Assembly: GCF_022539405.1 (NCBI RefSeq)
Contig: NZ_CP054394.1
Coordinates: forward strand, 2,674,501-2,738,500
Reading direction: 5' to 3'
Length of the DNA stretch: 64,000 nucleotides
Source of the DNA: Natranaerofaba carboxydovora
GTDB lineage: Bacteria; Bacillota; Natranaerobiia; Natranaerobiales; Natranaerofabaceae
This document shows positions 1 through 64,000 of the stretch, piece after piece. A program made the translations under genes and the position numbers. The notes beneath the pieces were generated by a model, which saw only the letters and a program-made list of their open reading frames with translations, had not been told where the DNA came from and did not search any database. Numbering within the stretch: position 1 is the stretch's first letter; each line of letters begins with the position of its first letter.

Positions 1-1035
1 GACGAAAAACCTTTCATTGGATGTCCTAGGCACGCACTCCAAAGGGTAATAAATGAAGCAAAAGAAATGGGATATACGATGAATGTGGGACCTGAAGCAG
101 AATTTTTCTTATTTCACACTACAGAAGACGGTGAACCTACACTGCAGACTCATGACAAGGCAGGTTATTTTGACCTGGCCCCTGTGGACCACGGCGAGGA
201 TGCAAGAAGAGACATGATTTTGAACCTGCAGCAAATGGGTTTTGAAATCGAAGCAAGTCACCATGAAGTAGCCCCGGGACAGCATGAGATCGACTTCAAA
301 TACGACACGGCTCTTTATACAGCAGATAAGATTGCAACATTCAGGTACGCTGTTAGGACTATTGCCAAAAAACACGGTCTTCATGCTACTTTTATGCCAA
401 AACCTATATACGGAATCAATGGTTCAGGCATGCACGCAAATATGAGCCTGTTCAAAAATGGAGAAAATGCTTTTTATGATCCAAATGGTGAAGATGAGCT
501 TAGCAATGAATGTTATTACTTCATTGGTGGACTTATCAAGCACGCCAGGGGAATGGCTGCTATCACAAACCCAACGATCAATTCTTACAAAAGGCTTGTC
601 CCTGGCTATGAGGCTCCTGTTTATATTGCCTGGAGCGGCAAAAACAGAAGTCCGCTTATTAGAATCCCTGCCAAACGAGAAACATCAACCAGGGTAGAGC
701 TAAGAAATCCTGATCCTGCTTGCAACCCATATCTAGCTACGGCAGTTATGTTAAAGGCAGGGCTTGATGGTATCAAAAATAAAATTGAACCTCCACCACC
801 AACAAATTCAAATATATACGATATGACACTTGAAGAAAGAGAGAAAAATCAAATTGAAAAACTACCGGGAGATTTAAACGAAGCGCTTTTCTGTCTATCT
901 CAGGATGAAGTTATTAAAGAAGCTCTTGGACCTCATATTTATGAGAGGTTCATACACGCGAAATCAATGGAATGGTATGACTATTCTACTAAAGTCCACC
1001 CCTGGGAAACAGATAATTACCTGACAAAGTTTTAA
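1..1035 (+). CDS. glnA: Glutamine synthetase type I, C-terminal part (5' end outside window)
   Basis: The reading frame is open from base 1, so the N-terminus lies outside the window; about 344 codons remain of a usual ~440. The enzyme joins glutamate and ammonia, using ATP, to make glutamine in the cytoplasm. Visible family motifs are the metal-binding GPEAEFFLF near residue 31, the [15 protein letters not shown]/metal loop, and the [10 protein letters not shown] substrate stretch. The C-terminus NYLTKF is typical of GSI-alpha enzymes. The gene converges on the folate operon and the structured repeat at 1060-1150 lies between them. Identification is firm; regulation cannot be seen because the promoter is missing. 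Confidence 0.96.
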
Positions 1036-1059
1036 AAACAGTTCATTGTTGTCCTTCTT

Positions 1060-1150
1060 AAAACACCTGTCTGCTACCAACGTGTCGGGGGAACTTATTT
1101 GCTAAAAATCACGCAAATTAAAAGCTTATGGTAGTAGACAGGTGTTTTTA
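1060..1150. repeat. Structured repeat, copy 1 (long hairpin between convergent genes)
   Basis: The outer arms AAACACCTGTCTGCTACCA and TGGTAGTAGACAGGTGTTT pair over 19 bp with one G-U wobble. The interior carries a smaller stem, ATTTGC/GCAAAT, around a GATTTTTA loop (read on the minus strand). The reverse complement matches the element at 33682-33767 through most of the interior, while the outermost arm sequence differs between the copies yet stays paired. It sits between the ends of glnA and folK, so it probably works as a two-way terminator. A small dispersed palindromic element is the alternative. Confidence 0.8.
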
Positions 1151-1172
1151 ATTGCTTGGTTATGTATTTATA

Positions 1173-1715
1173 TCATGCATTTAATTTTTCACTAAAAAGG
1201 GTTATACTTTCCTTTTCTTCATCATCAAGAAGCTCACACCATTCTTCTATCGTCTTATCTTTAACAATCAAATCTTTATCTATATCCATTAATGGGTAAA
1301 GGACAAAAGCCCTTTCGTGCATATGCTTGTGGGGTATTGTCAAAGTTTCATCTTCATTTGTGAGGTCCCCGTATAATAATATATCCACATCCATCGTCCT
1401 TGGTCCCCATTTAAAATCTCTTTTGCGATCTAGCTCTTTTTCTACCTGCTGACATTTATTTAGTAGCTCATACGGAGGAAGTTCTGTCTGCATACATATG
1501 CACAAATTATAAAAATCATCCTGCTCAGTATATCCCCATGGCTTTGTTTCATAAACACCTGATACTTTTATTATTTCACAGCTCTCAAACTCAGATATTA
1601 ATGACACAGCCTGTCTCAAGTTATCCAGCCTATCTCCAACATTAGTTCCAAGGGAGAGATAAACTTCTACTAATTCTATAATATTCTTAGTATTCTTATC
1701 CTTTTTGGTCATCAC
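1173..1715 (-). CDS. folK: 6-hydroxymethyl-7,8-dihydropterin pyrophosphokinase
   Basis: Transfers pyrophosphate from ATP to 6-hydroxymethyl-dihydropterin, making the substrate for FolP. HPPK family motifs are clear: SLGTNVGDRLDNL near residue 22 and GPRTMDVDILLYGD near residue 105. The length of about 180 aa is normal. It is the last gene of the pab/fol operon and overlaps folB by 20 bp. Translation may start at GTG 1715 or ATG 1712; a GGAGG at about 1723-1727 suits both. A poorly conserved N-terminal lysine-rich stretch precedes the domain. The structured repeat at 1060-1150 lies just downstream and may end the transcript. Confidence 0.95.
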   Translation of the reverse strand: MMTKKDKNTKNIIELVEVYLSLGTNVGDRLDNLRQAVSLISEFESCEIIKVSGVYETKPWGYTEQDDFYNLCICMQTELPPYELLNKCQQVEKELDRKRDFKWGPRTMDVDILLYGDLTNEDETLTIPHKHMHERAFVLYPLMDIDKDLIVKDKTIEEWCELLDDEEKESITLFSEKLNA

Positions 1716-2130
1716 CCCTAAACCTCCTTATCCTCACCCCAACGTTTGCAAACTGTGCTGGTAGAGGAGCTTCTGGCTTTTTGACATATACCATAACCCC
1801 TTTTATTTTATCGTATTTATCCAAGATATCCCCCGCTATCTTTTCAGCAAGAGCTTCTATCAAATCGTATTTTTCTTTTTCCACTATATCTCTCACGAGA
1901 AAATACACATCAGCATAGTCAATAGATTCTGTTAGTTCGTCTTCTTTTCCAGCCTTTTGTAATGAACAATAAAGCTCAAGATCTATGTAGAATTTTTGTC
2001 CTAGAGCTTTTTCCTCATCCATAACCCCGTGATAGCCATAAAAGAAAAGACCTTCAAGGACAATTTTATCCACATCTAACAAATCTACATCCGTATAACT
2101 AAATTCTTTGTTTGATCTATTATCCTCCAT
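1696..2130 (-). CDS. folB: 7,8-dihydroneopterin aldolase
   Basis: Converts dihydroneopterin to 6-hydroxymethyl-dihydropterin and glycolaldehyde in folate synthesis. The family signature GLFFYGYHGVMDEEKALGQ begins near residue 28, and ESIDYADVYFLV and VYVKKPEAPL follow at the usual spacing. The protein is 144 aa, slightly longer than the ~120 aa norm because of an acidic N-terminal extension of about 20 residues. It lies 14 bp after folP and overlaps folK, implying translational coupling in the folate operon. Confidence 0.94.
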   Translation of the reverse strand: MEDNRSNKEFSYTDVDLLDVDKIVLEGLFFYGYHGVMDEEKALGQKFYIDLELYCSLQKAGKEDELTESIDYADVYFLVRDIVEKEKYDLIEALAEKIAGDILDKYDKIKGVMVYVKKPEAPLPAQFANVGVRIRRFRGDDQKG

Positions 2131-2144
2131 GTTTATATATCACC

Positions 2145-2945
2145 CTACTCTCTGTAAATACAATCTATTACCCTTGCCGCTCTATAATTCTCTTTCACGT
2201 CATGTACCCTGACTATATCCACCCCTTTAAATATGCCTGCCACGGTAGTTGCTACAGTTCCTTCGACCCGCTCTTTTGGCGGTAGATCAAGAATATTACC
2301 TATCATCCTTTTTCTAGAAGTCCCAAGAAGCATAGGATAGCCAAGCTCTTTTAACTCATCCAGTCTTTTCATAACTTCTACGCTGTGCTCATACTCCTTA
2401 CCAAAACCTATACCCGGATCTACTATTATCTTGTCCTCACTTACTCCGCCTTCTTTTGCAATATTAATACTTTTCTTCAAAAAATCCTTGATCTCTTCCA
2501 TTATATCCCCTTCATAGTAAGCCTTTTTCTTATTATGCATTAATACAACAGGAACATCATATTCTGCAGCGACACCTGCCATATCAGGATCTTTTTGCAT
2601 ACCCCAGACATCATTTATTATACTTGCACCCATGTCCAAAACCTCTTTGGCAACGCTTGCCTTATATGTATCCACAGAAACTGGCGTTTTTATCTCCTTA
2701 ACAAGCATCTTCAAAGGTGCTTCAATCCTTCTCATCTCTTCTTTAGCATCTATTTCCACAGAACCAGGCCTGGTGGATTCACCGCCAATATCTATTATAT
2801 CTGCCCCTTCTTTTTCCATTTCCTTTGCATGTCTAAGAGCTTTTTTAGAATCTATAAAATCACCCCCGTCAGAAAAACTGTCAGGAGTGACGTTTAATAC
2901 GCCCATTATATATGTCTTTTTACCTAGATCAGAAAATATACCCAC
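2145..2945 (-). CDS. folP: Dihydropteroate synthase
   Basis: Condenses hydroxymethyl-dihydropterin pyrophosphate with p-aminobenzoate; this is the sulfonamide target. Diagnostic motifs are GVLNVTPDSFSDGG near residue 15 and DIGGESTRPG near residue 52, with later IINDVWG, VLMHNKK and LLGTSRKRMIG. The 266 aa length is normal. The likely start is GTG at 2945, since GGGGGAG lies five bases upstream; an in-frame ATG 13 codons in would cut close to the first beta strand. It follows folE by 36 bp. pABA supply comes from pabABC in the same operon. Confidence 0.96.
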   Translation of the reverse strand: MGIFSDLGKKTYIMGVLNVTPDSFSDGGDFIDSKKALRHAKEMEKEGADIIDIGGESTRPGSVEIDAKEEMRRIEAPLKMLVKEIKTPVSVDTYKASVAKEVLDMGASIINDVWGMQKDPDMAGVAAEYDVPVVLMHNKKKAYYEGDIMEEIKDFLKKSINIAKEGGVSEDKIIVDPGIGFGKEYEHSVEVMKRLDELKELGYPMLLGTSRKRMIGNILDLPPKERVEGTVATTVAGIFKGVDIVRVHDVKENYRAARVIDCIYRE

Positions 2946-2981
2946 ACTATCTCCCCCTCATCTAGCGTCTTCTAACATCTT

Positions 2982-3596
2982 CTAACGTCTTTTGCCGTTT
3001 ATAATTAGATCCATAACCTCTTCTCTTGCTGCAACATCTTTTCTAAAGGCTCCTCTAATAGCTGAAGTTACAGTCTTTGAGCCTGCCTTTTTGACACCTC
3101 TCATAGTCATGCACATGTGCTCAGCTTCTACTATCACAACCACTCCAAAAGGGCTTAAAACCTCCATAATGGTATCTGCCACATCGGTAGTAAGCCTCTC
3201 TTGAAGCTGAGGCCTTCTAGATACTGTTTCTACAACCCTTGCAAGCTTAGATAGCCCTGTCAGCTTTCCGCCCTTTGGCAGATATGCGATATGCGCCTCA
3301 CCAAAAAAAGGGACCAGGTGATGCTCACACATCGAATAAAAAGGAATATCTTTAACAAGTACCAGCTCTTCATGCTGTTCATCCTGAAAATATATCTCTA
3401 GATGTTTTTTGGCGTTTTGATTAATCCCTCTAAATATCTCCTCATACATATTGGCAATTCGTTTCGGGGTATCTCTAAGCCCTTCTCTAGTTGGATCTTC
3501 ACCTATAGCCTCCAAAATATCCGTTACTGCACGGGTTATCTTTTCTTTGTCAATGCTATACTCCCCGTTATACTCTCCGTTACTATTTTTCTCCAT
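2982..3596 (-). CDS. folE: GTP cyclohydrolase I
   Basis: Converts GTP to 7,8-dihydroneopterin triphosphate, the first committed pterin step. The zinc and catalytic motifs are present: [18 protein letters not shown] in the middle of the protein and the second zinc cysteine in [17 protein letters not shown] and [13 protein letters not shown] also match the family. At 204 aa the length is typical; the first ~20 residues are a variable N/G/E-rich leader. It is placed between the nucleotidyltransferase gene (16 bp upstream) and folP, so pterin and pABA branches are transcribed together. Confidence 0.97.
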
Positions 3597-3612
3597 AAAA
3601 AGTTCCCCTTTG

Positions 3613-4416
3613 TTAAAATTTGAATTTAAATCTCATCTCATCTCCAAGCTTCACACCATCTTCATAAAAGACATAACGAGCAATGTCTTTTAAAGTTTCC
3701 GTATCTTTTTTCTCATAAAAGTCTTTAACCTTGTCGCATAATACCTGATCCTGTTCTCTTAAAACTTTTAATATCTCTTTATCTTTTGGAATCCATACTC
3801 CTTTGGTTTTAAAATAATAGACCAGTAAATTTTTCAGCCACTGTCCTGCTAAAAATAAAAATTCAAATTCTAAGTCATCATCTTCTACCTTGCGACTGAC
3901 AATACTGTCTAATTTGGATTTCAAATTATATTTAAGATAAGTCAAATTTCCCTTGCTTGCTTCCGGTGGGCCTTGATCATATATTTGACGCCCATGCTCA
4001 ATATAATCTCTTGCTTTTCCTTCCGGGTCATATACCACCCTACCAGCTGAGACTTCTTCCAAAAAAAACTGTACCTTTTTCTCCAGCATAGCTTTGGCCA
4101 CTTTTTCAGGAAAATAGTTTAAGTCAAATTCAATCCCTTCAGTATTTTTTACCTGCCTTAACTGTTTTCTCTCATCTTCATTAGTTACGATAAAAAGGTC
4201 TACATCCCTTATATCTTTATCTTTTTCCCTACTAGCAAAATCTATAACATTCTCCTTTTCTTTTTGCTGCCTCTTTTCCTCTTCATCTTCAATTTTTAGT
4301 CCCTGTGCTTTTAATATTATTTCCTTAGATGAACCAACAGCTATAATTGCAATAACATCCACTTCTTTTTTTATCCTTGAAACTTCCCTATTTATCACAT
4401 GCAGTTTATCCTTCAT
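3613..4416 (-). CDS. Nucleotidyltransferase-fold protein embedded in the folate operon
   Basis: A 267-aa protein with the minimal nucleotidyltransferase pattern: AVGSSKE near residue 26, DVDLFIV near residue 72, and a third acidic strand EFDLNYF near residue 95. Between the first two motifs is a charged insertion ([12 protein letters not shown]). The C-terminal half is helical and could be a substrate-binding domain. The gene overlaps pabC by 11 bp and precedes folE by 16 bp, so it is certainly co-expressed with pABA/folate genes. Its substrate is unknown. A role in nucleotide or tRNA modification is as possible as one in folate synthesis. Confidence 0.6.
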
Positions 4417-5179
4417 ACAAAAGCTCCTTTATCTTTCGATTTAATGCAGCAAAAACTTCATTTTCATCTTCAAATCTAAAATCCTGAATCATATTAACCT
4501 TCATTAATTCCATCAGGCTATTTGTAATAAATGAAAAATTATAATTACAAATTTCACTATACTTAATCTCTTTATATTTCACTTCTATTCCAAGGTCTTT
4601 AGAGGAATCTATAACCTTTTGTCGCATAATTCCAGGCAAAATTCCAAGGCTTAAAGGCGGGGTGAAAATTTTATCTTCTCCAACAAAAAAAATATTGCTT
4701 ATGGTGCCCTCAAGAACCATATCCTCAAAATTCAAAAATAAAGCTTCATCAAAGCCTCTTTTTTTTGCTTTTTGAAGGGAATATATGTTTTCTAAATAAT
4801 TAGATGTTTTGTGAGAGTACAATGGACTAAAACCTCTTTTAACAGGCGATACACAAAGATTAAACCCCCGTTCATAATCTTTTGGCCCATAGGTTATATC
4901 TCTAAAAGATAGATTATATCCTTCATCACAAACAGTAAGCCGCAAAGCTTTGTCCTTCTTATCGTTCAAGGCTTCACACTGACTTACTATATCTTCCTTA
5001 ATCTTCTTTTTTGTGATGTCAAAGGGGAAGTCAAGCTCATTCAAAGAGTTAAAAATCCTGTCGAGATGTTCATCTATGAGCATGGCTTTTCCTTTATGAA
5101 CTTTGATGGTTTCAAAAAGCCCTTTACCAAATTTGCTAAGCGTGCTATCAAAGGTTAGATTTTCTATTCTCTTTTTCAT
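4406..5179 (-). CDS. pabC: 4-amino-4-deoxychorismate lyase (class IV aminotransferase fold)
   Basis: PLP enzyme that splits aminodeoxychorismate into pABA and pyruvate. Class IV signatures are visible: GKGLFETIKVHKGKAMLIDEH at the N-terminus, with the PLP-lysine expected in RGFDEALFLNFEDMVLEGT, and NIFFVGEDKIFTPPL. The length of 257 aa is normal. It overlaps pabB by 32 bp and the nucleotidyltransferase gene by 11 bp. A branched-chain or D-amino-acid aminotransferase has the same fold, but the pabA-pabB context decides for PabC. Confidence 0.9.
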   Translation of the reverse strand: MKKRIENLTFDSTLSKFGKGLFETIKVHKGKAMLIDEHLDRIFNSLNELDFPFDITKKKIKEDIVSQCEALNDKKDKALRLTVCDEGYNLSFRDITYGPKDYERGFNLCVSPVKRGFSPLYSHKTSNYLENIYSLQKAKKRGFDEALFLNFEDMVLEGTISNIFFVGEDKIFTPPLSLGILPGIMRQKVIDSSKDLGIEVKYKEIKYSEICNYNFSFITNSLMELMKVNMIQDFRFEDENEVFAALNRKIKELLYEG

Positions 5180-6527
5180 ATTCGTAGTGTCCCCTTAGAG
5201 CTTTTTTAATAGAAGCTGCTTTTTTGAATGTTTCTTCATACTCTTCTTTTACATCACTATCCCAGACAATTCCTCCACCTACTTGAAAATATACTTTGTC
5301 ACCTTTTTTTACCATGGTTCTAATGGCAATATTAAGATCAAGGGAACCGTCAAAACCAAGATATCCTATAGAACCAGTATAAACATTCCTCTGAGTTGGC
5401 TCAACCTCGTCAATTATCTCCATGGCCCTGATTTTGGGGGCTCCTGTTATAGATCCTCCGGGAAAAGTAGCTTTGATAAGATCTATGACGTCCTTATCTT
5501 CACGAAGCCTTCCTACCACAGTAGCTACTAAGTGATGCACATTGGAATACTCTTCTAGCTTAAATAGCTCTGGCACTCTCACAGTGCCTGTCTCAGAAAC
5601 TCTGCCAATGTCGTTTCTCTCTAAGTCCACAATCATCAAAAGCTCTGCTTTATCTTTTTCGCTTCTTACAAGCTCTTCTCTATACATCCTATCTTCCTCA
5701 GGTGTTCTCCCTCTAGGTCTTGTCCCCTTTATTGGCCTGGTTTCAATCTGGTCACCTCTTAGCTGTATAAACCTTTCTGGTGAATTTGATAGAATATCAA
5801 CCTCTCCAAAATTCAAAAAGGCCCCAAAAGGTGCTGGACTAACACGCCTCAGATCCCTATAAAGTTCATAGCTTGACATGGGAACATTTCCTTCAAAACG
5901 CTGTGTCAAATTAGCCTGATATATGTCACCTGCTTCAATATAATCCTTAATCTTCTGAAGTGTAGAATAATATTCTTCCTTTTTGAAATTTGATTTTAAC
6001 TCCACCGGCGGGAAATCTTTTTCTTCATAATATATAGGGTCAATTCCTTCTCTTTCTGCTCTTTCAATTCTTTCGCATAATCTATCTATTTTTTCTTCTT
6101 CTTTAGAAGGGTTTAGACCGGGTGAAGCAACATAGGTCTTTTGTTCAAGGTTATCTACAATAATAACCGCATCATACAACCCAAAATATAAATCCGGAAC
6201 ATTAATATCATCTATAGCCGTTCTTGGAAGCTTTTTTTCGATATAGTGACAGGCATCATAAGAAATATACCCAACAGCACCCCCCACAAAAGGAAGATCT
6301 GAATCATTTTCAACATTATACTCTTTAATTTTTTGTCTTAAAACCTCAAACAAGTCTTCATCTGAATCTTTTCCCTTTATTATCTCGAAGGGCTCTGTAC
6401 CTATGAAGCTGTACCGTCCAAGCCTCTCAGGATTAAGATAGCTATCCAAAATAAAACTGTGATCTTCATCTCTAAATATTGTAAAAATTTGAAATGGATC
6501 CAAACTTGTCTTAATTTCTCGTATCAT
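5148..6527 (-). CDS. pabB: Aminodeoxychorismate synthase component I
   Basis: Chorismate-binding subunit that aminates chorismate to 4-amino-4-deoxychorismate with ammonia from PabA. The motif PIKGTRPRG carries the PabB-type lysine, where anthranilate synthase TrpE has alanine (PIAGT), so the folate assignment is supported by sequence as well as context. Other family blocks are [31 protein letters not shown] and [12 protein letters not shown]. At 459 aa it is full length. It overlaps pabA by 4 bp (ATGA) and pabC by 32 bp. Confidence 0.95.
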
Positions 6528-7120
6528 TTGTTAATTCTCCTTACTCCCTTATATTTTAGGAAATTTTCCAAAAGTTCATGACCTTCATCAGTCAGTACCG
6601 CTTCAGGATGAAACTGCACACCTTCTAGGGGGTACTCTTGATGCTTTATTCCCATTATTTCACCTGATTCAGTTTCGGCTGTAATCAAAAATTCCTCGGG
6701 CAAGCTCTCTTTTTCTACAACAAGGGAGTGATAACGAGTAACGTTAAGTGGATTTTTTAGCCCTTCAAAAACTCCCTTTTGGTCATGCCAGACGGGATGA
6801 ACTTTGCCGTGCACAGGTTCTAAGCCTTTTATCACGCTGCCACCAAAAACATGAGCAATTGTCTGATGGCCAAGACATATCCCCAGTATCGGCTTTTTGT
6901 CCTTGAAGTGTGAAACCACCTCCGTAGAAACCCCAGACTCAAGGGGAGTACAGGGGCCTGGAGAAATTACGATAATCTCCGGGTCTAATCTTTCAATTTC
7001 GTCAATTATTATCTCATCGTTTCTTTTTACCAGGACATTTTCACCTAGCTCTTCCAAGTACTGAACTAGATTATAGGTAAAAGAATCGTAATTATCTATC
7101 ATTAAAAGCAATTTATTCAC
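6524..7120 (-). CDS. pabA: Aminodeoxychorismate/anthranilate synthase glutamine amidotransferase
   Basis: Class I glutamine amidotransferase that releases ammonia for PabB. The catalytic cysteine is in GICLGHQTIAHVFGG and the His-Glu pair in VQFHPEAVLT; the start IDNYDSFTYNLVQYL is typical of PabA/TrpG. The 198 aa length is normal. It is the first gene of the eight-gene operon, about 90 bp downstream of a good promoter. No trp genes are in view, so it may also serve TrpE elsewhere, as in Bacillus where one subunit is shared. Confidence 0.95.
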   Translation of the reverse strand: MNKLLLMIDNYDSFTYNLVQYLEELGENVLVKRNDEIIIDEIERLDPEIIVISPGPCTPLESGVSTEVVSHFKDKKPILGICLGHQTIAHVFGGSVIKGLEPVHGKVHPVWHDQKGVFEGLKNPLNVTRYHSLVVEKESLPEEFLITAETESGEIMGIKHQEYPLEGVQFHPEAVLTDEGHELLENFLKYKGVRRINK

Positions 7121-7213
7121 CCTCTATCATTTTCATTCTATATTGTCTATTGTTTGTATTTATTGTTCTCCTAATGTTAATATACTTTATTAAATCTAAA
7201 TTTACCTTCCATC

Positions 7214-7242
7214 ATTATAAATTAATAAAAAATTATTGACAA
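7214..7242 (-). promoter_or_regulatory. Promoter of the pab/fol operon
   Basis: On the minus strand -35 TTGTCA (7242-7237), a 17-bp spacer and -10 TATAAT (7219-7214). The start would be near 7207, about 87 nt before pabA. This places the palindromic element at 7297-7520 outside the pab transcript. Confidence 0.65.
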
Positions 7243-7296
7243 CATAAGAAAATTTAAAGGAAAGAGTAAAAAAATATAGAACGTAACATAGGCGTA

Positions 7297-7520
7297 CTAG
7301 TTTGGCACAAAAAGTCTATTCACATAAGTATAAAGTTTTTAATTGATACATCTAAGATTCGACAATAGTCGAGATAAGGCTTCCAAATCAATGAACTCAT
7401 CCTGAGTTCGATTAGCTAATGACATCCTGTCATTAGGCCTTATCTCTCCTACTTCTCATCAAGATGTATTTCAATTAAAAACAAAACTTTGTTCATACGA
7501 CTTTTTGCACCAGAATCAAC
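7297..7520. repeat. Nested palindromic element bounded by inverted copies of the dispersed repeat
   Basis: The left arm (7297-7352) and right arm (7463-7520) are imperfect inverted copies of each other. Each contains the ~45-bp dispersed repeat seen elsewhere in the window. Inside is a 10-bp stem GAGATAAGGC/GCCTTATCTC (7371-7380 with 7437-7446) that encloses two hairpins, GAACTC-ATCCT-GAGTTC (7393-7409) and CTAATGAC-ATCCT-GTCATTAG (7416-7436). Their loops are identical. A further small hairpin TCGAC-aata-GTCGA lies at 7359-7372. The element fills most of the 441-bp gap between the divergent pabA and hisH. It could be a MITE-like insertion or a structured RNA; no protein is encoded. Confidence 0.75.
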
Positions 7521-7561
7521 ATCTAATTCTTCCTATTAATAGTAATTTCGGAGGTTTCAAA

Positions 7562-8254
7562 ATGAAAGCAAATAAAAAAGAAACCAGGGATATAAATATA
7601 GGTATAATTGATTACGGTATGGGTAATCTGAGAAATGTACAAAATGCTTTAAAATATATTGGTGTTAATTCTTTTATCTCAAATAATAAAAATGAGCTAG
7701 ATCAAGCCTGTGGGCTTATTCTCCCCGGTGTAGGAGCCTTCTATGATGCCATGTTAAACCTAAAAAAACTAAAAATGGACGAATTCATTAAGAAAAAAGC
7801 AGAAGAAAAAAAGCCTCTTCTTGGAATTTGTCTTGGAATGCAGGTTCTTTTTAGTGATGGCTATGAAGTTCAACACTGTCCGGGTCTAAACATCATTAAT
7901 GGCAAAGTCATTAAATTTCCCCCAGGCCTAAAAGTTCCTCACATGGGTTGGAATCAATTAGACATTGTAGACTTTGGGAACGTTTCCTCTAATATTAGCA
8001 GTTCTGATATTGAGTTGGGGTCTAAACTTTTAAAAAATATCCCTCAAAAGACTTACGTTTATTTCGTACACTCATATTACGTAAAAGATACTGATTCAAG
8101 TGTAATCAAAGCATCAGCAAATTATGGGGAATACTTCCCTGCACTTGTAGAAACAGAAAATAACGTTTTTGGGGCACAGTTTCACCCTGAAAAAAGCGGT
8201 GAATACGGCCTTAAAATTCTAGATAATTTTATAGAAGTAGTAAATGAAAAATGA
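7562..8254 (+). CDS. hisH: Imidazole glycerol phosphate synthase, glutaminase subunit
   Basis: Glutaminase that feeds ammonia to HisF in histidine (and AICAR) synthesis. The start [18 protein letters not shown], catalytic [12 protein letters not shown] and [14 protein letters not shown] are canonical. ATG 7562 is chosen because GGAGG at 7550-7554 sits seven bases upstream; a longer in-frame reading to 7505 would translate part of the repeat. The protein is about 230 aa. A ~25-residue insertion (around [16 protein letters not shown]) makes it longer than the ~205 aa norm. It is followed by hisF after 10 bp, and no other his genes are near. Confidence 0.95.
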
Positions 8255-8264
8255 GGTGCTAAAT

Positions 8265-9026
8265 ATGCTTACTAAAAGAATTATACCCTGCTTAGATGTT
8301 AAAGACGGCAGGGTAGTCAAAGGTGTTAATTTTGTAAACTTAACTGATGCAGGTGACCCCGTTGATATTGCAAAAGCATATAACAAAATAGGTGCAGATG
8401 AGCTTTGTTTTTTGGATATAACCGCATCTTATGAAAAAAGGGATTTAATTCTTGATATTGTCGAAAAAACAGCAGAACAGGTTTTTATCCCTTTGACAGT
8501 TGGTGGAGGAATTAGAGATATAGAGGATTTTAGAAATGCTCTCTTGGCAGGTGCAGACAAAGTCTCTATTAACTCTGCCGCTCTTACCAATCCTTCGTTA
8601 ATAACAGAATGCGCCCGCCTTTTTGGGTCTCAGGCAGTGGTAGTAGCAATAGATGCAAAAAAAACCAGCAGTTCTAAATATGAAGTATTTGTAAAAGGCG
8701 GTAGAGAAAATACAGGTATTGAAGCAGTTAGCTGGGCAAAAAAGGCCGAAAGTCTTGGTGCCGGCGAAATTCTTCTTACCAGCATGGACAAGGATGGCAC
8801 CAAAGACGGTTATGATCTAGATATCACCAGAAAAATTAGTGGAGAGTTAAGCATCCCTGTAATTGCTTCTGGAGGCGCTGGTTCTATGAAAGATTTTTTT
8901 GATGCATTTTATTACGGTAAGGCTGACGCAGCTCTTGCAGCCTCCCTCTTTCATTACCAGGAAGTCGATTTAAAGGATCTAAAAAGATATCTCTATGATA
9001 ATAATATTGCTGTAAGATTAGAATAA
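8265..9026 (+). CDS. hisF: Imidazole glycerol phosphate synthase, cyclase subunit
   Basis: TIM-barrel subunit that makes imidazole glycerol phosphate and AICAR from PRFAR and ammonia. Canonical blocks are [19 protein letters not shown] at the N-terminus (catalytic Asp in CLDV), [19 protein letters not shown], and [19 protein letters not shown] with the second catalytic Asp. Length about 253 aa is standard. ATG 8265 is preferred, with GAGGTG at 8253-8258; an upstream in-frame ATG at 8244 overlaps the hisH end. The two genes form a separate his unit, so the rest of the pathway must be elsewhere. Confidence 0.96.
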
Positions 9027-9028
9027 AC

Positions 9029-9053
9029 CTTTTGCACCAGAATCAAGTTTTAA
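9029..9053 (+). repeat. Dispersed repeat, half copy overlapping the amidase stop codon
   Basis: CTTTTGCACCAGAATCAAGT and the following TTTAA match the right half of the ~45-bp repeat at 7477-7520 and 21072-21119. The minus-strand amidase stop (9045-9043) and its last codons lie inside this copy, so the repeat supplies the end of that gene. Confidence 0.75.
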
Positions 9054-9783
9054 CATGAAACTTACCTTCTTCTTCGTCCCACTCAACCTGAACACCCGGG
9101 AACCATTTTTCTAGTAGTCTTACAGGAATATAAGTGCGGTCATTTATCAAGAAAGCTTGTTCTTCTATTTTCTCTCCATCAAAAGTACCTTCAACCACTC
9201 TATGAATTTTATTATTGCCGTCATTATCTTTATTATCATTGTTGTCATCGTTATCTTCGTTACCGTTGTTATCGTTGTTATTACCCTCATTGTTATCATT
9301 GTTACTATTTATAGTTATATCATCTAAGAGTCTGTCTTTTGGAAAGTTATTTCCCGGGCAGCTGGTGCTGGCAAAATCATCATGAAATTTTACACTAGCA
9401 TCAGGATATTTATTTTTTAGCCATTTCAGCAGCTCTACAAGAGCTTCGTACTGCTCTTTTCTGTTTTCTATTAAACTTTCCTTACTAAAGTCTCCAGCAA
9501 GAGCAACACCTATAGAACGATCATTGTAGCCTTTTGTATGAGCTCCTCTTTTTGTTATCGGTCTTCCTTTATATATATCTCCATTAAACCTTATATAAAA
9601 ATGATAACCTATTCCAGCCCATCCTCTATCTTTTTTGTGGTAATTGTGAATTGTTTCTACAGCTTGATCTATATTCACACCAGTATGATGAACTATAATT
9701 AGTACAGTTTGATCTTTTTTAAGTTCTTTAAGCCTTCCAGAATCGATATCCAGGCTTTTGTTAATAATTTTTGGTTTTTCCAT
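9043..9783 (-). CDS. N-acetylmuramoyl-L-alanine amidase (PGRP/amidase_2) with stalk domain
   Basis: Cleaves the MurNAc-L-Ala bond of peptidoglycan. Zinc-amidase features are VLIIVHHTG near residue 30, GIGYHFYIRFNGDIYKGRP, RGAHTKGYNDRSIGV, and the late ligands in FHDDFASTSCPGNNFP. An Asn/Asp-only tract of roughly 35 residues follows (near residues 165-200), then a single stalk (copper amine oxidase N-like) domain with TYIPVRLLEKWFPG. There is no signal peptide or membrane segment, so export is unexplained; a phage-type endolysin origin or release by lysis is possible. ATG 9783 has GAGG eight bases upstream; GTG 9792 is an alternative. Its last codons lie in the dispersed repeat. Confidence 0.85.
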   Translation of the reverse strand: MEKPKIINKSLDIDSGRLKELKKDQTVLIIVHHTGVNIDQAVETIHNYHKKDRGWAGIGYHFYIRFNGDIYKGRPITKRGAHTKGYNDRSIGVALAGDFSKESLIENRKEQYEALVELLKWLKNKYPDASVKFHDDFASTSCPGNNFPKDRLLDDITINSNNDNNEGNNNDNNGNEDNDDNNDNKDNDGNNKIHRVVEGTFDGEKIEEQAFLINDRTYIPVRLLEKWFPGVQVEWDEEEGKFHVKT

Positions 9784-9941
9784 TTCATCCACCTCACCTT
9801 TTTTAATTATATTAAATTTTTTTTAAGTTTTTTAACCATATTTTTTATATCTATATTCATTTGAAACCCCATAAGTTAACGATTCTTTAAATTGTTTGAA
9901 AATTTTTTATAGTGATAATTTTATTTCTTTTTTGTGAAAGG

Positions 9942-9970
9942 TTGAACAATATATAATTTCCTAGTATAAT
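9942..9970 (+). promoter_or_regulatory. Promoter of acuA
   Basis: -35 TTGAAC (9942-9947), 17-bp spacer, -10 TATAAT (9965-9970). It would start transcription near 9977, about 47 nt before the ATG at 10024. Confidence 0.65.
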
Positions 9971-10023
9971 AGTAATTGAAAGTGAGAAGATAATATTAAG
10001 CCATACTAAAGAAGGTGATTGTT

Positions 10024-10722
10024 ATGACTAGGAAAGACTTTGTGGATATGATTGGTCAGGAACTTCCTGAAAAATTTAATACAAAGGTATACGATGCAGT
10101 AGATACTCTGCAAACTTCCAAAGGTACAGTTCACTTTTATGGCCCTTTAGAAAGAGAAGACTTAGAAAATTTAACCATAGATGATGGCATGAATAATTTT
10201 AGATCAGCGAAGGCTCAGTATGAGGCTTTGCTAGATATTGCAAATTTGCCCCATGCATTAATCTTTACTGCCTGCCATGAAGACACTATCATTGGTTATA
10301 TTGCTTTTCATAAACCAGAGTTCCCTAGATGGTGTAAGGCAGCCGAAGGTGAACTGCCAGAGCTAATTGAGCTAGGTGGCATTGAAGTTTCTGACAACTG
10401 GTGGGGACATGGTGTAGCAAAGAAAATGCTAGAGTGGACATTTAGTAATTATGATTTCGAAAACAAAATTGTAATAAGTATGGAAACATGCTACAACTGG
10501 AGAAGTAGAGATCCAAGCGTTTCCGTTTGGGAGTACAGGGAAATGCTAAAAAATGTTCTTGGTCACGTAGGGTTAGTGCCAAAAGCTACTGATGATCCAG
10601 AGATTCTAGAACATCCTGCCAATATGCTTACAGCAAGAATAGGCAGCGAGGTTTCTGAAGATGCTAAAGATAAGTTCGAGAAGCTACTAAAGCTTAGCAA
10701 GTATCAAAAGAATTATCACTAA
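10024..10722 (+). CDS. acuA: AcuA-like GNAT protein acetyltransferase
   Basis: In Bacillus AcuA acetylates and inactivates acetyl-CoA synthetase. The match is good over the whole length: FRSAKAQYEALLDIANLP near residue 60, ELIELGGIEVSDNWWGHGVA (the GNAT acetyl-CoA loop) near residue 115, VWEYREMLKNVLGHVGLVP, and ATDDPEILEHPANMLTARIG. ATG 10024 has AAGGTG seven bases upstream; GTG 10015 is an alternative. It is about 232 aa against ~210 in B. subtilis because of an N-terminal extension. It stands alone, without acuB or acuC, between its own promoter and a hairpin terminator. Confidence 0.88.
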   Translation: MTRKDFVDMIGQELPEKFNTKVYDAVDTLQTSKGTVHFYGPLEREDLENLTIDDGMNNFRSAKAQYEALLDIANLPHALIFTACHEDTIIGYIAFHKPEFPRWCKAAEGELPELIELGGIEVSDNWWGHGVAKKMLEWTFSNYDFENKIVISMETCYNWRSRDPSVSVWEYREMLKNVLGHVGLVPKATDDPEILEHPANMLTARIGSEVSEDAKDKFEKLLKLSKYQKNYH

Positions 10723-10798
10723 AAGATTCATTAACAAGCTAAACCCAACAAGTTAACCCCTTGTTATATAATAACAACCCCTTTCTCCCCTTAGGGAA

Positions 10799-10830
10799 TA
10801 CTAAGAGCAGCTGTATAGCTGCTCTTAGTA
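10799..10830. terminator. Bidirectional terminator after acuA
   Basis: A perfect 13-bp stem, TACTAAGAGCAGC / GCTGCTCTTAGTA, around TGTATA, followed on the plus strand by TATTTTTAG. It lies between acuA and the convergent prepilin gene. Confidence 0.8.
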
Positions 10831-10868
10831 TATTTTTAGACTATTTTATTCTACTTACCTATAGTTAT

Positions 10869-11250
10869 TTACTTACGACCAAAAGATTCTAGAATATAAT
10901 CCATACCTTCATCTGTCAAAATATCATCTAAACTTCTATCATCACCAAAGCCATCCAAATAAGGCTGCAATTCTGGAAAAAGTCCCTTTCTGAATTCATT
11001 ATTGATAGTAAATACATTATCATCTAAAAAATCTTCGAGTGAGGTTGCACCGCTTTGATCAAGATAATAACTAAGGATGGCGTTTTTAACACTTTCTGCT
11101 TGTACTTTAACTACTTCATCTTCTGCCCTTGTAATAACACTAACTACATTTGGTACAATAATAGCAATTAAGATCCCTATAATCGCAATTACAGCAAGCA
11201 TTTCCAGGAGGGTAAAACCGCCCCTGCTGCTTCTAAACCTTTCTCTTCAT
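10869..11250 (-). pseudogene. Type IV prepilin / pseudopilin with N-terminal frameshift
   Basis: The open frame from 11201 begins inside the conserved prepilin helix (MLAVIAIIGILIAIIVPNVV). Immediately upstream in the same frame is GGFTLLE, completing the prepilin peptidase site, but this frame has a stop (TGA) and no start. ATG 11250 in another frame reads MKRKV then stop. Removing one A from the AAA run opposite 11240-11242 joins it as MKRRFRSSRGGFTLLEM, a textbook prepilin leader. So this is a one-base frameshift mutant or a sequence error. The mature part is short (about 110 aa, acidic C-terminus). No pilus assembly genes are adjacent. Confidence 0.75.
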
Positions 11251-11366
11251 TCGAAATTGTTCACCGCCAGGTTCTCCAGCTCCTTCCACAAGCCATATTG
11301 TACAAACAAAAGTAAGAAAATTATACCAGTTATCTACAAAAGGGTCAAACCTGTACTTTGATTAAA

Positions 11367-13020
11367 TCAGCTAGAATCTCTGAAAAAAACCTTCCCCTGC
11401 TGCCAGAATATATTCTTATTATAATTATCATCCTTTTTCACGAAATCCTTCCTAAAGTGCCCTCCTCTTGTTTCTTTTCTTAAATCTGCAGATTTAAGAC
11501 ACAGTTCTAATAGGCTAGAGGACATTTCAAGAGTTATAATTTCCTTGATTTCATCAATTTTACCATCATTAAATGTAAATTCTTCATTGTCTGATTCAGG
11601 GGGAAGAATTTTCTTTCTAAATTGCTCTAACTCATTTAGCGCATTAGCAAGACTTTTTTCGCTCCTAATAGGATTTAATCCGTTCCAGTATAGATTTCTT
11701 AACTCATCCCTTAGTTCATAAATATCCTTTTCCTTCAAAGTAGGAGGTAGATAAAATTTATCGTTTTTGAACATGGATAATACCGGGTTTTTAAAAGTAA
11801 TCTCTGCATCTTCAGATACTGCACACTCCTTACCAGTAGCAAAATCTGCCATTTGTCTCCCCGCTTCAATACCAAAAAGCGCAGCTTCAGTCAGGGCATT
11901 ACCACCCATTCTGTCAGCACCGTGCAGTCCTCCTGTCACTTCCCCCGCAGCAAACAACCCTTCAATTCCGGTATTTAGGCAAACGTCCGTTGATATACCA
12001 CCCGGCGTAAAATGAGCTGTAGGGCCATCTAAATGGGTTCTCAGAAAAGTCAAAGTTATATCTATCATAAAGTGGTTTCGAGTTAACCCCTTTCCAGTCC
12101 GTGTCTACACACTTAGTTAAGTCCATCCATACCTGCTCTTTTTGCCATTCAGTCTCAAGGGCAATAGATAGTGCTCCTCTTTTTCCTATAGTCGCACTAT
12201 TTATATCCCAGTCTTCACCTAAATACTTCTTGATAATATCTTCACCAGAGTCATTATAAAGTAAAGCAGTAGGAGGATATCTTGGTGGTGCAATAAAACT
12301 GGGTAGTTTTTCTTCTTTAAAACCAAGAGGATAAAACTGAACAAATTCCAGATCTCTTAAAGCGCATCCAGCCCTATATCCAAGAATCAATCCCTCACCC
12401 ATCATTGTAGGCGGGTTATCTGTATTTGCAAAAGCTCCTGCATATCCGCCGCTAGAGATTAATAACGCTTCACTTCTAAATGCAGTAAGTTTTCCTTCGC
12501 TGTCCACAGCAAGCACTCCACCGCATATACCATCTTTTTCGATAAGCTCTAAAGGCAAACAATTTGAATAAAAGTCAATGTTTTCTTGTTCCATAGCCTT
12601 ATAAACTAATTTTTCCATCAAGTTAGCGCCAGGTAAAGGTTTTTCACCATCGGCCACTATATAACCCATATCGTGGCTAGAAAAAGTCAGGTTCAACTCT
12701 TCACGTAAGCATTCAAAAGTTTGTGGCGCCTCTTCTGTCATTTTCTCCAGTAGCTCTTTGTCATTAAGGTACTCACCTATCATTAAACTTTTTTCTAAGT
12801 GTTCTTCTTTTGTCATCTTAGTTCCGGCTACAGAGAACCTTCCCATAGAGTAAGCGGTACTAGATGCCTTCCCTGGTTTCTTTTTGGTGATCACTGCTAC
12901 ATTCCGGCCTTCTCGTGCAGCTATTATCGAAGCCAATATCCCAGCAAGTCCACCTCCAATTACAACAATCGCATAGGAAAAAGTTTCGATACCTTTCAAA
13001 TTAATAGTTGTACTTTTCAT
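11367..13020 (-). pseudogene. FAD-dependent fumarate reductase/aspartate-oxidase-type flavoprotein, split by a frameshift
   Basis: The N-terminal part (352 aa frame) has the FAD Rossmann motif AIVVIGGGLAGILASIIAA and the ITKKKPGKASSTAYSMG loop. The C-terminal part (233 aa frame) has HFTPGGISTD, GLFAAGEVTGGLHGADRMGG and the helical domain. They overlap out of frame. Dropping one base from the CCCC run at 12087-12090 joins them as DWKGLTRNHFMIDITLTF, giving one protein of ~550 aa. The family oxidises or reduces dicarboxylates or L-aspartate with FAD; the substrate is not evident. The gene follows a permease by 24 bp, so uptake and oxidation of one compound is plausible. It is mutated, or there is a homopolymer error. 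Confidence 0.85.
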
Positions 13021-13044
13021 TTCGTTACCTCCTTAAAAAAAGGA

Positions 13045-14433
13045 TTAGATTAGTAAATCCCAAACATACAACAGTAAAAACCCTGCCAGCATAATATATA
13101 ATCCAAAAAGCCCATTCCATAAAACCCCAACCCTAAATGGAGTTTTGTGAACAAGCTCTGCTGTAACAAGGGTAGCTGCAGAAAAAGGCGAAACAAGCAA
13201 AGCTACTGCTCCTCCAAGCAAAAAGGAAAATGCAACCCAGTTATCAGGCATCCCATGGGAAACTGCAGCCAAACTCTCTCCAAAAACAGCTATAGAAATT
13301 ATAGGGTGAACTCCAATTATAGCAAATATCACTACAAAAGAAGATAATATCATTAAGAAAAGTAATTCTCCAGTAAAGTTGATTATACCTCCTAAATAAG
13401 AAGCAACTTCATCACCGGCGTATCCGGTAGCACTTGCAAAATAACCTGCACTTATAAATAAAGTAAACTGCTGCTTAAATCCAGGGATTGTATTTTTTAT
13501 ATAGCCCATAACAGCTTCTGTATAAAATTTCCCCCTGCCTATCACAAAGCTCCAAAGCGGAGCAAAAAATATCGAGGTTAATATAACAATGTATATCATT
13601 GTATAATCTTCTAAAATACTATCCACGGTAACTAATAATACGATCAAAAAAATCAAAATTATTACAAGATTTCTTATCGAGCTGAAGTCTTTTTTTCTTT
13701 CTTCTTTTGTTTCTTCTCCTGGACTCATAAGCTTAACTTCTTCTTTATCCCAGTAAGTCGGAAGATCAATTAACAAGTCAAGCCCAAAACCAAAAAAGCT
13801 AAGTAAAATCGCTACAGGAAACACACTAAACCAGCTAGCCTGACTCACTTCAAGGCTCATTGCCATCAAAGGAGAACTAGGTGTCCACAAAAGAGCCAAA
13901 AAAAGCCCTCTCTTTATAGAAATAGATAAAAATTTCTCAGGATTATCTGTCAGCTTTTCAACAGCTTTCTCTATAGTGTAATAGACTACAGGTACACAGG
14001 CTACAACAATTGACATACCAATCAAATACGCAATAAGGGTTGTAGTTATATAAAGAATCCCCTCACCTTTTACTTCCCGGTGCACGACTCTTTTTACCGC
14101 TTCTGAATAGCCTCCAAGTTCCATCGGAAATCCAAGAAACCTTATAACAGATACCAGTGTAAAAATGTATACCATCCCTCGGATAGATTCCAGATACTCT
14201 ACCGATGCTACTCCCTGGTTATAAAGTATTAATGACCCAAACACAAGGAAAAAAATCGAGAGTCCAAGGGAAACCCCTCTGACATAAAAAATAGACAACA
14301 AAAGCGAAATAACAACTAGCCAGGAAGTGAAGATAAGTATGTCTTCTATTAAGAATATACCCACAAGGTAGCTAACCATGACTCCTACGTATAAAATCAT
14401 AAATAGCCAGTTTTTCATTTTTACTAGATCCAT
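13045..14433 (-). CDS. Multi-pass membrane permease, probable ion-transporter superfamily
   Basis: A 462-aa, very hydrophobic protein with about 11-12 predicted membrane segments arranged as two halves around a charged cytoplasmic loop near residue 230 (SPGEETKEERKKDF). Re-entrant-like motifs GLFLALLWTPSSPLMAMSL and IIGVHPIISIAVFGESL occupy equivalent places in the halves, as in DctM/CitMHS/ArsB-type transporters. I cannot assign the substrate. Five bases separate it from the metallo-hydrolase and 24 from the flavoprotein, which suggests organic-acid import coupled to oxidation. Confidence 0.7.
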   Translation of the reverse strand: MDLVKMKNWLFMILYVGVMVSYLVGIFLIEDILIFTSWLVVISLLLSIFYVRGVSLGLSIFFLVFGSLILYNQGVASVEYLESIRGMVYIFTLVSVIRFLGFPMELGGYSEAVKRVVHREVKGEGILYITTTLIAYLIGMSIVVACVPVVYYTIEKAVEKLTDNPEKFLSISIKRGLFLALLWTPSSPLMAMSLEVSQASWFSVFPVAILLSFFGFGLDLLIDLPTYWDKEEVKLMSPGEETKEERKKDFSSIRNLVIILIFLIVLLVTVDSILEDYTMIYIVILTSIFFAPLWSFVIGRGKFYTEAVMGYIKNTIPGFKQQFTLFISAGYFASATGYAGDEVASYLGGIINFTGELLFLMILSSFVVIFAIIGVHPIISIAVFGESLAAVSHGMPDNWVAFSFLLGGAVALLVSPFSAATLVTAELVHKTPFRVGVLWNGLFGLYIMLAGFLLLYVWDLLI

Positions 14434-14438
14434 AAGCT

Positions 14439-15338
14439 TTAACCCTTTCTATTGGTGTTTCTTTGCCAGTAAAGTTTCCTATCATAGGCGTTAGTAGTTA
14501 TGTCACCTTTTCTTTCTAAATGACTTAAGTAAGATAGTATAGTATTTTGCAGTAAAAAATACAAACTTCCATTTGGTGGATGCATATTTCTTTTTTCAAA
14601 GATATAATCATATATCTGAAATAACTCTCTAGGCCTGTCCAAGAACTCCAAAATTTCCACTTCTATTTCCTGAATAATTTTTCGGTTAAGATCAATCATC
14701 TTATCAAGTTCGTATTTTGTCATTGGATCACCATGAGAGGGAACATAAAGGCGATAGTTTGTCTTCTCCAAAAAATCTAATGTATCAAGTTCTCTTTCAA
14801 TGCATTTGTGAAAAGGTACTTTGTGACTTGCCATTCTCTTCGGACAAAAGAGGCTATCTGCAATAAAAAAAGCATCCTTAAACAGGACCCCTATCTGACC
14901 CAGGGTATGACCCGGCAAGTCAAATAACTCAAACCTAATCCCAAATAACTCATGCTCACCCTGCTCTAAGACTCTATCAACAGGAACCGGCTTGTCTGCC
15001 AAAAAATGTTCATTCTGTAAAAAGCTTAAAGGGTAAACCCCATGGGACATCCCCATTGTGCCCAATATTGGATATTTAACTACAGCCTCCTCAATCGGGG
15101 AGGAAATTATCTCTACACCTTTTTCAAATAGAAAGTCATGTCCACCAAAGTGATCTACATGTGCGTGGGTAGTAATTACACCTTTTATTTCAATTCCATT
15201 ATTAAAAGCAAACTTAATAACATCTCTTGCAGATTTTTCTCTGTAACTGTCGATCATAAGACCATATCCATCTTTTGTTATCAGTCCTATATTTGTATCT
15301 CCCGGTAGAATAAATACACCCTTCATCAGTTCCTTCAT
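14439..15338 (-). CDS. Metallo-beta-lactamase-fold hydrolase
   Basis: The zinc motif THAHVDHFGGH (HxHxDH) is near residue 60, with the other ligands expected in DLPGHTLGQIG, FIADSLF and VPSHGD. A ~70-aa helical C-terminal domain follows, reminiscent of DNA-binding or LACTB2-like tails. Real start is ATG 15338, with GGTAGGTGG upstream; GTG 15347 is possible. The protein is about 299 aa and cytoplasmic. It lies between minJ-like (16 bp) and the permease (5 bp), so it belongs to the same transcript. The substrate is unknown; thioesterase/lactonase-like activity is most common in this class. Confidence 0.8.
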   Translation of the reverse strand: MKELMKGVFILPGDTNIGLITKDGYGLMIDSYREKSARDVIKFAFNNGIEIKGVITTHAHVDHFGGHDFLFEKGVEIISSPIEEAVVKYPILGTMGMSHGVYPLSFLQNEHFLADKPVPVDRVLEQGEHELFGIRFELFDLPGHTLGQIGVLFKDAFFIADSLFCPKRMASHKVPFHKCIERELDTLDFLEKTNYRLYVPSHGDPMTKYELDKMIDLNRKIIQEIEVEILEFLDRPRELFQIYDYIFEKRNMHPPNGSLYFLLQNTILSYLSHLERKGDITTNAYDRKLYWQRNTNRKG

Positions 15339-15354
15339 GTTTACCACCTACCAA

Positions 15355-16674
15355 TTATCTCCACTTTAACAGTCTTTTAATAGGCCTTATTTTCCCAAGA
15401 AAAGAAGATAAACCCTTTTCTTTTACTAGTTCCATATAACGCTGTCTGCTTCTATTAATCCCGGGAGCAAGAATCAAACCTAATCTTTTATCTTTTTTAT
15501 ATAAAGGGGCTTTTAGCGCCACTCTTTCACCATCTTGTCTAATTATATCAAAACGAAGATGAGGACTACTAGCATAAATCATAGTGCGAAAATCTTCTTC
15601 ACTAGACACTGGAAAATGATTAACAAGTTTGATTGTATCTCCAGGTTTTACACCCATTTTGTAAGCTAAGCCATCAGAATAAACATCTAACACTTTAACC
15701 CCTTCACCTTGGTTAAAATAAATTGGCTCTTTTTCAAACTCTTCATTTTTCCCTTTTATAATCAAAAGCTCATGACCAATAGGAGAAAACAAAACCCCAA
15801 GAAGGGTAATTGGTGAAAAAAATACTGAAGCTATACCTAAACCTAATAAGATCAAGCTGTACAATGCCAGATACTTCCCTGCCCATCTGGTTTTCTCTTT
15901 AGGTGTTGTCGATACAGATAAATCACCGTATCCAAGTATTGCAGCCACAGGAAGTAAAAAAAACATCCCCGATGCCTCTTCTACTCCGGTACCAAATAAA
16001 GGCCACCATTCTGGCATATTTATCACTGCTTCAGATGCTCTTGCCACATCATCAGGTGCACGAGATATAAGCCCCACAAAAGGCAAAGGCCAAAATTTTT
16101 GTAGACTAAAACCTCCTACAACACCTTTTTGTTCATGTTTAACATAAAGAGGGCTAGGTCCTATAGAGCCGCTCAATAAAATAAGAACTGCTTCCGTAAG
16201 GTGCAGCAGCGCTATCAATGAAATTAAACCTGGAATATCAATCGATATAAGTGCATTAATAATATTTACTTCTGCCAAAACAGGCCAAAACTCGGTAAGT
16301 AAAGAAAAGAAAAGACTCAAAATGCCAACCACACCCCCGCCATAGGCAAAACACATATAGCGGGGATGAATTAACATCATTAAAATCACAATAGGCAGTA
16401 CAAAAACTATTCCTATAGACATCAAATTAATGCCAAGGCTAACCATAATTAGACTGACTAGCAGTCCTGCTCCTATACCAAAAAAAGCAGAAATTAAAGT
16501 TTGTCGCAGCGGACTATTTTTTGAAGTACCAAATAGTTCCCTCTCTCTGCCAGCCATCTTTTTATACTGGCTAAATACCAGGATCATAATGACCCAAAAT
16601 AAAATATGAATAAGATAAAAGGGATAAGTTTGTAATATCGTTCTAGCGATTAATGCCAGCGGAAAATCTGCCAT
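15355..16674 (-). CDS. MinJ-like polytopic membrane protein with C-terminal PDZ domain
   Basis: N-terminal two thirds has about 8 membrane segments; the C-terminal part from about residue 320 is a PDZ domain (GVKVLDVYSDGLAYKMGVKPGDTI). In B. subtilis MinJ, with the same arrangement, links DivIVA to MinCD at division sites, and minJ lies in the ftsEX-ctpB neighbourhood. The start codon directly follows the ctpB stop (TAAATG), so the two are co-translated. Another role for the PDZ is to present substrates to the CtpB protease. Function is inferred from architecture and synteny. Confidence 0.75.
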   Translation of the reverse strand: MADFPLALIARTILQTYPFYLIHILFWVIMILVFSQYKKMAGRERELFGTSKNSPLRQTLISAFFGIGAGLLVSLIMVSLGINLMSIGIVFVLPIVILMMLIHPRYMCFAYGGGVVGILSLFFSLLTEFWPVLAEVNIINALISIDIPGLISLIALLHLTEAVLILLSGSIGPSPLYVKHEQKGVVGGFSLQKFWPLPFVGLISRAPDDVARASEAVINMPEWWPLFGTGVEEASGMFFLLPVAAILGYGDLSVSTTPKEKTRWAGKYLALYSLILLGLGIASVFFSPITLLGVLFSPIGHELLIIKGKNEEFEKEPIYFNQGEGVKVLDVYSDGLAYKMGVKPGDTIKLVNHFPVSSEEDFRTMIYASSPHLRFDIIRQDGERVALKAPLYKKDKRLGLILAPGINRSRQRYMELVKEKGLSSFLGKIRPIKRLLKWR

Positions 16675-18105
16675 TTAATCAACCTTTCCTGTTAAAATCT
16701 CCATAGCTTTTTCCATGAATTCGTCATCTTCATCTCTCAAATCATCTAACTTGTTTTGTAGCTCTATCATAACCCGGTTATTAGCTACTCCATCCTCAAT
16801 TATACCCGAATCCCTTTGGAAGCTCTTTAGAGCATCTTCAGTCTCTGTATCAAAGTTCCCGTCTACTTCACCCTCATAATAATCCAAAAACTCCAATATA
16901 CTCTGAAGCGTCTTAACCATTTCTCCTTCATCACCATAGGACAAGTCTTCTGTTATAGGTTCTTCTCCTAGTTGAAAAGATTTTGGACTGTCCATTTTCA
17001 CGTCGGGTGTAAGTCCTTTTTCGTGAATATCTGTACCATCAGGGGTTTGATATCTCCCCATAGTATATCTTAATCCTCCACCATGTTTCAGATGCATTAC
17101 ATTTTGCACAGACGCTTTACCAAAGGTTTCTGTTCCCACAATAGTTGCAGCTCCAGTATCCTGAAGGGCTCCTGCCAAAATCTCCGAGGCACTAGCACTT
17201 ACCTCATTAACCAAAACGACAATTGGCTTATCAAAAATGCCACCATCTGATTCATAAGATTTAAGTTTTTCATCACGTCCCATAACATGGACTATTGGGC
17301 CCTCGGGAACTAACAATTCGCCCACTTCAATAGCGGCATCTAATAGACCTCCAGGGTTATTTCTTAAATCTAAGACCATTCCTTCTACTTCATTATCTAA
17401 TAGCTCATCTAGAGTAGTTTCAAGCTCACCAGCAGTAGTGCCAGTAAAGTTTTTAATCTGTACATAACCATACCTATCTTCAAGGTAATCATGTTCCACA
17501 GAACTCATCTCTATCTCTTTTCTTTCAATGACAAAGGAATGCTCTTCTACTTCATCATAGGCCACCTGTCTTTCTGCTTTCACTTCTACTTCTGATCCTT
17601 CGGGACCCCTGATCATATTCACTACTTCATCAAGATCTTTACCCACGACGTCTTCATCATCAACTTTTACTATTCTATCACCTGATTCTAACCCTACATC
17701 ATCTCCAGGTGTTCCGGCTATTGGAGCAAGGACCTTGACATAATCCCCATCTTGATATACTTCAATTCCAATACCGCTGTAACTTCCCTCTGTTTGTATC
17801 ATCATACTTTCTAAGTCAGAGGGAGTCATGTATCCTGTTTGTGGATCATCTAGCTTTTCAAATAATCCATCAAGAGCACCTTCTATTAGTTCTTCCCTAT
17901 TGACCTCTTCATAATAATCACTTTCCAATACTCCCAATATTTCTTTGAACAACTCCACATCATCAGCAGAATTATCAGGTGCACTCATAAAACCAGACAT
18001 TCCACCGGCTGCTATATTGCCAAAGATGAGTTTTGTCGCACCAAAGGTGAACAGATTAGTAACTATTAGGAGCACTAAGACTAGAATAATCTTTTTTGCT
18101 CTCAT
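16675..18105 (-). CDS. ctpB: S41 carboxy-terminal processing protease with peptidoglycan-binding domain
   Basis: A secreted or membrane-anchored serine protease. Order: N-terminal membrane anchor (residues ~5-25), PDZ domain (GIGIEVYQDGDYVKVLAPI to VNMIRGP), S41 catalytic core, then a C-terminal PG_binding_1 domain (YGDEGEMVKTLQSIL). The Ser-Lys dyad is in VNEVSASASEILAGAL and TFGKASVQNV. CtpB in Bacillus clips SpoIVFA in sporulation; the PG-binding tail here suggests action at the cell wall. It is 476 aa and forms a unit with minJ-like. A hairpin separates it from the M23 gene upstream. Confidence 0.92.
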   Translation of the reverse strand: MRAKKIILVLVLLIVTNLFTFGATKLIFGNIAAGGMSGFMSAPDNSADDVELFKEILGVLESDYYEEVNREELIEGALDGLFEKLDDPQTGYMTPSDLESMMIQTEGSYSGIGIEVYQDGDYVKVLAPIAGTPGDDVGLESGDRIVKVDDEDVVGKDLDEVVNMIRGPEGSEVEVKAERQVAYDEVEEHSFVIERKEIEMSSVEHDYLEDRYGYVQIKNFTGTTAGELETTLDELLDNEVEGMVLDLRNNPGGLLDAAIEVGELLVPEGPIVHVMGRDEKLKSYESDGGIFDKPIVVLVNEVSASASEILAGALQDTGAATIVGTETFGKASVQNVMHLKHGGGLRYTMGRYQTPDGTDIHEKGLTPDVKMDSPKSFQLGEEPITEDLSYGDEGEMVKTLQSILEFLDYYEGEVDGNFDTETEDALKSFQRDSGIIEDGVANNRVMIELQNKLDDLRDEDDEFMEKAMEILTGKVD

Positions 18106-18150
18106 AAATTTTCACCACCTATAATAATATATATGAAATACTGCTGAAAT

Positions 18151-18182
18151 AAAACCGGCTTTTTTTAAAAGCCGGTTTTTTC
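18151..18182. terminator. Hairpin between M23 gene and ctpB
   Basis: The arms AAAACCGGCTTTT and AAAAGCCGGTTTT form a stem with T-runs on both sides. On the minus strand it follows the M23 gene and precedes ctpB, so it could separate or attenuate the two transcripts. Confidence 0.75.
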
Positions 18183-18218
18183 TCTAAATATAACTATATT
18201 GTAACATATTATTTTGAT

Positions 18219-19391
18219 TTATTGTAAATATTCCATCGGATTAGTGTGTTCTCCATTAACCAAAACTTCAAAATGAAGATGCGGACCAGTCGCAGTTCCA
18301 GTAGCCCCTATTCTGGCTATTGTCTCCCCCCTGGAAACTTCTTCACCTTCTGAAACCAGGTTTTCACTGTTGTGTGCATACAAAGTAGAATACCCATCAC
18401 CGTGGTCAATTATCACTATTCTACCATATCCACTTTGTAAAGAACCGCTGATCCCTGATTGTACCACAGTACCACTTTCTGCAGCAAGTACAGACGTCCC
18501 TTCCGGAGCACCTATATCCACACCGGTATGAAATCTCTCCACATTATATACCGGATGAGTTCTATTACCATAAGGTGAAGTTATATTACTTGTGTTAGTA
18601 TTAGCCACAGGCCATTCAACCGGGGGTGATAATCCATCTCCATCCGTTTGTAGGCTTGCAAGCATCTCTTCTATCTCTTTTGCTTCTTGTTCTTTTTGGG
18701 CAAGCCTTTGTTCGTATTCCCTGACCTCATCTTCTAGCTCACTTAACAACCTTCTTTGTTCTATTTCTCTTGCTTCTATTGTTTCCTTTTGCGACTCTGC
18801 ATCAGCGAGGAGGGTTTGAAGTTCATTTTCTTGCTCTTCAAGCTCATCTTTTTGTGCCTGAACTATATCTCTTTGTTCTTCAACTTCTTCAATTAGCTCT
18901 ACATCTTTATCGACAATCTTGTTTATGTAATTAAGTCTTGACAGCAAATCGATAAAACTGTCGGCTTCAAAAAGTACTTCTAGATAACTGACATTCCCGT
19001 TTTGGTAGCTAGCCTTTAATCTTTCTGCCAAAAACGTTTCTTTTTCGTCTAATTCTTCTTCTGTTTCCTTTAGTTTTTCAGTTATTATCTCTATCTCTTC
19101 TTCAGTTGCGTCTATATCATTTTCAATGGATCTAAGCTCTGCTTCTGCAGTTTCTAGCTCCTGCTGGGTCTGCATAAGCCTGTCCCTGGTAGTATTCTTT
19201 TCCTGTTCTGCTTCATCAAGTTCGTGCTCAAGGCCACCTTTTCGATCTTCTAAACTATCAAGTTCTTCTCTTATCTTCTCGATTTCGTCATTGTTATTTT
19301 CAGCGCTTATTGGCAATGCCAAAAGAAAAGTCAAAGACAATATAAGAATCCAAAAAACCAAATTCCTGTCATAGCGTATCCGCACCCTCAA
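18219..19391 (-). CDS. EnvC-like murein hydrolase activator, coiled coil plus M23 domain
   Basis: Signal-anchor (LVFWILILSLTFLLALPISA) then about 220 residues of Glu-rich coiled coil, then an M23 LytM domain with HTGVDIGAPEGTSV, GYSTLYAHNSEN and GPHLHFEV, which keep the zinc ligands. Proteins of this plan are periplasmic or extracellular partners of FtsEX that turn on septal peptidoglycan hydrolysis; intact ligands mean it may itself cut. The start is TTG 19391, with GGAGG eight bases before. It is 50 bp downstream of ftsX in the same orientation. Confidence 0.92.
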   Translation of the reverse strand: MRVRIRYDRNLVFWILILSLTFLLALPISAENNNDEIEKIREELDSLEDRKGGLEHELDEAEQEKNTTRDRLMQTQQELETAEAELRSIENDIDATEEEIEIITEKLKETEEELDEKETFLAERLKASYQNGNVSYLEVLFEADSFIDLLSRLNYINKIVDKDVELIEEVEEQRDIVQAQKDELEEQENELQTLLADAESQKETIEAREIEQRRLLSELEDEVREYEQRLAQKEQEAKEIEEMLASLQTDGDGLSPPVEWPVANTNTSNITSPYGNRTHPVYNVERFHTGVDIGAPEGTSVLAAESGTVVQSGISGSLQSGYGRIVIIDHGDGYSTLYAHNSENLVSEGEEVSRGETIARIGATGTATGPHLHFEVLVNGEHTNPMEYLQ

Positions 19392-19441
19392 TGTTTACTC
19401 CTCCTCTTAAATCAAAGTTTTATAATATTAGACTTTTATAA

Positions 19442-20332
19442 TCAGACTTTAAGGTATTTCCTGATAGAAATGATGCTTCCTACCGCTCCCAAAAAAGTAC
19501 CTAGCAAAATCAAGAATAGATCAACTTGTCCAAGCGCTGCTTCAGGGCTTGCCAGGGCAAAAAATCCTGACTGCGAAAATGTTAGACCAGTCAGATATGA
19601 ATATCCATAACGAAGTAAAATAACAGGTATAACAGAACCTAAAAAACCAAGTATCAAACCTTCTAATAAAAACGGCCAGCGAATAAACCAGTTCTTCGCC
19701 CCTACCATTTTCATGATACCAATTTCCTCTCTACGGGCATAAACAGTTAGCTTAATAGTGTTTCCTATCAAAAAAGTAGCAGTCAAAGCCAAAGCTCCCA
19801 TAAAAGCATAGACTCCAACACGGATCAATCCAGTTACTTCAAATAAAGTATCCACAACTTCTTGACCATAATCAACCATCTCAACTCCTGAGAGAGATTT
19901 AATCTCCTCGGCAACTTCTGGTACATCCTCAGGTTCGTGTGTACTCACTTCAAAAAGGTGAGGCAGAGGATTCATCTCAGGATCTTCTCTGTAGCCTGCT
20001 ACAGCGCTTTCGCCAAGCTGTGCTTCCATCCGCTCTAGTCCTTCTTCTTTAGACACAAATCTTACTTCTTCAACCTGGGGTTGTCTAATAATTCCCCTTC
20101 TTAATTCATCTACATCGTTTTCTGATGCATCTTCTTCAACCCATACTGCTATTTCGACCTGGGATCTAATCTCTTCTGTAATATGGTTAACATTATAATT
20201 AACGAGCATGAATGCTCCAAGTATAAATAAAGTTATTGTAACAACACTTACAGAAGCTATACTCATCCAACCGTTTCTATAGATACTTTTAAAAGCTTCA
20301 CTAAAATAGTAACTCCAGTTCCTAAGCTTCAT
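19442..20332 (-). CDS. ftsX: Cell-division permease-like protein
   Basis: Membrane partner of FtsE. One N-terminal membrane segment (MSIASVSVVTITLFILGAFML), a ~130-aa external domain carrying an EVAEEIKSLSG-type fold, then three C-terminal segments, the normal FtsX layout. The start is placed at ATG 20332 because AAAGGTGG lies about nine bases upstream; the longer frame (to 20356) would add eight residues. It overlaps ftsE by 11 bp. It probably transmits ATP-driven changes to the M23 protein encoded next. Confidence 0.94.
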   Translation of the reverse strand: MKLRNWSYYFSEAFKSIYRNGWMSIASVSVVTITLFILGAFMLVNYNVNHITEEIRSQVEIAVWVEEDASENDVDELRRGIIRQPQVEEVRFVSKEEGLERMEAQLGESAVAGYREDPEMNPLPHLFEVSTHEPEDVPEVAEEIKSLSGVEMVDYGQEVVDTLFEVTGLIRVGVYAFMGALALTATFLIGNTIKLTVYARREEIGIMKMVGAKNWFIRWPFLLEGLILGFLGSVIPVILLRYGYSYLTGLTFSQSGFFALASPEAALGQVDLFLILLGTFLGAVGSIISIRKYLKV

Positions 20333-21008
20333 TGCTATAACCACCTTTTGCATCATCTCTAATAATTGCTCCGTCTTTTAGTTCAACAACACGCCTTCTT
20401 GCAAAGTTAACCAATTCTTTATCGTGGGTGGCCATTATCATGGTTGTCCCTTGAATATTGACCTCAATAAGTATGTCCATAATCTCTCTAGATGTTCTTG
20501 GGTCTAAGTTACCCGTAGGCTCGTCCGCAATAACTATTGATGGCTGGTTTATAATTGCCCTTGCAATTCCGACCCTTTGCTTTTCACCACCTGAGAGTTC
20601 AGAGACAAGACGATTTTTTTTCCCTTCTAGCTCTACCATTTTAAGTATTCTTGGAACCCTTTCTCTTATTGTTTTCTTTGGAGATTCAACAGCTCTCATT
20701 GCAAAGGCTATATTTTCAAATACAGTCCTATTATCTAGAAGGCGATAATCCTGGAATACAATCCCAAGATTTCTCCTCAGACTAGGGATATGCCTTCTTT
20801 TCATTTTTTTTAGATTTTTGCCATTCACAATTAATTTGCCGCTGGTGGGAAGTTCTTCCCTATATACGAGTTTCATAAAAGTGGACTTGCCTGCACCGCT
20901 CTCTCCCACCAAAAAAGTAAACTCCCCCTTGCCGATAAATAAATTTATGTTATCGAGTGCTTTGACCCGGTTTTTATACACTTTACTCACTGCCTGCATC
21001 TCAATCAA
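20322..21008 (-). CDS. ftsE: Cell-division ATP-binding protein
   Basis: ABC ATPase of 228 aa that pairs with FtsX. Walker A GESGAGKST near residue 38, signature ELSGGEKQRVGIARAI, Walker B IVIADEPTGNLD and the H-loop MATHDKELV are intact. It begins the ftsE-ftsX-M23 unit; AAGGAGAG precedes its ATG. No strong promoter is clear in the 60 bp between its start and the dispersed repeat. Confidence 0.96.
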   Translation of the reverse strand: MIEMQAVSKVYKNRVKALDNINLFIGKGEFTFLVGESGAGKSTFMKLVYREELPTSGKLIVNGKNLKKMKRRHIPSLRRNLGIVFQDYRLLDNRTVFENIAFAMRAVESPKKTIRERVPRILKMVELEGKKNRLVSELSGGEKQRVGIARAIINQPSIVIADEPTGNLDPRTSREIMDILIEVNIQGTTMIMATHDKELVNFARRRVVELKDGAIIRDDAKGGYSNEA

Positions 21009-21071
21009 TCATGCCACTCTCCTTAACAATAATTTAATCAGATAAATCTAATGGTAGCTAAAATTAAATTG

Positions 21072-21119
21072 AAAAACAAAACTTTGTTCATATTACTTTT
21101 TGCACTAGAATCAAGTTTT
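21072..21119 (+). repeat. Dispersed repeat, full copy upstream of ftsE
   Basis: AAAACAAAACTTTGTTCATA, then TTACTTTTTGCACTAGAATC, then AAGTTTTA. It nearly equals the copy at 7477-7520. The ends AAAACTT and AAGTTTT are inverted repeats. Confidence 0.8.
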
Positions 21120-21123
21120 ATAT

Positions 21124-21157
21124 AGCCCCTGGCAATATTTGGATCCCCCAGGGGGCT
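21124..21157. other. Unassigned GC-rich hairpins between ftsE and the tRNA-like RNA
   Basis: AGCCCCTGG pairs with CCAGGGGGCT (one bulge) around a 15-base loop. No T-run follows on either strand. A second weak stem (GAAGGATTT with AAATCCTCTTC) lies at about 21187-21220. The 21009-21624 gap otherwise holds the repeat, the RNA, its terminator and its promoter. Confidence 0.5.
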
Positions 21158-21249
21158 CGTCTTCTACCTTCTCTTAACATATCCACAGAAGGATTTCGAC
21201 AAGCTTTTCAAAAATCCTCTTCTAATTAACAAAAAATATAAAATAAAAA

Positions 21250-21282
21250 CCCCCCGAACAGACTTTACTCTGCCCGGGGGCT
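21250..21282 (-). terminator. Terminator of the tRNA-like RNA gene
   Basis: Read on the minus strand CCCCCG pairs with CGGGGG and CAGA with TCTG around GTAAAG, followed by TTTTTATTTTAT. It lies 12 bases past the RNA's 3' end. Confidence 0.85.
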
Positions 21283-21293
21283 ATCCGGTAAAG

Positions 21294-21455
21294 TATGACG
21301 GACAGGAATTGAACCTGTACGGTGTTGTTTCGAGTGACCTGCCGGGCTCCAACACATTGTAGTTTGAGATACCGATATCAGTGACTACCAACCGCTACAC
21401 CCGGTCCTAAGGCCAACACCTCACGCGTAGCGTCTTACCTTTCCGCCACCGCCAT
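21294..21455 (-). ncRNA. Oversized tRNA-like RNA (162 nt) with tRNA acceptor, D-arm and T-arm
   Basis: Ends: acceptor ATGGCGG (21455-21449) pairs with CCGTCAT (21301-21295), seven of seven with one G-U, plus a discriminator A and no encoded CCA. D-arm GCG-GAAAGGTAAGA-CGC (21446-21430) is of the Leu/Ser class. T-arm ACAGG-TTCAATT-CCTGT (21318-21302) is fully canonical. In place of one anticodon arm stands GGTGTTG/CAACACC (21420-21414 with 21327-21321), enclosing ~86 nt. That insert has its own stems CCGGG/CCCGG, GTAGT/ACTAC and GATA/TATC. A Leu-like heptamer CTTAGGA (TAG inside) is at 21411-21405 but is not flanked by a proper anticodon stem. A good promoter and terminator bracket it. Options: interrupted tRNA-Leu, decayed tRNA, or a new tRNA-mimic RNA. 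I see no tmRNA tag frame and no group I intron core. Confidence 0.7.
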
Positions 21456-21474
21456 ACTTTAAATTTTCAATATA

Positions 21475-21503
21475 ATTATAACATATAAAAATCTGTCTTC
21501 CAA
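21475..21503 (-). promoter_or_regulatory. Promoter of the tRNA-like RNA
   Basis: Minus strand -35 TTGGAA (21503-21498), 17-bp spacer, -10 TATAAT (21480-21475). The start would be near 21468, about 13 nt before the acceptor stem, as for a tRNA precursor. Confidence 0.75.
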
Positions 21504-21624
21504 TAGTAAATTGTCCAATTTTCCGGCCAATATTCAATAATTGGACCTGCCTCCTAGTTGAACCACAACTTGCGACCTATATAGCAATCTGAAAATAACA
21601 ACCAATTATCCCATACTAATCGGG

Positions 21625-22767
21625 TTAAAAGCTTATATATTCACCGTTGTTTATAACTCCTCGTACATCTAATGAATTATTAAAAATCACTAAATCTGCC
21701 AGATACCCATCTTTCACCCTTCCCAAATCTTTGTCTTTGCCAATTATTTTAGCAGGATATGTCGAAGCCATCCTTAGCGCTTCTTCTAGTGAGATGCCTA
21801 TATTGTTCACACAGTTTTTAACAGCCCCTGACATATCCAAAGCTGAACCAGCCAATCTTCCATTTTTGTCAGTGCATCTATAACCTTCACAGTTTATTTT
21901 TTGGTCTTCAAGGTAAAATTCATTAATATCACTGCCTACAGGAGGCATCGAGTCTGTGACTATTATAATTTTGTCCTTTTTCATTTGATAAGCAATTTTT
22001 AACGAGTTAAAATCTACATGGTATCCGTCAGGTATTATACTGCTCCATACTTTGTTATCAAGCAAAGAAGCACCAACCAAACCCGGCTCTCTAGAATGTA
22101 ATTGCGACATAGCATTGAACAAATGACTCACCTTAGAAACTCCCATTTCAAAAGCTCTTTTTGCCTCTTTGAATGAACAGTTACTGTGACCTGCAGAAAC
22201 TATTATGTCACTTTTCACCATCTCTTTTAATTGCTCTTCTTCAAAGATTTCAGGAGCTAAAGTGATTATTTTGATAACGTCTTGATTAAATTTAATAAGC
22301 TCTAACAGTTCTTCTGTCTTCGCCTTTTTAATATGACTGGCCAAATGAATACCCTTTTTTTCTTCATTTATATACGGTCCTTCAAGGTGCAGTCCAACTA
22401 CACCAAGTTCTCCTGTCTTCATAGCCTCTCTTACAGTCTCTATCCCTCTTAGAATGTTATCTTTAGATGTACTTATAATGGTGGGAAGAAAGCTGGTCGT
22501 CCCATATCTCATATGAGCATCAAAAATCACTTTAAGGGATTTAACACTCAGATAATCATTAAATAATAATCCTCCTCCCCCATTTACCTGTAGATCAATA
22601 AAACCAGGCGAGACATTACAATGATTCAAATCAATCACTTTTAGGTCTTCTGGAATATTAGACTCATCAACTATAGAATGTATTATCTCGCCTGATATAA
22701 TAATAGCTTTATTTTTTAAGACCTCATCACCAGTATATATCACTGCATTAACCAAAGCATAATCCAT
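21625..22767 (-). CDS. nagA: N-acetylglucosamine-6-phosphate deacetylase
   Basis: Removes acetate from GlcNAc-6-P in amino-sugar recycling. Family motifs: PGFIDLQVNGGGG near residue 56, HLEGPYINEEKKGIH near residue 127, SAGHSN and VSHLFNAMSQLHSREPG (metal ligands), IVTDSMPPVG with the catalytic Asp, and GRVKDGYLADLVIFN at the C-terminus. The 380 aa length is normal. It follows the ROK kinase by 25 bp; together they would phosphorylate and deacetylate GlcNAc released from the cell wall. nagB is not in view. Confidence 0.95.
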   Translation of the reverse strand: MDYALVNAVIYTGDEVLKNKAIIISGEIIHSIVDESNIPEDLKVIDLNHCNVSPGFIDLQVNGGGGLLFNDYLSVKSLKVIFDAHMRYGTTSFLPTIISTSKDNILRGIETVREAMKTGELGVVGLHLEGPYINEEKKGIHLASHIKKAKTEELLELIKFNQDVIKIITLAPEIFEEEQLKEMVKSDIIVSAGHSNCSFKEAKRAFEMGVSKVSHLFNAMSQLHSREPGLVGASLLDNKVWSSIIPDGYHVDFNSLKIAYQMKKDKIIIVTDSMPPVGSDINEFYLEDQKINCEGYRCTDKNGRLAGSALDMSGAVKNCVNNIGISLEEALRMASTYPAKIIGKDKDLGRVKDGYLADLVIFNNSLDVRGVINNGEYISF

Positions 22768-22792
22768 TTAGATCACTCAATTCTAATTCTAT

Positions 22793-23737
22793 TTAGGAGC
22801 TTGCAAGAACAAGCGCTCCTCTAAGTCCCGTTTCTTCATAATAAGGAGATGGCTTTATTTGTATAGAACTATCGATATCAAAAGAAACATTCTCCCTAAT
22901 TATATGCCGATATAATTCAAACATTTTATCCCCAGCTCTTGATAACCCGCCGCCTATAAATACTGTATTTATCCCGGTGCTAATAATCAGGTTATAGATA
23001 GCAGTGGCTATATAAGTACACGCTTCAGTCATAATCATATTTGCTAGACCATCGTCCATATACCATGCTTTTATGACTTCTTTAGCAGTAATTCTATAGG
23101 TCTCGTTATTTGCTAACTCCATAATAACTGATTTACTTCCCTTTTTAATATGGTATATGGCCTTATTTTTGATAGCTCCCCCAGAGGCAACGGCTTCTAG
23201 ACATCCTCTAGCACCACAAGAGCATTTTGGCCCATTATGTATCACCTTCGTATGCCCTATCTCCCCTGAAAAATAATTGTCACCATAAAAAATATCATGG
23301 TTAATAACTATTCCCGCACCTATGCCGGTTCCAAGACTTATATACAAAAAATTTGGATATTTCTCCTCCGTATATTTTTTAATTGCCAAAGCTGCAGCAT
23401 TTACATCATTGTCCATTATAACGCTACAGTCTAGATTTCTTTCTATATTGTTGACAAAATCCATTTTGGGGATATTAATATTTGGTGCTGTTACAGACCC
23501 TTTATTTTTAGGATTATAAATTCCAGGCAACCCTATCCCAACAGTAGCCAGGTCGTTTTTAGAGATATTACACTCTTTGGCAAACCAAACTAATTTATCA
23601 GGCAGATTATCGATAAAAGCTTCTAGCCGTGAATCAAACTTTGCCTGCCTTAGAATTTCTCCTTTATTATCTGCTATACACACTGCAGTTTTTGTTGCAC
23701 CTATATCAACACCCATTACATATTCATTTCTGGTCAT
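22793..23737 (-). CDS. ROK-family sugar kinase, probable N-acetylglucosamine kinase
   Basis: Phosphorylates a hexose or amino sugar with ATP. GVDIGATKTAVCIAD at the N-terminus is the phosphate-binding loop. The ROK zinc motif is in GPKCSCGARGCLEAVASGGA, and NDVNAAALAI and SLGTGIGAGIVIN hold the catalytic Asp and sugar contacts. The protein is 314 aa and lacks the helix-turn-helix of ROK repressors. Co-transcription with nagA favours GlcNAc as substrate; glucokinase is the alternative. Confidence 0.88.
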   Translation of the reverse strand: MTRNEYVMGVDIGATKTAVCIADNKGEILRQAKFDSRLEAFIDNLPDKLVWFAKECNISKNDLATVGIGLPGIYNPKNKGSVTAPNINIPKMDFVNNIERNLDCSVIMDNDVNAAALAIKKYTEEKYPNFLYISLGTGIGAGIVINHDIFYGDNYFSGEIGHTKVIHNGPKCSCGARGCLEAVASGGAIKNKAIYHIKKGSKSVIMELANNETYRITAKEVIKAWYMDDGLANMIMTEACTYIATAIYNLIISTGINTVFIGGGLSRAGDKMFELYRHIIRENVSFDIDSSIQIKPSPYYEETGLRGALVLASS

Positions 23738-24051
23738 ATTTAACCCTCTATTCTAATTCTATTCTAAAAATTGCAATTTTCTCTATACCATATATTATTC
23801 TTTCCAATCCCTAATTAACTAATTGGAATAAGATTTTTCATATATTTCAACCGCTGTAAAATTTACTTAACCACAGTTAATAGCTTCTAAATTATGTCAT
23901 CAATTTCTCTCTTCTTAGTTTAGCAATGAAAATCCTCCGTTAAAGTGGCAAAAGCACCCTGCAGTAATCGGGAGTGATAAAATTTCAAATTCTCGGGAAA
24001 GATAATTCTAAGGAGTCCAAAAAATTCTAATTTAAACAGGAGGTGTTAATC
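23738..24051. other. Intergenic region between divergent nagK and yndM-like
   Basis: 314 bp of AT-rich sequence. I see no gene, repeat copy or strong terminator. AGGAGG at 24038-24043 is the binding site for the next gene. I could not settle a promoter for either side. Confidence 0.6.
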
Positions 24052-24411
24052 ATGGAAGCCACATTCAAATCGGTAGTAATCAAATTTATTATGACCCTTG
24101 CCATCTCCGGAATAGCCTTCGTTCTTTTGGAGGGCAACACCTGGGGATGGGTTTTCCTTCTAGGTGTAATAGCTACCATCGTTAACTACGTTGTTGGCGA
24201 CTTAACAGTCCTGCCAAAGTACGGCAAGTTACCGTCAGCAATAGGTGACGGTATTTTGGCACTCATAGTTGCAGCTATCATTGGTGTTTTGACGCCAGAG
24301 TTTGCAATAAGTGCCGTATCCCTTATTCTTTATGCCATACTTATAGCAGCAGGTGAATACTTCTATCACCAGCACTTAATGGTTTCTGACAAAGTAGCAC
24401 CCGGAGAATAA
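24052..24411 (+). CDS. YndM-like four-helix membrane protein (DUF2512 family)
   Basis: A 119-aa protein with four hydrophobic helices: ALTSG-type helix one (FIMTLAISGIAFVLL), GWVFLLGVIATIVNYVVG, GILALIVAAIIGVL and AVSLILYAILIAAGEYFYH. The YVVGDLTVLPKYGKLPS loop is typical of the family, which occurs in spore formers. ATG 24052 has AGGAGGTG eight bases upstream; the longer reading from GTG 24043 would start inside that site. Function is unknown. Confidence 0.8.
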   Translation: MEATFKSVVIKFIMTLAISGIAFVLLEGNTWGWVFLLGVIATIVNYVVGDLTVLPKYGKLPSAIGDGILALIVAAIIGVLTPEFAISAVSLILYAILIAAGEYFYHQHLMVSDKVAPGE

Positions 24412-24482
24412 CAATCAGTTAAGATCATCACAATTAAGATCATTAAATGTATCTATCTAATTAAGACGGGGAGGAATACATT

Positions 24483-25544
24483 ATGAAAGTTGCAATTTTA
24501 GGGGCAGGCCTTTCAGGGCTTTCAGCAGCATTTATTTTAGAAAAGTACGGCATTAACCCAATTATTTTCGAAAAAAGAAACCAGGTTGGCGACAAAACTC
24601 CCAATGCTGAAATTCATTTATCGATTTTGACAAAGCCTATCAATGATTGCTTTGAATATTTTTACTACAAATTTGGCATAGAACTAAAACCGTTAAATAA
24701 GATAAAAAAACACACCTTTGTTTCAGAAAACAATCAAACAACAATCAAAGGAAACCTGGGCTGTACATTTCTTAAAGGAGACGAACCAGTTTCATTAGAA
24801 AATCAGCTAAAAAGAAAACTAAAAAGCCAAATAATTTATAATTCCTCCCCGTCATATAATGAGCTTTTAGATAATTTTAGCCATATAGTTTTAGCAACAG
24901 GCGAATCAGGTGTACCTGCCAAAATGTTTGGCTACTATGATAGTTTGTTCAGTTTAAATATGATAGGAGCAAATGTCCGGGGTAATTTCACAAAAGATAA
25001 TATAATCGCCTGGCGTGACAAAAATATTTTCTCTAAAGGTTATGGCTTATTAACTCCTATCTCTAATACAAAAGCTTCATTAATGGCTTTTGTACCAGAT
25101 TATTTAGAAAATGATCCAAGAACAATCCTTGAAATGTTTTATTATAAAGTTTGTAACACTTTGGGCCAGAGCATAGAAATAGAAGAAAAGTTTGATGAAA
25201 TAAGAGAGCTAACCAACTTAAGCCCTTTTTCAAAAGTAGATAATACTTACCTGGTAGGTAACTGCCTTGGAACTACCCTACCTATACCTGGTTTTGACAT
25301 ATTCAAAGCAATACTTACAGGTGCATTTTCGGCTTATGACATAGCTAATAAAGCAGATTATGAAAAATCATTACAGCCCCTTAGAAAAAAAGTAATCAAT
25401 CTAAATAACATGAAAAAAACTATGGAAAATATTAGAGACGACCAATTTGATATGCTAGTTAGCGCACTAAAGCTAGCTCCTGTAAGGTCAATATTTCACA
25501 CAAAAAAAGATATTCTAAGCATTGCAGGCCAATTAATGGACTAA
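24483..25544 (+). CDS. FAD/NAD(P)-binding oxidoreductase
   Basis: 353 aa. The N-terminus MKVAILGAGLSGLSAAFILE is a complete Rossmann dinucleotide motif followed by the acidic strand end IIFEKRNQVG. A second FAD contact is VLATGESGVP. NTYLVGNCLGTTLPIPGFD with FKAILTGAFSAYDIA resembles the C-terminal FAD motif of geranylgeranyl-reductase-like enzymes. No membrane segment. It follows yndM-like by 71 bp and may share its transcript. The substrate cannot be told from sequence. Confidence 0.75.
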   Translation: MKVAILGAGLSGLSAAFILEKYGINPIIFEKRNQVGDKTPNAEIHLSILTKPINDCFEYFYYKFGIELKPLNKIKKHTFVSENNQTTIKGNLGCTFLKGDEPVSLENQLKRKLKSQIIYNSSPSYNELLDNFSHIVLATGESGVPAKMFGYYDSLFSLNMIGANVRGNFTKDNIIAWRDKNIFSKGYGLLTPISNTKASLMAFVPDYLENDPRTILEMFYYKVCNTLGQSIEIEEKFDEIRELTNLSPFSKVDNTYLVGNCLGTTLPIPGFDIFKAILTGAFSAYDIANKADYEKSLQPLRKKVINLNNMKKTMENIRDDQFDMLVSALKLAPVRSIFHTKKDILSIAGQLMD

Positions 25545-25579
25545 TTTATTAATTAACGTTAATGGACCAAAGGCCAAAA

Positions 25580-25609
25580 AGCCAAAAGCCTATTGGCCGG
25601 CTTTTGGCT
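25580..25609. terminator. Bidirectional hairpin terminator
   Basis: AGCCAAAAGCC / GGCTTTTGGCT, 11-bp stem, with TTTTT after it on the minus strand. It serves the plus oxidoreductase and the minus small ORFs, and overlaps the stop codon of the second one. Confidence 0.75.
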
Positions 25610-25739
25610 ACTTATCTCCCTCATCTGCCTCATTTTCTTCTAACTCTTTTTTGTATGTTTTGTCCTTAATATAATCAAAAACAAAAAATAGGGCAAAAAG
25701 TATTACTGCGAGCCAAATCCAGGCTCGGTCAATTGGCAT
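25608..25739 (-). CDS. Small single-pass membrane protein, 43 aa
   Basis: Reads MPIDRAWIWLAVILFALFFV, then a strongly charged tail (DYIKDKTYKKELEENEADEG) and DK. One membrane helix near residues 7-22, then a cytoplasmic-looking acidic tail. GGGGG lies about ten bases before the ATG. It begins three bases after the next entry ends, so the two form a pair. No family is recognised. Real coding is supported by start sites, spacing and a shared terminator. Confidence 0.6.
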   Translation of the reverse strand: MPIDRAWIWLAVILFALFFVFDYIKDKTYKKELEENEADEGDK

Positions 25740-25742
25740 CGG

Positions 25743-25862
25743 TCATACCCCCGAAGGTGTCCTCATAAAATCCAAAAAATACCTTGCAAAGTTTCCAATA
25801 AAAATCGCAAATGCTAGAACTAAGCTGATATTGCTCAGATATTTCCATATTTTCGAATTCAT
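25743..25862 (-). CDS. Small single-pass membrane protein, 39 aa
   Basis: Reads MNSKIWKYLSNISLVLAFAI, then FIGNFARYFLDFMRTPSGV. One hydrophobic helix near residues 10-24, basic N-terminus, aromatic C-terminal side. GGAGAGTGGTG precedes the ATG. It is 37 bases downstream of the transketolase C-subunit on the same strand, so it may be read through from that gene. No known family is recognised. Confidence 0.6.
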   Translation of the reverse strand: MNSKIWKYLSNISLVLAFAIFIGNFARYFLDFMRTPSGV

Positions 25863-25880
25863 CTAACACCACTCTCCAAA

Positions 25881-25901
25881 ATTGCACCAGAATCTTAATT
25901 T
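25881..25901 (+). repeat. Dispersed repeat, partial copy at the transketolase stop codon
   Basis: ATTGCACCAGAATCTTAATT matches the repeat's right half. The stop codon of the minus-strand transketolase gene (25902-25900) touches its edge. Confidence 0.6.
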
Positions 25902-26844
25902 AATCTGCTTTTAAGCCAATGGCTTCTTTAACCTTTTTTTCAATGTCCTGTGAAGTAAGGCCATACTTTTTAAGCAGTTCTTCTCCTGTGCCAGATTCCC
26001 CAAAGGTATCGTTAACTCCTACTTTTTTGATAGGCACAGGGTGATTTTCGCTAAGACATTCTGCAACAGCACCACCAAGACCTCCAATTATACTGTGTTC
26101 TTCACAGGTAACAACAGCCCCCGTCTTTTTAGCTGATTCTAATATTAGTTTTTCATCAACAGGTTTAATTGTATGTAGATCTATAACATCACAGGATACT
26201 CCTTCACCAGATAATTTTTCTGAAGCTTCTAAAGCTGGAGCTACCTGATGTCCACAGGCAATTATGGTTATATCATTTCCTTCTTTAAGAAGTTTAGCTT
26301 TTCCGATCTGAATATCGTCATTGTCATCATATATTACAGGCACCCCTGGTCTTCCAAGCCTTATATAATATGGGCCGTGTTCTTTTGCAGCCAATTTGAT
26401 AAGCTTTTTCGTGGATATGGCATCTGATGGACAAATAACTGTCATATTAGGAAGAGCTCTCATTAGAGCTATGTCTTCAAGCATTTGGTGGGATGCTCCG
26501 TCTTCTCCTACTGTAATACCTGAATGGGTCGCTGCTATCTTGACGTTTTGACGGGGATAGCATATCGAATTTCGTATCTGATCATACGCTCTTCCTGCTG
26601 CAAAAACAGCAAAAGTACTTGCAAAGGCGGTTTTGCCGCTGGCTGCAAGCCCCGCAGCAGTACCCATCATATCAGCTTCACTTACACCCATATTAAAAAA
26701 TCTACCCGGATATGTCTTAGCAAAGTCTGCTGTTTTGGTTGATTTTGAAAGATCTGCATCCAACACCACTATATCTTCATGTTTTTCACCTAGCTCTAAT
26801 AATACCTCACCGTATGCTTTTCTAGTAGCGATTTTTTCTGTCAT
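25900..26844 (-). CDS. Transketolase, C-terminal subunit
   Basis: Second half of a split transketolase (pyrimidine-binding and C-terminal domains). The motifs ATRKAYGEVLLELGEKH, GVSEADMMGTAAGLA, HSGITVGEDGASHQ and EEHSIIGGLGGAVAEC are typical. The length of 314 aa matches other split subunits in Clostridia and archaea. It starts three bases after the N-terminal subunit ends, ensuring equal synthesis. It interconverts pentose, triose and hexose phosphates and supplies ribose and erythrose 4-phosphate, the latter feeding chorismate for pABA. Confidence 0.94.
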   Translation of the reverse strand: MTEKIATRKAYGEVLLELGEKHEDIVVLDADLSKSTKTADFAKTYPGRFFNMGVSEADMMGTAAGLAASGKTAFASTFAVFAAGRAYDQIRNSICYPRQNVKIAATHSGITVGEDGASHQMLEDIALMRALPNMTVICPSDAISTKKLIKLAAKEHGPYYIRLGRPGVPVIYDDNDDIQIGKAKLLKEGNDITIIACGHQVAPALEASEKLSGEGVSCDVIDLHTIKPVDEKLILESAKKTGAVVTCEEHSIIGGLGGAVAECLSENHPVPIKKVGVNDTFGESGTGEELLKKYGLTSQDIEKKVKEAIGLKAD

Positions 26845-26847
26845 CTT

Positions 26848-27702
26848 TTATCTTCCCTCCTTCAAAACATCAAAAGCAGCATCTATTTCCTTTAATGCTT
26901 TTTCTAACTCTTCATCAGAAGGTCCTTTGCCGTGCCAGTCAGCGTTATTCTCCATGAAAGAGACACCTTTACCTTTAACAGTCCTTGCTACGATCATAGT
27001 TGGTCTCTTTTCTTCTCTATCCGCCATATTTAGAGCTGAATCAATTTCAGAGACATCATGCCCGTCTATTTCCATAGCATGCCAGCCAAAGGCCCGCCAT
27101 TTTTCAGCCAAAGGAGCAGGATCTTTTACATCTTCGACTTTGCCATCAATTTGAAGCCCATTATAATCAACAATACCAACAAGATTATCTAACTTGTAAT
27201 GCGAAGCAGTCATAGCCGCTTCCCATATCTGTCCTTCCTGAACTTCACCGTCACCAAGGATTGCTACAACCTTTAGATCCCTGTCATCTAGCTTCGCCGA
27301 TATAGCCATACCATTTGCAGCAGATAGGCCCTGACCAAGTGACCCTGTTGTCATCTCAACACCAGGAGTCTTTGTCATATCAGGATGACCCTGAAGGATT
27401 GAATCAATTTTTCTCAAGGTATCTAGCTCTTTTTTGTCAAAAAAACCTTTTAGGCCAAGGGCTGCATAAATTGCTGGCGCTGCATGGCCTTTACTTAAGA
27501 CCAGCCTATCTCTGTCAGGATTTTCTGGATTACTAGGGTTTACTCGCAGATATTTAAAATACAGCACAGCCATTAACTCAGCAAGGGAAAGAGACCCCCC
27601 AGTATGGCCTGACCCCGCTTTATTCAGCATTTTAAGTATCTCTTTTCTGATTTCAAGCGCTTTTTCTTTAAGCATAGGGACTTTCTCTTCAATGCCTTCC
27701 AT
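26848..27702 (-). CDS. Transketolase, N-terminal (TPP-binding) subunit
   Basis: First half of the split enzyme. SGHTGGSLSLAELMAVLYF, LSKGHAAPAIYAAL, and the thiamine diphosphate motif ILGDGEVQEGQIWEA with VGIVDYNGLQIDG are present. At 284 aa it has the normal size for this subunit. It lies 72 bp downstream of yitT on the same strand. Assembly with the next gene product is required for activity. Confidence 0.94.
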   Translation of the reverse strand: MEGIEEKVPMLKEKALEIRKEILKMLNKAGSGHTGGSLSLAELMAVLYFKYLRVNPSNPENPDRDRLVLSKGHAAPAIYAALGLKGFFDKKELDTLRKIDSILQGHPDMTKTPGVEMTTGSLGQGLSAANGMAISAKLDDRDLKVVAILGDGEVQEGQIWEAAMTASHYKLDNLVGIVDYNGLQIDGKVEDVKDPAPLAEKWRAFGWHAMEIDGHDVSEIDSALNMADREEKRPTMIVARTVKGKGVSFMENNADWHGKGPSDEELEKALKEIDAAFDVLKEGR

Positions 27703-27774
27703 TTAGTTAGCACCTCCTGATTTTTAGCGAAAATTTTCATTTTTTAAGATTGTGTTTTTCTCAGGTTGTGTTTT

Positions 27775-28644
27775 CTAGATATCTTCGTAAGAGAACTTCC
27801 TAAATCCTTCTCCGAGTACCTCATTAGCTTCGGAAACTATCACAAAAGCATCAGGATCGATATTATGAACCAGGTATTTAAGCTTTGATAGCTCCAATTT
27901 GTTAAAGACTACCAGGATAACTTCCCTTGTCTCTCCGGTGTAGGCTCCTCTGCCGTCAAGGGCAGTTACACCTCTAGACATTTGTCGCATTATTTCCCGG
28001 GAAATTTGTTTAGATTTATCGGAAATAATAAAAGCAGCTTTTGCCTGTGAAATACCCTGTTGCACAAGGTCTATAAACCATGATATCACAAAAAGGCCTA
28101 TAAGAGCATACAGGGCTGTCTCAAAATCAAATAAATACGCTGCTGCTGCAATTATAAAAAAGTCAACTCCCATCATGCCCTGACCGGTTGTAAGACCTGT
28201 AAATTTGTTTAATAGCTGGGCAGCTATTGCAGTCCCTCCTGAAGTACCTCTAAAGCGAAATACTATTCCTAGCCCTGTACCAACTATTATACCACCATAC
28301 AGCGCTGCCAAAAAATTGTCTCCAGTTGGCTGAGGTGCAATAGAAGTTATTTCGACAAAAAAAGAAAGGGACAGAGTCCCCACAAGCGTCCTAAGCCCAA
28401 ATTTTGCACCTAAAAACTTCACTCCGGCAATAAAAAGCGGTACATTCACCAGTATTATTCCCAAACTAACAGGTATCGAAAACAAGTACAACAAAATTAT
28501 TGCCACTCCGGTTGCTCCTCCGGCAGCAAGCTGATTGGGGATCAAAAACATGTTTAACCCGAAGGAGACAATTAAACTGCCTGTTATTACTCCTATTAAA
28601 TCTATTATAAGTCTTTTTAATTCTTTGACATCTGTCCTTATCAT
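27775..28644 (-). CDS. YitT-family membrane protein
   Basis: 289 aa: five to six hydrophobic helices (ITGSLIVSFGLNMFLIPNQ, GGATGVAIILLYLF) followed by a soluble C-terminal DUF2179 domain (AAFIISDKSKQISREIM, GAYTGETREVILVV). The function of the family is not established. B. subtilis keeps a member (yvjA) beside prfB, as here, where it lies 90 bp after prfB with one dispersed repeat between. Confidence 0.88.
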   Translation of the reverse strand: MIRTDVKELKRLIIDLIGVITGSLIVSFGLNMFLIPNQLAAGGATGVAIILLYLFSIPVSLGIILVNVPLFIAGVKFLGAKFGLRTLVGTLSLSFFVEITSIAPQPTGDNFLAALYGGIIVGTGLGIVFRFRGTSGGTAIAAQLLNKFTGLTTGQGMMGVDFFIIAAAAYLFDFETALYALIGLFVISWFIDLVQQGISQAKAAFIISDKSKQISREIMRQMSRGVTALDGRGAYTGETREVILVVFNKLELSKLKYLVHNIDPDAFVIVSEANEVLGEGFRKFSYEDI

Positions 28645-28693
28645 TTCCCTTTTTCCTCTCCCTTATATCTCTTTCTTACTTGTATTAACTATT

Positions 28694-28731
28694 GATTTTG
28701 GTGCAAAAAGTCATATGAACAAAGTTTTGTT
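28694..28731 (-). repeat. Dispersed repeat, full copy after prfB
   Basis: Read on the minus strand CGAACAAAACTTTGTTCATA, TGACTTTTTGCACCAAAATC. It lies within three bases of the prfB stop (28737-28735). Confidence 0.75.
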
Positions 28732-28734
28732 CGA

Positions 28735-29842
28735 TCACGTTTTCATTTCCTGTTTAAGGTATGACTCGATGAAAGGCTCTAGATCACCATCCATAACCTT
28801 GTCTACATTTGGTTCTTCATATCCTGTTCTATGGTCTTTTATCAGCTTAAAAGGATGAAAAGTGTAAGATCTTATCTGACTTCCCCAGGCGATTTCCTTT
28901 TTTTCGCCCCTTAGCTGTTCTCTTTCTTTTTCTTTCTCTTCAAGCTGCTTTGCCGCGAGCTTACTTCTTAGGATTTTAAATGCCTGCTCTTTATTTTTGT
29001 GCTGAGACCTTTGATTTTGACACTGAACCACAGTCCCTGTAGGAAGGTGAGTAAGCCTCACAGCAGAGTCTGTAGTGTTAACATGCTGTCCACCTGCACC
29101 ACTTGCCCTGTAGGTATCCATCTTAACTTCATCTGGTTTTACCTCTACTTCGATATCATCATCTATTTCGGGAACCACATCCACAGAAGCAAAAGAAGTA
29201 TGCCTTCTCCCTGAAGAATCAAAAGGCGATACCCTAACAAGCCTGTGAACACCTCTCTCAGCCTTTAGATAACCATATGCGTACTGCCCTTTTAGTAGGA
29301 TTGTCGCACTCTTAATCCCTGCATCATCCCCCGGCAAAATATCCATTGTTTCAATTTCATAACCTTTATGCTCTGCAAAGCGGGTATACATACGAAGAAG
29401 CATCTCCACCCAGTCCTGACTCTCCGTACCACCCGCTCCTGCATGAAGTGTCAAGAAAGCATTTTTTGTATCATGCTTTTCTGAGAGCATATTTTTAATG
29501 GTTAGTTTTTCTAGATCTTTTTCAAAACTTTTTAGAGAGTTAATAACTTCATCAAAATCTGCTTCACCTTCGTCTATCAGTTCTAATAAAACTAGAATTT
29601 CATCCTTTTGTTCATCTAGATTTTCTAACTCTTTAACTTTTTCCTTAAGCCTGTTTCTTTCTTCCATTGCGTTTTTGGCCCTTTGCTGATCATCCCAAAA
29701 TCCCTCTTCAGTCATCTCTTTTTCAAGTTCTTCTATTCTTTTGTTCATACTGTCAGGGTCAAAGATAGACCCTCATTTCATCAAGTTCCTCACACAGTCC
29801 GTTTAGCTTAGTTTTCACTTCGCCAATATTTTCAACATCCAT
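28735..29842 (-). CDS. prfB: Peptide chain release factor 2 with programmed +1 frameshift
   Basis: RF2 recognises UGA and UAA. The main frame (from 29748) contains SPFDSSGRRHTSFASVDVVP and the catalytic GGQ in RASGAGGQHVNTTDSAVR. The true N-terminus is a separate 27-codon frame from ATG 29842 (MDVENIGEVKTKLNGLCEEL...MRVYL) ending in CTT TGA C at 29764-29758. An AGGG Shine-Dalgarno-like stretch sits just upstream. Slipping +1 there continues as DPDSMNKRIEELEKEM, giving ~368 aa. This is the classic autoregulatory site: low RF2 lets ribosomes shift. It lies 19 bp after secA. Confidence 0.95.
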
Positions 29843-29861
29843 TAATTTTCCCCGCCTTTCT

Positions 29862-32495
29862 TTAAGCCGGTTTTCCACAGCATTTTTTGTATTTTTTGTT
29901 GCTGCCACATGGGCAGGGCTCATTTCGCCCAACTTTTTTGCCCCTTCTTATTGGTTGTGTTTTCGTCTGCTGCTGATTCTGTGCTTGTGCTGTGCCAGAT
30001 CCTCCCGTGGCTCCAGAAGCACCTGAAGCCGCTGCGCCACTTGCAGACACACCGTGCTGGGCTTCTCCCGCTGAAGATGTTCCTTCAACGCTTGCAACTT
30101 TTCTACGTTCTGGTTTTTCTTTAAGCTGTACTCTTTGCAGCAGTCGTACAACTTCTTCTCGAATAGAAGCGACCATATTTTGAAAGGCTTCATAACCTTC
30201 ATATTTGTATTCCATAAGAGGATCTTTTTGGCCATATGCTCTAAGGCCTATACCTTCACGAAGATCATCCATAGCATCTAGGTGATCCATCCACTTGGAG
30301 TCAACTGTACGAAGAATTACAAGCTTCTCAAGGTCTCTCATGGTATCTTCGCCAAGTTCCTCTTCTCTTTGACTATAGTGCTCTAAGGCTAGCTTCATAA
30401 AATAATCTTTTAGAGCTTTTTGGGCTTCTCCTGGCTCTAACTCTTCTGTTATTTCTTTTATCTCGTCAAAGCTTCCCTGCTCTTTGACCAAAAAGCTCTG
30501 TCTTGCAAAATTAAGAAGAGACTCAAGATCCCACTCTTCGGGATAAACTTCTTCTGAAGCATAGCGCTCTATTACATCATCAATTACATCACTAAACATG
30601 TCTGTTACTATTTCTTTAAGACCCTCTCCTCTAAGCACCTTGCGGCGCTGTTCGTAGATTACTTTTCTTTGCTTATCCATAACGTCATCGAATTGAAGGA
30701 GCTGTTTTCTAATATTGAAGTTTCTACCTTCGACTTTTTTCTGAGCATTTTCTATAGCTCTAGAGATCATAGGATGATCTATTACATAATCATCGTCCAT
30801 CCCAACTTTTTCCATTATGTCTCCGATATTTTCTGAACCAAATAATCTCATTAGATCGTCTTCAAAGGAAACATAAAATCTGCTAGAACCCGGATCTCCC
30901 TGACGGCCTGAACGACCTCTAAGCTGATTATCAACCCTTCTGCTTTCATGGCGCTCAGTACCGATAACATGAAGGCCACCAAGATCTGCCACGCCTTCTT
31001 CTAAGACGATATCAGTACCCCTGCCTGCCATATTAGTAGCTATGGTTACTGCACCTTTCTCACCAGCTTTTTTGATAATGTCCGCTTCTTTGTCGTGGTG
31101 CTTAGCATTAAGAACCTGATGAGGCACCCCTCGTTTATTTAGCATCTTAGATAGGCGCTCAGATTTTTCGATAGATACAGTACCGACAAGAACAGGCTGA
31201 CCTACTTCGTAGCACTCTACTATATCCTCAACAACTTCAGTAAATTTAGCTTCTTCAGTTTTGAACACCTTATCCGGCAACGCTTCCCTAACCAGGGGCT
31301 TATTTGTTGGTACAACCACTACATCCATACTATAAATTTCTCTAAATTCATCTTCTTCAGTAGCTGCAGTGCCTGTCATACCGGATATTTTATTATACAT
31401 CCTAAAAAAGTTCTGGAAAGTTATACTGGCAAGGGTTTGGCTTTCTTTATCTATAGGAACGTTTTCCTTCGCCTCAATAGCCTGATGAAGACCATCGCTA
31501 TAACGCCTACCATGCATCATCCTACCGGTGAACTGATCAACTATTACAACCTGTCCGTCCTGCACTACATAATCCTCATCTTTTTTCATCAGGACTTGGG
31601 CTTTTAGGGCCTGGTTCAGATGATGAGATAGCTCCATGTTTGAGTTATCAAATAGGTTTTCCACTCCAAGGAATTTTTCCGCCTTTTCTACTCCCTGCTC
31701 TGTTAACATAACACTGTGGGCTTTTTCATCAACTGTATAGTCTTCTTCGTTTTTTAACGAAGGTACAAAGCGCGCCATCTTGGTGTAGAGTTCTTTTGGT
31801 TTTTCTGATGAACCAGAAATGATAAGGGGTGTTCTTGCTTCATCAATTAGGATACTGTCGACCTCATCGATTATTGCAAAGTTTAGATCTCTTTGGACTA
31901 AATTTTTCTCATATAGAGCCATGTTATCTCTTAAATAATCAAATCCAAATTCGTTGTTTGTTCCATAAGTTATATCACAGTTGTAAGCTTCTTTTCTCTC
32001 GGCTGAACTCAACTCATTGGTTATAACACCAACTTCAAGACCAAGATACTCGTATACTTCTCCCATCCAATCAGCGTCCCTAGAAGCAAGGTAATCATTA
32101 ACTGTAATGACATGGACACCTTTTTCTTCTAGAGCATTTAGGTAAGCTGGCAAAGTTGCAACAAGGGTTTTACCTTCACCTGTTTTCATCTCTGCAATTC
32201 TACCCTGGTGAAGGACAACTCCACCCATAAGCTGTACGTCAAAATGACGCATACCAAGGGTACGTCTACTTGCTTCTCTTACCACTGCAAAAGCTTCGCA
32301 CAAAATATCATCCAGGGTTTCTCCATTTTTAAGCCTGTTTTTAAATTCTGGTGTTTTAGCTTTTAATTTATCATCTGAAAGTTTTTCTATTTCTGGCTCT
32401 AGTGAATTTATTTGATCAACGTATTTGCTAAGCTTTTTTACCTCTTTTTCGTTAGGGTCACCAATAATTTTATAAATAAAATCTTTTAGGGCCAT
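29862..32495 (-). CDS. secA: Preprotein translocase ATPase
   Basis: Motor that drives unfolded preproteins through SecYEG. Walker A is in [20 protein letters not shown], the DEAD-type motif in [16 protein letters not shown], and the second helicase domain in [10 protein letters not shown] and [15 protein letters not shown]. After a helical scaffold there is a low-complexity Ala/Gly/Ser/Gln linker (about residues 800-850) and the SEC-C zinc tail [14 protein letters not shown]. The 877 aa length is normal. It has its own promoter and is followed by prfB, the conserved Bacillota order. Confidence 0.97.
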
Positions 32496-32563
32496 TTGAC
32501 CACATTCCTCCTTATATAAAAAACTTGTATATCTAGCCCTTTATAACTGTCTTTAACTCAATA

Positions 32564-32592
32564 ATTATACATCCAATCAACTGTATAATCAA
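32564..32592 (-). promoter_or_regulatory. Promoter of secA
   Basis: Minus strand -35 TTGATT (32592-32587), 17-bp spacer, -10 TATAAT (32569-32564). The start would be about 60 nt before the secA ATG. The rest of the 309-bp gap to the plus-strand gene at 32805 shows no other clear signal. Confidence 0.65.
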
Positions 32593-32804
32593 TGCTAATT
32601 GTAACACTTTGATGAAAGCAAAACAAGGTTCATTACAAACGCTTCGCTTGTTGATGTAACAAGTAAAAATTTGCGCTAATTCGACTGATTGTTTGCAATT
32701 GTCTAAATTTTTAAAATTATTTTGCCCTGTTAGGCAGGAAAGATACTGATAATTAAAGAATAGATCAACAGATACATTAATCCAGGGAGGAGGACATTTT
32801 AATT

Positions 32805-33653
32805 ATGGAAGAGCTTCATGTAGGCAATATTAGGTTTTATTGGTTAAAAGAAGGCCTAACCCGTATAGATGGCGGTGCTATGTTTGGAGTAGTACCAAAG
32901 GCTATCTGGAGTTCAAGATATCCATTCGATGGCAAAAACCGCATCCCCCTTCGCTGCGATCCCATCCTGGTCCAAAACCGGGGCAAAAACATACTTATCG
33001 AAGCTGGGGTAGGCACGGGTAATTTTAACGAAAAACAACAAAAAATATTTGGCCTCATAGAAGACGACCGCATTGATAATTCTTTATATGCCCTTGGCCT
33101 AGATAGAGAAGATATAGATATGGTCGCAGTAACCCACATGCATTTTGATCATATATCAGGTATAAGCCGCTATGACGGTGAAGAAATTATACCTTCTTTC
33201 CCTAATGCCGAGGTTTATGTGTCAGAACTAGAATGGGAAGAGGTAAAAAATCCAGGCAAACGCTCAAGAAATATTTACTGGAAAAAGACCTGGGAACCAA
33301 TTCAAGATCAGGTAAAAACTTTTAAAGATGAAATAGAGCTCACTCCAGATATGAAGATGATTCACACAGGAGGTCACTGTCAGGGCCATTCGATAATAAC
33401 TTTTGAAAGCCAGGGAGAAAAAGCAATACATTTTGGCGACTTAATGCCAACCCATGCTCACAAAAACCCACTATGGGTGCTTGCTTTTGATGATTATCCG
33501 ATGGATTCTATCACAGCAAAAGAAAAGTGGGGAAAACTAGCCATGGAAGAAAACTGGTGGGTGATATTCTATCATGACACCATCTTGAGAGCTGCAAGAT
33601 TTGACACTGATGGAGAGTTGATGGAAAAGATTGAAATGATAGAAGAAGAGTAA
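32805..33653 (+). CDS. YtnP-like metallo-beta-lactamase-fold hydrolase
   Basis: 282 aa. The zinc motif THMHFDHISGI is near residue 107; further ligands fit MIHTGGHCQGHS, HFGDLMPTHAH and the final FYHDT. N-terminal GAMFGVVPKAIWSSRYP and DPILVQNRGKNILIEAGVG resemble YtnP, a B. subtilis lactonase-type enzyme that degrades signalling molecules. The real substrate here is unknown. RBS GGGAGGAGGA is strong. Its gene converges on 33798 with the structured repeat between. Confidence 0.85.
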   Translation: MEELHVGNIRFYWLKEGLTRIDGGAMFGVVPKAIWSSRYPFDGKNRIPLRCDPILVQNRGKNILIEAGVGTGNFNEKQQKIFGLIEDDRIDNSLYALGLDREDIDMVAVTHMHFDHISGISRYDGEEIIPSFPNAEVYVSELEWEEVKNPGKRSRNIYWKKTWEPIQDQVKTFKDEIELTPDMKMIHTGGHCQGHSIITFESQGEKAIHFGDLMPTHAHKNPLWVLAFDDYPMDSITAKEKWGKLAMEENWWVIFYHDTILRAARFDTDGELMEKIEMIEEE

Positions 33654-33681
33654 CTAAGGTTAAAAACATAAGTATGGTTAT

Positions 33682-33767
33682 AAGCGGATGCCTGCTACCA
33701 TAAGCGAGCTTTTAATTTGCAAGATTTTTAGCAAATTCTTGCGAGACGTTGGTAACAGGCATCCGCT
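33682..33767. repeat. Structured repeat, copy 2
   Basis: The outer arms GCGGATGCCTGCTACCA and TGGTAACAGGCATCCGC pair over 17 positions with one mismatch. The inner hairpin AATTTGC-aagattttta-GCAAATT is shared with copy 1. It lies between convergent genes, as copy 1 does. Confidence 0.8.
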
Positions 33768-33797
33768 TTCCAATGAACTATAACATAAGCCTAAATT

Positions 33798-34616
33798 CTA
33801 TAAATCTTTAATCAAGTAACATGGACTATCACAATCAGAACATGAAATCTTTTTTACTTCTAAAGAAGGTTCTTTTTTAATTTCTTTAATCAAAGATATG
33901 CTTTTTTCTACCTGATTTCTTTCACCTTCAAGTAAGAAGCCACAAGCACCTTCACTTCCTTCAACCCCACCAGAAGAAACATGATAAGCATTAACACCTG
34001 TTAGCACGCCAAAAGCTTCTATCTCTGATACAACAGTGCTAGATGGTATACAAATCATACCGCATTTTTTCCCAATATTATAGTCTAGTTCTCTTGTACC
34101 AACTTTGTCTGCAACCAAGGGGACTGATGGGATAAGTTTTTCCATACCTACTGGGTTTATCATATTAATTCCCCTGGCAGCAAGAAAAGGATAGACACTT
34201 ATAGTTCCTCCTGTATCTTCATTTGCCATGTAAATGCCTATGTTATTTTCATTATCAACAGCATTTGCACCCTTAATAAACACATCGTCTTTGCCAAACT
34301 CTTTTATCGTTTCAAACATATCCATAACATGAGCAGCCTGTCCATTTTTGTCGATTAACACCGGAGTTAGTCTATTTTCTTTTGCATTAATGCACTGAAC
34401 TCCTTCAGTAATCATACCTGCTATAAACTTTTCTCTCTCTTTTAGGGGGGCTCCTGTAATCTCTTCTAATACATAGATATTAGTTGTTCCAAGGGAAATT
34501 AATACTTTATTGTTTTCAAGAACATTTCTATCTTCCAAGATCTTTTTTACACCTTTTGCAATAAGCCTTTTTGATTCATGAGGTAAAAGGGTTAATAACG
34601 CCTTTTTGTAATCCAT
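33798..34616 (-). CDS. Conserved protein of unknown function
   Basis: I do not recognise this 272-aa protein. It is soluble and begins MDYKKALLTLLPHESKRLIA. It has several glycine-containing loops that could bind a nucleotide or sugar (ISLGTTNIYVLEEITGAP, IKGANAVDNENNIGIYMAN, NAYHVSSGGVEGSEGACGF). The C-terminus has a cysteine cluster, SCSDCDSPCYL. The neighbour at 34648 has a nucleotidyltransferase-like fold and is 31 bp upstream in the same orientation, so the two probably act together. A mutase, kinase or dehydratase role cannot be distinguished. Confidence 0.5.
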   Translation of the reverse strand: MDYKKALLTLLPHESKRLIAKGVKKILEDRNVLENNKVLISLGTTNIYVLEEITGAPLKEREKFIAGMITEGVQCINAKENRLTPVLIDKNGQAAHVMDMFETIKEFGKDDVFIKGANAVDNENNIGIYMANEDTGGTISVYPFLAARGINMINPVGMEKLIPSVPLVADKVGTRELDYNIGKKCGMICIPSSTVVSEIEAFGVLTGVNAYHVSSGGVEGSEGACGFLLEGERNQVEKSISLIKEIKKEPSLEVKKISCSDCDSPCYLIKDL

Positions 34617-34647
34617 GTTCTACCATCTCCTTTCCTTTCTTTCCTTA

Positions 34648-35859
34648 TTACTGTTTTAAATTTGAATTGGTGCAAAAAGTTAATTCTTCAACAAGGCAGT
34701 ATATCCCCCCTGATATCAAAGAATGTCCTCCCAATATAACAGGGACTTTTGCCTCTATTGCCCTTTTGGTAAATTCCCTGACAAAATCGTTTTTAATTTT
34801 GTCCGGCATAAATAAATCAGAGTAAAACCTATCAGATGTTCTCTCCCCTGCGTCAAAATGATGGAAAATCACCCTAGAATCAATAATCGCTGCCTTGCCA
34901 AGAGATTCCAAGTAAGAAAAAAACCTATCAATCCCTACATCTTTTATAAAATATCCAAGAAGAGAGCTAACTTCTTTTCTACCCACTCGTCCCATGGCCT
35001 TCATACCTCTTTCTTCAGAGAAAACCCTAAGCCTAACCTTGATGTTTTCGTTAATATTATTGACAGTAACACCCGATATGCGACCTATCAGCACCACATC
35101 TTCATAGTAGCCAGCAAGTACTTCTTTTATCTTTTTGAACCGCTCCATACCTTCGTTTATCATCTCTTTTTCATATGGTTCGAGATTAGCAATTATATTT
35201 TTTATTTTATCACCAGTTCTAGGATTATCCAAAAGAAAAAATAACTCAGTAGGAGTATCTATATCAAATAAAATCCCAGCAGAAAAAGGCATCAGTTCAA
35301 AGTTTAAGCCTACATCATATCGAAGCCCCATAACCAGGGCGTTATCTGAATCTGGGGGTTCTAACTCATTAATCGAAGATGCGGGGGTAAATCCTACTAT
35401 ATCTCCCGATTGTGGGTTATTTGAATACAGCAGGGAGCTTTCTTTATTTTTTGCAGACACCAACTTTTTTGCAATATTAGAGATCTCATATTTACCTAAA
35501 AAAGGGGTTGAGCCTCCACCTAATATCAAAACATTTTCTAGTTCTTTTTCATTAATAATATGTTTTAAAGTTTCTCCATAGTGAAATGAACTCTTTAGCG
35601 AGCCGCTTGAAGAACCTTCTGGTGAAATTTTTGTATTAACTAAAAAAAGGCCCTTATTGTACTCTTCTTTTTTATGTACAAAATCAATTAATTCATCATA
35701 ATCTGTTATCAGGGTAACACTATTAATCTCTTTTATATCCAAAAGTAGCTGAACCTGGCTTTTTGCTGTTTCAAGTCTTATCTTTAGCATTAACTCTTCA
35801 GGCCAAGAGCCCGGTCTTTCTCCACCCTCAAAAACAAGTGCATCTACAGGACAGTTCAA
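34648..35859 (-). CDS. MobA/CofC-like nucleotidyltransferase-fold protein
   Basis: 403 aa. The N-terminus ALVFEGGERPGSWPEELMLK resembles the GG-containing loop of MobA/CofC NTP transferases. NVLILGGGSTPFLGKYEISN and SAGILFDIDTPTELFFLLD fit the later parts of that fold. The C-terminal ~170 residues are extra and unrecognised. The start is TTG 35859 after GGTGGGGGTGAC. Its last ~11 codons (LTFCTNSNLKQ) are made of the dispersed repeat, so the original C-terminus may have been replaced. It is co-oriented with 33798. The substrate is unknown. Confidence 0.5.
   Translation of the reverse strand: MNCPVDALVFEGGERPGSWPEELMLKIRLETAKSQVQLLLDIKEINSVTLITDYDELIDFVHKKEEYNKGLFLVNTKISPEGSSSGSLKSSFHYGETLKHIINEKELENVLILGGGSTPFLGKYEISNIAKKLVSAKNKESSLLYSNNPQSGDIVGFTPASSINELEPPDSDNALVMGLRYDVGLNFELMPFSAGILFDIDTPTELFFLLDNPRTGDKIKNIIANLEPYEKEMINEGMERFKKIKEVLAGYYEDVVLIGRISGVTVNNINENIKVRLRVFSEERGMKAMGRVGRKEVSSLLGYFIKDVGIDRFFSYLESLGKAAIIDSRVIFHHFDAGERTSDRFYSDLFMPDKIKNDFVREFTKRAIEAKVPVILGGHSLISGGIYCLVEELTFCTNSNLKQ
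34655..34684 (-). repeat. Dispersed repeat inside the 3' end of the NTP-transferase-like gene
   Basis: On the minus strand AATTAACTTTTTGCACCAAT then TCAAATTTAA. It encodes the final residues of the gene at 34648-35859. Confidence 0.65.
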
Positions 35860-35908
35860 TCAAAGTCACCCCCACCATCTTTTTCATTATCTTATTTAAT
35901 CTTATTTA

Positions 35909-35937
35909 AAAAGCAGGCCCAAAACAGGCCTGCTTTT
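35909..35937. terminator. Terminator after hpf
   Basis: AAAAGCAGGCC / GGCCTGCTTTT, perfect 11-bp stem around CAAAACA, ending in a T-run on the minus strand just past the hpf stop. Confidence 0.85.
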
Positions 35938-35938
35938 G

Positions 35939-36472
35939 TTAAAATTCCGGTTCTATTTGACCGTAATTTCCGTCTTTTCTTTTGTAAACTACATTAACTT
36001 CTTCAGTCTCAGCATTCATAAAAACAAAAAAGTCATGACCCAACAGATCCATCTGCATCACAGCTTCCTCAGCATCCATAGGTTTCATAGCAAAGCGCTT
36101 TGTCCTAACAATCTTTGGATATTCGTCTTCTTCTAGTTCCTCAGGAATACCTTCAGCTAATGCTTTGTGCCCACCCTGACGAAGCTTTCTATTTATCCTG
36201 GTCTTATACTTTTTCACTTGACGCTCAAGTTTATCTAATACACTGTCTATCGAGGCGTACATATCTCCTGTACCGTCTTCTGCCCTAAGTATTATCCCGC
36301 CGTTAAGAAAAACTGTCACTTCAACAATGTGGGTGTCTTTCACCACACTCATAGTTACCTGTGCTTCCACAGACTTGTTAAAATACCTGTCTAACTTACT
36401 AAGTCTTTTGTCAGCGTGCTCTTTCAAAGCATTTGTTACGTCAATGTTTTTGCCAACAATATTTAGTTCCAT
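35939..36472 (-). CDS. hpf: Ribosome hibernation promoting factor, long form
   Basis: Dimerises 70S ribosomes into inactive 100S particles in stationary phase. The N-terminal domain (MELNIVGKNIDVTNALKEHA, KLERQVKKYKTRINRKL) and the C-terminal dimerisation domain (AEEAVMQMDLLGHDFFVF, VVYKRKDGNYGQIEPEF) are both present; 177 aa is the long form of Bacillota. In Bacillus the gene precedes secA; here two unrelated genes have come between. A sigma-H-like promoter lies upstream, as reported for Bacillus yvyD. Confidence 0.96.
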   Translation of the reverse strand: MELNIVGKNIDVTNALKEHADKRLSKLDRYFNKSVEAQVTMSVVKDTHIVEVTVFLNGGIILRAEDGTGDMYASIDSVLDKLERQVKKYKTRINRKLRQGGHKALAEGIPEELEEDEYPKIVRTKRFAMKPMDAEEAVMQMDLLGHDFFVFMNAETEEVNVVYKRKDGNYGQIEPEF

Positions 36473-36512
36473 GTAATCACTCCTCTCTGGAGTCTTCTTT
36501 ATACTGTATTAT

Positions 36513-36539
36513 ATTCACTATTAAGAAAAAAAATCCTGC
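36513..36539 (-). promoter_or_regulatory. Sigma-H-like promoter of hpf
   Basis: Minus strand GCAGGATTT (36539-36531), 11-base spacer, AGTGAAT (36519-36513). It fits the Bacillus sigma-H consensus RNAGGAWWW-N11-12-RNNGAAT at every defined position. The start would be about 35 nt before the hpf ATG. Confidence 0.6.
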
Positions 36540-36593
36540 AATACCAAACAAGATTAGATAAAATAAAATAAGATAAGATAAAAACATAAAAAA

Positions 36594-36621
36594 CCCCCAA
36601 AACCGTTCGCCGTTTTGGGGG
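36594..36621 (-). terminator. Terminator of the first cold-shock gene
   Basis: CCCCCAAAAC / GTTTTGGGGG around CGTTCGCC, with TTTTTTATG following on the minus strand. Confidence 0.85.
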
Positions 36622-36656
36622 AGGTTTCGTTGTTAATATTATCTTAGAAAAAAGTT

Positions 36657-36863
36657 TTAAGCTTTAACAACGTTAGCCGCTTGAGGACCTTTTTCGCCCT
36701 CTACAATCTCAAACTCAACTTCCTGACCTTCCTCAAGAGTCTTAAACCCATCTTCCTGAATAGCACTGAAATGTACAAAAACATCGTCGCCGTCTTCTCT
36801 CTCAATAAAACCGTAGCCTTTTTCGGGGCTAAACCACTTAACCTTTCCTTTCATCTTACACAT
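36657..36863 (-). CDS. Cold-shock protein (CspA family), copy 1
   Basis: Single OB-fold nucleic-acid chaperone. [20 protein letters not shown] contains RNP1 (KGYGFIE) and [16 protein letters not shown] contains RNP2 (VFVHF). The start may be ATG 36863 (68 aa, but GGAGG only two bases away) or ATG 36854 (65 aa, MKGKVKW, spacing 11), so it is undecided. About 79% identical by eye to the next Csp. A promoter and a ~43-nt 5' UTR precede it. Confidence 0.94.
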
Positions 36864-36912
36864 TACCTCCTAAAATTATGTTCCAAGCTCTCTATATATA
36901 GCTTGCCTTATT

Positions 36913-36941
36913 ATTATACCTCATTATAGAAATATTATCAA
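36913..36941 (-). promoter_or_regulatory. Promoter of cold-shock gene 1
   Basis: Minus strand -35 TTGATA (36941-36936), 17-bp spacer, -10 TATAAT (36918-36913). Confidence 0.7.
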
Positions 36942-36950
36942 ATTAATTTT

Positions 36951-36990
36951 ACACTAACTTACACTAACCTACACTAACTTACACTAACTT
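36951..36990. repeat. Four tandem copies of a 10-bp unit
   Basis: ACACTAACTT repeated four times, one copy with C for T. It lies ten bases upstream of the -35 of cold-shock gene 1. One turn of helix per unit would place identical faces in phase. Confidence 0.9.
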
Positions 36991-37007
36991 AATTTAAATA
37001 TATAAAA

Positions 37008-37036
37008 ACCCCAGAACTTCTCAAAAGTCCTGGGGT
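37008..37036 (-). terminator. Terminator of the second cold-shock gene
   Basis: ACCCCAG-a-ACTT pairs with AAGT-c-CTGGGGT around a short A/C loop; TTTTTATATATT follows on the minus strand. Confidence 0.75.
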
Positions 37037-37097
37037 AAATTTCATACTTTGATTTTCATGTTGTGCTATATAAAACCGTTGTCGGTTTATGACCGGC

Positions 37098-37298
37098 TTA
37101 TAGCTTTACAACATTAGAAGCCTGTGGGCCACGCTCAGCCTCTACAACTTCAAACTCTACCTTTTGACCATCTTCTAATGTCTTGAATCCTTCTTCCTCG
37201 ATGGCACTAAAATGTACGAATACATCTCCTCCTGCTTCTCTTTCGATAAAACCGTAACCTTTTTGTGGGCTGAACCACTTAACTGTACCTTGTTCCAT
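37098..37298 (-). CDS. Cold-shock protein (CspA family), copy 2
   Basis: 66-aa OB-fold protein with [20 protein letters not shown] (RNP1) and [20 protein letters not shown] (RNP2). AGGAGGTATTAAG precedes its ATG. It is a near neighbour and paralogue of copy 1, each with its own promoter and terminator, so they can be regulated apart. Confidence 0.95.
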
Positions 37299-37358
37299 TT
37301 AACTTAATACCTCCTAAATTCATATGTTCTTTTGCATGATTTTTAACATGCTATGATT

Positions 37359-37387
37359 ATGTTATCAGGGAAAAATAACCCTGTCAA
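37359..37387 (-). promoter_or_regulatory. Promoter of cold-shock gene 2
   Basis: Minus strand -35 TTGACA (37387-37382), 17-bp spacer, -10 TAACAT (37364-37359). It leaves a ~55-nt 5' UTR. Confidence 0.6.
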
Positions 37388-37587
37388 GAATTACAAACGT
37401 TATTTTACCCCAATTTCAGGGTAAATATTCATTTAGAGAGCTTATCCTCTTTTTTTTTATCATATATAGCTTGTTATTATCAAAACATGATAATAGCTAA
37501 GATAATTAATGATTAAAAAGCAGATATATTGCAATTATAAAACCAAAACTTTGTTTATATAATACTGATGCATTTTACCGATCATTA

Positions 37588-37617
37588 TTGACACTTAATT
37601 TGTTTTAGTGATAGAAT
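37588..37617 (+). promoter_or_regulatory. Promoter of the M-box/mgtE transcript
   Basis: -35 TTGACA (37588-37593), 18-bp spacer, -10 TAGAAT (37612-37617). The start would be near 37624, some 17 nt before the riboswitch. Upstream, 37299-37587 holds the cold-shock promoter, an imperfect inverted repeat at about 37466-37501 and a partial copy of the dispersed repeat near 37541-37572. Confidence 0.7.
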
Positions 37618-37640
37618 TAAACTCAGTGAAAAGATAATAA

Positions 37641-37815
37641 TACTCGTTAGGTGAGGCTCCTAGATGAACATAGGCTGCTGCCCAAAAACGTCGAGAGACG
37701 CCAATGGGTAAAACAGGCACGGCCGGCTTAAGGCCTGTCTAAAGCAGCTGACCCTTAACTACTCTTACTGTCAATTGGTCTACGTCATCTAGTGCCAAAG
37801 CTTATACGAGGGGTA
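37641..37815 (+). promoter_or_regulatory. M-box (ykoK) magnesium riboswitch
   Basis: Conserved blocks occur in order: CGTTAGGTGAGGCTCCTAGA, GGCTGCTGCCC, AAAAACG, AGACGCCAATGGGT, AAGCAGCTG and AGTGCCAAAGCT. These are the hallmark segments of the Mg2+-binding M-box aptamer. High Mg2+ should favour the terminator at 37927-37950 and stop mgtE synthesis; a long AT-rich stem (TTAATTGATatgattATCAATTAA, near 37858-37883) may take part in the switch. Confidence 0.93.
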
Positions 37816-37926
37816 TAACTGCTTTAATTAATGTCAAATTGATAGTTAAATTAGTTAATTAATTGATATGATTATCAATTAATTGTTAGCGCTTTGATTA
37901 GCGTTTTGATGTTTTTTAAAAAGTAG

Positions 37927-37950
37927 CAGCTCCTCGTGAGCTGTTTTTTT
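37927..37950 (+). terminator. Riboswitch-controlled terminator
   Basis: CAGCTC-ctcgt-GAGCTG followed by seven T. It lies between the M-box and the first start codon. Confidence 0.88.
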
Positions 37951-37980
37951 GTTGTCTTTTTTAAAGGAGGTGGTTTATAT

Positions 37981-38118
37981 ATGGATGTTCCCTGGCACCC
38001 CCAGATTAATTACAAATATATATCAAGCAAGAATAAAACTATAGTACAGGAGGGGTTATTATGCCGCTTTACCAAAATGTTCAAGATTATATTGAAAACA
38101 AGCAAATGGATGATCTAA
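37981..38118 (+). CDS. Possible 45-aa leader peptide overlapping mgtE
   Basis: ATG 37981 follows AAAGGAGGTGG at ideal spacing, better placed than many genes here. The frame reads MDVPWHPQINYKYISSKNKT and ends 58 bases inside mgtE. The mgtE start with its own AGGAGGGG lies inside this frame. Translation of the leader would therefore pass over the mgtE start, either coupling or blocking it. Mg2+-transporter leader peptides (mgtL, corL) are known in enterobacteria; this one shares only an early proline pair (PWHP). Expression is unproven. Confidence 0.45.
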   Translation: MDVPWHPQINYKYISSKNKTIVQEGLLCRFTKMFKIILKTSKWMI

Positions 38119-39425
38119 AAAAACTTGTTAACGAAAGTGATCTCCAGGATCTACTTAGCTTAATAAAGGATCTACCAAAAGAACAAAGGGTTATGGTCTT
38201 TAGGTTATTAAATAAAGACCTTGCTATAGAAATTTTTGAGCTTTTAGATATCAGTTTTCAGCAGGATCTTCTTTCATCTTTCAAAGAACAAAGAGCACAG
38301 GAAATCTTTGGCGAACTTGATCCTGATGACAAAGCAAGGTTGATGGATGAACTTCCTGCCAAAGTAGCCAAAAGACTTATTCAAAATCTGCCCAAGGAAG
38401 AAAGAGAAGACGTCTCAGAACTACTAGGATATGACAGAGAAACTGCCGGCAGGATAATGACACCTGAATATATAAGCATTAAAAAAGAAATGACTGCAAG
38501 TGAAGCTCTAAAAAGAATTAAAGAAAGAGGCGGAGAAAAAGAAACTGTATACATTCTCTATGTAACAGATAACAAAAGAAAGCTAGAAGGAGTCGTCTCC
38601 TTAAGAGAACTAGTAATGGCTGAAGATGAACAAAAAGTTGAAGGCATCATGAGCACTGATATAACTCATGTGGTAACAGACACTCACCAGGAAAGAGCAG
38701 CAAGGGTACTTAAAGAACACGACCTTCTTGCTGTACCTGTTGTAGACCATGAAGATCGCCTTGTTGGAATTATAACTATTGATGATGCCATGGATATCTT
38801 AGAAGAAGAGACCACCGAAGAGATCTTTGACAAAGCAGGACTAAGTATTTTTGCGGATACAGAAACAAGCAGAAGTTATAAGTTGATTGAGGGAAGTATA
38901 TTCGAAAGGTGGAAAGTACGCCTCCCTTTTCTTGTTATTACTCTAATCGGCGGTATGCTTGCAGGCTTGGTGATTGAAGGATTCGAAGAATCTTTGGAAG
39001 CCATCGCAGCTCTGGCGGTATTCATCCCTGTTGTCATGGATACAGGAGGAAACGTAGGCACTCAGTCATCCACTATTTTTACAAGGGCACTGGTATTAGG
39101 TCATATTAATATGAAAAGGTTTTATAAGCACTGGTTCAAAGAAATTGCTACAGGTTTTACCATGGGGGTAATCCTTGGTACAGCGGCGGGAATAATAGCA
39201 CATCTATGGCAGGGGATCAACGGCCTTGGTCTTGCAATCGGAGTATCTATGACCCTCACAATGACCATAGCTACAAGCCTAGGATTTTTGATACCATTCA
39301 TCCTTGTAAAACTAAATTTTGATGCGGCAGCAGGGGCTGATCCTTTTATCACCACTATAAAGGACATTACAGGACTTTTCATATATTTCACATCAGTAAG
39401 CATATTTTTAGGTCATTTGCTTTAA
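38061..39425 (+). CDS. mgtE: Magnesium transporter
   Basis: Dimeric Mg2+ channel. The N-domain superhelix (residues ~1-130, KDLPKEQRVMVFRLLNKDLA), two CBS domains (MTPEYISIKKEM, MSTDITHVVTDTHQERAA) and five membrane helices with the pore motif PVVMDTGGNVGTQSSTIF are all present. The length of 454 aa is normal. It is controlled by the M-box upstream. AGGAGGGG sits six bases before ATG 38061. Confidence 0.96.
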   Translation: MPLYQNVQDYIENKQMDDLKKLVNESDLQDLLSLIKDLPKEQRVMVFRLLNKDLAIEIFELLDISFQQDLLSSFKEQRAQEIFGELDPDDKARLMDELPAKVAKRLIQNLPKEEREDVSELLGYDRETAGRIMTPEYISIKKEMTASEALKRIKERGGEKETVYILYVTDNKRKLEGVVSLRELVMAEDEQKVEGIMSTDITHVVTDTHQERAARVLKEHDLLAVPVVDHEDRLVGIITIDDAMDILEEETTEEIFDKAGLSIFADTETSRSYKLIEGSIFERWKVRLPFLVITLIGGMLAGLVIEGFEESLEAIAALAVFIPVVMDTGGNVGTQSSTIFTRALVLGHINMKRFYKHWFKEIATGFTMGVILGTAAGIIAHLWQGINGLGLAIGVSMTLTMTIATSLGFLIPFILVKLNFDAAAGADPFITTIKDITGLFIYFTSVSIFLGHLL

Positions 39426-39428
39426 TAG

Positions 39429-39480
39429 ACAGGGCGTTTTTTGCCGGTAAAAATACTACCGTCAAAAAACGCCCTGTTTT
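39429..39480. terminator. Bidirectional terminator after mgtE
   Basis: ACAGGGCGTTTTTTG pairs with CAAAAAACGCCCTGT; T-runs lie on both strands. It separates mgtE from the convergent FliD-like gene. Confidence 0.88.
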
Positions 39481-39484
39481 GTAA

Positions 39485-40915
39485 TTAAAAGTAGAAGTCA
39501 AACAATAACCCAGACCCAGCTGATGTAGGAAACTGATTTCTACCAAAAACATCATACATAGCATAATTATCAAGCTCCATTAGTTCTTCTATACCTTCTG
39601 TATCATCATTTTCTTCAAATATATCTTCAACATATCTTGACGGTGGTGTCCGTAACGTCTCTTCAGCCACCCTTTCAAGCCTTGAAGCAACTCCTCTGTT
39701 GCCACCAATTGTATCCTCTACAGTTTCTATCCTATCCTCTATACTCTGTTCAAGAGCTTCGTCATCTATTTCCATCCTACCATCAGTATAAACATCAACT
39801 CCGATAGCACTAAGCTCACTACCAGCAGACACAGCTATATTTACAAGTCTATCTCTTAAAGTCCCAAGCTCGCCTCCCTGTTCTCTCTCCTCAAGGAAAT
39901 CAAGAGCCCTGTCATAAACACCTACTAGATTCTCTATTCTATCCCTTATTTCTTGTGTATCGCCTGTTACTTCTACACTAGTTTCCCCTACTTCTCTTAG
40001 TTCTAACTGGATTCTTCCATCATCAAGATAAAGATTATCTCCTCTAGTATGAACATCCTCTTCAGAAACACCATCCGCCACAACCTCAGCGTCCTGTGCT
40101 TCTGTTACGGTTTCTAACCCTAACTGCTCCATCAATCCTTCTTCGTCTTCGCTTTCTGTGATGTCATATACTTCAAATTCTTCTCTAGCCCCGGTTTCTC
40201 TTGAAGCTATTTCAAGCCTTATTTCACCTTCATTCAATTCTTCATCCTCTACATTACTAATAACATCAGCTTCTACACCCAAACCTCTAGAGTTAATCTC
40301 TTCGGCCACCCTGTCTAATAAGTCCCTTACTGTTCCTTCTTCATCTATTTCAATTTCGAATAATTCTTCTACTGTGTTCTCATCAACATCATCTGTTAAT
40401 TCGATAGCAAAGGTATAATCTTCATCTGTGGAAACATCGATTGCTTCATCTACGGGAGCGTCCCCTTCTAGAACTTCAGTTCTATCAAGCTGTCCTTCTG
40501 CTAGCTCTCTAACCTCAATTTGATATTCTCCACGTTCTGCTCTGGATTCAATATATTCTTCCACCAAAACTTCGGCATCTGATATCTGAACACTTCTTCT
40601 ATCAAAGGCAGATTCACCAATAGGTCTATCTCTCATATTTAGCTCGCCGGCCGCGTCATCTAATCCCTGGAAAGTTTGTCTTAATTCTGAAGCAAATTCA
40701 GCAATCTCACTAGCCCTTTCTCTCCCCGGCGATTCAAAAGATTCTAAATTTAGTCTAGTATTATCATCTATACTATCATCTAATTGTATATCACCTGTAC
40801 TGCTATTGCTTATTTGGTCTATAATATCTCTATGATCCATTTGGCCATATATTTGCTGATGTGACTGAAGGGTGGAAGGTAGGATATTTCCCTGATAGCC
40901 GGTTCTTTCAATCAT
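39485..40915 (-). CDS. FliD-like (flagellar cap-related) acidic protein
   Basis: 476 aa with no signal peptide, as for flagellar axial proteins. The middle AEVVADGVSEEDVHTRGDNL and VEVTGDTQEIRDRIENLVGV match the FliD pattern of an inserted hypervariable part followed by a helix. LDFLEEREQGGELGTLRDRL and AIGVDVYTDGRMEIDDEALE match the FliD C-terminal domain. It is much more acidic than usual. In Bacillus fliD lies just upstream of hpf-secA-prfB, as here. No fliS, fliT or flagellin is adjacent. It may be a diverged cap protein. Confidence 0.65.
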   Translation of the reverse strand: MIERTGYQGNILPSTLQSHQQIYGQMDHRDIIDQISNSSTGDIQLDDSIDDNTRLNLESFESPGRERASEIAEFASELRQTFQGLDDAAGELNMRDRPIGESAFDRRSVQISDAEVLVEEYIESRAERGEYQIEVRELAEGQLDRTEVLEGDAPVDEAIDVSTDEDYTFAIELTDDVDENTVEELFEIEIDEEGTVRDLLDRVAEEINSRGLGVEADVISNVEDEELNEGEIRLEIASRETGAREEFEVYDITESEDEEGLMEQLGLETVTEAQDAEVVADGVSEEDVHTRGDNLYLDDGRIQLELREVGETSVEVTGDTQEIRDRIENLVGVYDRALDFLEEREQGGELGTLRDRLVNIAVSAGSELSAIGVDVYTDGRMEIDDEALEQSIEDRIETVEDTIGGNRGVASRLERVAEETLRTPPSRYVEDIFEENDDTEGIEELMELDNYAMYDVFGRNQFPTSAGSGLLFDFYF

Positions 40916-41032
40916 AGGCCTTCCCTCCCATTATTTTACATTTAACTGTTAAGGGCTGACTGTTATGAAATAACTTTTAATTCTTTTCAAGCTATTTCAG
41001 CCTATAGCCTATATCGTACTGTAAATACTTCT

Positions 41033-41764
41033 TTAGTCGATATTGATTTCTCCTGTTTCTTCATCGTAATCAACTTTGTCACCAAGAATTTCACTTACAA
41101 ACCTTAAGGGCACAAGGGTTCTTCCATTCTCAATAGAAGCAGGTACGTCAATTTCTCTTTCTTCACCATTTACAATAACTACATTATTACCTATCTCCAA
41201 TTCGATTAATATATCATCTCGTTCTACAGTAACAACCCTATTTTCCCCGTCCCAATCTACCTTAGCACCTAGTGCTTCAGAAGTAGCTCTTAGAGGCAAA
41301 AGCACCCTACCATCTCTAATAACAGGTAGTACGTCACCAAACTCTAATTGCTCTCCTCTTACAAAAATCCTCTCTTCTAAACCTTTATCTTTTAGCTCTC
41401 CTAGGTCAATGTCACTCTCATCTAAAATATCTTCGATAAGCTTAAATATTTCATCTAAATTTTCTTCTTTTAGTAATTCTTCTAGTTCTGCTAATCCTTC
41501 CAATTCTTCAAACTTTTCAAGCTCAATATTTTCAAATTTTGAAAAATCAATTTTATCAAGGTCAATATCATTTATATCAAAGTCTAATTCCCCTAAATCA
41601 ACATCCTCTAGCAGCTTATCTAATTGAGTTTTCATTAATGTTTCTTTTAGCTCTTGATTGTTTTGTTCTAATAAGCTTTCATAGAAATTCCCGGCAAAAA
41701 CAGCCCCGCTATTAAAAATCATTAAACTAACCACAATTAAACCTATCAGAATTTTTTTCTTCAA
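41033..41764 (-). CDS. Secreted stalk-domain protein
   Basis: 243 aa. Signal peptide (KKKILIGLIVVSLMIFNSGA-VFA), then ~100 residues of acidic helix made of Leu/Asp/Glu heptads (DLGELDFDINDIDLDKIDF), then a full stalk domain (copper amine oxidase N-like) with VLPVIRDGRVLLPLRATSEA and SIENGRTLVPLRFVSEILGD. The domain probably binds at the cell surface; no enzyme is attached. It is followed by a gap to the FliD-like gene. Confidence 0.8.
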   Translation of the reverse strand: MKKKILIGLIVVSLMIFNSGAVFAGNFYESLLEQNNQELKETLMKTQLDKLLEDVDLGELDFDINDIDLDKIDFSKFENIELEKFEELEGLAELEELLKEENLDEIFKLIEDILDESDIDLGELKDKGLEERIFVRGEQLEFGDVLPVIRDGRVLLPLRATSEALGAKVDWDGENRVVTVERDDILIELEIGNNVVIVNGEEREIDVPASIENGRTLVPLRFVSEILGDKVDYDEETGEINID

Positions 41765-41971
41765 TTTTCCATCATCTCCTTTGTTTACATTATACTAAAA
41801 TTATATCGATAAAAGCAATTTTTAGACAAAAAATTTTATTTTTCGATAAAGGAGATTTAATTATCAAAATAGAATAAATTGTCTGAAAGTTTATGTTGTG
41901 CGAAATTGTATGAGGAAATCATATGAACAATAAGTGAATTTATGCAACGAATATGAAGGAGGTTTTTAATA

Positions 41972-42124
41972 ATGAAAACTTTAAGTCTGGTTTCAGTCAA
42001 CAACTTTTTAAGCAAAGAAAAAGATAGGTTAGAAAAAGGTGAGCATAATTTGGACGAAGTTAAACTTGAATTAAAAAAAGCACAGCAGGAGCTAAGAAAT
42101 TTAATAGAAGGTTCTAATCAGTAA
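41972..42124 (+). CDS. Small coiled-coil protein, 50 aa
   Basis: Reads MKTLSLVSVNNFLSKEKDRL then EKGEHNLDEVKLELKKAQQE and LRNLIEGSNQ. AAGGAGG at 41957-41963 lies eight bases before ATG. The second half is a probable amphipathic helix. It converges on the Spo0E-like gene. No family is recognised. Confidence 0.55.
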   Translation: MKTLSLVSVNNFLSKEKDRLEKGEHNLDEVKLELKKAQQELRNLIEGSNQ

Positions 42125-42141
42125 GTTCTAATTAGTAAATT

Positions 42142-42303
42142 CTAGTTAGTAATTAGTCTGTTATATTCATTTAGTTTTTCATCAAGCTCCTGGCTTTTCT
42201 TGATAATCTCTGGATCTGTAAAATCTCTAGTTTCGTATAAAGTTTCTATCTCATCTCTCAACCCTTCGATTTCTTGTAATAAATCTTTTAAAGAATTACT
42301 CAT
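42142..42303 (-). CDS. Spo0E-like aspartyl-phosphate phosphatase
   Basis: 53 aa from ATG 42303 (AGGGGATT upstream); a longer frame to 42390 has no supported start. The family signature SQELD is present in KKSQELDEKLNEYNRL near residue 38, after a helix NSLKDLLQEIEGLRDEIETL. Such proteins dephosphorylate Spo0A~P and delay sporulation. They are small two-helix hairpins, as this appears. It indicates a spore-forming lineage. Confidence 0.85.
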   Translation of the reverse strand: MSNSLKDLLQEIEGLRDEIETLYETRDFTDPEIIKKSQELDEKLNEYNRLITN

Positions 42304-42821
42304 AAATAATCCCCTTTCATTAAAATTTAATACCTTTATTGATCTTAGCTTTACTAAGTTATAGGATTTTTTATGAATGTTGGTTGTCAATATAGTTTCC
42401 CGTTAGTCCATTACAAATTTTATCACAATTAGTTATTTTTATAAATAATTCTACAACATTCGAGAAAACCCTTCTAAACTTGTAAATCTTTACAAAATTT
42501 TTAAATTGATCCACTGAAATTAATAGCAGTTCGATCAATATACATAGCTTAGTATGGCTTCATATTGGAAATACATAATCCTTGGAGAGGGTTTTGCTTT
42601 CTCTTACCAAGATTATGTTTTTCCCAAAAAATTAGCCCATCCTCTTTATATTTTGTCCTCGGCATATATATAAATTTATCAGGGCCCATTTTAGGAACCC
42701 TGTTAGTTAGGTTACTACTAATCTAATTTTACAAAAAAACAGGAAGGTAAATTTTCATTTTTATAATATCTATTTCAAATTGGAATTGATTCGCTAAGGT
42801 CAAAAAGCACATAAAAAATAG
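42304..42821. other. Long intergenic region with isolated hairpins
   Basis: About 520 bp without a gene. At 42573-42618 ACATAATC and TTGG pair with CCAA and GATTATGT, and T-rich sequence follows on the plus strand, resembling a terminator with no plus-strand gene in the 450 bp before it. ATTGATC/GATCAAT brackets ~42505-42538. CAGGG/CCCTG encloses ~42680-42702. A small RNA is possible but no clear promoter was found. Confidence 0.45.
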
Positions 42822-42857
42822 AGAGCAAACCCTAAGTTCGGGCTCGCCCTCTGCTTT
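42822..42857 (-). terminator. Terminator of the FecR gene
   Basis: Minus strand GAGGGCGAGCCC and GGGTTTGCTCTC pair over 12 bp (several G-U) around GAACTTA, followed by TATTTTTTATG. Confidence 0.75.
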
Positions 42858-42924
42858 AAACTTCCCTTGGTTCACTGGCTAGATGTAGGTTAGCTTATGA
42901 ATGTGCGGTTTAGTTCTTAGCAAA

Positions 42925-45900
42925 TTAATCATTATCTACTTCAGTGCTGTCGCTATCTAGTTCTTCACCATTTTTCTCTTTAAACAGTGTAGCTGTTACA
43001 TCTTCGTCCTCTTCAAGGGAAAGATTGCTTACTTCATCATCTAGGTCTACTATGATCTCTTCCTCTTCTTCAACTTTGGTGTACTCAACATCGTTACCAT
43101 CATGGTCTTCTAATACTACAAAGCCTTCACTAAGCCCCGTGTAGTCACTGGTTTTAAATGTGAACTCCATATCATCATCTTCTATTTCATCATCAAGATT
43201 TATATTACCATCGACATCAACCGTAAGTCTTGCAGTATCACTGTCATCCTCACTTTCTACTTTTACATCTTCATCATCATGGTCTGCTTCTGCTTCAAAA
43301 TTAAGGTTTATAGTTTCGGTAGTATCAACATCAAGGGCCTCTACTTTTTGGGAAGCTACTTCGTCTCCGTCAATCTCTGCTTTGATTGTCTGAGTGCCTT
43401 CTGCATCTCCTGTGTTCTCTACATCTACCTGGACGTCAAAGTCAGAACCTTGCTCTTGCTCAAAAGTACTTTCACCTTCATCTATCTCCACTTCAAAGTT
43501 CTCTATTCCGGGAACTACATCTATTTCAATCTCATTATCATCTTCTGTAATATTTCTTTCTTCACTAATATCAATTTGAGCAAGTTTATCGCCTTCTTGT
43601 TCTACGGTAATTTCTTCTCCTTCCTCATTAATGTCAATGTCGTCATTATTAATATCCTTAAAGATAATTTTGCTATCCCCTTTAAATTCTACATTGTGCA
43701 TTTCAAATATGCCTTCGATATCCTCCACCAAATTATATATAATTATTTTGCTACCTTCATATAAAGAAACATTAGTAATATCAAAGTTTCTGCTTACTTT
43801 AGCGTTATAAACTAGTTCCCCCTCTATTTCCATGTTAACTAATTTTAAACTGTCCGCTTTATCATCACTAGTAATTTCCATTTCCTCATTCTTTTCTATT
43901 CTCATATTAGAAAAAGTAACATTCTCATTTTCTTCTAGCTCTTTCTGCTCTCTATAAAGAGTTATTTCCTTATCCTCGTCTTCTTCTAGTTCAATCTCAA
44001 ACTCACTATTTTTATCTTCATCTTCAAATTTTAATTCAACAGTATACTCATTCGGTGGCAATGGAAAACTAACTTTACTGCTTTCATCATCGATATTTTT
44101 TGCCTTATCATTTACGATGATTTTATCTAATACCAGTTCACTTTCCCCATTAGAGAATTTTTCAATATTTATAGTTAATTTGACCTTCTCATCTTTCGTT
44201 TCTGTTGTAAAGCTAAACTCTTCAGCTTCATCAAGCTTAATATCGTTATTATCCGCATGGCCTATTGCATCTATGCCAACCTCTACCGTGTAATCTTCTT
44301 CATAGGCCAAGCCATCATCTGGCGAAATGGTTAGTGCCTCGTCTGTTTCTGAAGCATTGAAATCTATAGCATCTTCAGCTTCATCTTCTAATGTAATCTC
44401 ATCTTCATCTAGCAACTCGATACTCTCGTCAAAGGTAACTTCTAAATCTGTGTCTACTTCTACATCTGTAGCGTTATCCTCTGGGCTGGTTTCAGTTACC
44501 TCGATATTTTCGTCTGCTTCTGGTGTCATTTCAAAGCCTACCGTCTTATCCTGATTAATTACTTCAAAGTCACCATCATAATCCTCATGGTCTTCCTCAG
44601 TAGCGGTAAACCAATAATCTCCATCTTCTAAGTCTTTCTCTACATTGCCGTTATCTATGGTTACAGGATCGCCTACCTGCTCTGTGCGGTCTTTATCTTC
44701 ATATACAATAATCTCAGCATTTACATCGTTTTCTTCTTCAAAGGTTACTGTGTAAGTTTCGGGAACTACTTCAGCAAATTCAGCTCCGATATCATAGTCT
44801 TCTTCTATGGTTACATCAAAAGAGCCTTCTGTCTTTTCGCTTGCATTCTCACTCCATTTGTTAAATTCATAGCCATCGTCTGCTACTGCTTCGATTGTTA
44901 CCTCGGTACCTTCTTCTATCTCTATACTGTCGGTTTCACTATCTAATGTGTCCCCGTCTACTGTTACTTCCCCTTCACCCTCTAAACTGGTCAAGGATAT
45001 GTCATAATTTTCTACGATATATAAAACTTCTATCTCCAGAGTAGCGTCTTCGCCTTTGTCAAACTCGAAATTAAATTCTAGTTCTTCGCCTTGGCCAAAG
45101 GTTTCCAAGAAGCCGAATTTGATGCTTAAGGTATCAGCATCTACATCCCAGTCACCATCTTCTATACCTTCACCAGTTACTTCTTCCACTTCGCTGGCTT
45201 CGTTATAGGTAATTGTAGTCTCTACATCCTCTGGATCGTTAAGATCAAAGTCTGCTTCTGTCGGATCGATTGTGGCGTCTACTACCTCGGTATCTATTAC
45301 ATTGATTACAAAGCTGTCTTCGCCTACATCAAAAGTTACGTCTACATCTAGTTCATCGTCTTCTTCAAGACCATTGGTTATAGTATCCTCGTGGATTGTA
45401 AGCTCATCATCTTGCTCATCCACTACATAGTCTTCCTGGTCGCCTTCACTCAGAACATCTCCTTTCAACTCTACTTCAGTTACCTCGGTAGCATCGTTCC
45501 ACTCTATACTTACTTCTACATCAGCTGGAGCGTCTAAGTCGTATTTTACATTTTCTTCTGTGATTTCTCCTAGAGTTTCGGGAACTACTTCTTCTATAGT
45601 AACTTCTTCAGTTGCTTCTTCATCGTTACTGGCTACAGTTATATCATCAGTACCAACATCGTCTTCTTCAGTGTTCCATTCTAGAGCAAACGACTCATCC
45701 TGTCCGCCTTCAAGTTCTAGACCTTCGTTCTCATCAACTACATCTCCATCAAAGTCTAAAAGTTCTATCGTCTGTGTATCAGTTTCTTCACCTTCATTTT
45801 CAACCTCTACCTCAATTTCCATCGTCTCATTGGCTTCTACTTCTTCTGTTTCTATAATTTCTACCGCAAAATAAGCAGGCTCCGGGTCTGGATCTGGCGA

Positions 45901-46950
45901 TGGGCTTGGCGAAGGCGAGGGATCTGTGTCTTCCTCATCTTCGTCCTCGTCAGGATCATCTTCTGGGTCTTCATCCGGGTCATCTTCAGGCTCTGGCTCT
46001 TCCTCTTCATCAGCCACTTCCTCTGAGGGTTCTACCTGAGGCTCTTCTTCGACTGCTTCTTCTGCTTCTTCTTGCCTTGCTTCTCTTTGTTGCCTTCTTT
46101 CTTCAATAGCATCATCTAGCCCTTCCTGAAGTTCTTCTGGCACCCTGTCGGGATCTTCTTCACCCATTTCCTGAAGTCTCTCAAGGGCTTCTAAATCTAA
46201 ATCCTCATGAGTTGTTTCAGTTGTTTCAGTGTCTACCCTTCCATCGGGAGTTTCTTCCAAACTTGCTGTCTCACCGGCTTCAAGCTCGAATTCTTCTCCT
46301 GGATCCAGAGTTTCTTCTGGAGTTTCTGGATCTGCTGGATCTTCTGCAGGATCGAGATCTTCAGCGACTTCTTCCCTTGGCTCTACGCTTATGGAACCTG
46401 AGATAACGCTTACACTTGTTTCGTCGTTATCCTTGCTTACATAATAATCAGTTCCTCGTACACCCATAACTGCAGTATCAGTTTCCACTTCAAATCTTGA
46501 ACCCGTGGTCAATGTATCTTTAACATCTCCGAAAAATCCACCGGAAAACAAACTAAAAGATGACTCTTCTGCTTCTTCTTCTGCGTACTCTATAAGCTCA
46601 TTTATATAAACCTTGGAGTTTTCACTAAGTCTAACCTCTGCAGTATCATCTACTTCGATCTCTGCCCAGGAATCTCTTCCAGTAATGATCTGATCTCCTT
46701 TGGTAAAGGTCATACCCTCAAATGCCGAGATCTCTTTCTCTCCACCATCCCTTTTAAAAACCACATCGCCGCTGAATTCAAGTAGGGTAGCCTCTCTATC
46801 CAAGCCTTCCTGTGCTGTGGCCACATTCCCGCTGATACCAGAATAAGCCCCGGCCAGAAGGATTACCATGAGCCCTACTGCAAAAAATCCAAAGCCAAAT
46901 TTTCTCTGCCAAAAACCTTTCCGACTACAACTCGTACCCATCACCTTCAA
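42925..46950 (-). CDS. Giant acidic secreted FecR-domain protein
   Basis: 1341 aa. N-terminal membrane/signal segment (FGFFAVGLMVILLAGAYSGI), then a FecR domain (residues ~50-200: SWAEIEVDDTAEVRLSENSK, TDTAVMGVRGTDYYVS). A Glu/Pro-rich stretch and a PSPSPSPSPDPDPEP spacer follow near residue 345. Then come a CARDB-like domain, two X2-like Ig domains (IEWNDATEVTEVELKG; ITYNEASEVEEVTGEG), a Bacterial_repeat-type domain (VADDGYEFNKWSENASEKTE), a Big_5 Ig domain (SPEDNATDVEVDTDLEVTFD) and a second CARDB-like unit. It is extremely rich in Glu/Asp. It is the last gene of the NHL-cyclase-FecR operon. It is probably a surface scaffold or sensor. Confidence 0.85.
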   Translation of the reverse strand: MKVMGTSCSRKGFWQRKFGFGFFAVGLMVILLAGAYSGISGNVATAQEGLDREATLLEFSGDVVFKRDGGEKEISAFEGMTFTKGDQIITGRDSWAEIEVDDTAEVRLSENSKVYINELIEYAEEEAEESSFSLFSGGFFGDVKDTLTTGSRFEVETDTAVMGVRGTDYYVSKDNDETSVSVISGSISVEPREEVAEDLDPAEDPADPETPEETLDPGEEFELEAGETASLEETPDGRVDTETTETTHEDLDLEALERLQEMGEEDPDRVPEELQEGLDDAIEERRQQREARQEEAEEAVEEEPQVEPSEEVADEEEEPEPEDDPDEDPEDDPDEDEDEEDTDPSPSPSPSPDPDPEPAYFAVEIIETEEVEANETMEIEVEVENEGEETDTQTIELLDFDGDVVDENEGLELEGGQDESFALEWNTEEDDVGTDDITVASNDEEATEEVTIEEVVPETLGEITEENVKYDLDAPADVEVSIEWNDATEVTEVELKGDVLSEGDQEDYVVDEQDDELTIHEDTITNGLEEDDELDVDVTFDVGEDSFVINVIDTEVVDATIDPTEADFDLNDPEDVETTITYNEASEVEEVTGEGIEDGDWDVDADTLSIKFGFLETFGQGEELEFNFEFDKGEDATLEIEVLYIVENYDISLTSLEGEGEVTVDGDTLDSETDSIEIEEGTEVTIEAVADDGYEFNKWSENASEKTEGSFDVTIEEDYDIGAEFAEVVPETYTVTFEEENDVNAEIIVYEDKDRTEQVGDPVTIDNGNVEKDLEDGDYWFTATEEDHEDYDGDFEVINQDKTVGFEMTPEADENIEVTETSPEDNATDVEVDTDLEVTFDESIELLDEDEITLEDEAEDAIDFNASETDEALTISPDDGLAYEEDYTVEVGIDAIGHADNNDIKLDEAEEFSFTTETKDEKVKLTINIEKFSNGESELVLDKIIVNDKAKNIDDESSKVSFPLPPNEYTVELKFEDEDKNSEFEIELEEDEDKEITLYREQKELEENENVTFSNMRIEKNEEMEITSDDKADSLKLVNMEIEGELVYNAKVSRNFDITNVSLYEGSKIIIYNLVEDIEGIFEMHNVEFKGDSKIIFKDINNDDIDINEEGEEITVEQEGDKLAQIDISEERNITEDDNEIEIDVVPGIENFEVEIDEGESTFEQEQGSDFDVQVDVENTGDAEGTQTIKAEIDGDEVASQKVEALDVDTTETINLNFEAEADHDDEDVKVESEDDSDTARLTVDVDGNINLDDEIEDDDMEFTFKTSDYTGLSEGFVVLEDHDGNDVEYTKVEEEEEIIVDLDDEVSNLSLEEDEDVTATLFKEKNGEELDSDSTEVDND

Positions 46951-46966
46951 TCCTCCTTAAAAACAC

Positions 46967-48742
46967 TTACTCTTCCTCCAAAATCCTTGTAACTTCATAG
47001 ACAGACACTTCTTGTGATTTTCCCTTAACCTTTATTGAACCCAGGTTGCGGGTTTCTACCTTGTCCTTTACCTGCTGGTAGGTAAAATCGCTTATCAAGA
47101 TCTGGCTTGGGGCTGCATCACTCTCTAAGCGGGCAGCAGTGTTTACCGTATCCCCTATGGCTGTATAATCCATCCGAAAATCAGCCCCGATGTTTCCCAC
47201 TACTGCAAAACCTGTGTTGATACCAACTCCTAGTTCCACACTTTTTCCATGCTTTTTTTCCAGCTCCTTCTGCAGCTCCTTGCTGCCTTGCACCATCTCC
47301 CTGGCTGCTTTCACAGCCTTTAAGGCATGATCTTCTACCTCTAGAGGAGCACTAAAAATAGCCATAACAGCATCTCCCATAAATTTGTCCAAGGTTCCCC
47401 CATGATTAAAGACAGCTTCAGCGCAAAGGCCTAAATAATCATTCAAAATATCCACTACTTCCTCGGGTTCTGCGCTCTCCGATAAGGGAGTAAATCCTCT
47501 TATATCCACAAACAAAAGGGTCACTTCCCTGCGCACTCCACCTAACTTTAGACCTTCTTCACCTTCTGCAAGAATCTCATCCACCACCTCAGGGGAGACA
47601 TAACGACCAAATGCTCCTGTAACTCTTCTTCTCTCCAAAATCTCATCTAAATAACCGTGGGCAAGGGTTCCCACATACATCACAACCAAAAACAATACAG
47701 GATAAAACAAAAAGACTATCAGGCCGCTATCATAAACATACCTGGCCCCGGCTATATATCCACCGACAAGGACCACCAGAGCCCCCAAAGCTTTGTAGGG
47801 CGAGAGCTTACTAAAAGCCACATATCCCAAAGCCCCCACAAGAGCAAGGGCAACAAGCTCCACTCCATAGGACGCTTCCTCTTTGAAGTCCTGCCTTAAC
47901 ATCTGCTGAAGTATATTCGCATGGACCTCCACTCCAAACATGGGAGAATTCCTGGCCATGGGGGTGAAATAATAATCATCTATCCCCACGGTATAAGGTC
48001 CTATAAGAACTATTTTGTCCTCGAAGTACTCAGGGGGTATCTCCCCTTCAAGGACTCTGTTGTAAGAGAGCATCTCAAAGGAACCTGGCGGACCGGCATA
48101 ATCTATGTACATCCTTCCCCATCCATCCAAAGGAAGCTCCTCTGGCAGAGAAGGCTCTTCGTTCTCTAAAAACTTCTCATAAATCCTCCAGGCGAAACTA
48201 TATACTTTATCCCTGTCTTCTCCAACAGCTTCAAAATTTATCAAAGCCCTTCTAACAATTCCATCATCATCTGGAAAAGTATTTATGTGACCAAGCAAAG
48301 CATTTTCCGAAAGCCCGGGGACAGGATCTATAACTTCCTCCGCCCTAACTTCACCTTCTGCAGCAGCCCCTTCAAATATTCCGTAATTTGGAAGAATCAC
48401 ATTGTCAGTTTCAGAAAGAACTTCTTCTAGGATCTCATCCTCTTCTTCATCCCTAGAAGGCTCAGCAAAAAGAATATCCACTCCTATTGCAGCGGGCTCT
48501 CCTTCATCAAGCCTCTCTAAAAGCTCTGCATGATAGTCCCTGGGCCAGGGCCACTGCCCTAGCTCTTCTAAGCTTGGATCATCTATCCCAACTATAACGA
48601 TTCGTGCATCTATCCCATCTTCACCTTGATAAAAAACATCCTGAAAAAATCCCTCTACAGATCCAAACACCCTAAAATAGGAAACAAACCCTACCAAAAG
48701 GAAGAGAACTAAAACCCCTATGAGGCGAGCCTTATTACTCAC
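46967..48742 (-). CDS. CHASE2-domain adenylate/guanylate cyclase
   Basis: 591 aa. One N-terminal helix, an extracellular CHASE2 domain (RIVIVGIDDPSLEELGQWPW to KIVLIGPYTVGIDDYYFTP), three membrane helices near residues 300-370, and a cytoplasmic class III cyclase domain. The metal aspartates are in VTLLFVDIRGFTPLS and FMGDAVMAIFS. The Lys of DKFMGD and Asp of AIGDTVNTAARLES point to adenylate cyclase; the last motif also holds the catalytic Asn and Arg. It would turn an outside signal into cAMP. It ends 16 bp before the FecR gene. Confidence 0.93.
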   Translation of the reverse strand: MSNKARLIGVLVLFLLVGFVSYFRVFGSVEGFFQDVFYQGEDGIDARIVIVGIDDPSLEELGQWPWPRDYHAELLERLDEGEPAAIGVDILFAEPSRDEEEDEILEEVLSETDNVILPNYGIFEGAAAEGEVRAEEVIDPVPGLSENALLGHINTFPDDDGIVRRALINFEAVGEDRDKVYSFAWRIYEKFLENEEPSLPEELPLDGWGRMYIDYAGPPGSFEMLSYNRVLEGEIPPEYFEDKIVLIGPYTVGIDDYYFTPMARNSPMFGVEVHANILQQMLRQDFKEEASYGVELVALALVGALGYVAFSKLSPYKALGALVVLVGGYIAGARYVYDSGLIVFLFYPVLFLVVMYVGTLAHGYLDEILERRRVTGAFGRYVSPEVVDEILAEGEEGLKLGGVRREVTLLFVDIRGFTPLSESAEPEEVVDILNDYLGLCAEAVFNHGGTLDKFMGDAVMAIFSAPLEVEDHALKAVKAAREMVQGSKELQKELEKKHGKSVELGVGINTGFAVVGNIGADFRMDYTAIGDTVNTAARLESDAAPSQILISDFTYQQVKDKVETRNLGSIKVKGKSQEVSVYEVTRILEEE

Positions 48743-48810
48743 TTATATAACCCCCAGGCCGAATATCTTTTTAAGAAACCCGAATATCTTTTTCAAAAGT
48801 TAAACTCTAA

Positions 48811-50364
48811 CTAATCTATTTCAAACTCAAATTGCTCAAAAGCCTCCTGCCAAATTCCTTTATCAGTAATCCATCTTTTGAGCCAGGTCCTACTCTTATA
48901 TGGATCTGTTATCTGAAAATGCTCTATAATTTCCGGTTCATCCTTATCAAAAGTTTCAAAGTCATGATCCAGCTTCTCTTCTAATAATTTTTCATCTACC
49001 TTAAAGGCAAAGACTTGATTATTCCACATATCGGATACATACAAAAGCTTTTCCTCATTATCAAAAGTAAGATCCATAGGCCCTTGAAGCTCACCTTCAT
49101 AGATAGTTCTTACCATTTCATCCTCCCTGGAAATAGCTCTGACCTTTTGATTTGAGGAATCTGCCACCAAAAGTACTCCTGCTTCACTAACAGTAAGTCC
49201 CTTGGGGAAGTTAAATCTCGCAGTTTCAAAGGACCCCTCCGTATCTCCCCCAACAATGTAGTCCGTATCCGAAAGCTTATTAGCACCTCTTCCTGCAAGG
49301 ACTCTGACCCCATGATCTTCAAAGTGCTCCCTGTAAATTTCATTTATTGCATCAGCTTCATTGGTTTCAGCCTCCTCTTCCAGTCCTTCCTGCACCTTCA
49401 CCTTTCCTTCTCCTAATCCTTCTTTTGCTTCCTCTAATTCTTCTTTTGCATCTTTTTCTTCCATGAGTTCCTCTATCTCTTGTCTGGCTTTTTTGGCTGT
49501 GTCCTCTAGCTCATCAAGCTCCGAAGCATCATGAAACACATCGATATCTATCTCCCATATCCTCTGATTTCCACTATCCGATACATATAAAAATCCTGAA
49601 TCTCCAGCTCTTTCAGATTCAAACTCTTCATCCACAACTACATCGTAGGGTTCATTGAAGTTAACCTTAAGGCTTTTGGCTTCACCTTCCGGGGTAACCA
49701 TCCTGATGGCATCATTCATGGTATCAGCAACAAAAATATTGTCATCCGCATCAACATCCATGCCAGAAGGGTTATCAAACTTTGCATCAAGTCCCATCTT
49801 GTCCTTGAATCCGGCTTCACCCGATCCAGCAAAGGTTGTTACTTTTCCCTCTGACAAACGCCTTATAACATGATTTTCTGAATCTGATATGTATAGACGA
49901 CCTTCAGAGTCAGCCACAATATCCCGGGGTTCATCAAACTGTGCCTGCTGTCTTTCTTCGTCCACGTACCCCCCCGTGGGGAAACCATAATCATCAAAAC
50001 CAGGAGGATCTCCTGCCAAAGTGCTCACTGCATCATCTGTTTCATCATCTGTTTCAACATCTGTTTCAGCGCTTCTAAGGCGCTGATTCTGAGTATCTGC
50101 GATTATCAACTCTTTACTTCCTTCATTTTCGAAGTCATTTTCTGTTTCAATAAGTTCTAAACCGCGAGGAAAGAAGAACCTTGCCCAGTCATAGTTTCCA
50201 TCTCTATGGCCCGTCTCTCCATCACCTATTACAGCTTTCAGCTCAAGGGCTTTTTCTTCTTCAGCCATGACAAAGTTACTCCCACCGGCAAAACTAAAAA
50301 CGATTATAATCATAATAAGGGTTGTACAAAAAAAGATAACATATTTGTCATTTTTGGCATTCAT
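48811..50364 (-). CDS. Secreted NHL-repeat (beta-propeller) protein
   Basis: 517 aa. Signal peptide (VIFFCTTLIMIIIVFSFAGG), then NHL repeats of the form F-DEPRDIVADSEGRLYISDSE, FDNPSGMDVDADDNIFVADT, FNEPYDVVVDE and FPKGLTVSEAGVLLVADSSN. An acidic coiled-coil insertion (about residues 290-345, EEAKEGLGEGKVKVQEGLEE) interrupts the propeller. ATG 50364 has GAAGGTG upstream; GTG 50373 is less likely. It is the first gene of the operon with the cyclase (68 bp) and FecR. Likely an extracellular ligand-binding or scaffold component. Confidence 0.85.
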   Translation of the reverse strand: MNAKNDKYVIFFCTTLIMIIIVFSFAGGSNFVMAEEEKALELKAVIGDGETGHRDGNYDWARFFFPRGLELIETENDFENEGSKELIIADTQNQRLRSAETDVETDDETDDAVSTLAGDPPGFDDYGFPTGGYVDEERQQAQFDEPRDIVADSEGRLYISDSENHVIRRLSEGKVTTFAGSGEAGFKDKMGLDAKFDNPSGMDVDADDNIFVADTMNDAIRMVTPEGEAKSLKVNFNEPYDVVVDEEFESERAGDSGFLYVSDSGNQRIWEIDIDVFHDASELDELEDTAKKARQEIEELMEEKDAKEELEEAKEGLGEGKVKVQEGLEEEAETNEADAINEIYREHFEDHGVRVLAGRGANKLSDTDYIVGGDTEGSFETARFNFPKGLTVSEAGVLLVADSSNQKVRAISREDEMVRTIYEGELQGPMDLTFDNEEKLLYVSDMWNNQVFAFKVDEKLLEEKLDHDFETFDKDEPEIIEHFQITDPYKSRTWLKRWITDKGIWQEAFEQFEFEID

Positions 50365-50572
50365 AATAATCACCTTCTACTTTTATATTGAATTTTAAAC
50401 ACATACCACAAGGTCATATAATCCCAATAAATCCATTTTAATTGGTTTTGTTTCCAATTTTAATTATGTTTCCAATTTTATTAGAGATCTGATAAAATTG
50501 CAATTAACTAGGGTAATTATATTACAAACAATTTGCAAATATTGTACAAAATTGGGATTGGAGGAAATGTAA

Positions 50573-50905
50573 TTGAGCCCTTTTAGCTGGCTTATCATGG
50601 GCCATCTGGTAGGAGATTTTCTGTTTCAAAACAGGTGGATGGCCGAAAGAAAAAGATATGATCTCCTGGCACTTGCACTACACTCTCTTATATATACTGT
50701 AGCAGTTGGGCTTTTTTCCTTAGGATTTGGGGGATTATCTATCAGCGCAGTTCTAATATTATTTCTCTCTCACTTTTTTTTGGACAAACGCTTTTTTGTT
50801 GAGTGGTGGACAAAAAACATCACGGATAGCAGCGAAACCTGGATTTCGATAGTTATCGACCAAACCTTTCATCTCCTGGTATTGGTTTTGATTATCCATA
50901 TTTGA
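50573..50905 (+). CDS. DUF3307-like membrane protein
   Basis: 110 aa with three hydrophobic helices. MGHLVGDFLFQNRWMAERKR and LALHSLIYTVAV fit the DUF3307 pattern (HL-xx-D-xx-Q-x-W near the N-terminus). FLSHFFLDKRFFVEWW and IDQTFHLLVLVLI follow. The start is TTG 50573, with GGAGG eight bases before; the nearby ATG is followed at once by a stop. Function is unknown. It is divergent from the NHL operon. Confidence 0.65.
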   Translation: MSPFSWLIMGHLVGDFLFQNRWMAERKRYDLLALALHSLIYTVAVGLFSLGFGGLSISAVLILFLSHFFLDKRFFVEWWTKNITDSSETWISIVIDQTFHLLVLVLIIHI

Positions 50906-51002
50906 TTTCTATATGTCTCCATATATACATATCTAATCGACAGGTGATGGTGATCAAATGAAAGGAAGTTAACTGGAGATTCTAATTTGGAGGGGGTCAT
51001 CA

Positions 51003-52541
51003 ATGTCAAACCCGGGCAAAATTCACAGTGAAGTAGAAAAACAACTGAAAAACTTTTTAAGCATAGGCATAGCCCTTTCAGCCGAAAAAGATCATAATAA
51101 ACTCATGGAAATGATATTAAACGAAGCCAGAAGAATCACTGGTGCCGATGCGGGGACTCTTTATCTGGCAAAAGAAAACGAACTTTCCATTGAGATAATC
51201 CACAATGATACCATGAACACCTACAAAGGAGGTACTTCTAATGAAGAAGCAGACCTCCCACCTGTGCCTTTAGAGAAGGAATATGTCTCAGGATATGTGG
51301 CTCTAACGGGCAAAAGCGTCAACATAGCTGATGTATATGAAGACAAAAACTTTGATTTCACAGGGCCACAAAAGTACGACCGCATGACAGGCTACAGAAC
51401 AAAGTCAATGCTTGTTATTCCTCTAAAAAATCACCTTGACGAAGTAATAGGAGTTCTTCAGCTAATAAACGCTCTAGACCAGGGAAGAGATATGACAAGC
51501 TTTAGCCAAAAACACGAAACTATAGTGAAATCCCTTGCCTCCCTGGCAGCGATCTCCCTTACCAACCAGCAGCTTATCGAAGAGATAGAAAATCTTTTTG
51601 AATCTTTTGTCCAGGTGATGGTAACAGCTATAGAAAATAAAACCCCATACAACGCTAGCCATACCGAAAAAGTAAGTAAATTAGCAGTAAAGCTGGCCAA
51701 AGCAGTTCATAACTCAAACAAAGAACCTTTTGGGGATGAGTTTTTTGAAGAGGACAGACTAAAGCAGCTTGAGATGTCAGGCTGGCTACATGATATAGGT
51801 AAAGTCTCTATACCTTTATCAGTGATGAATAAAAAAACCCGTTTGGACGAAAGCTTGACCCTTGTCTTAACAAGGATCAATCTAGCAAAAGAACAGGCCC
51901 AAAAAGAAAAGATAGAAGAACTAATAACTAAAAATAGGGACGCAGATGACGCAAATTTAGACGCAAAAAAAATTCAAAAAGAATGTCAGGCTGTCATTGA
52001 AAAATATGATAAAATCCTAGAAACCATAAAAGCTGCAGATAACCCTGATAATTTCATAGATGAAGACAAAAAAAATGAGCTTATAGAAATAGCTAATATC
52101 AAATACAAAGACGAAACAGGAGAAAAAAAGCCTTTGCTAACAGAAGAAGACTTAGAGTGTCTAACAGTATCTAAAGGAACCCTTACAGAAGATGAAAAAA
52201 ATATAATGCAGCAGCACGTCGATATCACTGAAAAGATTTTAAGTAAAATTCCCTTCACCAAAAAGCTATCCAAAGTACAAGAGTTCTCCTGCATGCACCA
52301 CGAATCCCTCGATGGGAAAGGATACCCAAAGGGCCTAGAAGAAGAAGACATCCCTTTAGAAGCAAGAATTCTTGCTATAGCAGATATATACGATGCACTC
52401 ACAGCAAGTGATAGACCCTACAAAAAAGGCATCCCCGTAGAAAAAGCCCTAAATATTATGAAGTCTATGGTTGAAGAGAAAAAGCTAGACAAAGACCTTT
52501 ATGAACTATTTGTCGAGGAAAAAATATACGAAAGCTATTGA
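51003..52541 (+). CDS. GAF-HD-GYP phosphodiesterase with an interrupting insertion
   Basis: 512 aa, cytoplasmic. GAF sensor domain about residues 15-190 (ARRITGADAGTLYLAKENEL, KSMLVIPLKNHLDEVIGVLQ). HD-GYP domain from ~210: ASHTEKVSKLAVKLAKAVHN, SGWLHDIGKVSIPLSV, then about 100 extra helical residues, then MHHESLDGKGYPKGLEEEDI and ADIYDALTASDRPYKKG. Metal ligands and the GYP motif are intact, so it probably hydrolyses c-di-GMP. The insertion between HDIGK and the GYP half is unusual. GGAGGGGG precedes ATG 51003. Confidence 0.93.
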   Translation: MSNPGKIHSEVEKQLKNFLSIGIALSAEKDHNKLMEMILNEARRITGADAGTLYLAKENELSIEIIHNDTMNTYKGGTSNEEADLPPVPLEKEYVSGYVALTGKSVNIADVYEDKNFDFTGPQKYDRMTGYRTKSMLVIPLKNHLDEVIGVLQLINALDQGRDMTSFSQKHETIVKSLASLAAISLTNQQLIEEIENLFESFVQVMVTAIENKTPYNASHTEKVSKLAVKLAKAVHNSNKEPFGDEFFEEDRLKQLEMSGWLHDIGKVSIPLSVMNKKTRLDESLTLVLTRINLAKEQAQKEKIEELITKNRDADDANLDAKKIQKECQAVIEKYDKILETIKAADNPDNFIDEDKKNELIEIANIKYKDETGEKKPLLTEEDLECLTVSKGTLTEDEKNIMQQHVDITEKILSKIPFTKKLSKVQEFSCMHHESLDGKGYPKGLEEEDIPLEARILAIADIYDALTASDRPYKKGIPVEKALNIMKSMVEEKKLDKDLYELFVEEKIYESY

Positions 52542-52582
52542 TTTACAGAACAAAATTAAAATAACTTTTAGCAGTTCTTTAG

Positions 52583-52659
52583 AGAGCGCACCATAAAAGA
52601 GTTTGTGAAAATCTAGAACCGTCCCCAAATAGAACGCGCCAAAAAGAATTTGTATAAAA
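52583..52659. repeat. Left flank of the Wadjet operon: direct repeat and AGAACCGTCCCC motif
   Basis: AGAGCGCACCATAAAAGAGT (52583...) and AGAACGCGCCAAAAAGAATT (52631...) start two related ~29-bp direct repeats 48 bp apart. Between them is AGAACCGTCCCCAAA (52615-52629). Its inverse with two bases missing, TTTGGGACGTTCT, lies at 60302-60314 right after jetD. Such GGGGACGGTTCT motifs remind me of REP-like repeats in Bacillota, but this is from memory. Confidence 0.5.
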
Positions 52660-52711
52660 AGGACAAGTCAGTTAGAATAAAGATAATAATTTGACTACGG
52701 GTGGTAAATTA

Positions 52712-54256
52712 ATGAGCATATTTGAACATATTCCAGAAAATTTGTTTTCTCCCCTGGCAACTTCTAGAAAAGAAATATATGTAGATTTGTTATTTATTGT
52801 GTATGAACAACACAAGAGAACTATCCACACTCTAGACAGGGAAGGTGTGGTGGATCTATTCACTGAATATATGGAAGAAAGAAAAGATGTATTAAAAGAT
52901 ATCTTAATCGACGATAATTCCTTTGAAAACAATTCTCAGAATAATTCTACAAATAATTCTCAAAAGAAGTCTCAAGAACAAATAGGTGAAATAGGTAAAA
53001 TAGGTGCAATAGATAAAGTAGGTGTAATAGATAAAGTAGATGAAGAAGATGAAATAAAAGAAAAAAATGCCCGAGAAAAAGCTCAGATTTTTCTTCGAAG
53101 GCTTATAGATTTTGGCTGGTTTATCCAGGAGCAAAATCACGATTATACTTTCCGTATTTCCCTTCCTGATTATTCTTTTTTCCTTCTAGAAAGTTTAGAA
53201 AAAATAAAAAGTGGATACAGGATGGAATTTCAGGGTAAAGTCCTTACAGTATATCAAAACCTAACAGGCGAAGATGGAAACTCCTACACGGCAATACACC
53301 AGGCAAAAGAAATCACAGAGGGGCTTATGAACGGACTAAAGAGCCTAAACCACAGCATTAAACTTTACACAGAAAAACTTTTAAAAACCCAAAAGCCCCG
53401 GGAAATCATCGAACAGATATTAGTGGATTACTATGAAGAGATCCTTGGAGACCAGTACTACAGGCTAAAGACCTCAGAACACATCTCCAAATATCGAGCC
53501 GGCATATTAAAGAAAGTAAGAGATCTAAAGCACAACAGAGCAGAAATCATAAATCAGGCAGAGCTTATGGTCCGGGGAAAATATGCAAACGACCGGGTAG
53601 AAGGAGAAAACATGCTCTATGATTGGCTAGAGTTTATCGAAGAAAATTTTCAGGATATGGACGATATCCTTGGCGAAATAGATAATCGAAACAGACGCTA
53701 TGTCACCTCAGCCCTACAAAGACTTGAATTTCAGATGGCCGGGAAAAATAAAAGTCAGGAAAAGATTAAAGAAGCCTTAAAACACCTGGCCTCTCTTGCC
53801 AAAGACGAAGGGGAAAAACAAGAAACACCTGAAGAGATAAATAACTTAATCCATCTCTATCCCCAACAAACTGTAAACGATAACAGCCCAAAGAACCCTC
53901 CAAAAGAAAGAAAAGAACATAAGCCCACACCAGTCATGGCAAAAAAGATAAACAAAAAGTCAAGGGACAAAAATCTAGCCAAATTCAAAAAACGAGTAAA
54001 AGAAGAAATAACAGTAAAAGACATCAACCAGTATGTCAAAGACTATATCGGTGCCAAAAAATCCATCTACCTGCATGAATTCCCAAGGCGCACAAAAAAC
54101 GACTGGATCAGGTTGATCTATATTATACTCTACCAAAACTCAAAACACGCCAATTACAAAATCACAGGAAAGCGAAGGGAAATGATAAGCCTAGACGACA
54201 ACACCGTCCATATCCCTTACCAAGTAGTAACCTTAAAGAATGGTAAGAAGAGATGA
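52712..54256 (+). CDS. jetA: Wadjet subunit JetA (kleisin-like)
   Basis: About 514 aa. In Wadjet the JetABC SMC-like complex extrudes plasmid DNA and JetD cuts it; JetA is the kleisin that bridges JetC heads. The N-terminus (FEHIPENLFSPLATSRKEIY) and the following winged-helix-like part fit JetA of the Firmicute types, as does the order JetA-B-C-D. ATG 52712 has GGGTGG seven bases upstream; the frame is open from TTG 52691. Residues ~70-110 are an Asn/Gln-rich tract plus eight 9-nt units (52982-53053). The C-terminal 120 residues are Lys-rich. Confidence 0.8.
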   Translation: MSIFEHIPENLFSPLATSRKEIYVDLLFIVYEQHKRTIHTLDREGVVDLFTEYMEERKDVLKDILIDDNSFENNSQNNSTNNSQKKSQEQIGEIGKIGAIDKVGVIDKVDEEDEIKEKNAREKAQIFLRRLIDFGWFIQEQNHDYTFRISLPDYSFFLLESLEKIKSGYRMEFQGKVLTVYQNLTGEDGNSYTAIHQAKEITEGLMNGLKSLNHSIKLYTEKLLKTQKPREIIEQILVDYYEEILGDQYYRLKTSEHISKYRAGILKKVRDLKHNRAEIINQAELMVRGKYANDRVEGENMLYDWLEFIEENFQDMDDILGEIDNRNRRYVTSALQRLEFQMAGKNKSQEKIKEALKHLASLAKDEGEKQETPEEINNLIHLYPQQTVNDNSPKNPPKERKEHKPTPVMAKKINKKSRDKNLAKFKKRVKEEITVKDINQYVKDYIGAKKSIYLHEFPRRTKNDWIRLIYIILYQNSKHANYKITGKRREMISLDDNTVHIPYQVVTLKNGKKR

Positions 54257-54314
54257 AAAATAAAACAAGAGAAAAGAAAAACAAAGGAAACGGAAAAGGA
54301 GCGGGAATCTAAAG

Positions 54315-54983
54315 ATGATGAAATGGGCCGAAGATTACGAAAACCTCTCTGAAAAAGAAAAGGAAAGATTTCAAAAAACAATAAATATCCTGTTAAATAA
54401 AACCTTCTTAGTCTACAACAGAGAACAGGACAGGCCTTATTATAGATTTGTTGAAAAGCACTTTGATATTTTTCAGGGGTATCTTAACATGGCGAGATGG
54501 GAGATTTTATACAATAGAAGGCTCTCTGTACTTCAAGCCTATAATATAGAAGAAAAAAACAGACGCAGGTTTAATCTTCAGGAGACAATCTTTCTATTGA
54601 TCTTAAGGCTTTTGTACGATGAGAAGAAGAAGGACCTCCAGCTAACAAAAGACGTGGTTGCAGCAGGTTTTGAAATCCAGGAAAAATACATGGCCCTTCA
54701 AATAAAAGAAAGACTGCCCTCAAGGGAAGAGATGACCAGGATTCTTAGGCTCTTTTCTAGCTTTTCCCTTTTGGATTTAAAAAAAGGCCACTACAAGGAT
54801 CCAGAAGCAACTTACATCCTCTACCCCTCTCTTCAGATGGTAATAGATGATGCAAAACTTGAAACAAGTAAAGAACTTTTGAACAAAGAATTATTAGATG
54901 ATGAAGAAATCATTGAAAACTTAGAAGAGGAAGAAGAGGATGATAACGAAGAAGAAAATATCCTAGAAGAAAAAGAAGAATAA
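54315..54983 (+). CDS. jetB: Wadjet subunit JetB (KITE-like, DUF4194 type)
   Basis: 222 aa. JetB is the KITE subunit that binds JetA. Features are the helical N-terminus (LSEKEKERFQKTINILLNKT), winged-helix parts (RRFNLQETIFLLILRLLYDE, SREEMTRILRLFSSFSLLDL) and the beta strand ATYILYPSLQMVI. The last ~35 residues are almost all Glu/Asp/Asn and seem an added tail. The start is one of two adjacent ATGs at 54315/54318. It lies 58 bp after jetA. The subunit is identified mainly by size, fold pattern and place. Confidence 0.8.
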   Translation: MMKWAEDYENLSEKEKERFQKTINILLNKTFLVYNREQDRPYYRFVEKHFDIFQGYLNMARWEILYNRRLSVLQAYNIEEKNRRRFNLQETIFLLILRLLYDEKKKDLQLTKDVVAAGFEIQEKYMALQIKERLPSREEMTRILRLFSSFSLLDLKKGHYKDPEATYILYPSLQMVIDDAKLETSKELLNKELLDDEEIIENLEEEEEDDNEEENILEEKEE

Positions 54984-55071
54984 TAAGACATATCATAGAA
55001 GCTGAAATTGATAGTGATATCGATAATAACAAAATAAGATAAAAGCTGCTTAAGGAGGAACTTTTAGACTT

Positions 55072-58000
55072 ATGAGATTACTTACTGGAATAAAGCTTAT
55101 TAATTGGCATTTTTTCTCAGATGAAGATATAGATATAGAAAACAGCGCTCTTATCACCGGGGATAACGGAGCAGGAAAATCCACCTTGATAGATGCTCTT
55201 CAGGTTGTTCTTGTAGGTAACCTTGCCAAAGTAAGGTTTAACTCTTCTGCCTTCGATGAAAAGACAAACCGGGACTTAAAAGGTTACTTAAAAGGAAAGA
55301 CCGGAACAGAGGGAGAGACTGTTTTCTTGAGAAACGATAAAGATTTTACCAGTTATATTGTCCTTGAGATCACCCACACCAAGACAAACACCCCTTATTT
55401 AATAGGCGTTCTTTTTGATTATTATCAGGACAGAGACGAATTTGAGCATGTGTTTTTTAAAATAGACGGCGAAAATATAAACGATGAACTATTTTATCAA
55501 GATATAAACTCATTAGGATTTGACAAAAAAGAAGATGTAAAAGTCATAGATAATAAAAATAATGATTTTAATGATAATAGCAATAATGAAAACTATGTTG
55601 AAAACAAAGACGGAGATGTAGATATAGAAGAAAAAGTTTTCGCCAGAAACAAAAAAGATTTCTTTCGCCAACTAAAGGCTAAAGAAATCACCCATAAACA
55701 GTACAAAAATGACCTCTCAACTTATCTAAATGACTTGCGTCAGCTTTTTGGCGGAGCCAAAGAGTCGTTTTTCTCACTGATCCAAAAAGGAATAAGCTTC
55801 ACCCCCATCACAAACCTGCGGGGCTTTATCTATGATTATATCTTAGAGGAAAGACAGATCGATGTTAACACCATGCGAGAATACTTTGAGAGGTTTCAGC
55901 AGTTAGAAAAATACATTGAAGAGACCAAAACAGAAATTACAAGGCTATCTGAAATAAATGAAACTTACGAAACCCTAAAAGAAAAAGAACAAAACATCAC
56001 AACAGCCGACTACATGATAAAAAGAGCAGGCCTAGAAGAAAAAAACGTAAAGAACTCACTTTTAGAGAAAGAACTGCAAGATAATCAGGAGGCTCTCTCT
56101 AACCTCCTGCAAGATATAGATGATAAGCAAACCAAAAAAACTGAACTAAATAAAAGAAAAAATGAAATCAGTGAAGAGATAGCAAACAATAACACCACAT
56201 TAAAGATAAACAAACTAAAACAAGAGATAAAAACCACTGAAGAAAAATTAGGTGAATTAAAGTCACTTAAGAAAAATCTATATCACCGGATAAAGTCTGA
56301 AGCTGGAGAGTTTGAAAAGTTAAAAGAAATCTTACAGACTTTTGATGACAAAACTGACATTAAAGATGATAACACTATAAATAATAATAAAACAAAAGAT
56401 GAAAATATTGTGGGAGATCAAAATACAAATTACCAAGAAATAAATACTTTCGAGAAGATAAGAAAATTAAAAGAAATAACAGCTGACTTTCACTATCTTG
56501 CAGATGAAAAAGTGAACAACTTAAGCAAACTAAACTTCAAAAACTCAAATTTAAAAAACTCTAATTCAAATAAATCTGATTCAAACAAAAATTCAAATAA
56601 ACCCCAGTTATGTAAATTTGCTGAAAGCTTAAGCCTTAGCCTTGAGGAAATAACTTCTCTATGGAAACAAGTGTATAGAGAGCTAACAGAAGAGCTTTTC
56701 GAGCTAAAAAAGAAACAAAATGACTTAGAAAATAAAAGAAAAGAACTACAGGCTGAAATAAAAGAGCTAAAAGAAAACAAAATACTGCCGGCACATTCTC
56801 CCACAATGAAGCTAAAAAAGATCTTAGAAGAAAATCTAGTTAAAGAAAATGGCGAGCCGGTAGAAGTAGATATCCTCTGCGAAGCTACCTGGATAAATGA
56901 CCAGGAGTGGCAAAATGCAATAGAGGGATATCTTAACACCCAAAAATTCGACATCCTAGTAGAGCCAGGTTATTTTGACGAGGCGCTTGGCTTGTATGAA
57001 AGACATAAATTCACAGACAAAATTGAAAACGTAGGCCTTGTAAACACTGAAAAGCTCATGAAAACCAAAATTAAAACTAAAGAAAACTCCCTGGCAGAAG
57101 AAATAAAAGCTGATAAAAAGCATATACGCCTTTATACTGATTTTCTGTTGGGACAGATAATTAAATGTAATGATGAAAAAGAGCTAAAAAATCACCTCCG
57201 GGCTATAACCAAAAGCTGTATGCTCTATCAAAACTATACTGCAAGACAGATCCCAGAAAGAAGATACAAGCCACCATATATTGGGGCTGAGGCAGTAAAA
57301 ACTCAGCTAAAACTCAAAGAAGAAGAGCTAAGCCATGTAGAAAATGAGCTGGCCGAACTAGAGGACAAAATTTCAAACCTTAAAGGATTAGAAGCTCTAT
57401 CAGGAGATTCTAAAGAAGACCGGATAAAGGGGCTTGAAAATGACTATGAAAAAATAATCACCATCCCCGAACTAGAAAAAAATCTAGAAGACTTAAACCA
57501 CCAGCTTCTAAGCATTGATACCTCAGAGCTTGACAGGCTAAAAGAAGAGGATAAAAAGATCGAAAAGCAGGTGCAAAAACTCGAAGAGGAAGTCAATGAG
57601 CTTTTGTCAAAGCAGGGTGAGATAAAACAAACTATAAAGACCCTTGAAGAAAGGCTAGAAAATATAAAAAAAGAAAAAGAAGAGCTAGAAAAAGAGCTAA
57701 GTGCTTTTGTAGAAGGTAAAGACGAAACAAAGATAAGTGAATGGGAGAAAAAATGGGAAAAAGAAGCAAGTCAAAAATCACCAGACGTTTTGAAATCAAA
57801 TTATGAGCAAACCAAAAAGAAGTTAAATACAGAACTAGAGAAGAAATGGAGAAGTCTTATCCAGCTTAGAAGTAATTTTAACCATGAGTTTGACTTTTCT
57901 GCTAACCCTCAATCAGACACAGGCGAAGAGTACCAAAACCGCTATCAAGTGCTAATAGAAAGCCACCTGGCTGATTATGAAGAACAGGCCAAAGAAGTAA

Positions 58001-58755
58001 GAGAAAAAGCAGAACAGAGCTTTAGAGAACATTTTGTCGCTAAACTTAGAGAAAACATCGAGATAGCAAAGGAAGAAGTCGAAGAATTAAATAGAGCCCT
58101 AAAAGATATGAAGTTTGGCAGTGACTCCTATAGATTCAAAGTATCTGCAAAACCTGAACTAAAAAATTATCACGAGATGATAATGGACCCACAGCTTCAC
58201 GAAGGACATAATTTGTTTTCAGAGAGCTTTCGCCATAAGCACGGGGAGACCATAAACGAGCTGTTTAGGGACATCTCTGCCGATGAAGATGCCTTTCAGG
58301 AGAGGATGCAGGAACTGACAGATTACAGGTCTTATCTAGAATTTGAAATTGAGATCACAGATATTAATGGGAACAAAAGCAATTTTTCCAAAGTTGCAAG
58401 GGAAAAAAGCGGCGGGGAAACCCAGGTCCCCTTCTATGTAGCTATATTGGCTTCATTCTATCAAAGTTATGGCATGTATAGAAAGACAGATACCTTAAGG
58501 CTTGTAGTATTTGATGAAGCCTTTAACAGGATGGATGCTGACAGGGTAGAAGAAGCTATTCGCTTTATTAAGACCCTTGGCTTTCAACCTTTGATCGCAG
58601 CACCTACGGGCAGGATACAACTTATAGCACCTCATATTAATACAAACTTGATAGTGATGAAAGAAGGGTTTACAAGCTTTGTAGAACAGGTCTCAAGAAA
58701 GGAGCTTCTAGAAGATGAAACACCAGAACCATCAGGACAACCAGAACCGTCATAA
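55072..58755 (+). CDS. jetC: Wadjet subunit JetC (SMC-like ATPase)
   Basis: 1227 aa. Walker A GDNGAGKSTLIDALQVVL near residue 32, two long coiled-coil arms with a hinge-like part near residues 600-700 (VDILCEATWINDQEWQNAIE), signature KSGGETQVPFYVAILASF and Walker B LRLVVFDEAFNRMD near the C-terminus. This is the MukB-like motor of Wadjet. Three Asn-rich tracts (residues ~160-185, ~430-455 and ~490-515) interrupt it where loops or coiled coil would be. It ends in a PEPSGQPEPS tail overlapped by jetD. Confidence 0.92.
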   Translation: MRLLTGIKLINWHFFSDEDIDIENSALITGDNGAGKSTLIDALQVVLVGNLAKVRFNSSAFDEKTNRDLKGYLKGKTGTEGETVFLRNDKDFTSYIVLEITHTKTNTPYLIGVLFDYYQDRDEFEHVFFKIDGENINDELFYQDINSLGFDKKEDVKVIDNKNNDFNDNSNNENYVENKDGDVDIEEKVFARNKKDFFRQLKAKEITHKQYKNDLSTYLNDLRQLFGGAKESFFSLIQKGISFTPITNLRGFIYDYILEERQIDVNTMREYFERFQQLEKYIEETKTEITRLSEINETYETLKEKEQNITTADYMIKRAGLEEKNVKNSLLEKELQDNQEALSNLLQDIDDKQTKKTELNKRKNEISEEIANNNTTLKINKLKQEIKTTEEKLGELKSLKKNLYHRIKSEAGEFEKLKEILQTFDDKTDIKDDNTINNNKTKDENIVGDQNTNYQEINTFEKIRKLKEITADFHYLADEKVNNLSKLNFKNSNLKNSNSNKSDSNKNSNKPQLCKFAESLSLSLEEITSLWKQVYRELTEELFELKKKQNDLENKRKELQAEIKELKENKILPAHSPTMKLKKILEENLVKENGEPVEVDILCEATWINDQEWQNAIEGYLNTQKFDILVEPGYFDEALGLYERHKFTDKIENVGLVNTEKLMKTKIKTKENSLAEEIKADKKHIRLYTDFLLGQIIKCNDEKELKNHLRAITKSCMLYQNYTARQIPERRYKPPYIGAEAVKTQLKLKEEELSHVENELAELEDKISNLKGLEALSGDSKEDRIKGLENDYEKIITIPELEKNLEDLNHQLLSIDTSELDRLKEEDKKIEKQVQKLEEEVNELLSKQGEIKQTIKTLEERLENIKKEKEELEKELSAFVEGKDETKISEWEKKWEKEASQKSPDVLKSNYEQTKKKLNTELEKKWRSLIQLRSNFNHEFDFSANPQSDTGEEYQNRYQVLIESHLADYEEQAKEVREKAEQSFREHFVAKLRENIEIAKEEVEELNRALKDMKFGSDSYRFKVSAKPELKNYHEMIMDPQLHEGHNLFSESFRHKHGETINELFRDISADEDAFQERMQELTDYRSYLEFEIEITDINGNKSNFSKVAREKSGGETQVPFYVAILASFYQSYGMYRKTDTLRLVVFDEAFNRMDADRVEEAIRFIKTLGFQPLIAAPTGRIQLIAPHINTNLIVMKEGFTSFVEQVSRKELLEDETPEPSGQPEPS

Positions 58756-60301
58756 TAACCTGAACCATCAAGGCCACTTGAGTTGTGGCAAAGAATCAAA
58801 AGACTTGCCTGCCAACTTACCTGTCTTATCTAAGCTGCAAAAAAAAGAGCTTACAAAGCTTATCGACAAGTACGAAAACAGAAAAGATTACGGACAAAGA
58901 CAAAACCAAGAACAAGGTCAAGAAAACCAAGACCAAAATCAAGAACAAAAAACACCTAGAAAGACCTACGTTCATATCAAGGAAAAAAACTACCCCAACT
59001 ACTATCATATAAGCGACAGCAGCTTCAGGCTAGAATACAATGCTGATATGGAAGAACTAGAAAGAATGGGGCTTATTCAGCTTGTGTGGAAAAAATTCGA
59101 AAAGGGAGAGTTTTTGGAAAAGATAGCTCTAGAGGAAAAAAGACTTGAAAATATCTATAGGCTATTAAACAGACAACCCAAATCGGACTATTATAATGAG
59201 CTAGAAAAAGTCTATAATAAGTACAGAGAAGCCGCTCCTAAAGCGCTTATGGTTTTTTATGATAAAATGTTAGAAAAGATAAAAAGACTAGAAAATCTGC
59301 CCCACAGGGTCCGCTTCGATTCCCTAAGAGACACCGAAGATTTTCTTCTTGGCCTTAATAATATTGTCGAAAACGGACTTAGAAGTGACCCGGTGGAAAT
59401 ACCCAAAAGGCAGTTCTCCATTGAGCTATACGGGGAATCTAAAAGGCTTGAAAATTTTGAGAAGAAAATCCTCTATGTCCTGCAAAATTACATCCAGGTT
59501 TATAATCAAGCTTATAATCAGGGTTATAATCAGAATTATAATATTAGTAATGAACAAGATTGTAGCCCAAATTATAGGCAAGAATATAATCTTGAAACAA
59601 AAAGTCTTGAGACTCTTGAGGAAAATAATAGTCATATTAAATATGCCAATATTGAAGATATTCATACAGAAGACGAAATCAGTCTAGCAGAATTTGGTAT
59701 AATAGATAACCCCCGCCCTATAAATATACGAGGTCAGCTTGAGTTTGAAACAGATAAGGGCATGGTGGATTTGAATAAATTTTACCCTGATGTAGGGCTT
59801 TCTCCAAAGATGATACAGGATATGAAGATCACCGGGATAAATGCAAAAGCAGTAGTTACTATCGAAAACCTGACTTCTTATTATATCTATATCAAAAACG
59901 CACCAAAAGACCATCTTGTGATATATCTTGGAGGATATCATAACAAAATGAGAAGAAGCATTCTCACTAAAATATGGCAGTTTCAAAAAAGCTGTCAAGA
60001 TAGTTATCAAGGCTCAATCACTCAGTTCTATCACTGGGGTGATATTGACTACGGCGGTTTTAGGATATTTAATCATCTAAAGGCTAAGACCGGCATACCT
60101 TTTAAGCCCTTAATGATGGATGAAAAGACCTATGAAACACACTTAGACAAAGGCCATAAATTCGAATCAAACTACGAGAGAAAATTAGAAAAACTTCTTA
60201 ATAATGAAGATTATATTGAGTTTCATCCCGTGATAAGGCTAATGCTTGATAAAAAAATCCGCCTTGAGCAGGAGGGAATAACAGAGATCATTTACTCTTA
60301 G
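58715..60301 (+). CDS. jetD: Wadjet subunit JetD (TOPRIM nuclease)
   Basis: 528 aa. The nuclease that linearises extruded plasmids. TOPRIM motifs are VVTIENLTSYY (catalytic Glu) near residue 388 and FYHWGDIDYGGFRIF (DxD) near residue 440, in a DUF2220-type C-terminal domain. It overlaps jetC by 41 bp; AAGGAGC at 58699-58705 supports ATG 58715. The first ~70 residues are His/Asn/Gln-rich, and near residues 262-290 a YNQ-type repeat (12-nt units) adds another low-complexity loop. Key residues are intact, so the system looks functional. Confidence 0.9.
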   Translation: MKHQNHQDNQNRHNNLNHQGHLSCGKESKDLPANLPVLSKLQKKELTKLIDKYENRKDYGQRQNQEQGQENQDQNQEQKTPRKTYVHIKEKNYPNYYHISDSSFRLEYNADMEELERMGLIQLVWKKFEKGEFLEKIALEEKRLENIYRLLNRQPKSDYYNELEKVYNKYREAAPKALMVFYDKMLEKIKRLENLPHRVRFDSLRDTEDFLLGLNNIVENGLRSDPVEIPKRQFSIELYGESKRLENFEKKILYVLQNYIQVYNQAYNQGYNQNYNISNEQDCSPNYRQEYNLETKSLETLEENNSHIKYANIEDIHTEDEISLAEFGIIDNPRPINIRGQLEFETDKGMVDLNKFYPDVGLSPKMIQDMKITGINAKAVVTIENLTSYYIYIKNAPKDHLVIYLGGYHNKMRRSILTKIWQFQKSCQDSYQGSITQFYHWGDIDYGGFRIFNHLKAKTGIPFKPLMMDEKTYETHLDKGHKFESNYERKLEKLLNNEDYIEFHPVIRLMLDKKIRLEQEGITEIIYS

Positions 60302-60326
60302 TTTGGGACGTTCTTCTGCTGCTTCC

Positions 60327-60494
60327 ACAAACCATTTTTTTAAGCTGCTCACCTAGCTCCTTGTCTAGTATCTTTTCTTCAATAAGTACTTGAAATATAT
60401 CCTGATTGTCACCAGGTGCTCTATAACCTTGATAAGAAACTATATGACTTGCTATATCTAAACAGCTTTCTATAGCAAATCGTCCCCAACTTTC
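60327..60494 (-). pseudogene. HepT-type (DUF86) toxin remnant
   Basis: A frame with no start reads ESWGRFAIESCLDIASHIVS, YQGYRAPGDNQDIFQVLIEE, KILDKELGEQLKKMV. This matches the middle of HepT RNase toxins (C-x3-DIA-H ... LKKM-GFRN). The N-terminal helix is missing, and the catalytic RX4HXY end is lost at the Wadjet boundary, where CGSSRRTSQ replaces it. It is in frame with the stop of the next minus-strand gene, 11 bp away. It is a relic of a HepT/MntA pair and shows past turnover of defence genes at this site. Confidence 0.7.
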
Positions 60495-60503
60495 ACTACT
60501 TTC

Positions 60504-62027
60504 TTACTCATAAGCAATAACAACTTCCCTGGTCGAACTTAACCAGTCAATGTTTGCATCAAGGTTTTCTGCCGCAAAACGAAGGGGCACGTATGTTCTT
60601 TCGTTTTGGATTACTGGTGCAACATCCATGTTTTGACTAGAACCATTGACATTTATTTCAGTACTGCCAATCCACATTTCTACAGTATTTCCCCTGGCAT
60701 CAAGGGTTATTTTCTGAGTATCTCCTTCCCAACCCAAAGAACCATCCATTGCTTCTACTATAGCCCTTATAGGAACCATAGTTCTTCCGGCCATAATTAC
60801 CGGAGTTGTCCCTCTTCCGGGATCGACCTCTCTTTCGACACCTCCAACGCTCATTACAGAGTTATCTAGCTGGAGGATTATAAAACTTTTTTGCACACCT
60901 GGCTTATAAATTTCACTTCCGGTGGTTACAGTAAAAGTTGCAATTGCATCTCCTAGTTCTTCCTCTATACCATGTAGTGGATCGGCTTCTCTAAGAACAG
61001 GTTTTACGGTATAGTAATAAGTAGTATTAGGCTCAACATTCACATCTACATAGTTAGTGCTAGTGATGTAAAAATCTGTTACAGATATACCCCTTTCACC
61101 GGCAGAAGTCGAACGATACAGGCGATAACCAATTGCCTCTACAGGGTCCCATGACATTCTGGCTCCTGAATCAAATACTTCAGCCTCTTTTTCTACATCA
61201 GTTGGTTTTTGAGTTGGCTCTTCAGCTGGTTCCTGACTTGGCTCCCTAATTGGGTCCTCAGCTGCCTCCTGTTCTGTTGAGCTTACTTCTTTCCACTCAT
61301 AAATATAATTTTCATAGACAGCAAATTGACTTCCTCCCCCTTTTACACGAATCTCGATATTCCTTTGATCCCCGGGGCTTCCTTCTCTTCCTAGCCCCAG
61401 GAACTGGTTGCAGGCAAAAACGACACTTCCAGATTCTTGAAGAAGATACGTGGAATCAGATATGCGAGATGTTGGCGGAGCCGACAGATCGCCTGTTGGA
61501 AGCCCGGTTTCTAGTATACTAGCACCTTTCGCTTCTTCCGGTTCAGTCATCTTAAAACCCCAGCGATACCCTCCTTCAGGTCCGATCCAGCCATGCCTGG
61601 TAAACAATCCACCAGGCTCATTACTAAGTACCTCCAGGTCCACTGTGAAGGAAATGTTCCCTCCGGCACGGACTACCTCTGGTGGGGAATTCCAGCTATA
61701 TATGGTGTGCATGTCCATATAAGAAAAGCTATCGTTTCTTCTTGTGCCCCATTCTTTTAGTTCTACCTGCTGTTCACTGTGGGAATAATAATAATCTCTG
61801 TTATTGTCAGACCATTCTCTTTCACCTAGCGCAGAGTTGGAATACTCAAATTCATAATCTCCATGATCCCAACTCATTTCAACATCGTAATATTGTTTTT
61901 CCACTAGCACCCAGGCATAGTCATCATTAGATGTATCCGCAACTACGGCAGAAGACATCCCAAGGAGCAGGGTCATAACCATTACCATAGCCGTCAACAA
62001 CGTTTTATTTTTCATTATATTTACCAT
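60504..62027 (-). CDS. Secreted protein with fibronectin-III-like and stalk domains
   Basis: 507 aa. Signal peptide (LLTAMVMVMTLLLGMSSAVV), a ~230-aa aromatic-rich N-terminal region of unknown type (DYEFEYSNSALGEREWSDNN), a Pro/Glu linker with EEPTQKPT-type repeats, a fibronectin-III-like domain (ARMSWDPVEAIGYRLYRSTS, NTTYYYTVKPVL), then a stalk domain with two halves (VIMAGRTMVPIRAIVEAMDG; VIQNERTYVPLRFAAENLDA). ATG 62027 or 62015 could start it. Probably a cell-surface protein. Confidence 0.8.
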   Translation of the reverse strand: MVNIMKNKTLLTAMVMVMTLLLGMSSAVVADTSNDDYAWVLVEKQYYDVEMSWDHGDYEFEYSNSALGEREWSDNNRDYYYSHSEQQVELKEWGTRRNDSFSYMDMHTIYSWNSPPEVVRAGGNISFTVDLEVLSNEPGGLFTRHGWIGPEGGYRWGFKMTEPEEAKGASILETGLPTGDLSAPPTSRISDSTYLLQESGSVVFACNQFLGLGREGSPGDQRNIEIRVKGGGSQFAVYENYIYEWKEVSSTEQEAAEDPIREPSQEPAEEPTQKPTDVEKEAEVFDSGARMSWDPVEAIGYRLYRSTSAGERGISVTDFYITSTNYVDVNVEPNTTYYYTVKPVLREADPLHGIEEELGDAIATFTVTTGSEIYKPGVQKSFIILQLDNSVMSVGGVEREVDPGRGTTPVIMAGRTMVPIRAIVEAMDGSLGWEGDTQKITLDARGNTVEMWIGSTEINVNGSSQNMDVAPVIQNERTYVPLRFAAENLDANIDWLSSTREVVIAYE

Positions 62028-62157
62028 TCCTTCCTATTTTGTTGAATATTGTTTCCAAAGTAGTGCTTTTTGCCGACTATATCTCTACCCTGGTTACTAT
62101 TTTCACCTCCATTCATGGTAGCAAGCTAAACTCATTTTACCCTTATTCTGCCTAAAA

Positions 62158-62183
62158 AAATATCACCCTTAAGGGTGATATTT
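62158..62183. terminator. Terminator after the NAGPA-domain gene
   Basis: AAATATCACCC / GGGTGATATTT around TTAA, with A/T runs on both sides (TTTTTTTAGG on the minus strand). Confidence 0.8.
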
Positions 62184-62210
62184 ATATATATTCTAATCTA
62201 TATGGCTACA

Positions 62211-63836
62211 TCAATATCCTTGAATAACAATCTCGTTATTTTCTTCTATCCATTCCACACTATATCCAAGCTTTTCTGATACAAACCTCAAAGGCAGCAT
62301 AGCCCTGCCTTCTATAACATCAGGGGAGGTATCCATTTTGATCTCCACATCATCTACCAAGGCTATATTGTCATCTAATGTCATCTTAATCAGAGTATTA
62401 CTATCATCAATAACAATTTCCCTGGTCTCTTCCAAATAATCCACTTCTGCATCAATAGCTTCAAAAAATCCTCTAAGTGGAACAAGAGTCCTTCCTTCTT
62501 TTATTACAGGAGATACATCAAGATCTTTTGTTTCTTCTACGTCATCTTTTTTTAAAGTCAATTCTTTCTCACCGATGATCATCGAAATTACATTTGCAGA
62601 TTCAGCCACATCCGCATCAAAATCTTCACTGGCTTCATCTTCGATAGCTTCACCAGTATCTACTCCATCCATTTCGCTCTCATCATTGGAGTTTTCACTT
62701 GATGGACTTTTAGTTACCACCAGGGCGTTACTGATCTTTCGCCCCGGACTGGTCAGATAGTCCCCATCATGATACAGTCCTGAACTTGCTCCACCATCAA
62801 GGGACATAGCTTCATGTAGGCCAAGCTTATTTGCTATCTCTGCTGACTCATACTGAGTTGCTAGATTAACAGTCCCCATGATAATATGAGTTTTGTCCTG
62901 ATCATATCCGATGAAACTTCTTGATGATCTCTCGGTATGGGTATCATAATTTCCTGCCATATCTCCTTCTATATCAACATCAACTTGCCCATTTGTTACA
63001 AGTTTTGGACCTGCGCCAACCATATTTGTCAAACCTTTTTCTTTACTACAATATTTTTCACCTTGATCTTTGTCGTGAACCTCATACCTAATATCAAAAC
63101 CCATCCCAGAAAAAAGGTCTTCAGCACCATAGTAACCTGTACCAAGATACAAAAGATTACCACCATCAGGAATAGAGGTATCTTCTCCCGTATAACTACG
63201 ATCTATTATGTCTGTGACTGTATCATCTTTTATTTGAAGCTTGAGGCCCGGCCTTTCTATAATATTTCTCGTAAAATGGTGAGTATATAAAACTAAAGTA
63301 GATTCTTGTTTGGTAGGGTGATTCACTAACACTCTTCTCTCTCTGTCATCTTCTAGCTCTATATATGGAGTAACATCAGCCCTGGTAATAACAGGTTCTA
63401 AATTATCAACAAAACCTGCTGTAGCACCCTCGCCTGTTGTAAATATAGCTTCACCATCAATCATTAGATTGCCATAAGGAAACCTTTCATCATCCTTTTC
63501 GGTATAAGCATCAAAATATGTACCATTAATTGCCGCTACACTATTATCCTTTGTCTCTGCAAGAGAAGATAGGTCATCTGCCCTTCCAATAGTATCTCCT
63601 GCTAAAGAAGTCTCAAAATTATAACTCCCATCAAGTGGAACCTTCAAGTAATTAACGGTAAAATCTTCTCCTTCTATATTTATGACTTCTTCACCGTTAA
63701 CTTCTAACAAAGAATCTGACTCAGAAGCCAAAGTTAAAGAACTATAGCAATAAAAACTAAAAAAAATAATTAATAAACTTATAATAATAGTTCTTGTAAG
63801 TCCAATTCTAATAAATCCATATGTTGTTTTTGCCAA
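62211..63836 (-). CDS. Phosphodiester glycosidase (NAGPA) domain protein with stalk domain
   Basis: 541 aa. N-terminal membrane/signal helix (TIIISLLIIFFSFYCYSSLT), then a NAGPA/DUF2233 domain: AAINGTYFDAYTEKDDERFP, GEAIFTTGEGATAGFV, MVGAGPKLVTNGQVDVD, RSFIGYDQDKTHIIMGTVN and EAMSLDGGASSGLYHDGDYL. Then an acidic linker and a two-part stalk domain (VIKEGRTLVPLRGFFEAIDA; VIEGRAMLPLRFVSEKLGYS). The family removes GlcNAc from phosphodiesters, for example in exopolysaccharide or teichoic acid. The start is TTG 63836 after AAAGGGGG. Confidence 0.9.
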   Translation of the reverse strand: MAKTTYGFIRIGLTRTIIISLLIIFFSFYCYSSLTLASESDSLLEVNGEEVINIEGEDFTVNYLKVPLDGSYNFETSLAGDTIGRADDLSSLAETKDNSVAAINGTYFDAYTEKDDERFPYGNLMIDGEAIFTTGEGATAGFVDNLEPVITRADVTPYIELEDDRERRVLVNHPTKQESTLVLYTHHFTRNIIERPGLKLQIKDDTVTDIIDRSYTGEDTSIPDGGNLLYLGTGYYGAEDLFSGMGFDIRYEVHDKDQGEKYCSKEKGLTNMVGAGPKLVTNGQVDVDIEGDMAGNYDTHTERSSRSFIGYDQDKTHIIMGTVNLATQYESAEIANKLGLHEAMSLDGGASSGLYHDGDYLTSPGRKISNALVVTKSPSSENSNDESEMDGVDTGEAIEDEASEDFDADVAESANVISMIIGEKELTLKKDDVEETKDLDVSPVIKEGRTLVPLRGFFEAIDAEVDYLEETREIVIDDSNTLIKMTLDDNIALVDDVEIKMDTSPDVIEGRAMLPLRFVSEKLGYSVEWIEENNEIVIQGY

Positions 63837-63868
63837 TAGAAACTGTACCCCCTTTGGCGTATTCGCAC

Positions 63869-64000
63869 CTAAAACACCATATCAAATAACATACCCCTCT
63901 GCATCATGGATGTAGGATAAGCACTTCTTCCCATCCTATCATACATCCTTAGATCAAAAGCATCATCAAAAAACTCATGGAATTCTTTTTCCCTAGGCTC
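63869..64000 (-). CDS. C-terminal end of a gene running off the window
   Basis: 43 codons open from the window edge to TAG 63869-63871: EPREKEFHEFFDDAFDLRMY then DRMGRSAYPTSMMQRGMLFD, MVF. It is Met/Phe/Asp-rich, and I do not recognise a family. It lies 32 bp upstream of the NAGPA gene on the same strand, so probably in the same transcript. Confidence 0.6.
   Translation of the reverse strand, partial: EPREKEFHEFFDDAFDLRMYDRMGRSAYPTSMMQRGMLFDMVF

Follow-up and report, generated by a model that had tools for sequence, protein, structure and literature searches.

Several described systems come close to the palindrome analyzed here. Similar palindromic repeats of bacteria include bcr1, Correia and RUP; they are likened to it by general features. 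Bacillaceae-1 RNA (RF01690) is defined by two hairpins with RUCCU loops, and CAGGA(U/A/C)G is the repeat of the E. coli RNA CsrB. Excerpts of the literature place bcr1 among palindromic bacterial repeats (PMC2267715), and the discovery paper, in an extract, lists Bacillaceae-1 as RNA 'Y' and cis-regulatory 'n' (PMC2864571). According to passages of a 2014 motif paper, the discoverers were not confident of the Bacillaceae-1 strand, and its reverse complement is predicted to bind CsrA (PMC4333381). In the titles and abstract beginnings of open-licence papers, no description of the present element was found. Like miniature inverted-repeat elements (MITEs) and palindromic repeats, it is short, geneless, intergenic and foldable, with terminal inverted repeats and target-site duplication. 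It differs from them in that its core is common to several genomes under three types of ends.

The window, meaning the whole 64,000-nucleotide stretch of DNA analyzed, spans C1:2674501-2738500 of a 3,264,732-bp contig of Natranaerofaba carboxydovora (G000, the own genome). The element sits between the divergent genes pabA (minus) and hisH (plus), and the following features are distinguished:

6524-7120, minus: pabA/trpG-type amidotransferase gene (TIGR00566 above its cut-off)
7242-7214, minus: pab promoter-like site TTGTCA-17-TATAAT, outside the element (consensus scan; number of sites found not above shuffles)
7298-7517, no strand assigned: whole element, MITE-like (alignment of 40 genome copies and end definition)
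7298-7316, plus: terminal repeat of the left end, in degenerate form here (aligned to the consensus GATTCNNNTGCAAAAAGTC)
7346-7353, plus: outer stem, 5' half, ATACATCT, pairing with 7462-7469 (inverted-repeat pair and fold)
7371-7380, plus: 10-bp closing stem, 5' half, GAGATAAGGC (inverted-repeat pairs; base pairs counted in alignments)
7384-7415, plus: hairpin 1, whole, with 5' bulge 7390-7392 and loop ATCCT 7399-7403 (AGGAT on minus)
7416-7436, plus: hairpin 2, with loop ATCCT 7424-7428 (AGGAT on minus)
7437-7446, plus: 10-bp closing stem, 3' half, GCCTTATCTC (inverted-repeat pairs; base pairs counted in alignments)
7462-7469, plus: outer stem, 3' half, AGATGTAT (inverted-repeat pair with 7346-7353)
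7499-7517, minus: right terminal repeat, exact GACTTTTTGCACCAGAATC (pattern scans)
7562, plus: ATG of hisH (TIGR01855 above its cut-off)

The preliminary description had proposed a nested palindrome here, and both hairpins were indeed found in place, enclosed by the 10-bp stem. Pattern scans of the window locate the inner part of hairpin 1, GAACTC-ATCCT-GAGTTC, at 7393-7409 and hairpin 2, CTAATGAC-ATCCT-GTCATTAG, at 7416-7436; arm pairs outside the 10-bp stem are present too and are weaker. The inner part of hairpin 1 was described correctly, but the hairpin is larger than had been supposed. It has a previously unlisted outer stem, in which CAAATC (7384-7389) pairs with GATTAG (7410-7415); this stem encloses a 5' bulge of 3 nt and has one mismatch in the window copy. 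What had been taken for two head-to-head copies of a dispersed repeat are really both arms of one element, exact at its right end and degenerate at its left. The element was also said to lie outside the pab leader, and within the limits of a consensus scan this agrees with the promoter-like site at 7242-7214 (minus), which for pabA is downstream of the element. Within the element, a sigma-70 consensus scan, which is a weak test, found no promoter-like site on either strand.

As RNA, segment 7298-7517 folds with -71.2 kcal/mol on the plus strand (z -9.7) and -86.8 kcal/mol on the minus strand (z -11.3), and 0 of 200 shuffles fold as well on either strand. The inner 80 nt also fold better than shuffles (z -7.4 on plus, -5.8 on minus). 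A chance inverted repeat is ruled out by these z-scores together with the copy number. Elsewhere in the window, an M-box magnesium riboswitch occupies 37636-37820 (plus, 153 bits).

The palindrome belongs to a family in its own genome. In a genome search with 7280-7540, 40 of 239 first-look candidates were scored, and at least 40 places have 80% identity or more to this segment. The 40 aligned copies define an element of approximately 220-225 bp with the ends GATTCTGGTGCAAAAAGTC ... GACTTTTTGCACCAGAATC, which also come as a CTAC/GTTG variant. At about 220 bp, in 40 aligned copies and with no transposase gene inside, it has the character of a MITE. The end pattern gives 109 and 114 matches on the two strands (223), versus 2 and 3 (5) for a reversed control. 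The core is taken as the inner 79 bp, in which the 10-bp stem encloses both hairpins with their NTCCT loops, and was searched with a covariance model of 79 positions built from 26 own-genome copies (R1). At E 0.05, this search for further core copies gave 52 matches in the own genome, of which about 45 are strong, and others in other genomes. Among the 38 copies with both ends, exact target-site duplications of 6 bp occur in 6 (0.70 expected from mismatched flanks) and of 7 bp in 4 (0.03 expected); none is visible at the window copy itself. The earlier choice had been between a mobile element and a CsrA-type decoy. The strong core copies, the terminal repeats, the duplications and the relatives in other genomes bear out the mobile half; the decoy half is no more than a possibility.

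Copies lacking the twin loops had been expected to speak against the preliminary description, and such copies exist in part. Forty terminal-repeat loci drawn from outside the core set were read, and 20 of them lack the twin loops. These are elements of 43-129 bp with the second end nearby, several plainly having the same arms. Because about half of the loci examined outside the core set are core-less, elements can persist without the core. Near the 40 loci, no autonomous relative sharing these ends was recognised. An autonomous transposon was looked for beside lone terminal repeats, but the loci with a distant second end hold ordinary genes, and no transposase was recognised in seven translations. 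Named by eye, the proteins between the ends are D-alanyl-D-alanine carboxypeptidase-like at L141 and LigD-polymerase-like and MgtC-like at L176. At L164 (G000:C1:765018-767500), an arginyl-tRNA synthetase-like gene, also named by eye, lies between two half-elements approximately 1.9 kb apart. The window itself holds single terminal-repeat fragments at 9026-9045, 21094-21113 and 28693-28712, one of them directly after hisF. A phage or plasmid origin was rejected, as the element has no match in phage or plasmid records and the core pattern none in viral contigs.

Outside the own genome, a DNA search of 41 genomes found the core in 10 matches, all in G040. R1 detects it in 7 of the 398 phylum genomes. 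A second covariance model, built from 31 matches in seven genomes (R2), was run on 59 genomes of the G149 class and detects it in 16 of them, with a patchy spread. Where it is found, the core is usually multi-copy; R2 counts are at least 150 in G149, 55 in G081, 12 each in G002 and G201, 11 in G040 and 3 in G341. Many G081 copies have an identical score, and 20 fetched copies (17 distinct sequences) share a 262-bp stretch. The equal scores and this shared stretch suggest a recent burst in that genome. The flanks of two G081 element copies contain a lysine riboswitch (L244, 235-426) and a TPP riboswitch (L248, 430-534). In G149, about 15 core copies spaced at approximately 2 kb occur at L192 (G149:C1:1942804-1960000), with R2 matches up to 1981533. 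They lie among tandem cassettes that open with an RHS-like core end and continue into variable tips, and the core repeats could serve recombination between these cassettes.

The elements that carry the core have different ends. In G149, they are bounded by GATTA..TGCAAAAAG, and G000 and G149 share the end type GATT..TGCAAAAAG; 6-bp duplications flank 15 of 53 G149 copies (0.44 expected). The G002 end type is GGCT..GAGCC. Four of its five copies start with GGCTGTGTTAAA, two of these four having an altered first G, and AGAGCC closes all five. One copy (L099) is flanked by a perfect repeat of 8 bp, as judged by eye. The burst element of G081 ends in AGGANTTTCCCC, outside an inner CAAAAAG-type pair, and exact 8-bp repeats flank 6 of 20 copies (0.00 expected). 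Inside these differing ends lie both hairpins, with CTAATC or a close form. CATCTAA-like and AAGATG-like flanks occur in most of 22 copies from G002, G149, G081, G201 and G341 and of 10 copies from G040. What is new in the analysis is that, in several lineages, at least three types of transposon ends enclose the twin-hairpin core, which behaves as a conserved cargo. Judged from the sequences, the core seems to have passed as a module from one type of transposon end to another.

The pattern of change within the core distinguishes stems from loops. In an alignment of 31 rows from seven genomes fitted to the structure (A5), 19 of 30 stem pairs carry changes on both sides. These amount to 133 cells; shuffling gives 40.5 on average, and sliding the partners gives no more than 14. 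The own genome alone gives a weaker paired-change signal (4 of 30 pairs, 18 cells versus 8.8). The loops keep NTCCT in 34 of 39 own-genome copies for loop 1 and 32 of 39 for loop 2. In G149, where they are mostly CTCCT, the corresponding counts are 55 and 56 of 59. Exceptions in loop 2 are ATCAT in the type-1 copies of G081 and ATCGT in both G341 copies, and ATCGGC-like loop forms occur in the own genome. Private mutations fall in the core less often than its share of sites predicts, in 29 of 109 cases in G000 (p 0.022). The G149 count, 21 of 85 (p 0.018), points the same way but is biased by the choice of top-scoring cores.

In architecture and loops, the core matches the orphan Rfam family Bacillaceae-1. 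Both window loops are ATCCT and most copies have NTCCT, which corresponds to the RUCCU loops of that family. The two share neighboring hairpins with loops of this type, an A-rich 5' bulge in hairpin 1 and dispersed copies in some Bacilli. The window core differs in its stem sequences, is carried by terminal-repeat elements and does not lie beside rRNA. In a permissive search, the window copy matches RF01690 over its full length and in the right register with 17.2 bits, against a gathering score of 35. A search of the own genome at E 1 gives 0 matches, and TwoAYGGAY is absent among the Rfam matches of the window up to E 5. Six G040 elements match RF01690 at approximately 28 bits. Matches above the cut-off include leaders of 16S rRNA, three copies in G138 and one in G193 (L119), as well as copies dispersed in G086, G193 and G394; the match in G320 is below it. 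In the reverse direction, R2 matches 0 of 9 Bacillaceae-1 genomes at E 0.01. Applied to 18 loci, it hits Bacillaceae-1 sites three times, each time weakly and within G394 loci (E 0.018 in 54 kb at best). At L110, L121, L127 and L135 of G394, Bacillaceae-1 lies inside a dispersed repeat containing GCGCAAGCGCC, with at least 10 scored copies. By architecture, the window core is like Bacillaceae-1; membership is not established, because the score lies below the cut-off and the reverse model is weak.

Taken together, the palindrome is best explained, with a probability of roughly 0.6, as a MITE-like non-autonomous transposon with a conserved structured module that has a role of its own. This module consists of two hairpins whose loops read NUCCU (AGGAN on the complement), closed together by a stem. 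There is good support for mobility and for a conserved core. The core recurs inside at least three kinds of ends, with stems that change by paired substitutions and loops that stay nearly fixed. Since it outlives the transposon ends, the core would have a role that is not mere service to one transposase. As most copies sit between genes of the same direction (35 of 40 in the own genome, as a raw count), an RNA hairpin in read-through mRNAs would be the most likely form of this role. The two like loops may be presented to a loop-binding partner. The leading candidates for this partner would be CsrA, through AGGAN loops on the minus strand, and an anti-Shine-Dalgarno-like contact, through NUCCU loops on the plus strand.

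The acting strand was approached through wobble pairs and gene orientation. One-sided changes should be GU on the acting RNA strand, and AC read on plus equals GU on minus. Read on plus, own-genome copies have 15 GU versus 35 AC cells in the inner core and lean to minus; G149 has 19 versus 13 and leans to plus. The pooled p is 0.15; several cells share inherited blocks, and cells are therefore not independent events. The minus strand was rejected as a conclusion from wobble pairs, as the own-genome lean is not reproduced in G149. For orientation, the longest open frames in short flanks were taken as the flanking genes. In the own genome, 24 copies lie with and 11 against plus (p 0.041). Among 59 G149 copies, 22 lie with and 18 against plus, 12 are in other arrangements and 7 are unclear; among 20 G081 copies, the numbers are 7, 5, 4 and 4. 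Pooled, this gives 53 plus versus 34 (p 0.053), with no lean in G149 alone. Wobble pairs and orientation pull slightly opposite ways.

The absence of a consistent strand preference among the wobble pairs would suit a part that acts as DNA, the palindrome forming a cruciform or hairpin that aids transposition or replication. Its near-perfect pairing fits as well, and the short core-less elements look like central deletions of a palindrome. The paired changes would then stem from template-switch correction, which could produce them without selection. Such correction would not fix the loops, however, and cannot explain why NTCCT stays while the stems change; one core under three end types is also unlike a part read by a single transposase. 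A DNA-level part is considered an unlikely account. Comparable odds are given to action on the plus strand. Here, NUCCU loops in read-through mRNA would contact Shine-Dalgarno sequences, or serve in processing like the hairpins of 16S leaders, and insulate the downstream gene. NUCCU loops have a putative likeness to the 3' end of 16S rRNA, the loops of G149 are mostly CTCCT, and orientation leans to plus. In addition, at L107, L118 and L124 of G138 and L119 of G193, Bacillaceae-1 immediately precedes 16S rRNA and shares its (UCCU) strand, which bears on the strand question for Bacillaceae-1. Nevertheless, the orientation lean is only borderline when pooled and not visible in G149, and the own-genome wobble cells lean the other way; this proposal is held to be improbable.

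The remaining explanation is a CsrA decoy or binding site spread by the transposon, in which minus-strand transcripts of many copies would jointly titrate CsrA or place CsrA sites in operons. This hypothesis, reached in the preliminary description from sequence alone, is the same as the published prediction for the reverse complement of Bacillaceae-1 (PMC4333381). The minus-strand loops do read C-AGGAN-G, and a search of the genome gives two csrA matches above the cut-off, but some lineages lose one GGA. The window copy has GGA in more than one hairpin loop, with two AGGAT loops on minus, and both loops are kept in 30 of 39 own-genome copies. Spaced approximately 25 nt apart, the two loops would suit both RNA sites of one CsrA dimer. 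The loops also match the CsrB repeat, and, as in the CsrB/RsmZ sRNAs, they lie in hairpins and in pairs. Unlike these sRNAs, the element has only two sites, ambiguous strand signals and a spread by transposition, and the sigma-70 scan, weak as a test, gave it no promoter of its own on the GGA strand. Although the own-genome wobble cells favor minus, those of G149 and the orientation of the copies lean to plus, and Bacillaceae-1 before 16S rRNA is read on the UCCU strand. Loop 2 is without GGA in the type-1 copies of G081, both G341 copies and 7 of 39 own copies. The presence of csrA in 7 of 7 model-positive genomes, versus 278 of 391 others (p 0.20), was rejected as evidence because csrA is too common to be informative (285 of 398 phylum genomes). 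A CsrA decoy is rated as quite unlikely.

A bolder picture joins these elements, and it is held as a speculative and rather doubtful one. A module of paired GGA (or UCCU) loops would have been taken up by at least three unlike kinds of MITEs in Firmicutes, in tens to hundreds of copies per genome. It would wire operons to one loop-binding regulator, with CsrA as the prime candidate, and so form a transposition-spread sponge of the Csr type. What began as one palindrome is now, through the analysis, a family whose natural copies number in the hundreds across several genomes. For an orphan RNA family, the question of its strand and the CsrA link proposed for it in print become testable here, and a cargo structure that outlives its transposon ends is unusual for geneless elements.

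Follow-up and report, generated by a model that had tools for sequence, protein, structure and literature searches.

On the minus strand of the window, the whole 64,000-nt stretch of Natranaerofaba carboxydovora DNA analyzed here, we found a tRNA-like RNA locus whose best reading, held with moderate confidence, is an expressed, non-decoding, tRNA-derived functional non-coding RNA. The locus is the reverse complement of 21294-21455 (162 nt). The initial annotation had described a 162-nt tRNA-like RNA with acceptor, D- and T-arms; the element lies at exactly 21455-21294, and the strand, which that description lacked, is minus. The RNA is intergenic, flanked by two minus-strand genes at 20322-21008 and 21625-22767. 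Reading their translations, we take the former to encode the ABC-type ATPase FtsE, and the latter presumably encodes an N-acetylglucosamine-6-phosphate deacetylase. The stretch is present as a single copy in the genome; a mobile element or att site was rejected on this ground. The features of the locus are as follows.

21475-21503, minus strand: promoter-like site TTGGAA-17-TATAAT (TG ahead of the -10), giving a predicted start at ~21468
21456-21461, minus strand: leader TAAAGT, 5′ strand of a 6-bp acceptor extension
21449-21455, minus strand: acceptor 5′ strand ATGGCGG, pairing with CCGTCAT
21430-21446, minus strand: Leu-type D-arm TGGCGGAAAGGTAAGACGC (GCG/CGC stem, GG in the loop)
21419-21429, minus strand: TACGCGTGAGG, equivalent to tRNA-Leu(GAG) positions 27-37, with anticodon GAG at 21422-21420 and the 3′ half of the arm missing
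21414-21420, minus strand: GGTGTTG, 5′ strand of a central stem that is one of at least two near-equal folds
21319-21418, minus strand: ~100 unrecognised nt separating the anticodon loop and the T-arm, with no significant Leu similarity
21321-21327, minus strand: CAACACC, 3′ strand of the central stem; taken with GTAC, similar to the variable-arm 3′ side of Leu tRNAs
21302-21318, minus strand: T-arm ACAGG-TTCAATT-CCTGT, perfect
21295-21301, minus strand: acceptor 3′ strand CCGTCAT
21289-21294, minus strand: ACTTTA, discriminator A plus trailer, which form the 3′ partner in the 6-bp extension; CCA absent
21243-21280, minus strand: intrinsic terminator, a 12-pair stem (21280-21251) plus a T-run

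The 7-bp acceptor, D-arm and perfect T-arm noted previously were all found on the minus strand, the D-arm being of Leu type. The acceptor ATGGCGG/CCGTCAT has seven pairs, one of them G-U; acceptor, D- and T-arms are paired and the elbow nucleotides are present, as in the tRNA family (RF00005). The best Rfam match was the tRNA model itself, aligned to exactly 21455-21294 over all 71 model positions with 26.4 bits (E = 0.0025 for 501 bases searched; E = 0.0039 for the whole genome). Of the checks suggested in the initial annotation, the Rfam search gave a tRNA score just below the curated cut-off of 29 bits, and ARAGORN in normal mode called no tRNA in the window. The intron mode of ARAGORN gave an implausible tRNA-Pro(tgg) with a 70-nt intron. 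A closed 5-bp anticodon arm with a 7-nt loop was not found at the locus; the 5′ half of the arm is present, and no single excision restores the arm.

Comparison with 236 fetched tRNAs pointed to tRNA-Leu. The top four 5′ matches were all Leu(GAG), and the best of these was identical to the 5′ half of the locus in 30 of 36 aligned columns up to position 37, after which the similarity stops. TACGCGTGAGG places U33, the anticodon GAG and G37 correctly (positional shuffle test, p ~0.01); an unplaced local test was not significant (0.235). When the rest of the Leu sequence was sought within the insert, the alignment score was matched by 22% of shuffles for Leu(GAG) and by 12% for all Leu tRNAs. Resemblance to Leu tRNA returns immediately ahead of the T-arm, where CACCGTAC is similar to the 3′ side of the variable arm. 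Because the similarity runs to position 37 and a Leu-like CACCGTAC precedes the T-arm, the replaced stretch extends from the anticodon loop to the variable arm. The insert previously placed in the position of the anticodon arm does exist; its extent differs, starting within the anticodon loop and ending shortly ahead of the T-arm. The tRNA-Leu origin considered in the initial annotation is supported by the 5′-half match to Leu(GAG) through the anticodon, with Leu(GAG) the most likely source.

The ordinary Leu tRNAs of the genome include Leu(GAG), Leu(TAG), Leu(TAA) and Leu(CAA). The genome tRNA list comprises 150 scored candidates of 199, with no tRNA-Ile(GAT) among those listed; therefore, absent isoacceptors prove nothing. 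The locus shares with tRNA-Leu, a class II tRNA, the acceptor, the D-arm, the T-arm and part of the anticodon loop. It differs in having no closed anticodon arm, in length (162 vs ~85 nt), in its sealed ends, and in an A1-U72 pair.

The sealing of the ends was missed in the initial annotation. TAAAGT and ACTTTA pair perfectly and lengthen the acceptor to 13 consecutive terminal pairs. The extension beyond the acceptor is 6 bp at the locus; in 43 further tRNA genes from this genome it ranges from 0 to 3 bp. We estimate the chance of six pairs in a row at a few in a thousand, taking ~0.4 per position in the A+T-rich flanks. In the predicted fold of the full transcript, pair probabilities in the terminal helix were 0.84-1.0 save for the innermost pair, and those of the D-stem were ~0.9. 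CCA is encoded by all complete tRNA genes listed for the genome but not at the locus. The free, processable ends with CCA expected of an RF00005 tRNA were therefore not found, the 13-bp stem running through position 73. With such an end helix and no CCA, tRNA-type end maturation should be hindered. Pairing of a leader with the 3′ end has been reported to inhibit RNase P binding (PMC9433436); by analogy, maturation of the locus RNA into a charged tRNA is unlikely. A second potential partner of ACTTTAC in the trailer (21289-21294) is GTAAAGT, its complement in the loop of the terminator near 21266, so the trailer could pair with that loop or with the leader.

The -35/-10 promoter with 17-bp spacing and the strong terminator described before are both present. 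In shuffles of the stretch scanned, 1.8 promoter-like and 0.4 terminator-like sites were expected by chance; therefore, the terminator alone is at all remarkable, and the promoter, with 1.8 such sites expected, is weak on its own. Promoter and terminator together support, without proving, a putative transcript. A second G+C-rich inverted repeat (AGCCCC...GGGGCT, 21120-21160) lies between the terminator of the RNA and ftsE; over the range searched, Rfam gave no convincing match. The segment directly following the -10, TTGAAAATTTAAAGTAT, recurs elsewhere in the genome as a 24-nt near copy (92%), which may be a chance similarity (E = 0.015).

Folding gave no unique structure for the insert. With the cloverleaf arms fixed, a fold keeping all 7 central pairs had -60.9 kcal/mol, and a fold with the hairpin TGAGGT-GTTG-GCCTTA at the anticodon position had -59.7 kcal/mol, within 1.2 of the central-stem fold; a 5-bp anticodon stem gave -52.3 kcal/mol. 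The central stem is therefore one of at least two near-equal possibilities. Thus, the complementarity GGTGTTG/CAACACC noted earlier stands; its status as the one fold does not, a rival lying ~1 kcal/mol away. Relative to dinucleotide shuffles, neither the 162-mer (z = -1.06) nor the insert (z = -0.46) folds better, and the three nested stems earlier drawn within the insert find no support at the latter value. The hairpin TGAGGT-GTTG-GCCTTA was also considered as P1 of a group I intron, which it fits by eye as a near-equal fold, and this was rejected because no other intron part was recognised.

BLAST revealed no homologue in 101 relatives or in 398 phylum genomes, a sample with no other genome of the same family, in which the nearest genomes belong to families other than Natranaerofabaceae. 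A single-sequence covariance model likewise found none in the 398 genomes, and none with looser filters in 40 relatives; the stronger matches examined were ordinary Leu tRNAs. The covariance search in related genomes that had been proposed thus yielded no homologue in the 398 phylum genomes, the nearest of them from other families. None was found in phages and plasmids, or by sequence patterns in viral and GTDB contigs. Neither visual examination nor ARAGORN revealed tRNA features in the pattern matches inspected or in one weak long model match, all of which were read as ordinary, probably coding sequence. When a pattern combining a Leu D-arm with a T-arm at a distance of 110-138 nt was used, 112 of the 398 genomes gave matches; apart from the locus, these were judged by eye to be tandem tRNAs, stretches lacking a Leu D-loop, or a single masked stretch. 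No like RNA was recognised in the syntenic regions beside ftsE in two other genomes of the order. Since no homologue was found, there is no covariation and no proof of selection. Beside ftsE, two related genomes have stretches that resemble, by eye, a candidate M-box element on the opposite strand. The window itself contains an M-box magnesium riboswitch on the plus strand at 37636-37820 (153 bits), ahead of an ORF at 38061.

Three other explanations of the locus were weighed. At E values of 0.0025 and 0.0039, the tRNA resemblance is unlikely to have arisen by chance. A Rfam tRNA score below the cut-off and unremarkable folding of the whole RNA would be expected of a chance resemblance, or of another kind of small RNA that mimics a tRNA by its terminal stem and a single hairpin; however, the match has E = 0.004 genome-wide and covers the full 71-position model, the D-arm is of the Leu type and the anticodon placement also fits, and the rows of the D-arm/distant T-arm pattern in 398 genomes, read by eye, contained no like case besides this locus. 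We consider this explanation very improbable. Equally improbable is a tRNA-Leu(GAG) interrupted after position 37 by a small intron that is spliced out. The 5′ half does match Leu(GAG) to position 37 and then ends, and when 837 distinct single-excision products of 70-100 nt were generated, ARAGORN called 176 as tRNA, most often as Leu(gag) (39 of the 176 calls). However, no product among the 837 had a Leu anticodon on a 5-bp anticodon stem while also keeping its variable region within 10-25 nt, so that no single excision restores the anticodon stem together with a variable region of normal length. Rfam showed no group I or group II intron match at the locus with E up to 10, and the stretch is far too short for a group I intron, such introns being over 200 nt. 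Moreover, an archaeal-type tRNA-splicing endonuclease is not known in bacteria, and the 6-bp end extension would obstruct maturation. The interrupted tRNA-Leu offered in the initial annotation is thus not supported, with no clean tRNA-Leu among the 837 single excisions.

A more serious contender, which we regard as possible and less probable than a functional RNA, is a dead tRNA-Leu gene: an extra copy, acquired or ancient, broken in the anticodon loop by insertion or recombination and now drifting, with promoter and terminator as leftovers. The single copy and lack of a detected homologue, and an insert without supported structure, are consistent with a pseudogene; other Leu tRNAs in the genome, including Leu(GAG), make this one dispensable, and the genome does contain a tRNA-Gly pseudogene. 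The latter, a tRNA-Gly(TCC) at ~3166655-3166730 between tRNA-Tyr and tRNA-Met, has lost its acceptor stem and matches the Rfam tRNA model with 27.7 bits at model positions 8-63 only. Its acceptor pairing is lost while its resemblance to the parent is close; the locus shows the opposite pattern. In the locus, acceptor and T-stem are fully paired despite several pair differences from the Leu tRNAs compared, the 6-bp extension is without parallel in 43 other tRNA genes, and A1-U72 replaces G1-C72, unlike a recent copy of a working Leu tRNA; these points argue against a drifting gene. Compared with the closest Leu(GAG) fetched, both nucleotides have changed in two pairs of the acceptor and in two of the T-stem, with pairing kept in each, although these paired changes could predate the loss of decoding. 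A functional RNA is favored by the pairing of all stems of the tRNA frame, the four two-sided pair changes, the lengthened terminal helix and the predicted promoter and terminator of its own; the failure to find a homologue and insert folding no better than shuffles speak against it. Of the two readings in the initial annotation, the tRNA-mimic non-coding RNA is the better; the use of tRNA ends that it included is unlikely with these ends sealed in a 13-bp helix.

In the preferred reading of a functional non-coding RNA, the single-copy minus-strand gene would be transcribed into a free-standing RNA of ~225 nt (~21468 to 21243) descended from tRNA-Leu, probably Leu(GAG). By retaining the tRNA elbow, formed by the D-loop/T-loop contact, the RNA would gain stability and offer tRNA-handling proteins a surface to bind. 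Its long terminal helix would keep RNase P and CCA addition from producing charged-tRNA ends, and the RNA would not decode. The insert, held at the former place of the anticodon and variable arms, may carry the specific activity, through mRNA pairing or protein binding. The fuller proposal of a natural tRNA scaffold, that is, a stable free-standing regulatory RNA in which a sealed-end tRNA-Leu body displays a functional domain in place of the anticodon and variable arms, is speculative and rather unlikely. If expressed, the locus would represent the conversion of a tRNA gene into a free-standing non-coding RNA, with the elbow retained and both decoding and tRNA ends abandoned. It would then reveal directly which of the proteins that handle tRNA (modification enzymes, RNase P, the ribosome) respond to the elbow by itself. 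As a pseudogene, it would illustrate how broken class II tRNAs can mislead sequence readers.

The locus RNA was compared with known RNAs. Like tmRNA, it has a tRNA-like acceptor and T-arm and a long insert where the anticodon arm would be; it differs in having a full D-stem, no CCA and no RF00023 match. It was rejected as a tmRNA because there is no RF00023 match at the locus and the normal tmRNA of the genome lies elsewhere, at 363811-364162 (190 bits). In the engineered tRNA scaffold, a laboratory tool, foreign RNA is carried in place of the tRNA anticodon arm, as in the locus RNA; unlike the locus RNA, that scaffold is artificial and keeps processable ends. The initial annotation would have yielded to an Rfam match with a known family, such as YrlA or a group I intron-bearing tRNA; neither the YrlA model nor an intron family matched. 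In YrlA, a bacterial Y RNA (RF02553), the D- and T-arms mimic tRNA and the ends pair in a long stem (PMC8394870). The locus RNA likewise has tRNA-like D- and T-arms and 5′/3′ ends paired in a long stem. When aligned to two tandem tRNAs, the YrlA model spans their junction, suggesting that the order in YrlA is T-arm then D-arm; the locus RNA has D then T, as in tRNA. No RF02553 match with E up to 10 was found at the locus, nor was a gene for Ro60 (TROVE) protein found in the genome. YrlA identity was rejected on these two results and the apparently opposite arm order.

The closest parallel in function may be tRNA-Other of Bacillus cereus. This pseudo-tRNA, with a Trp anticodon, was reported beside a pathogenicity island, in transcripts reaching hundreds of nt upstream; its proposed role is that of a tRNA-like element forming part of a longer regulatory RNA (PMC3399842). 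The locus differs in its lost anticodon arm, ~100 extra nt, 13-bp sealed end and lack of a detected relative. In the proposed reading, the locus RNA would likewise be a tRNA-like element outside translation and within a larger RNA, and by this analogy it would work most like tRNA-Other.
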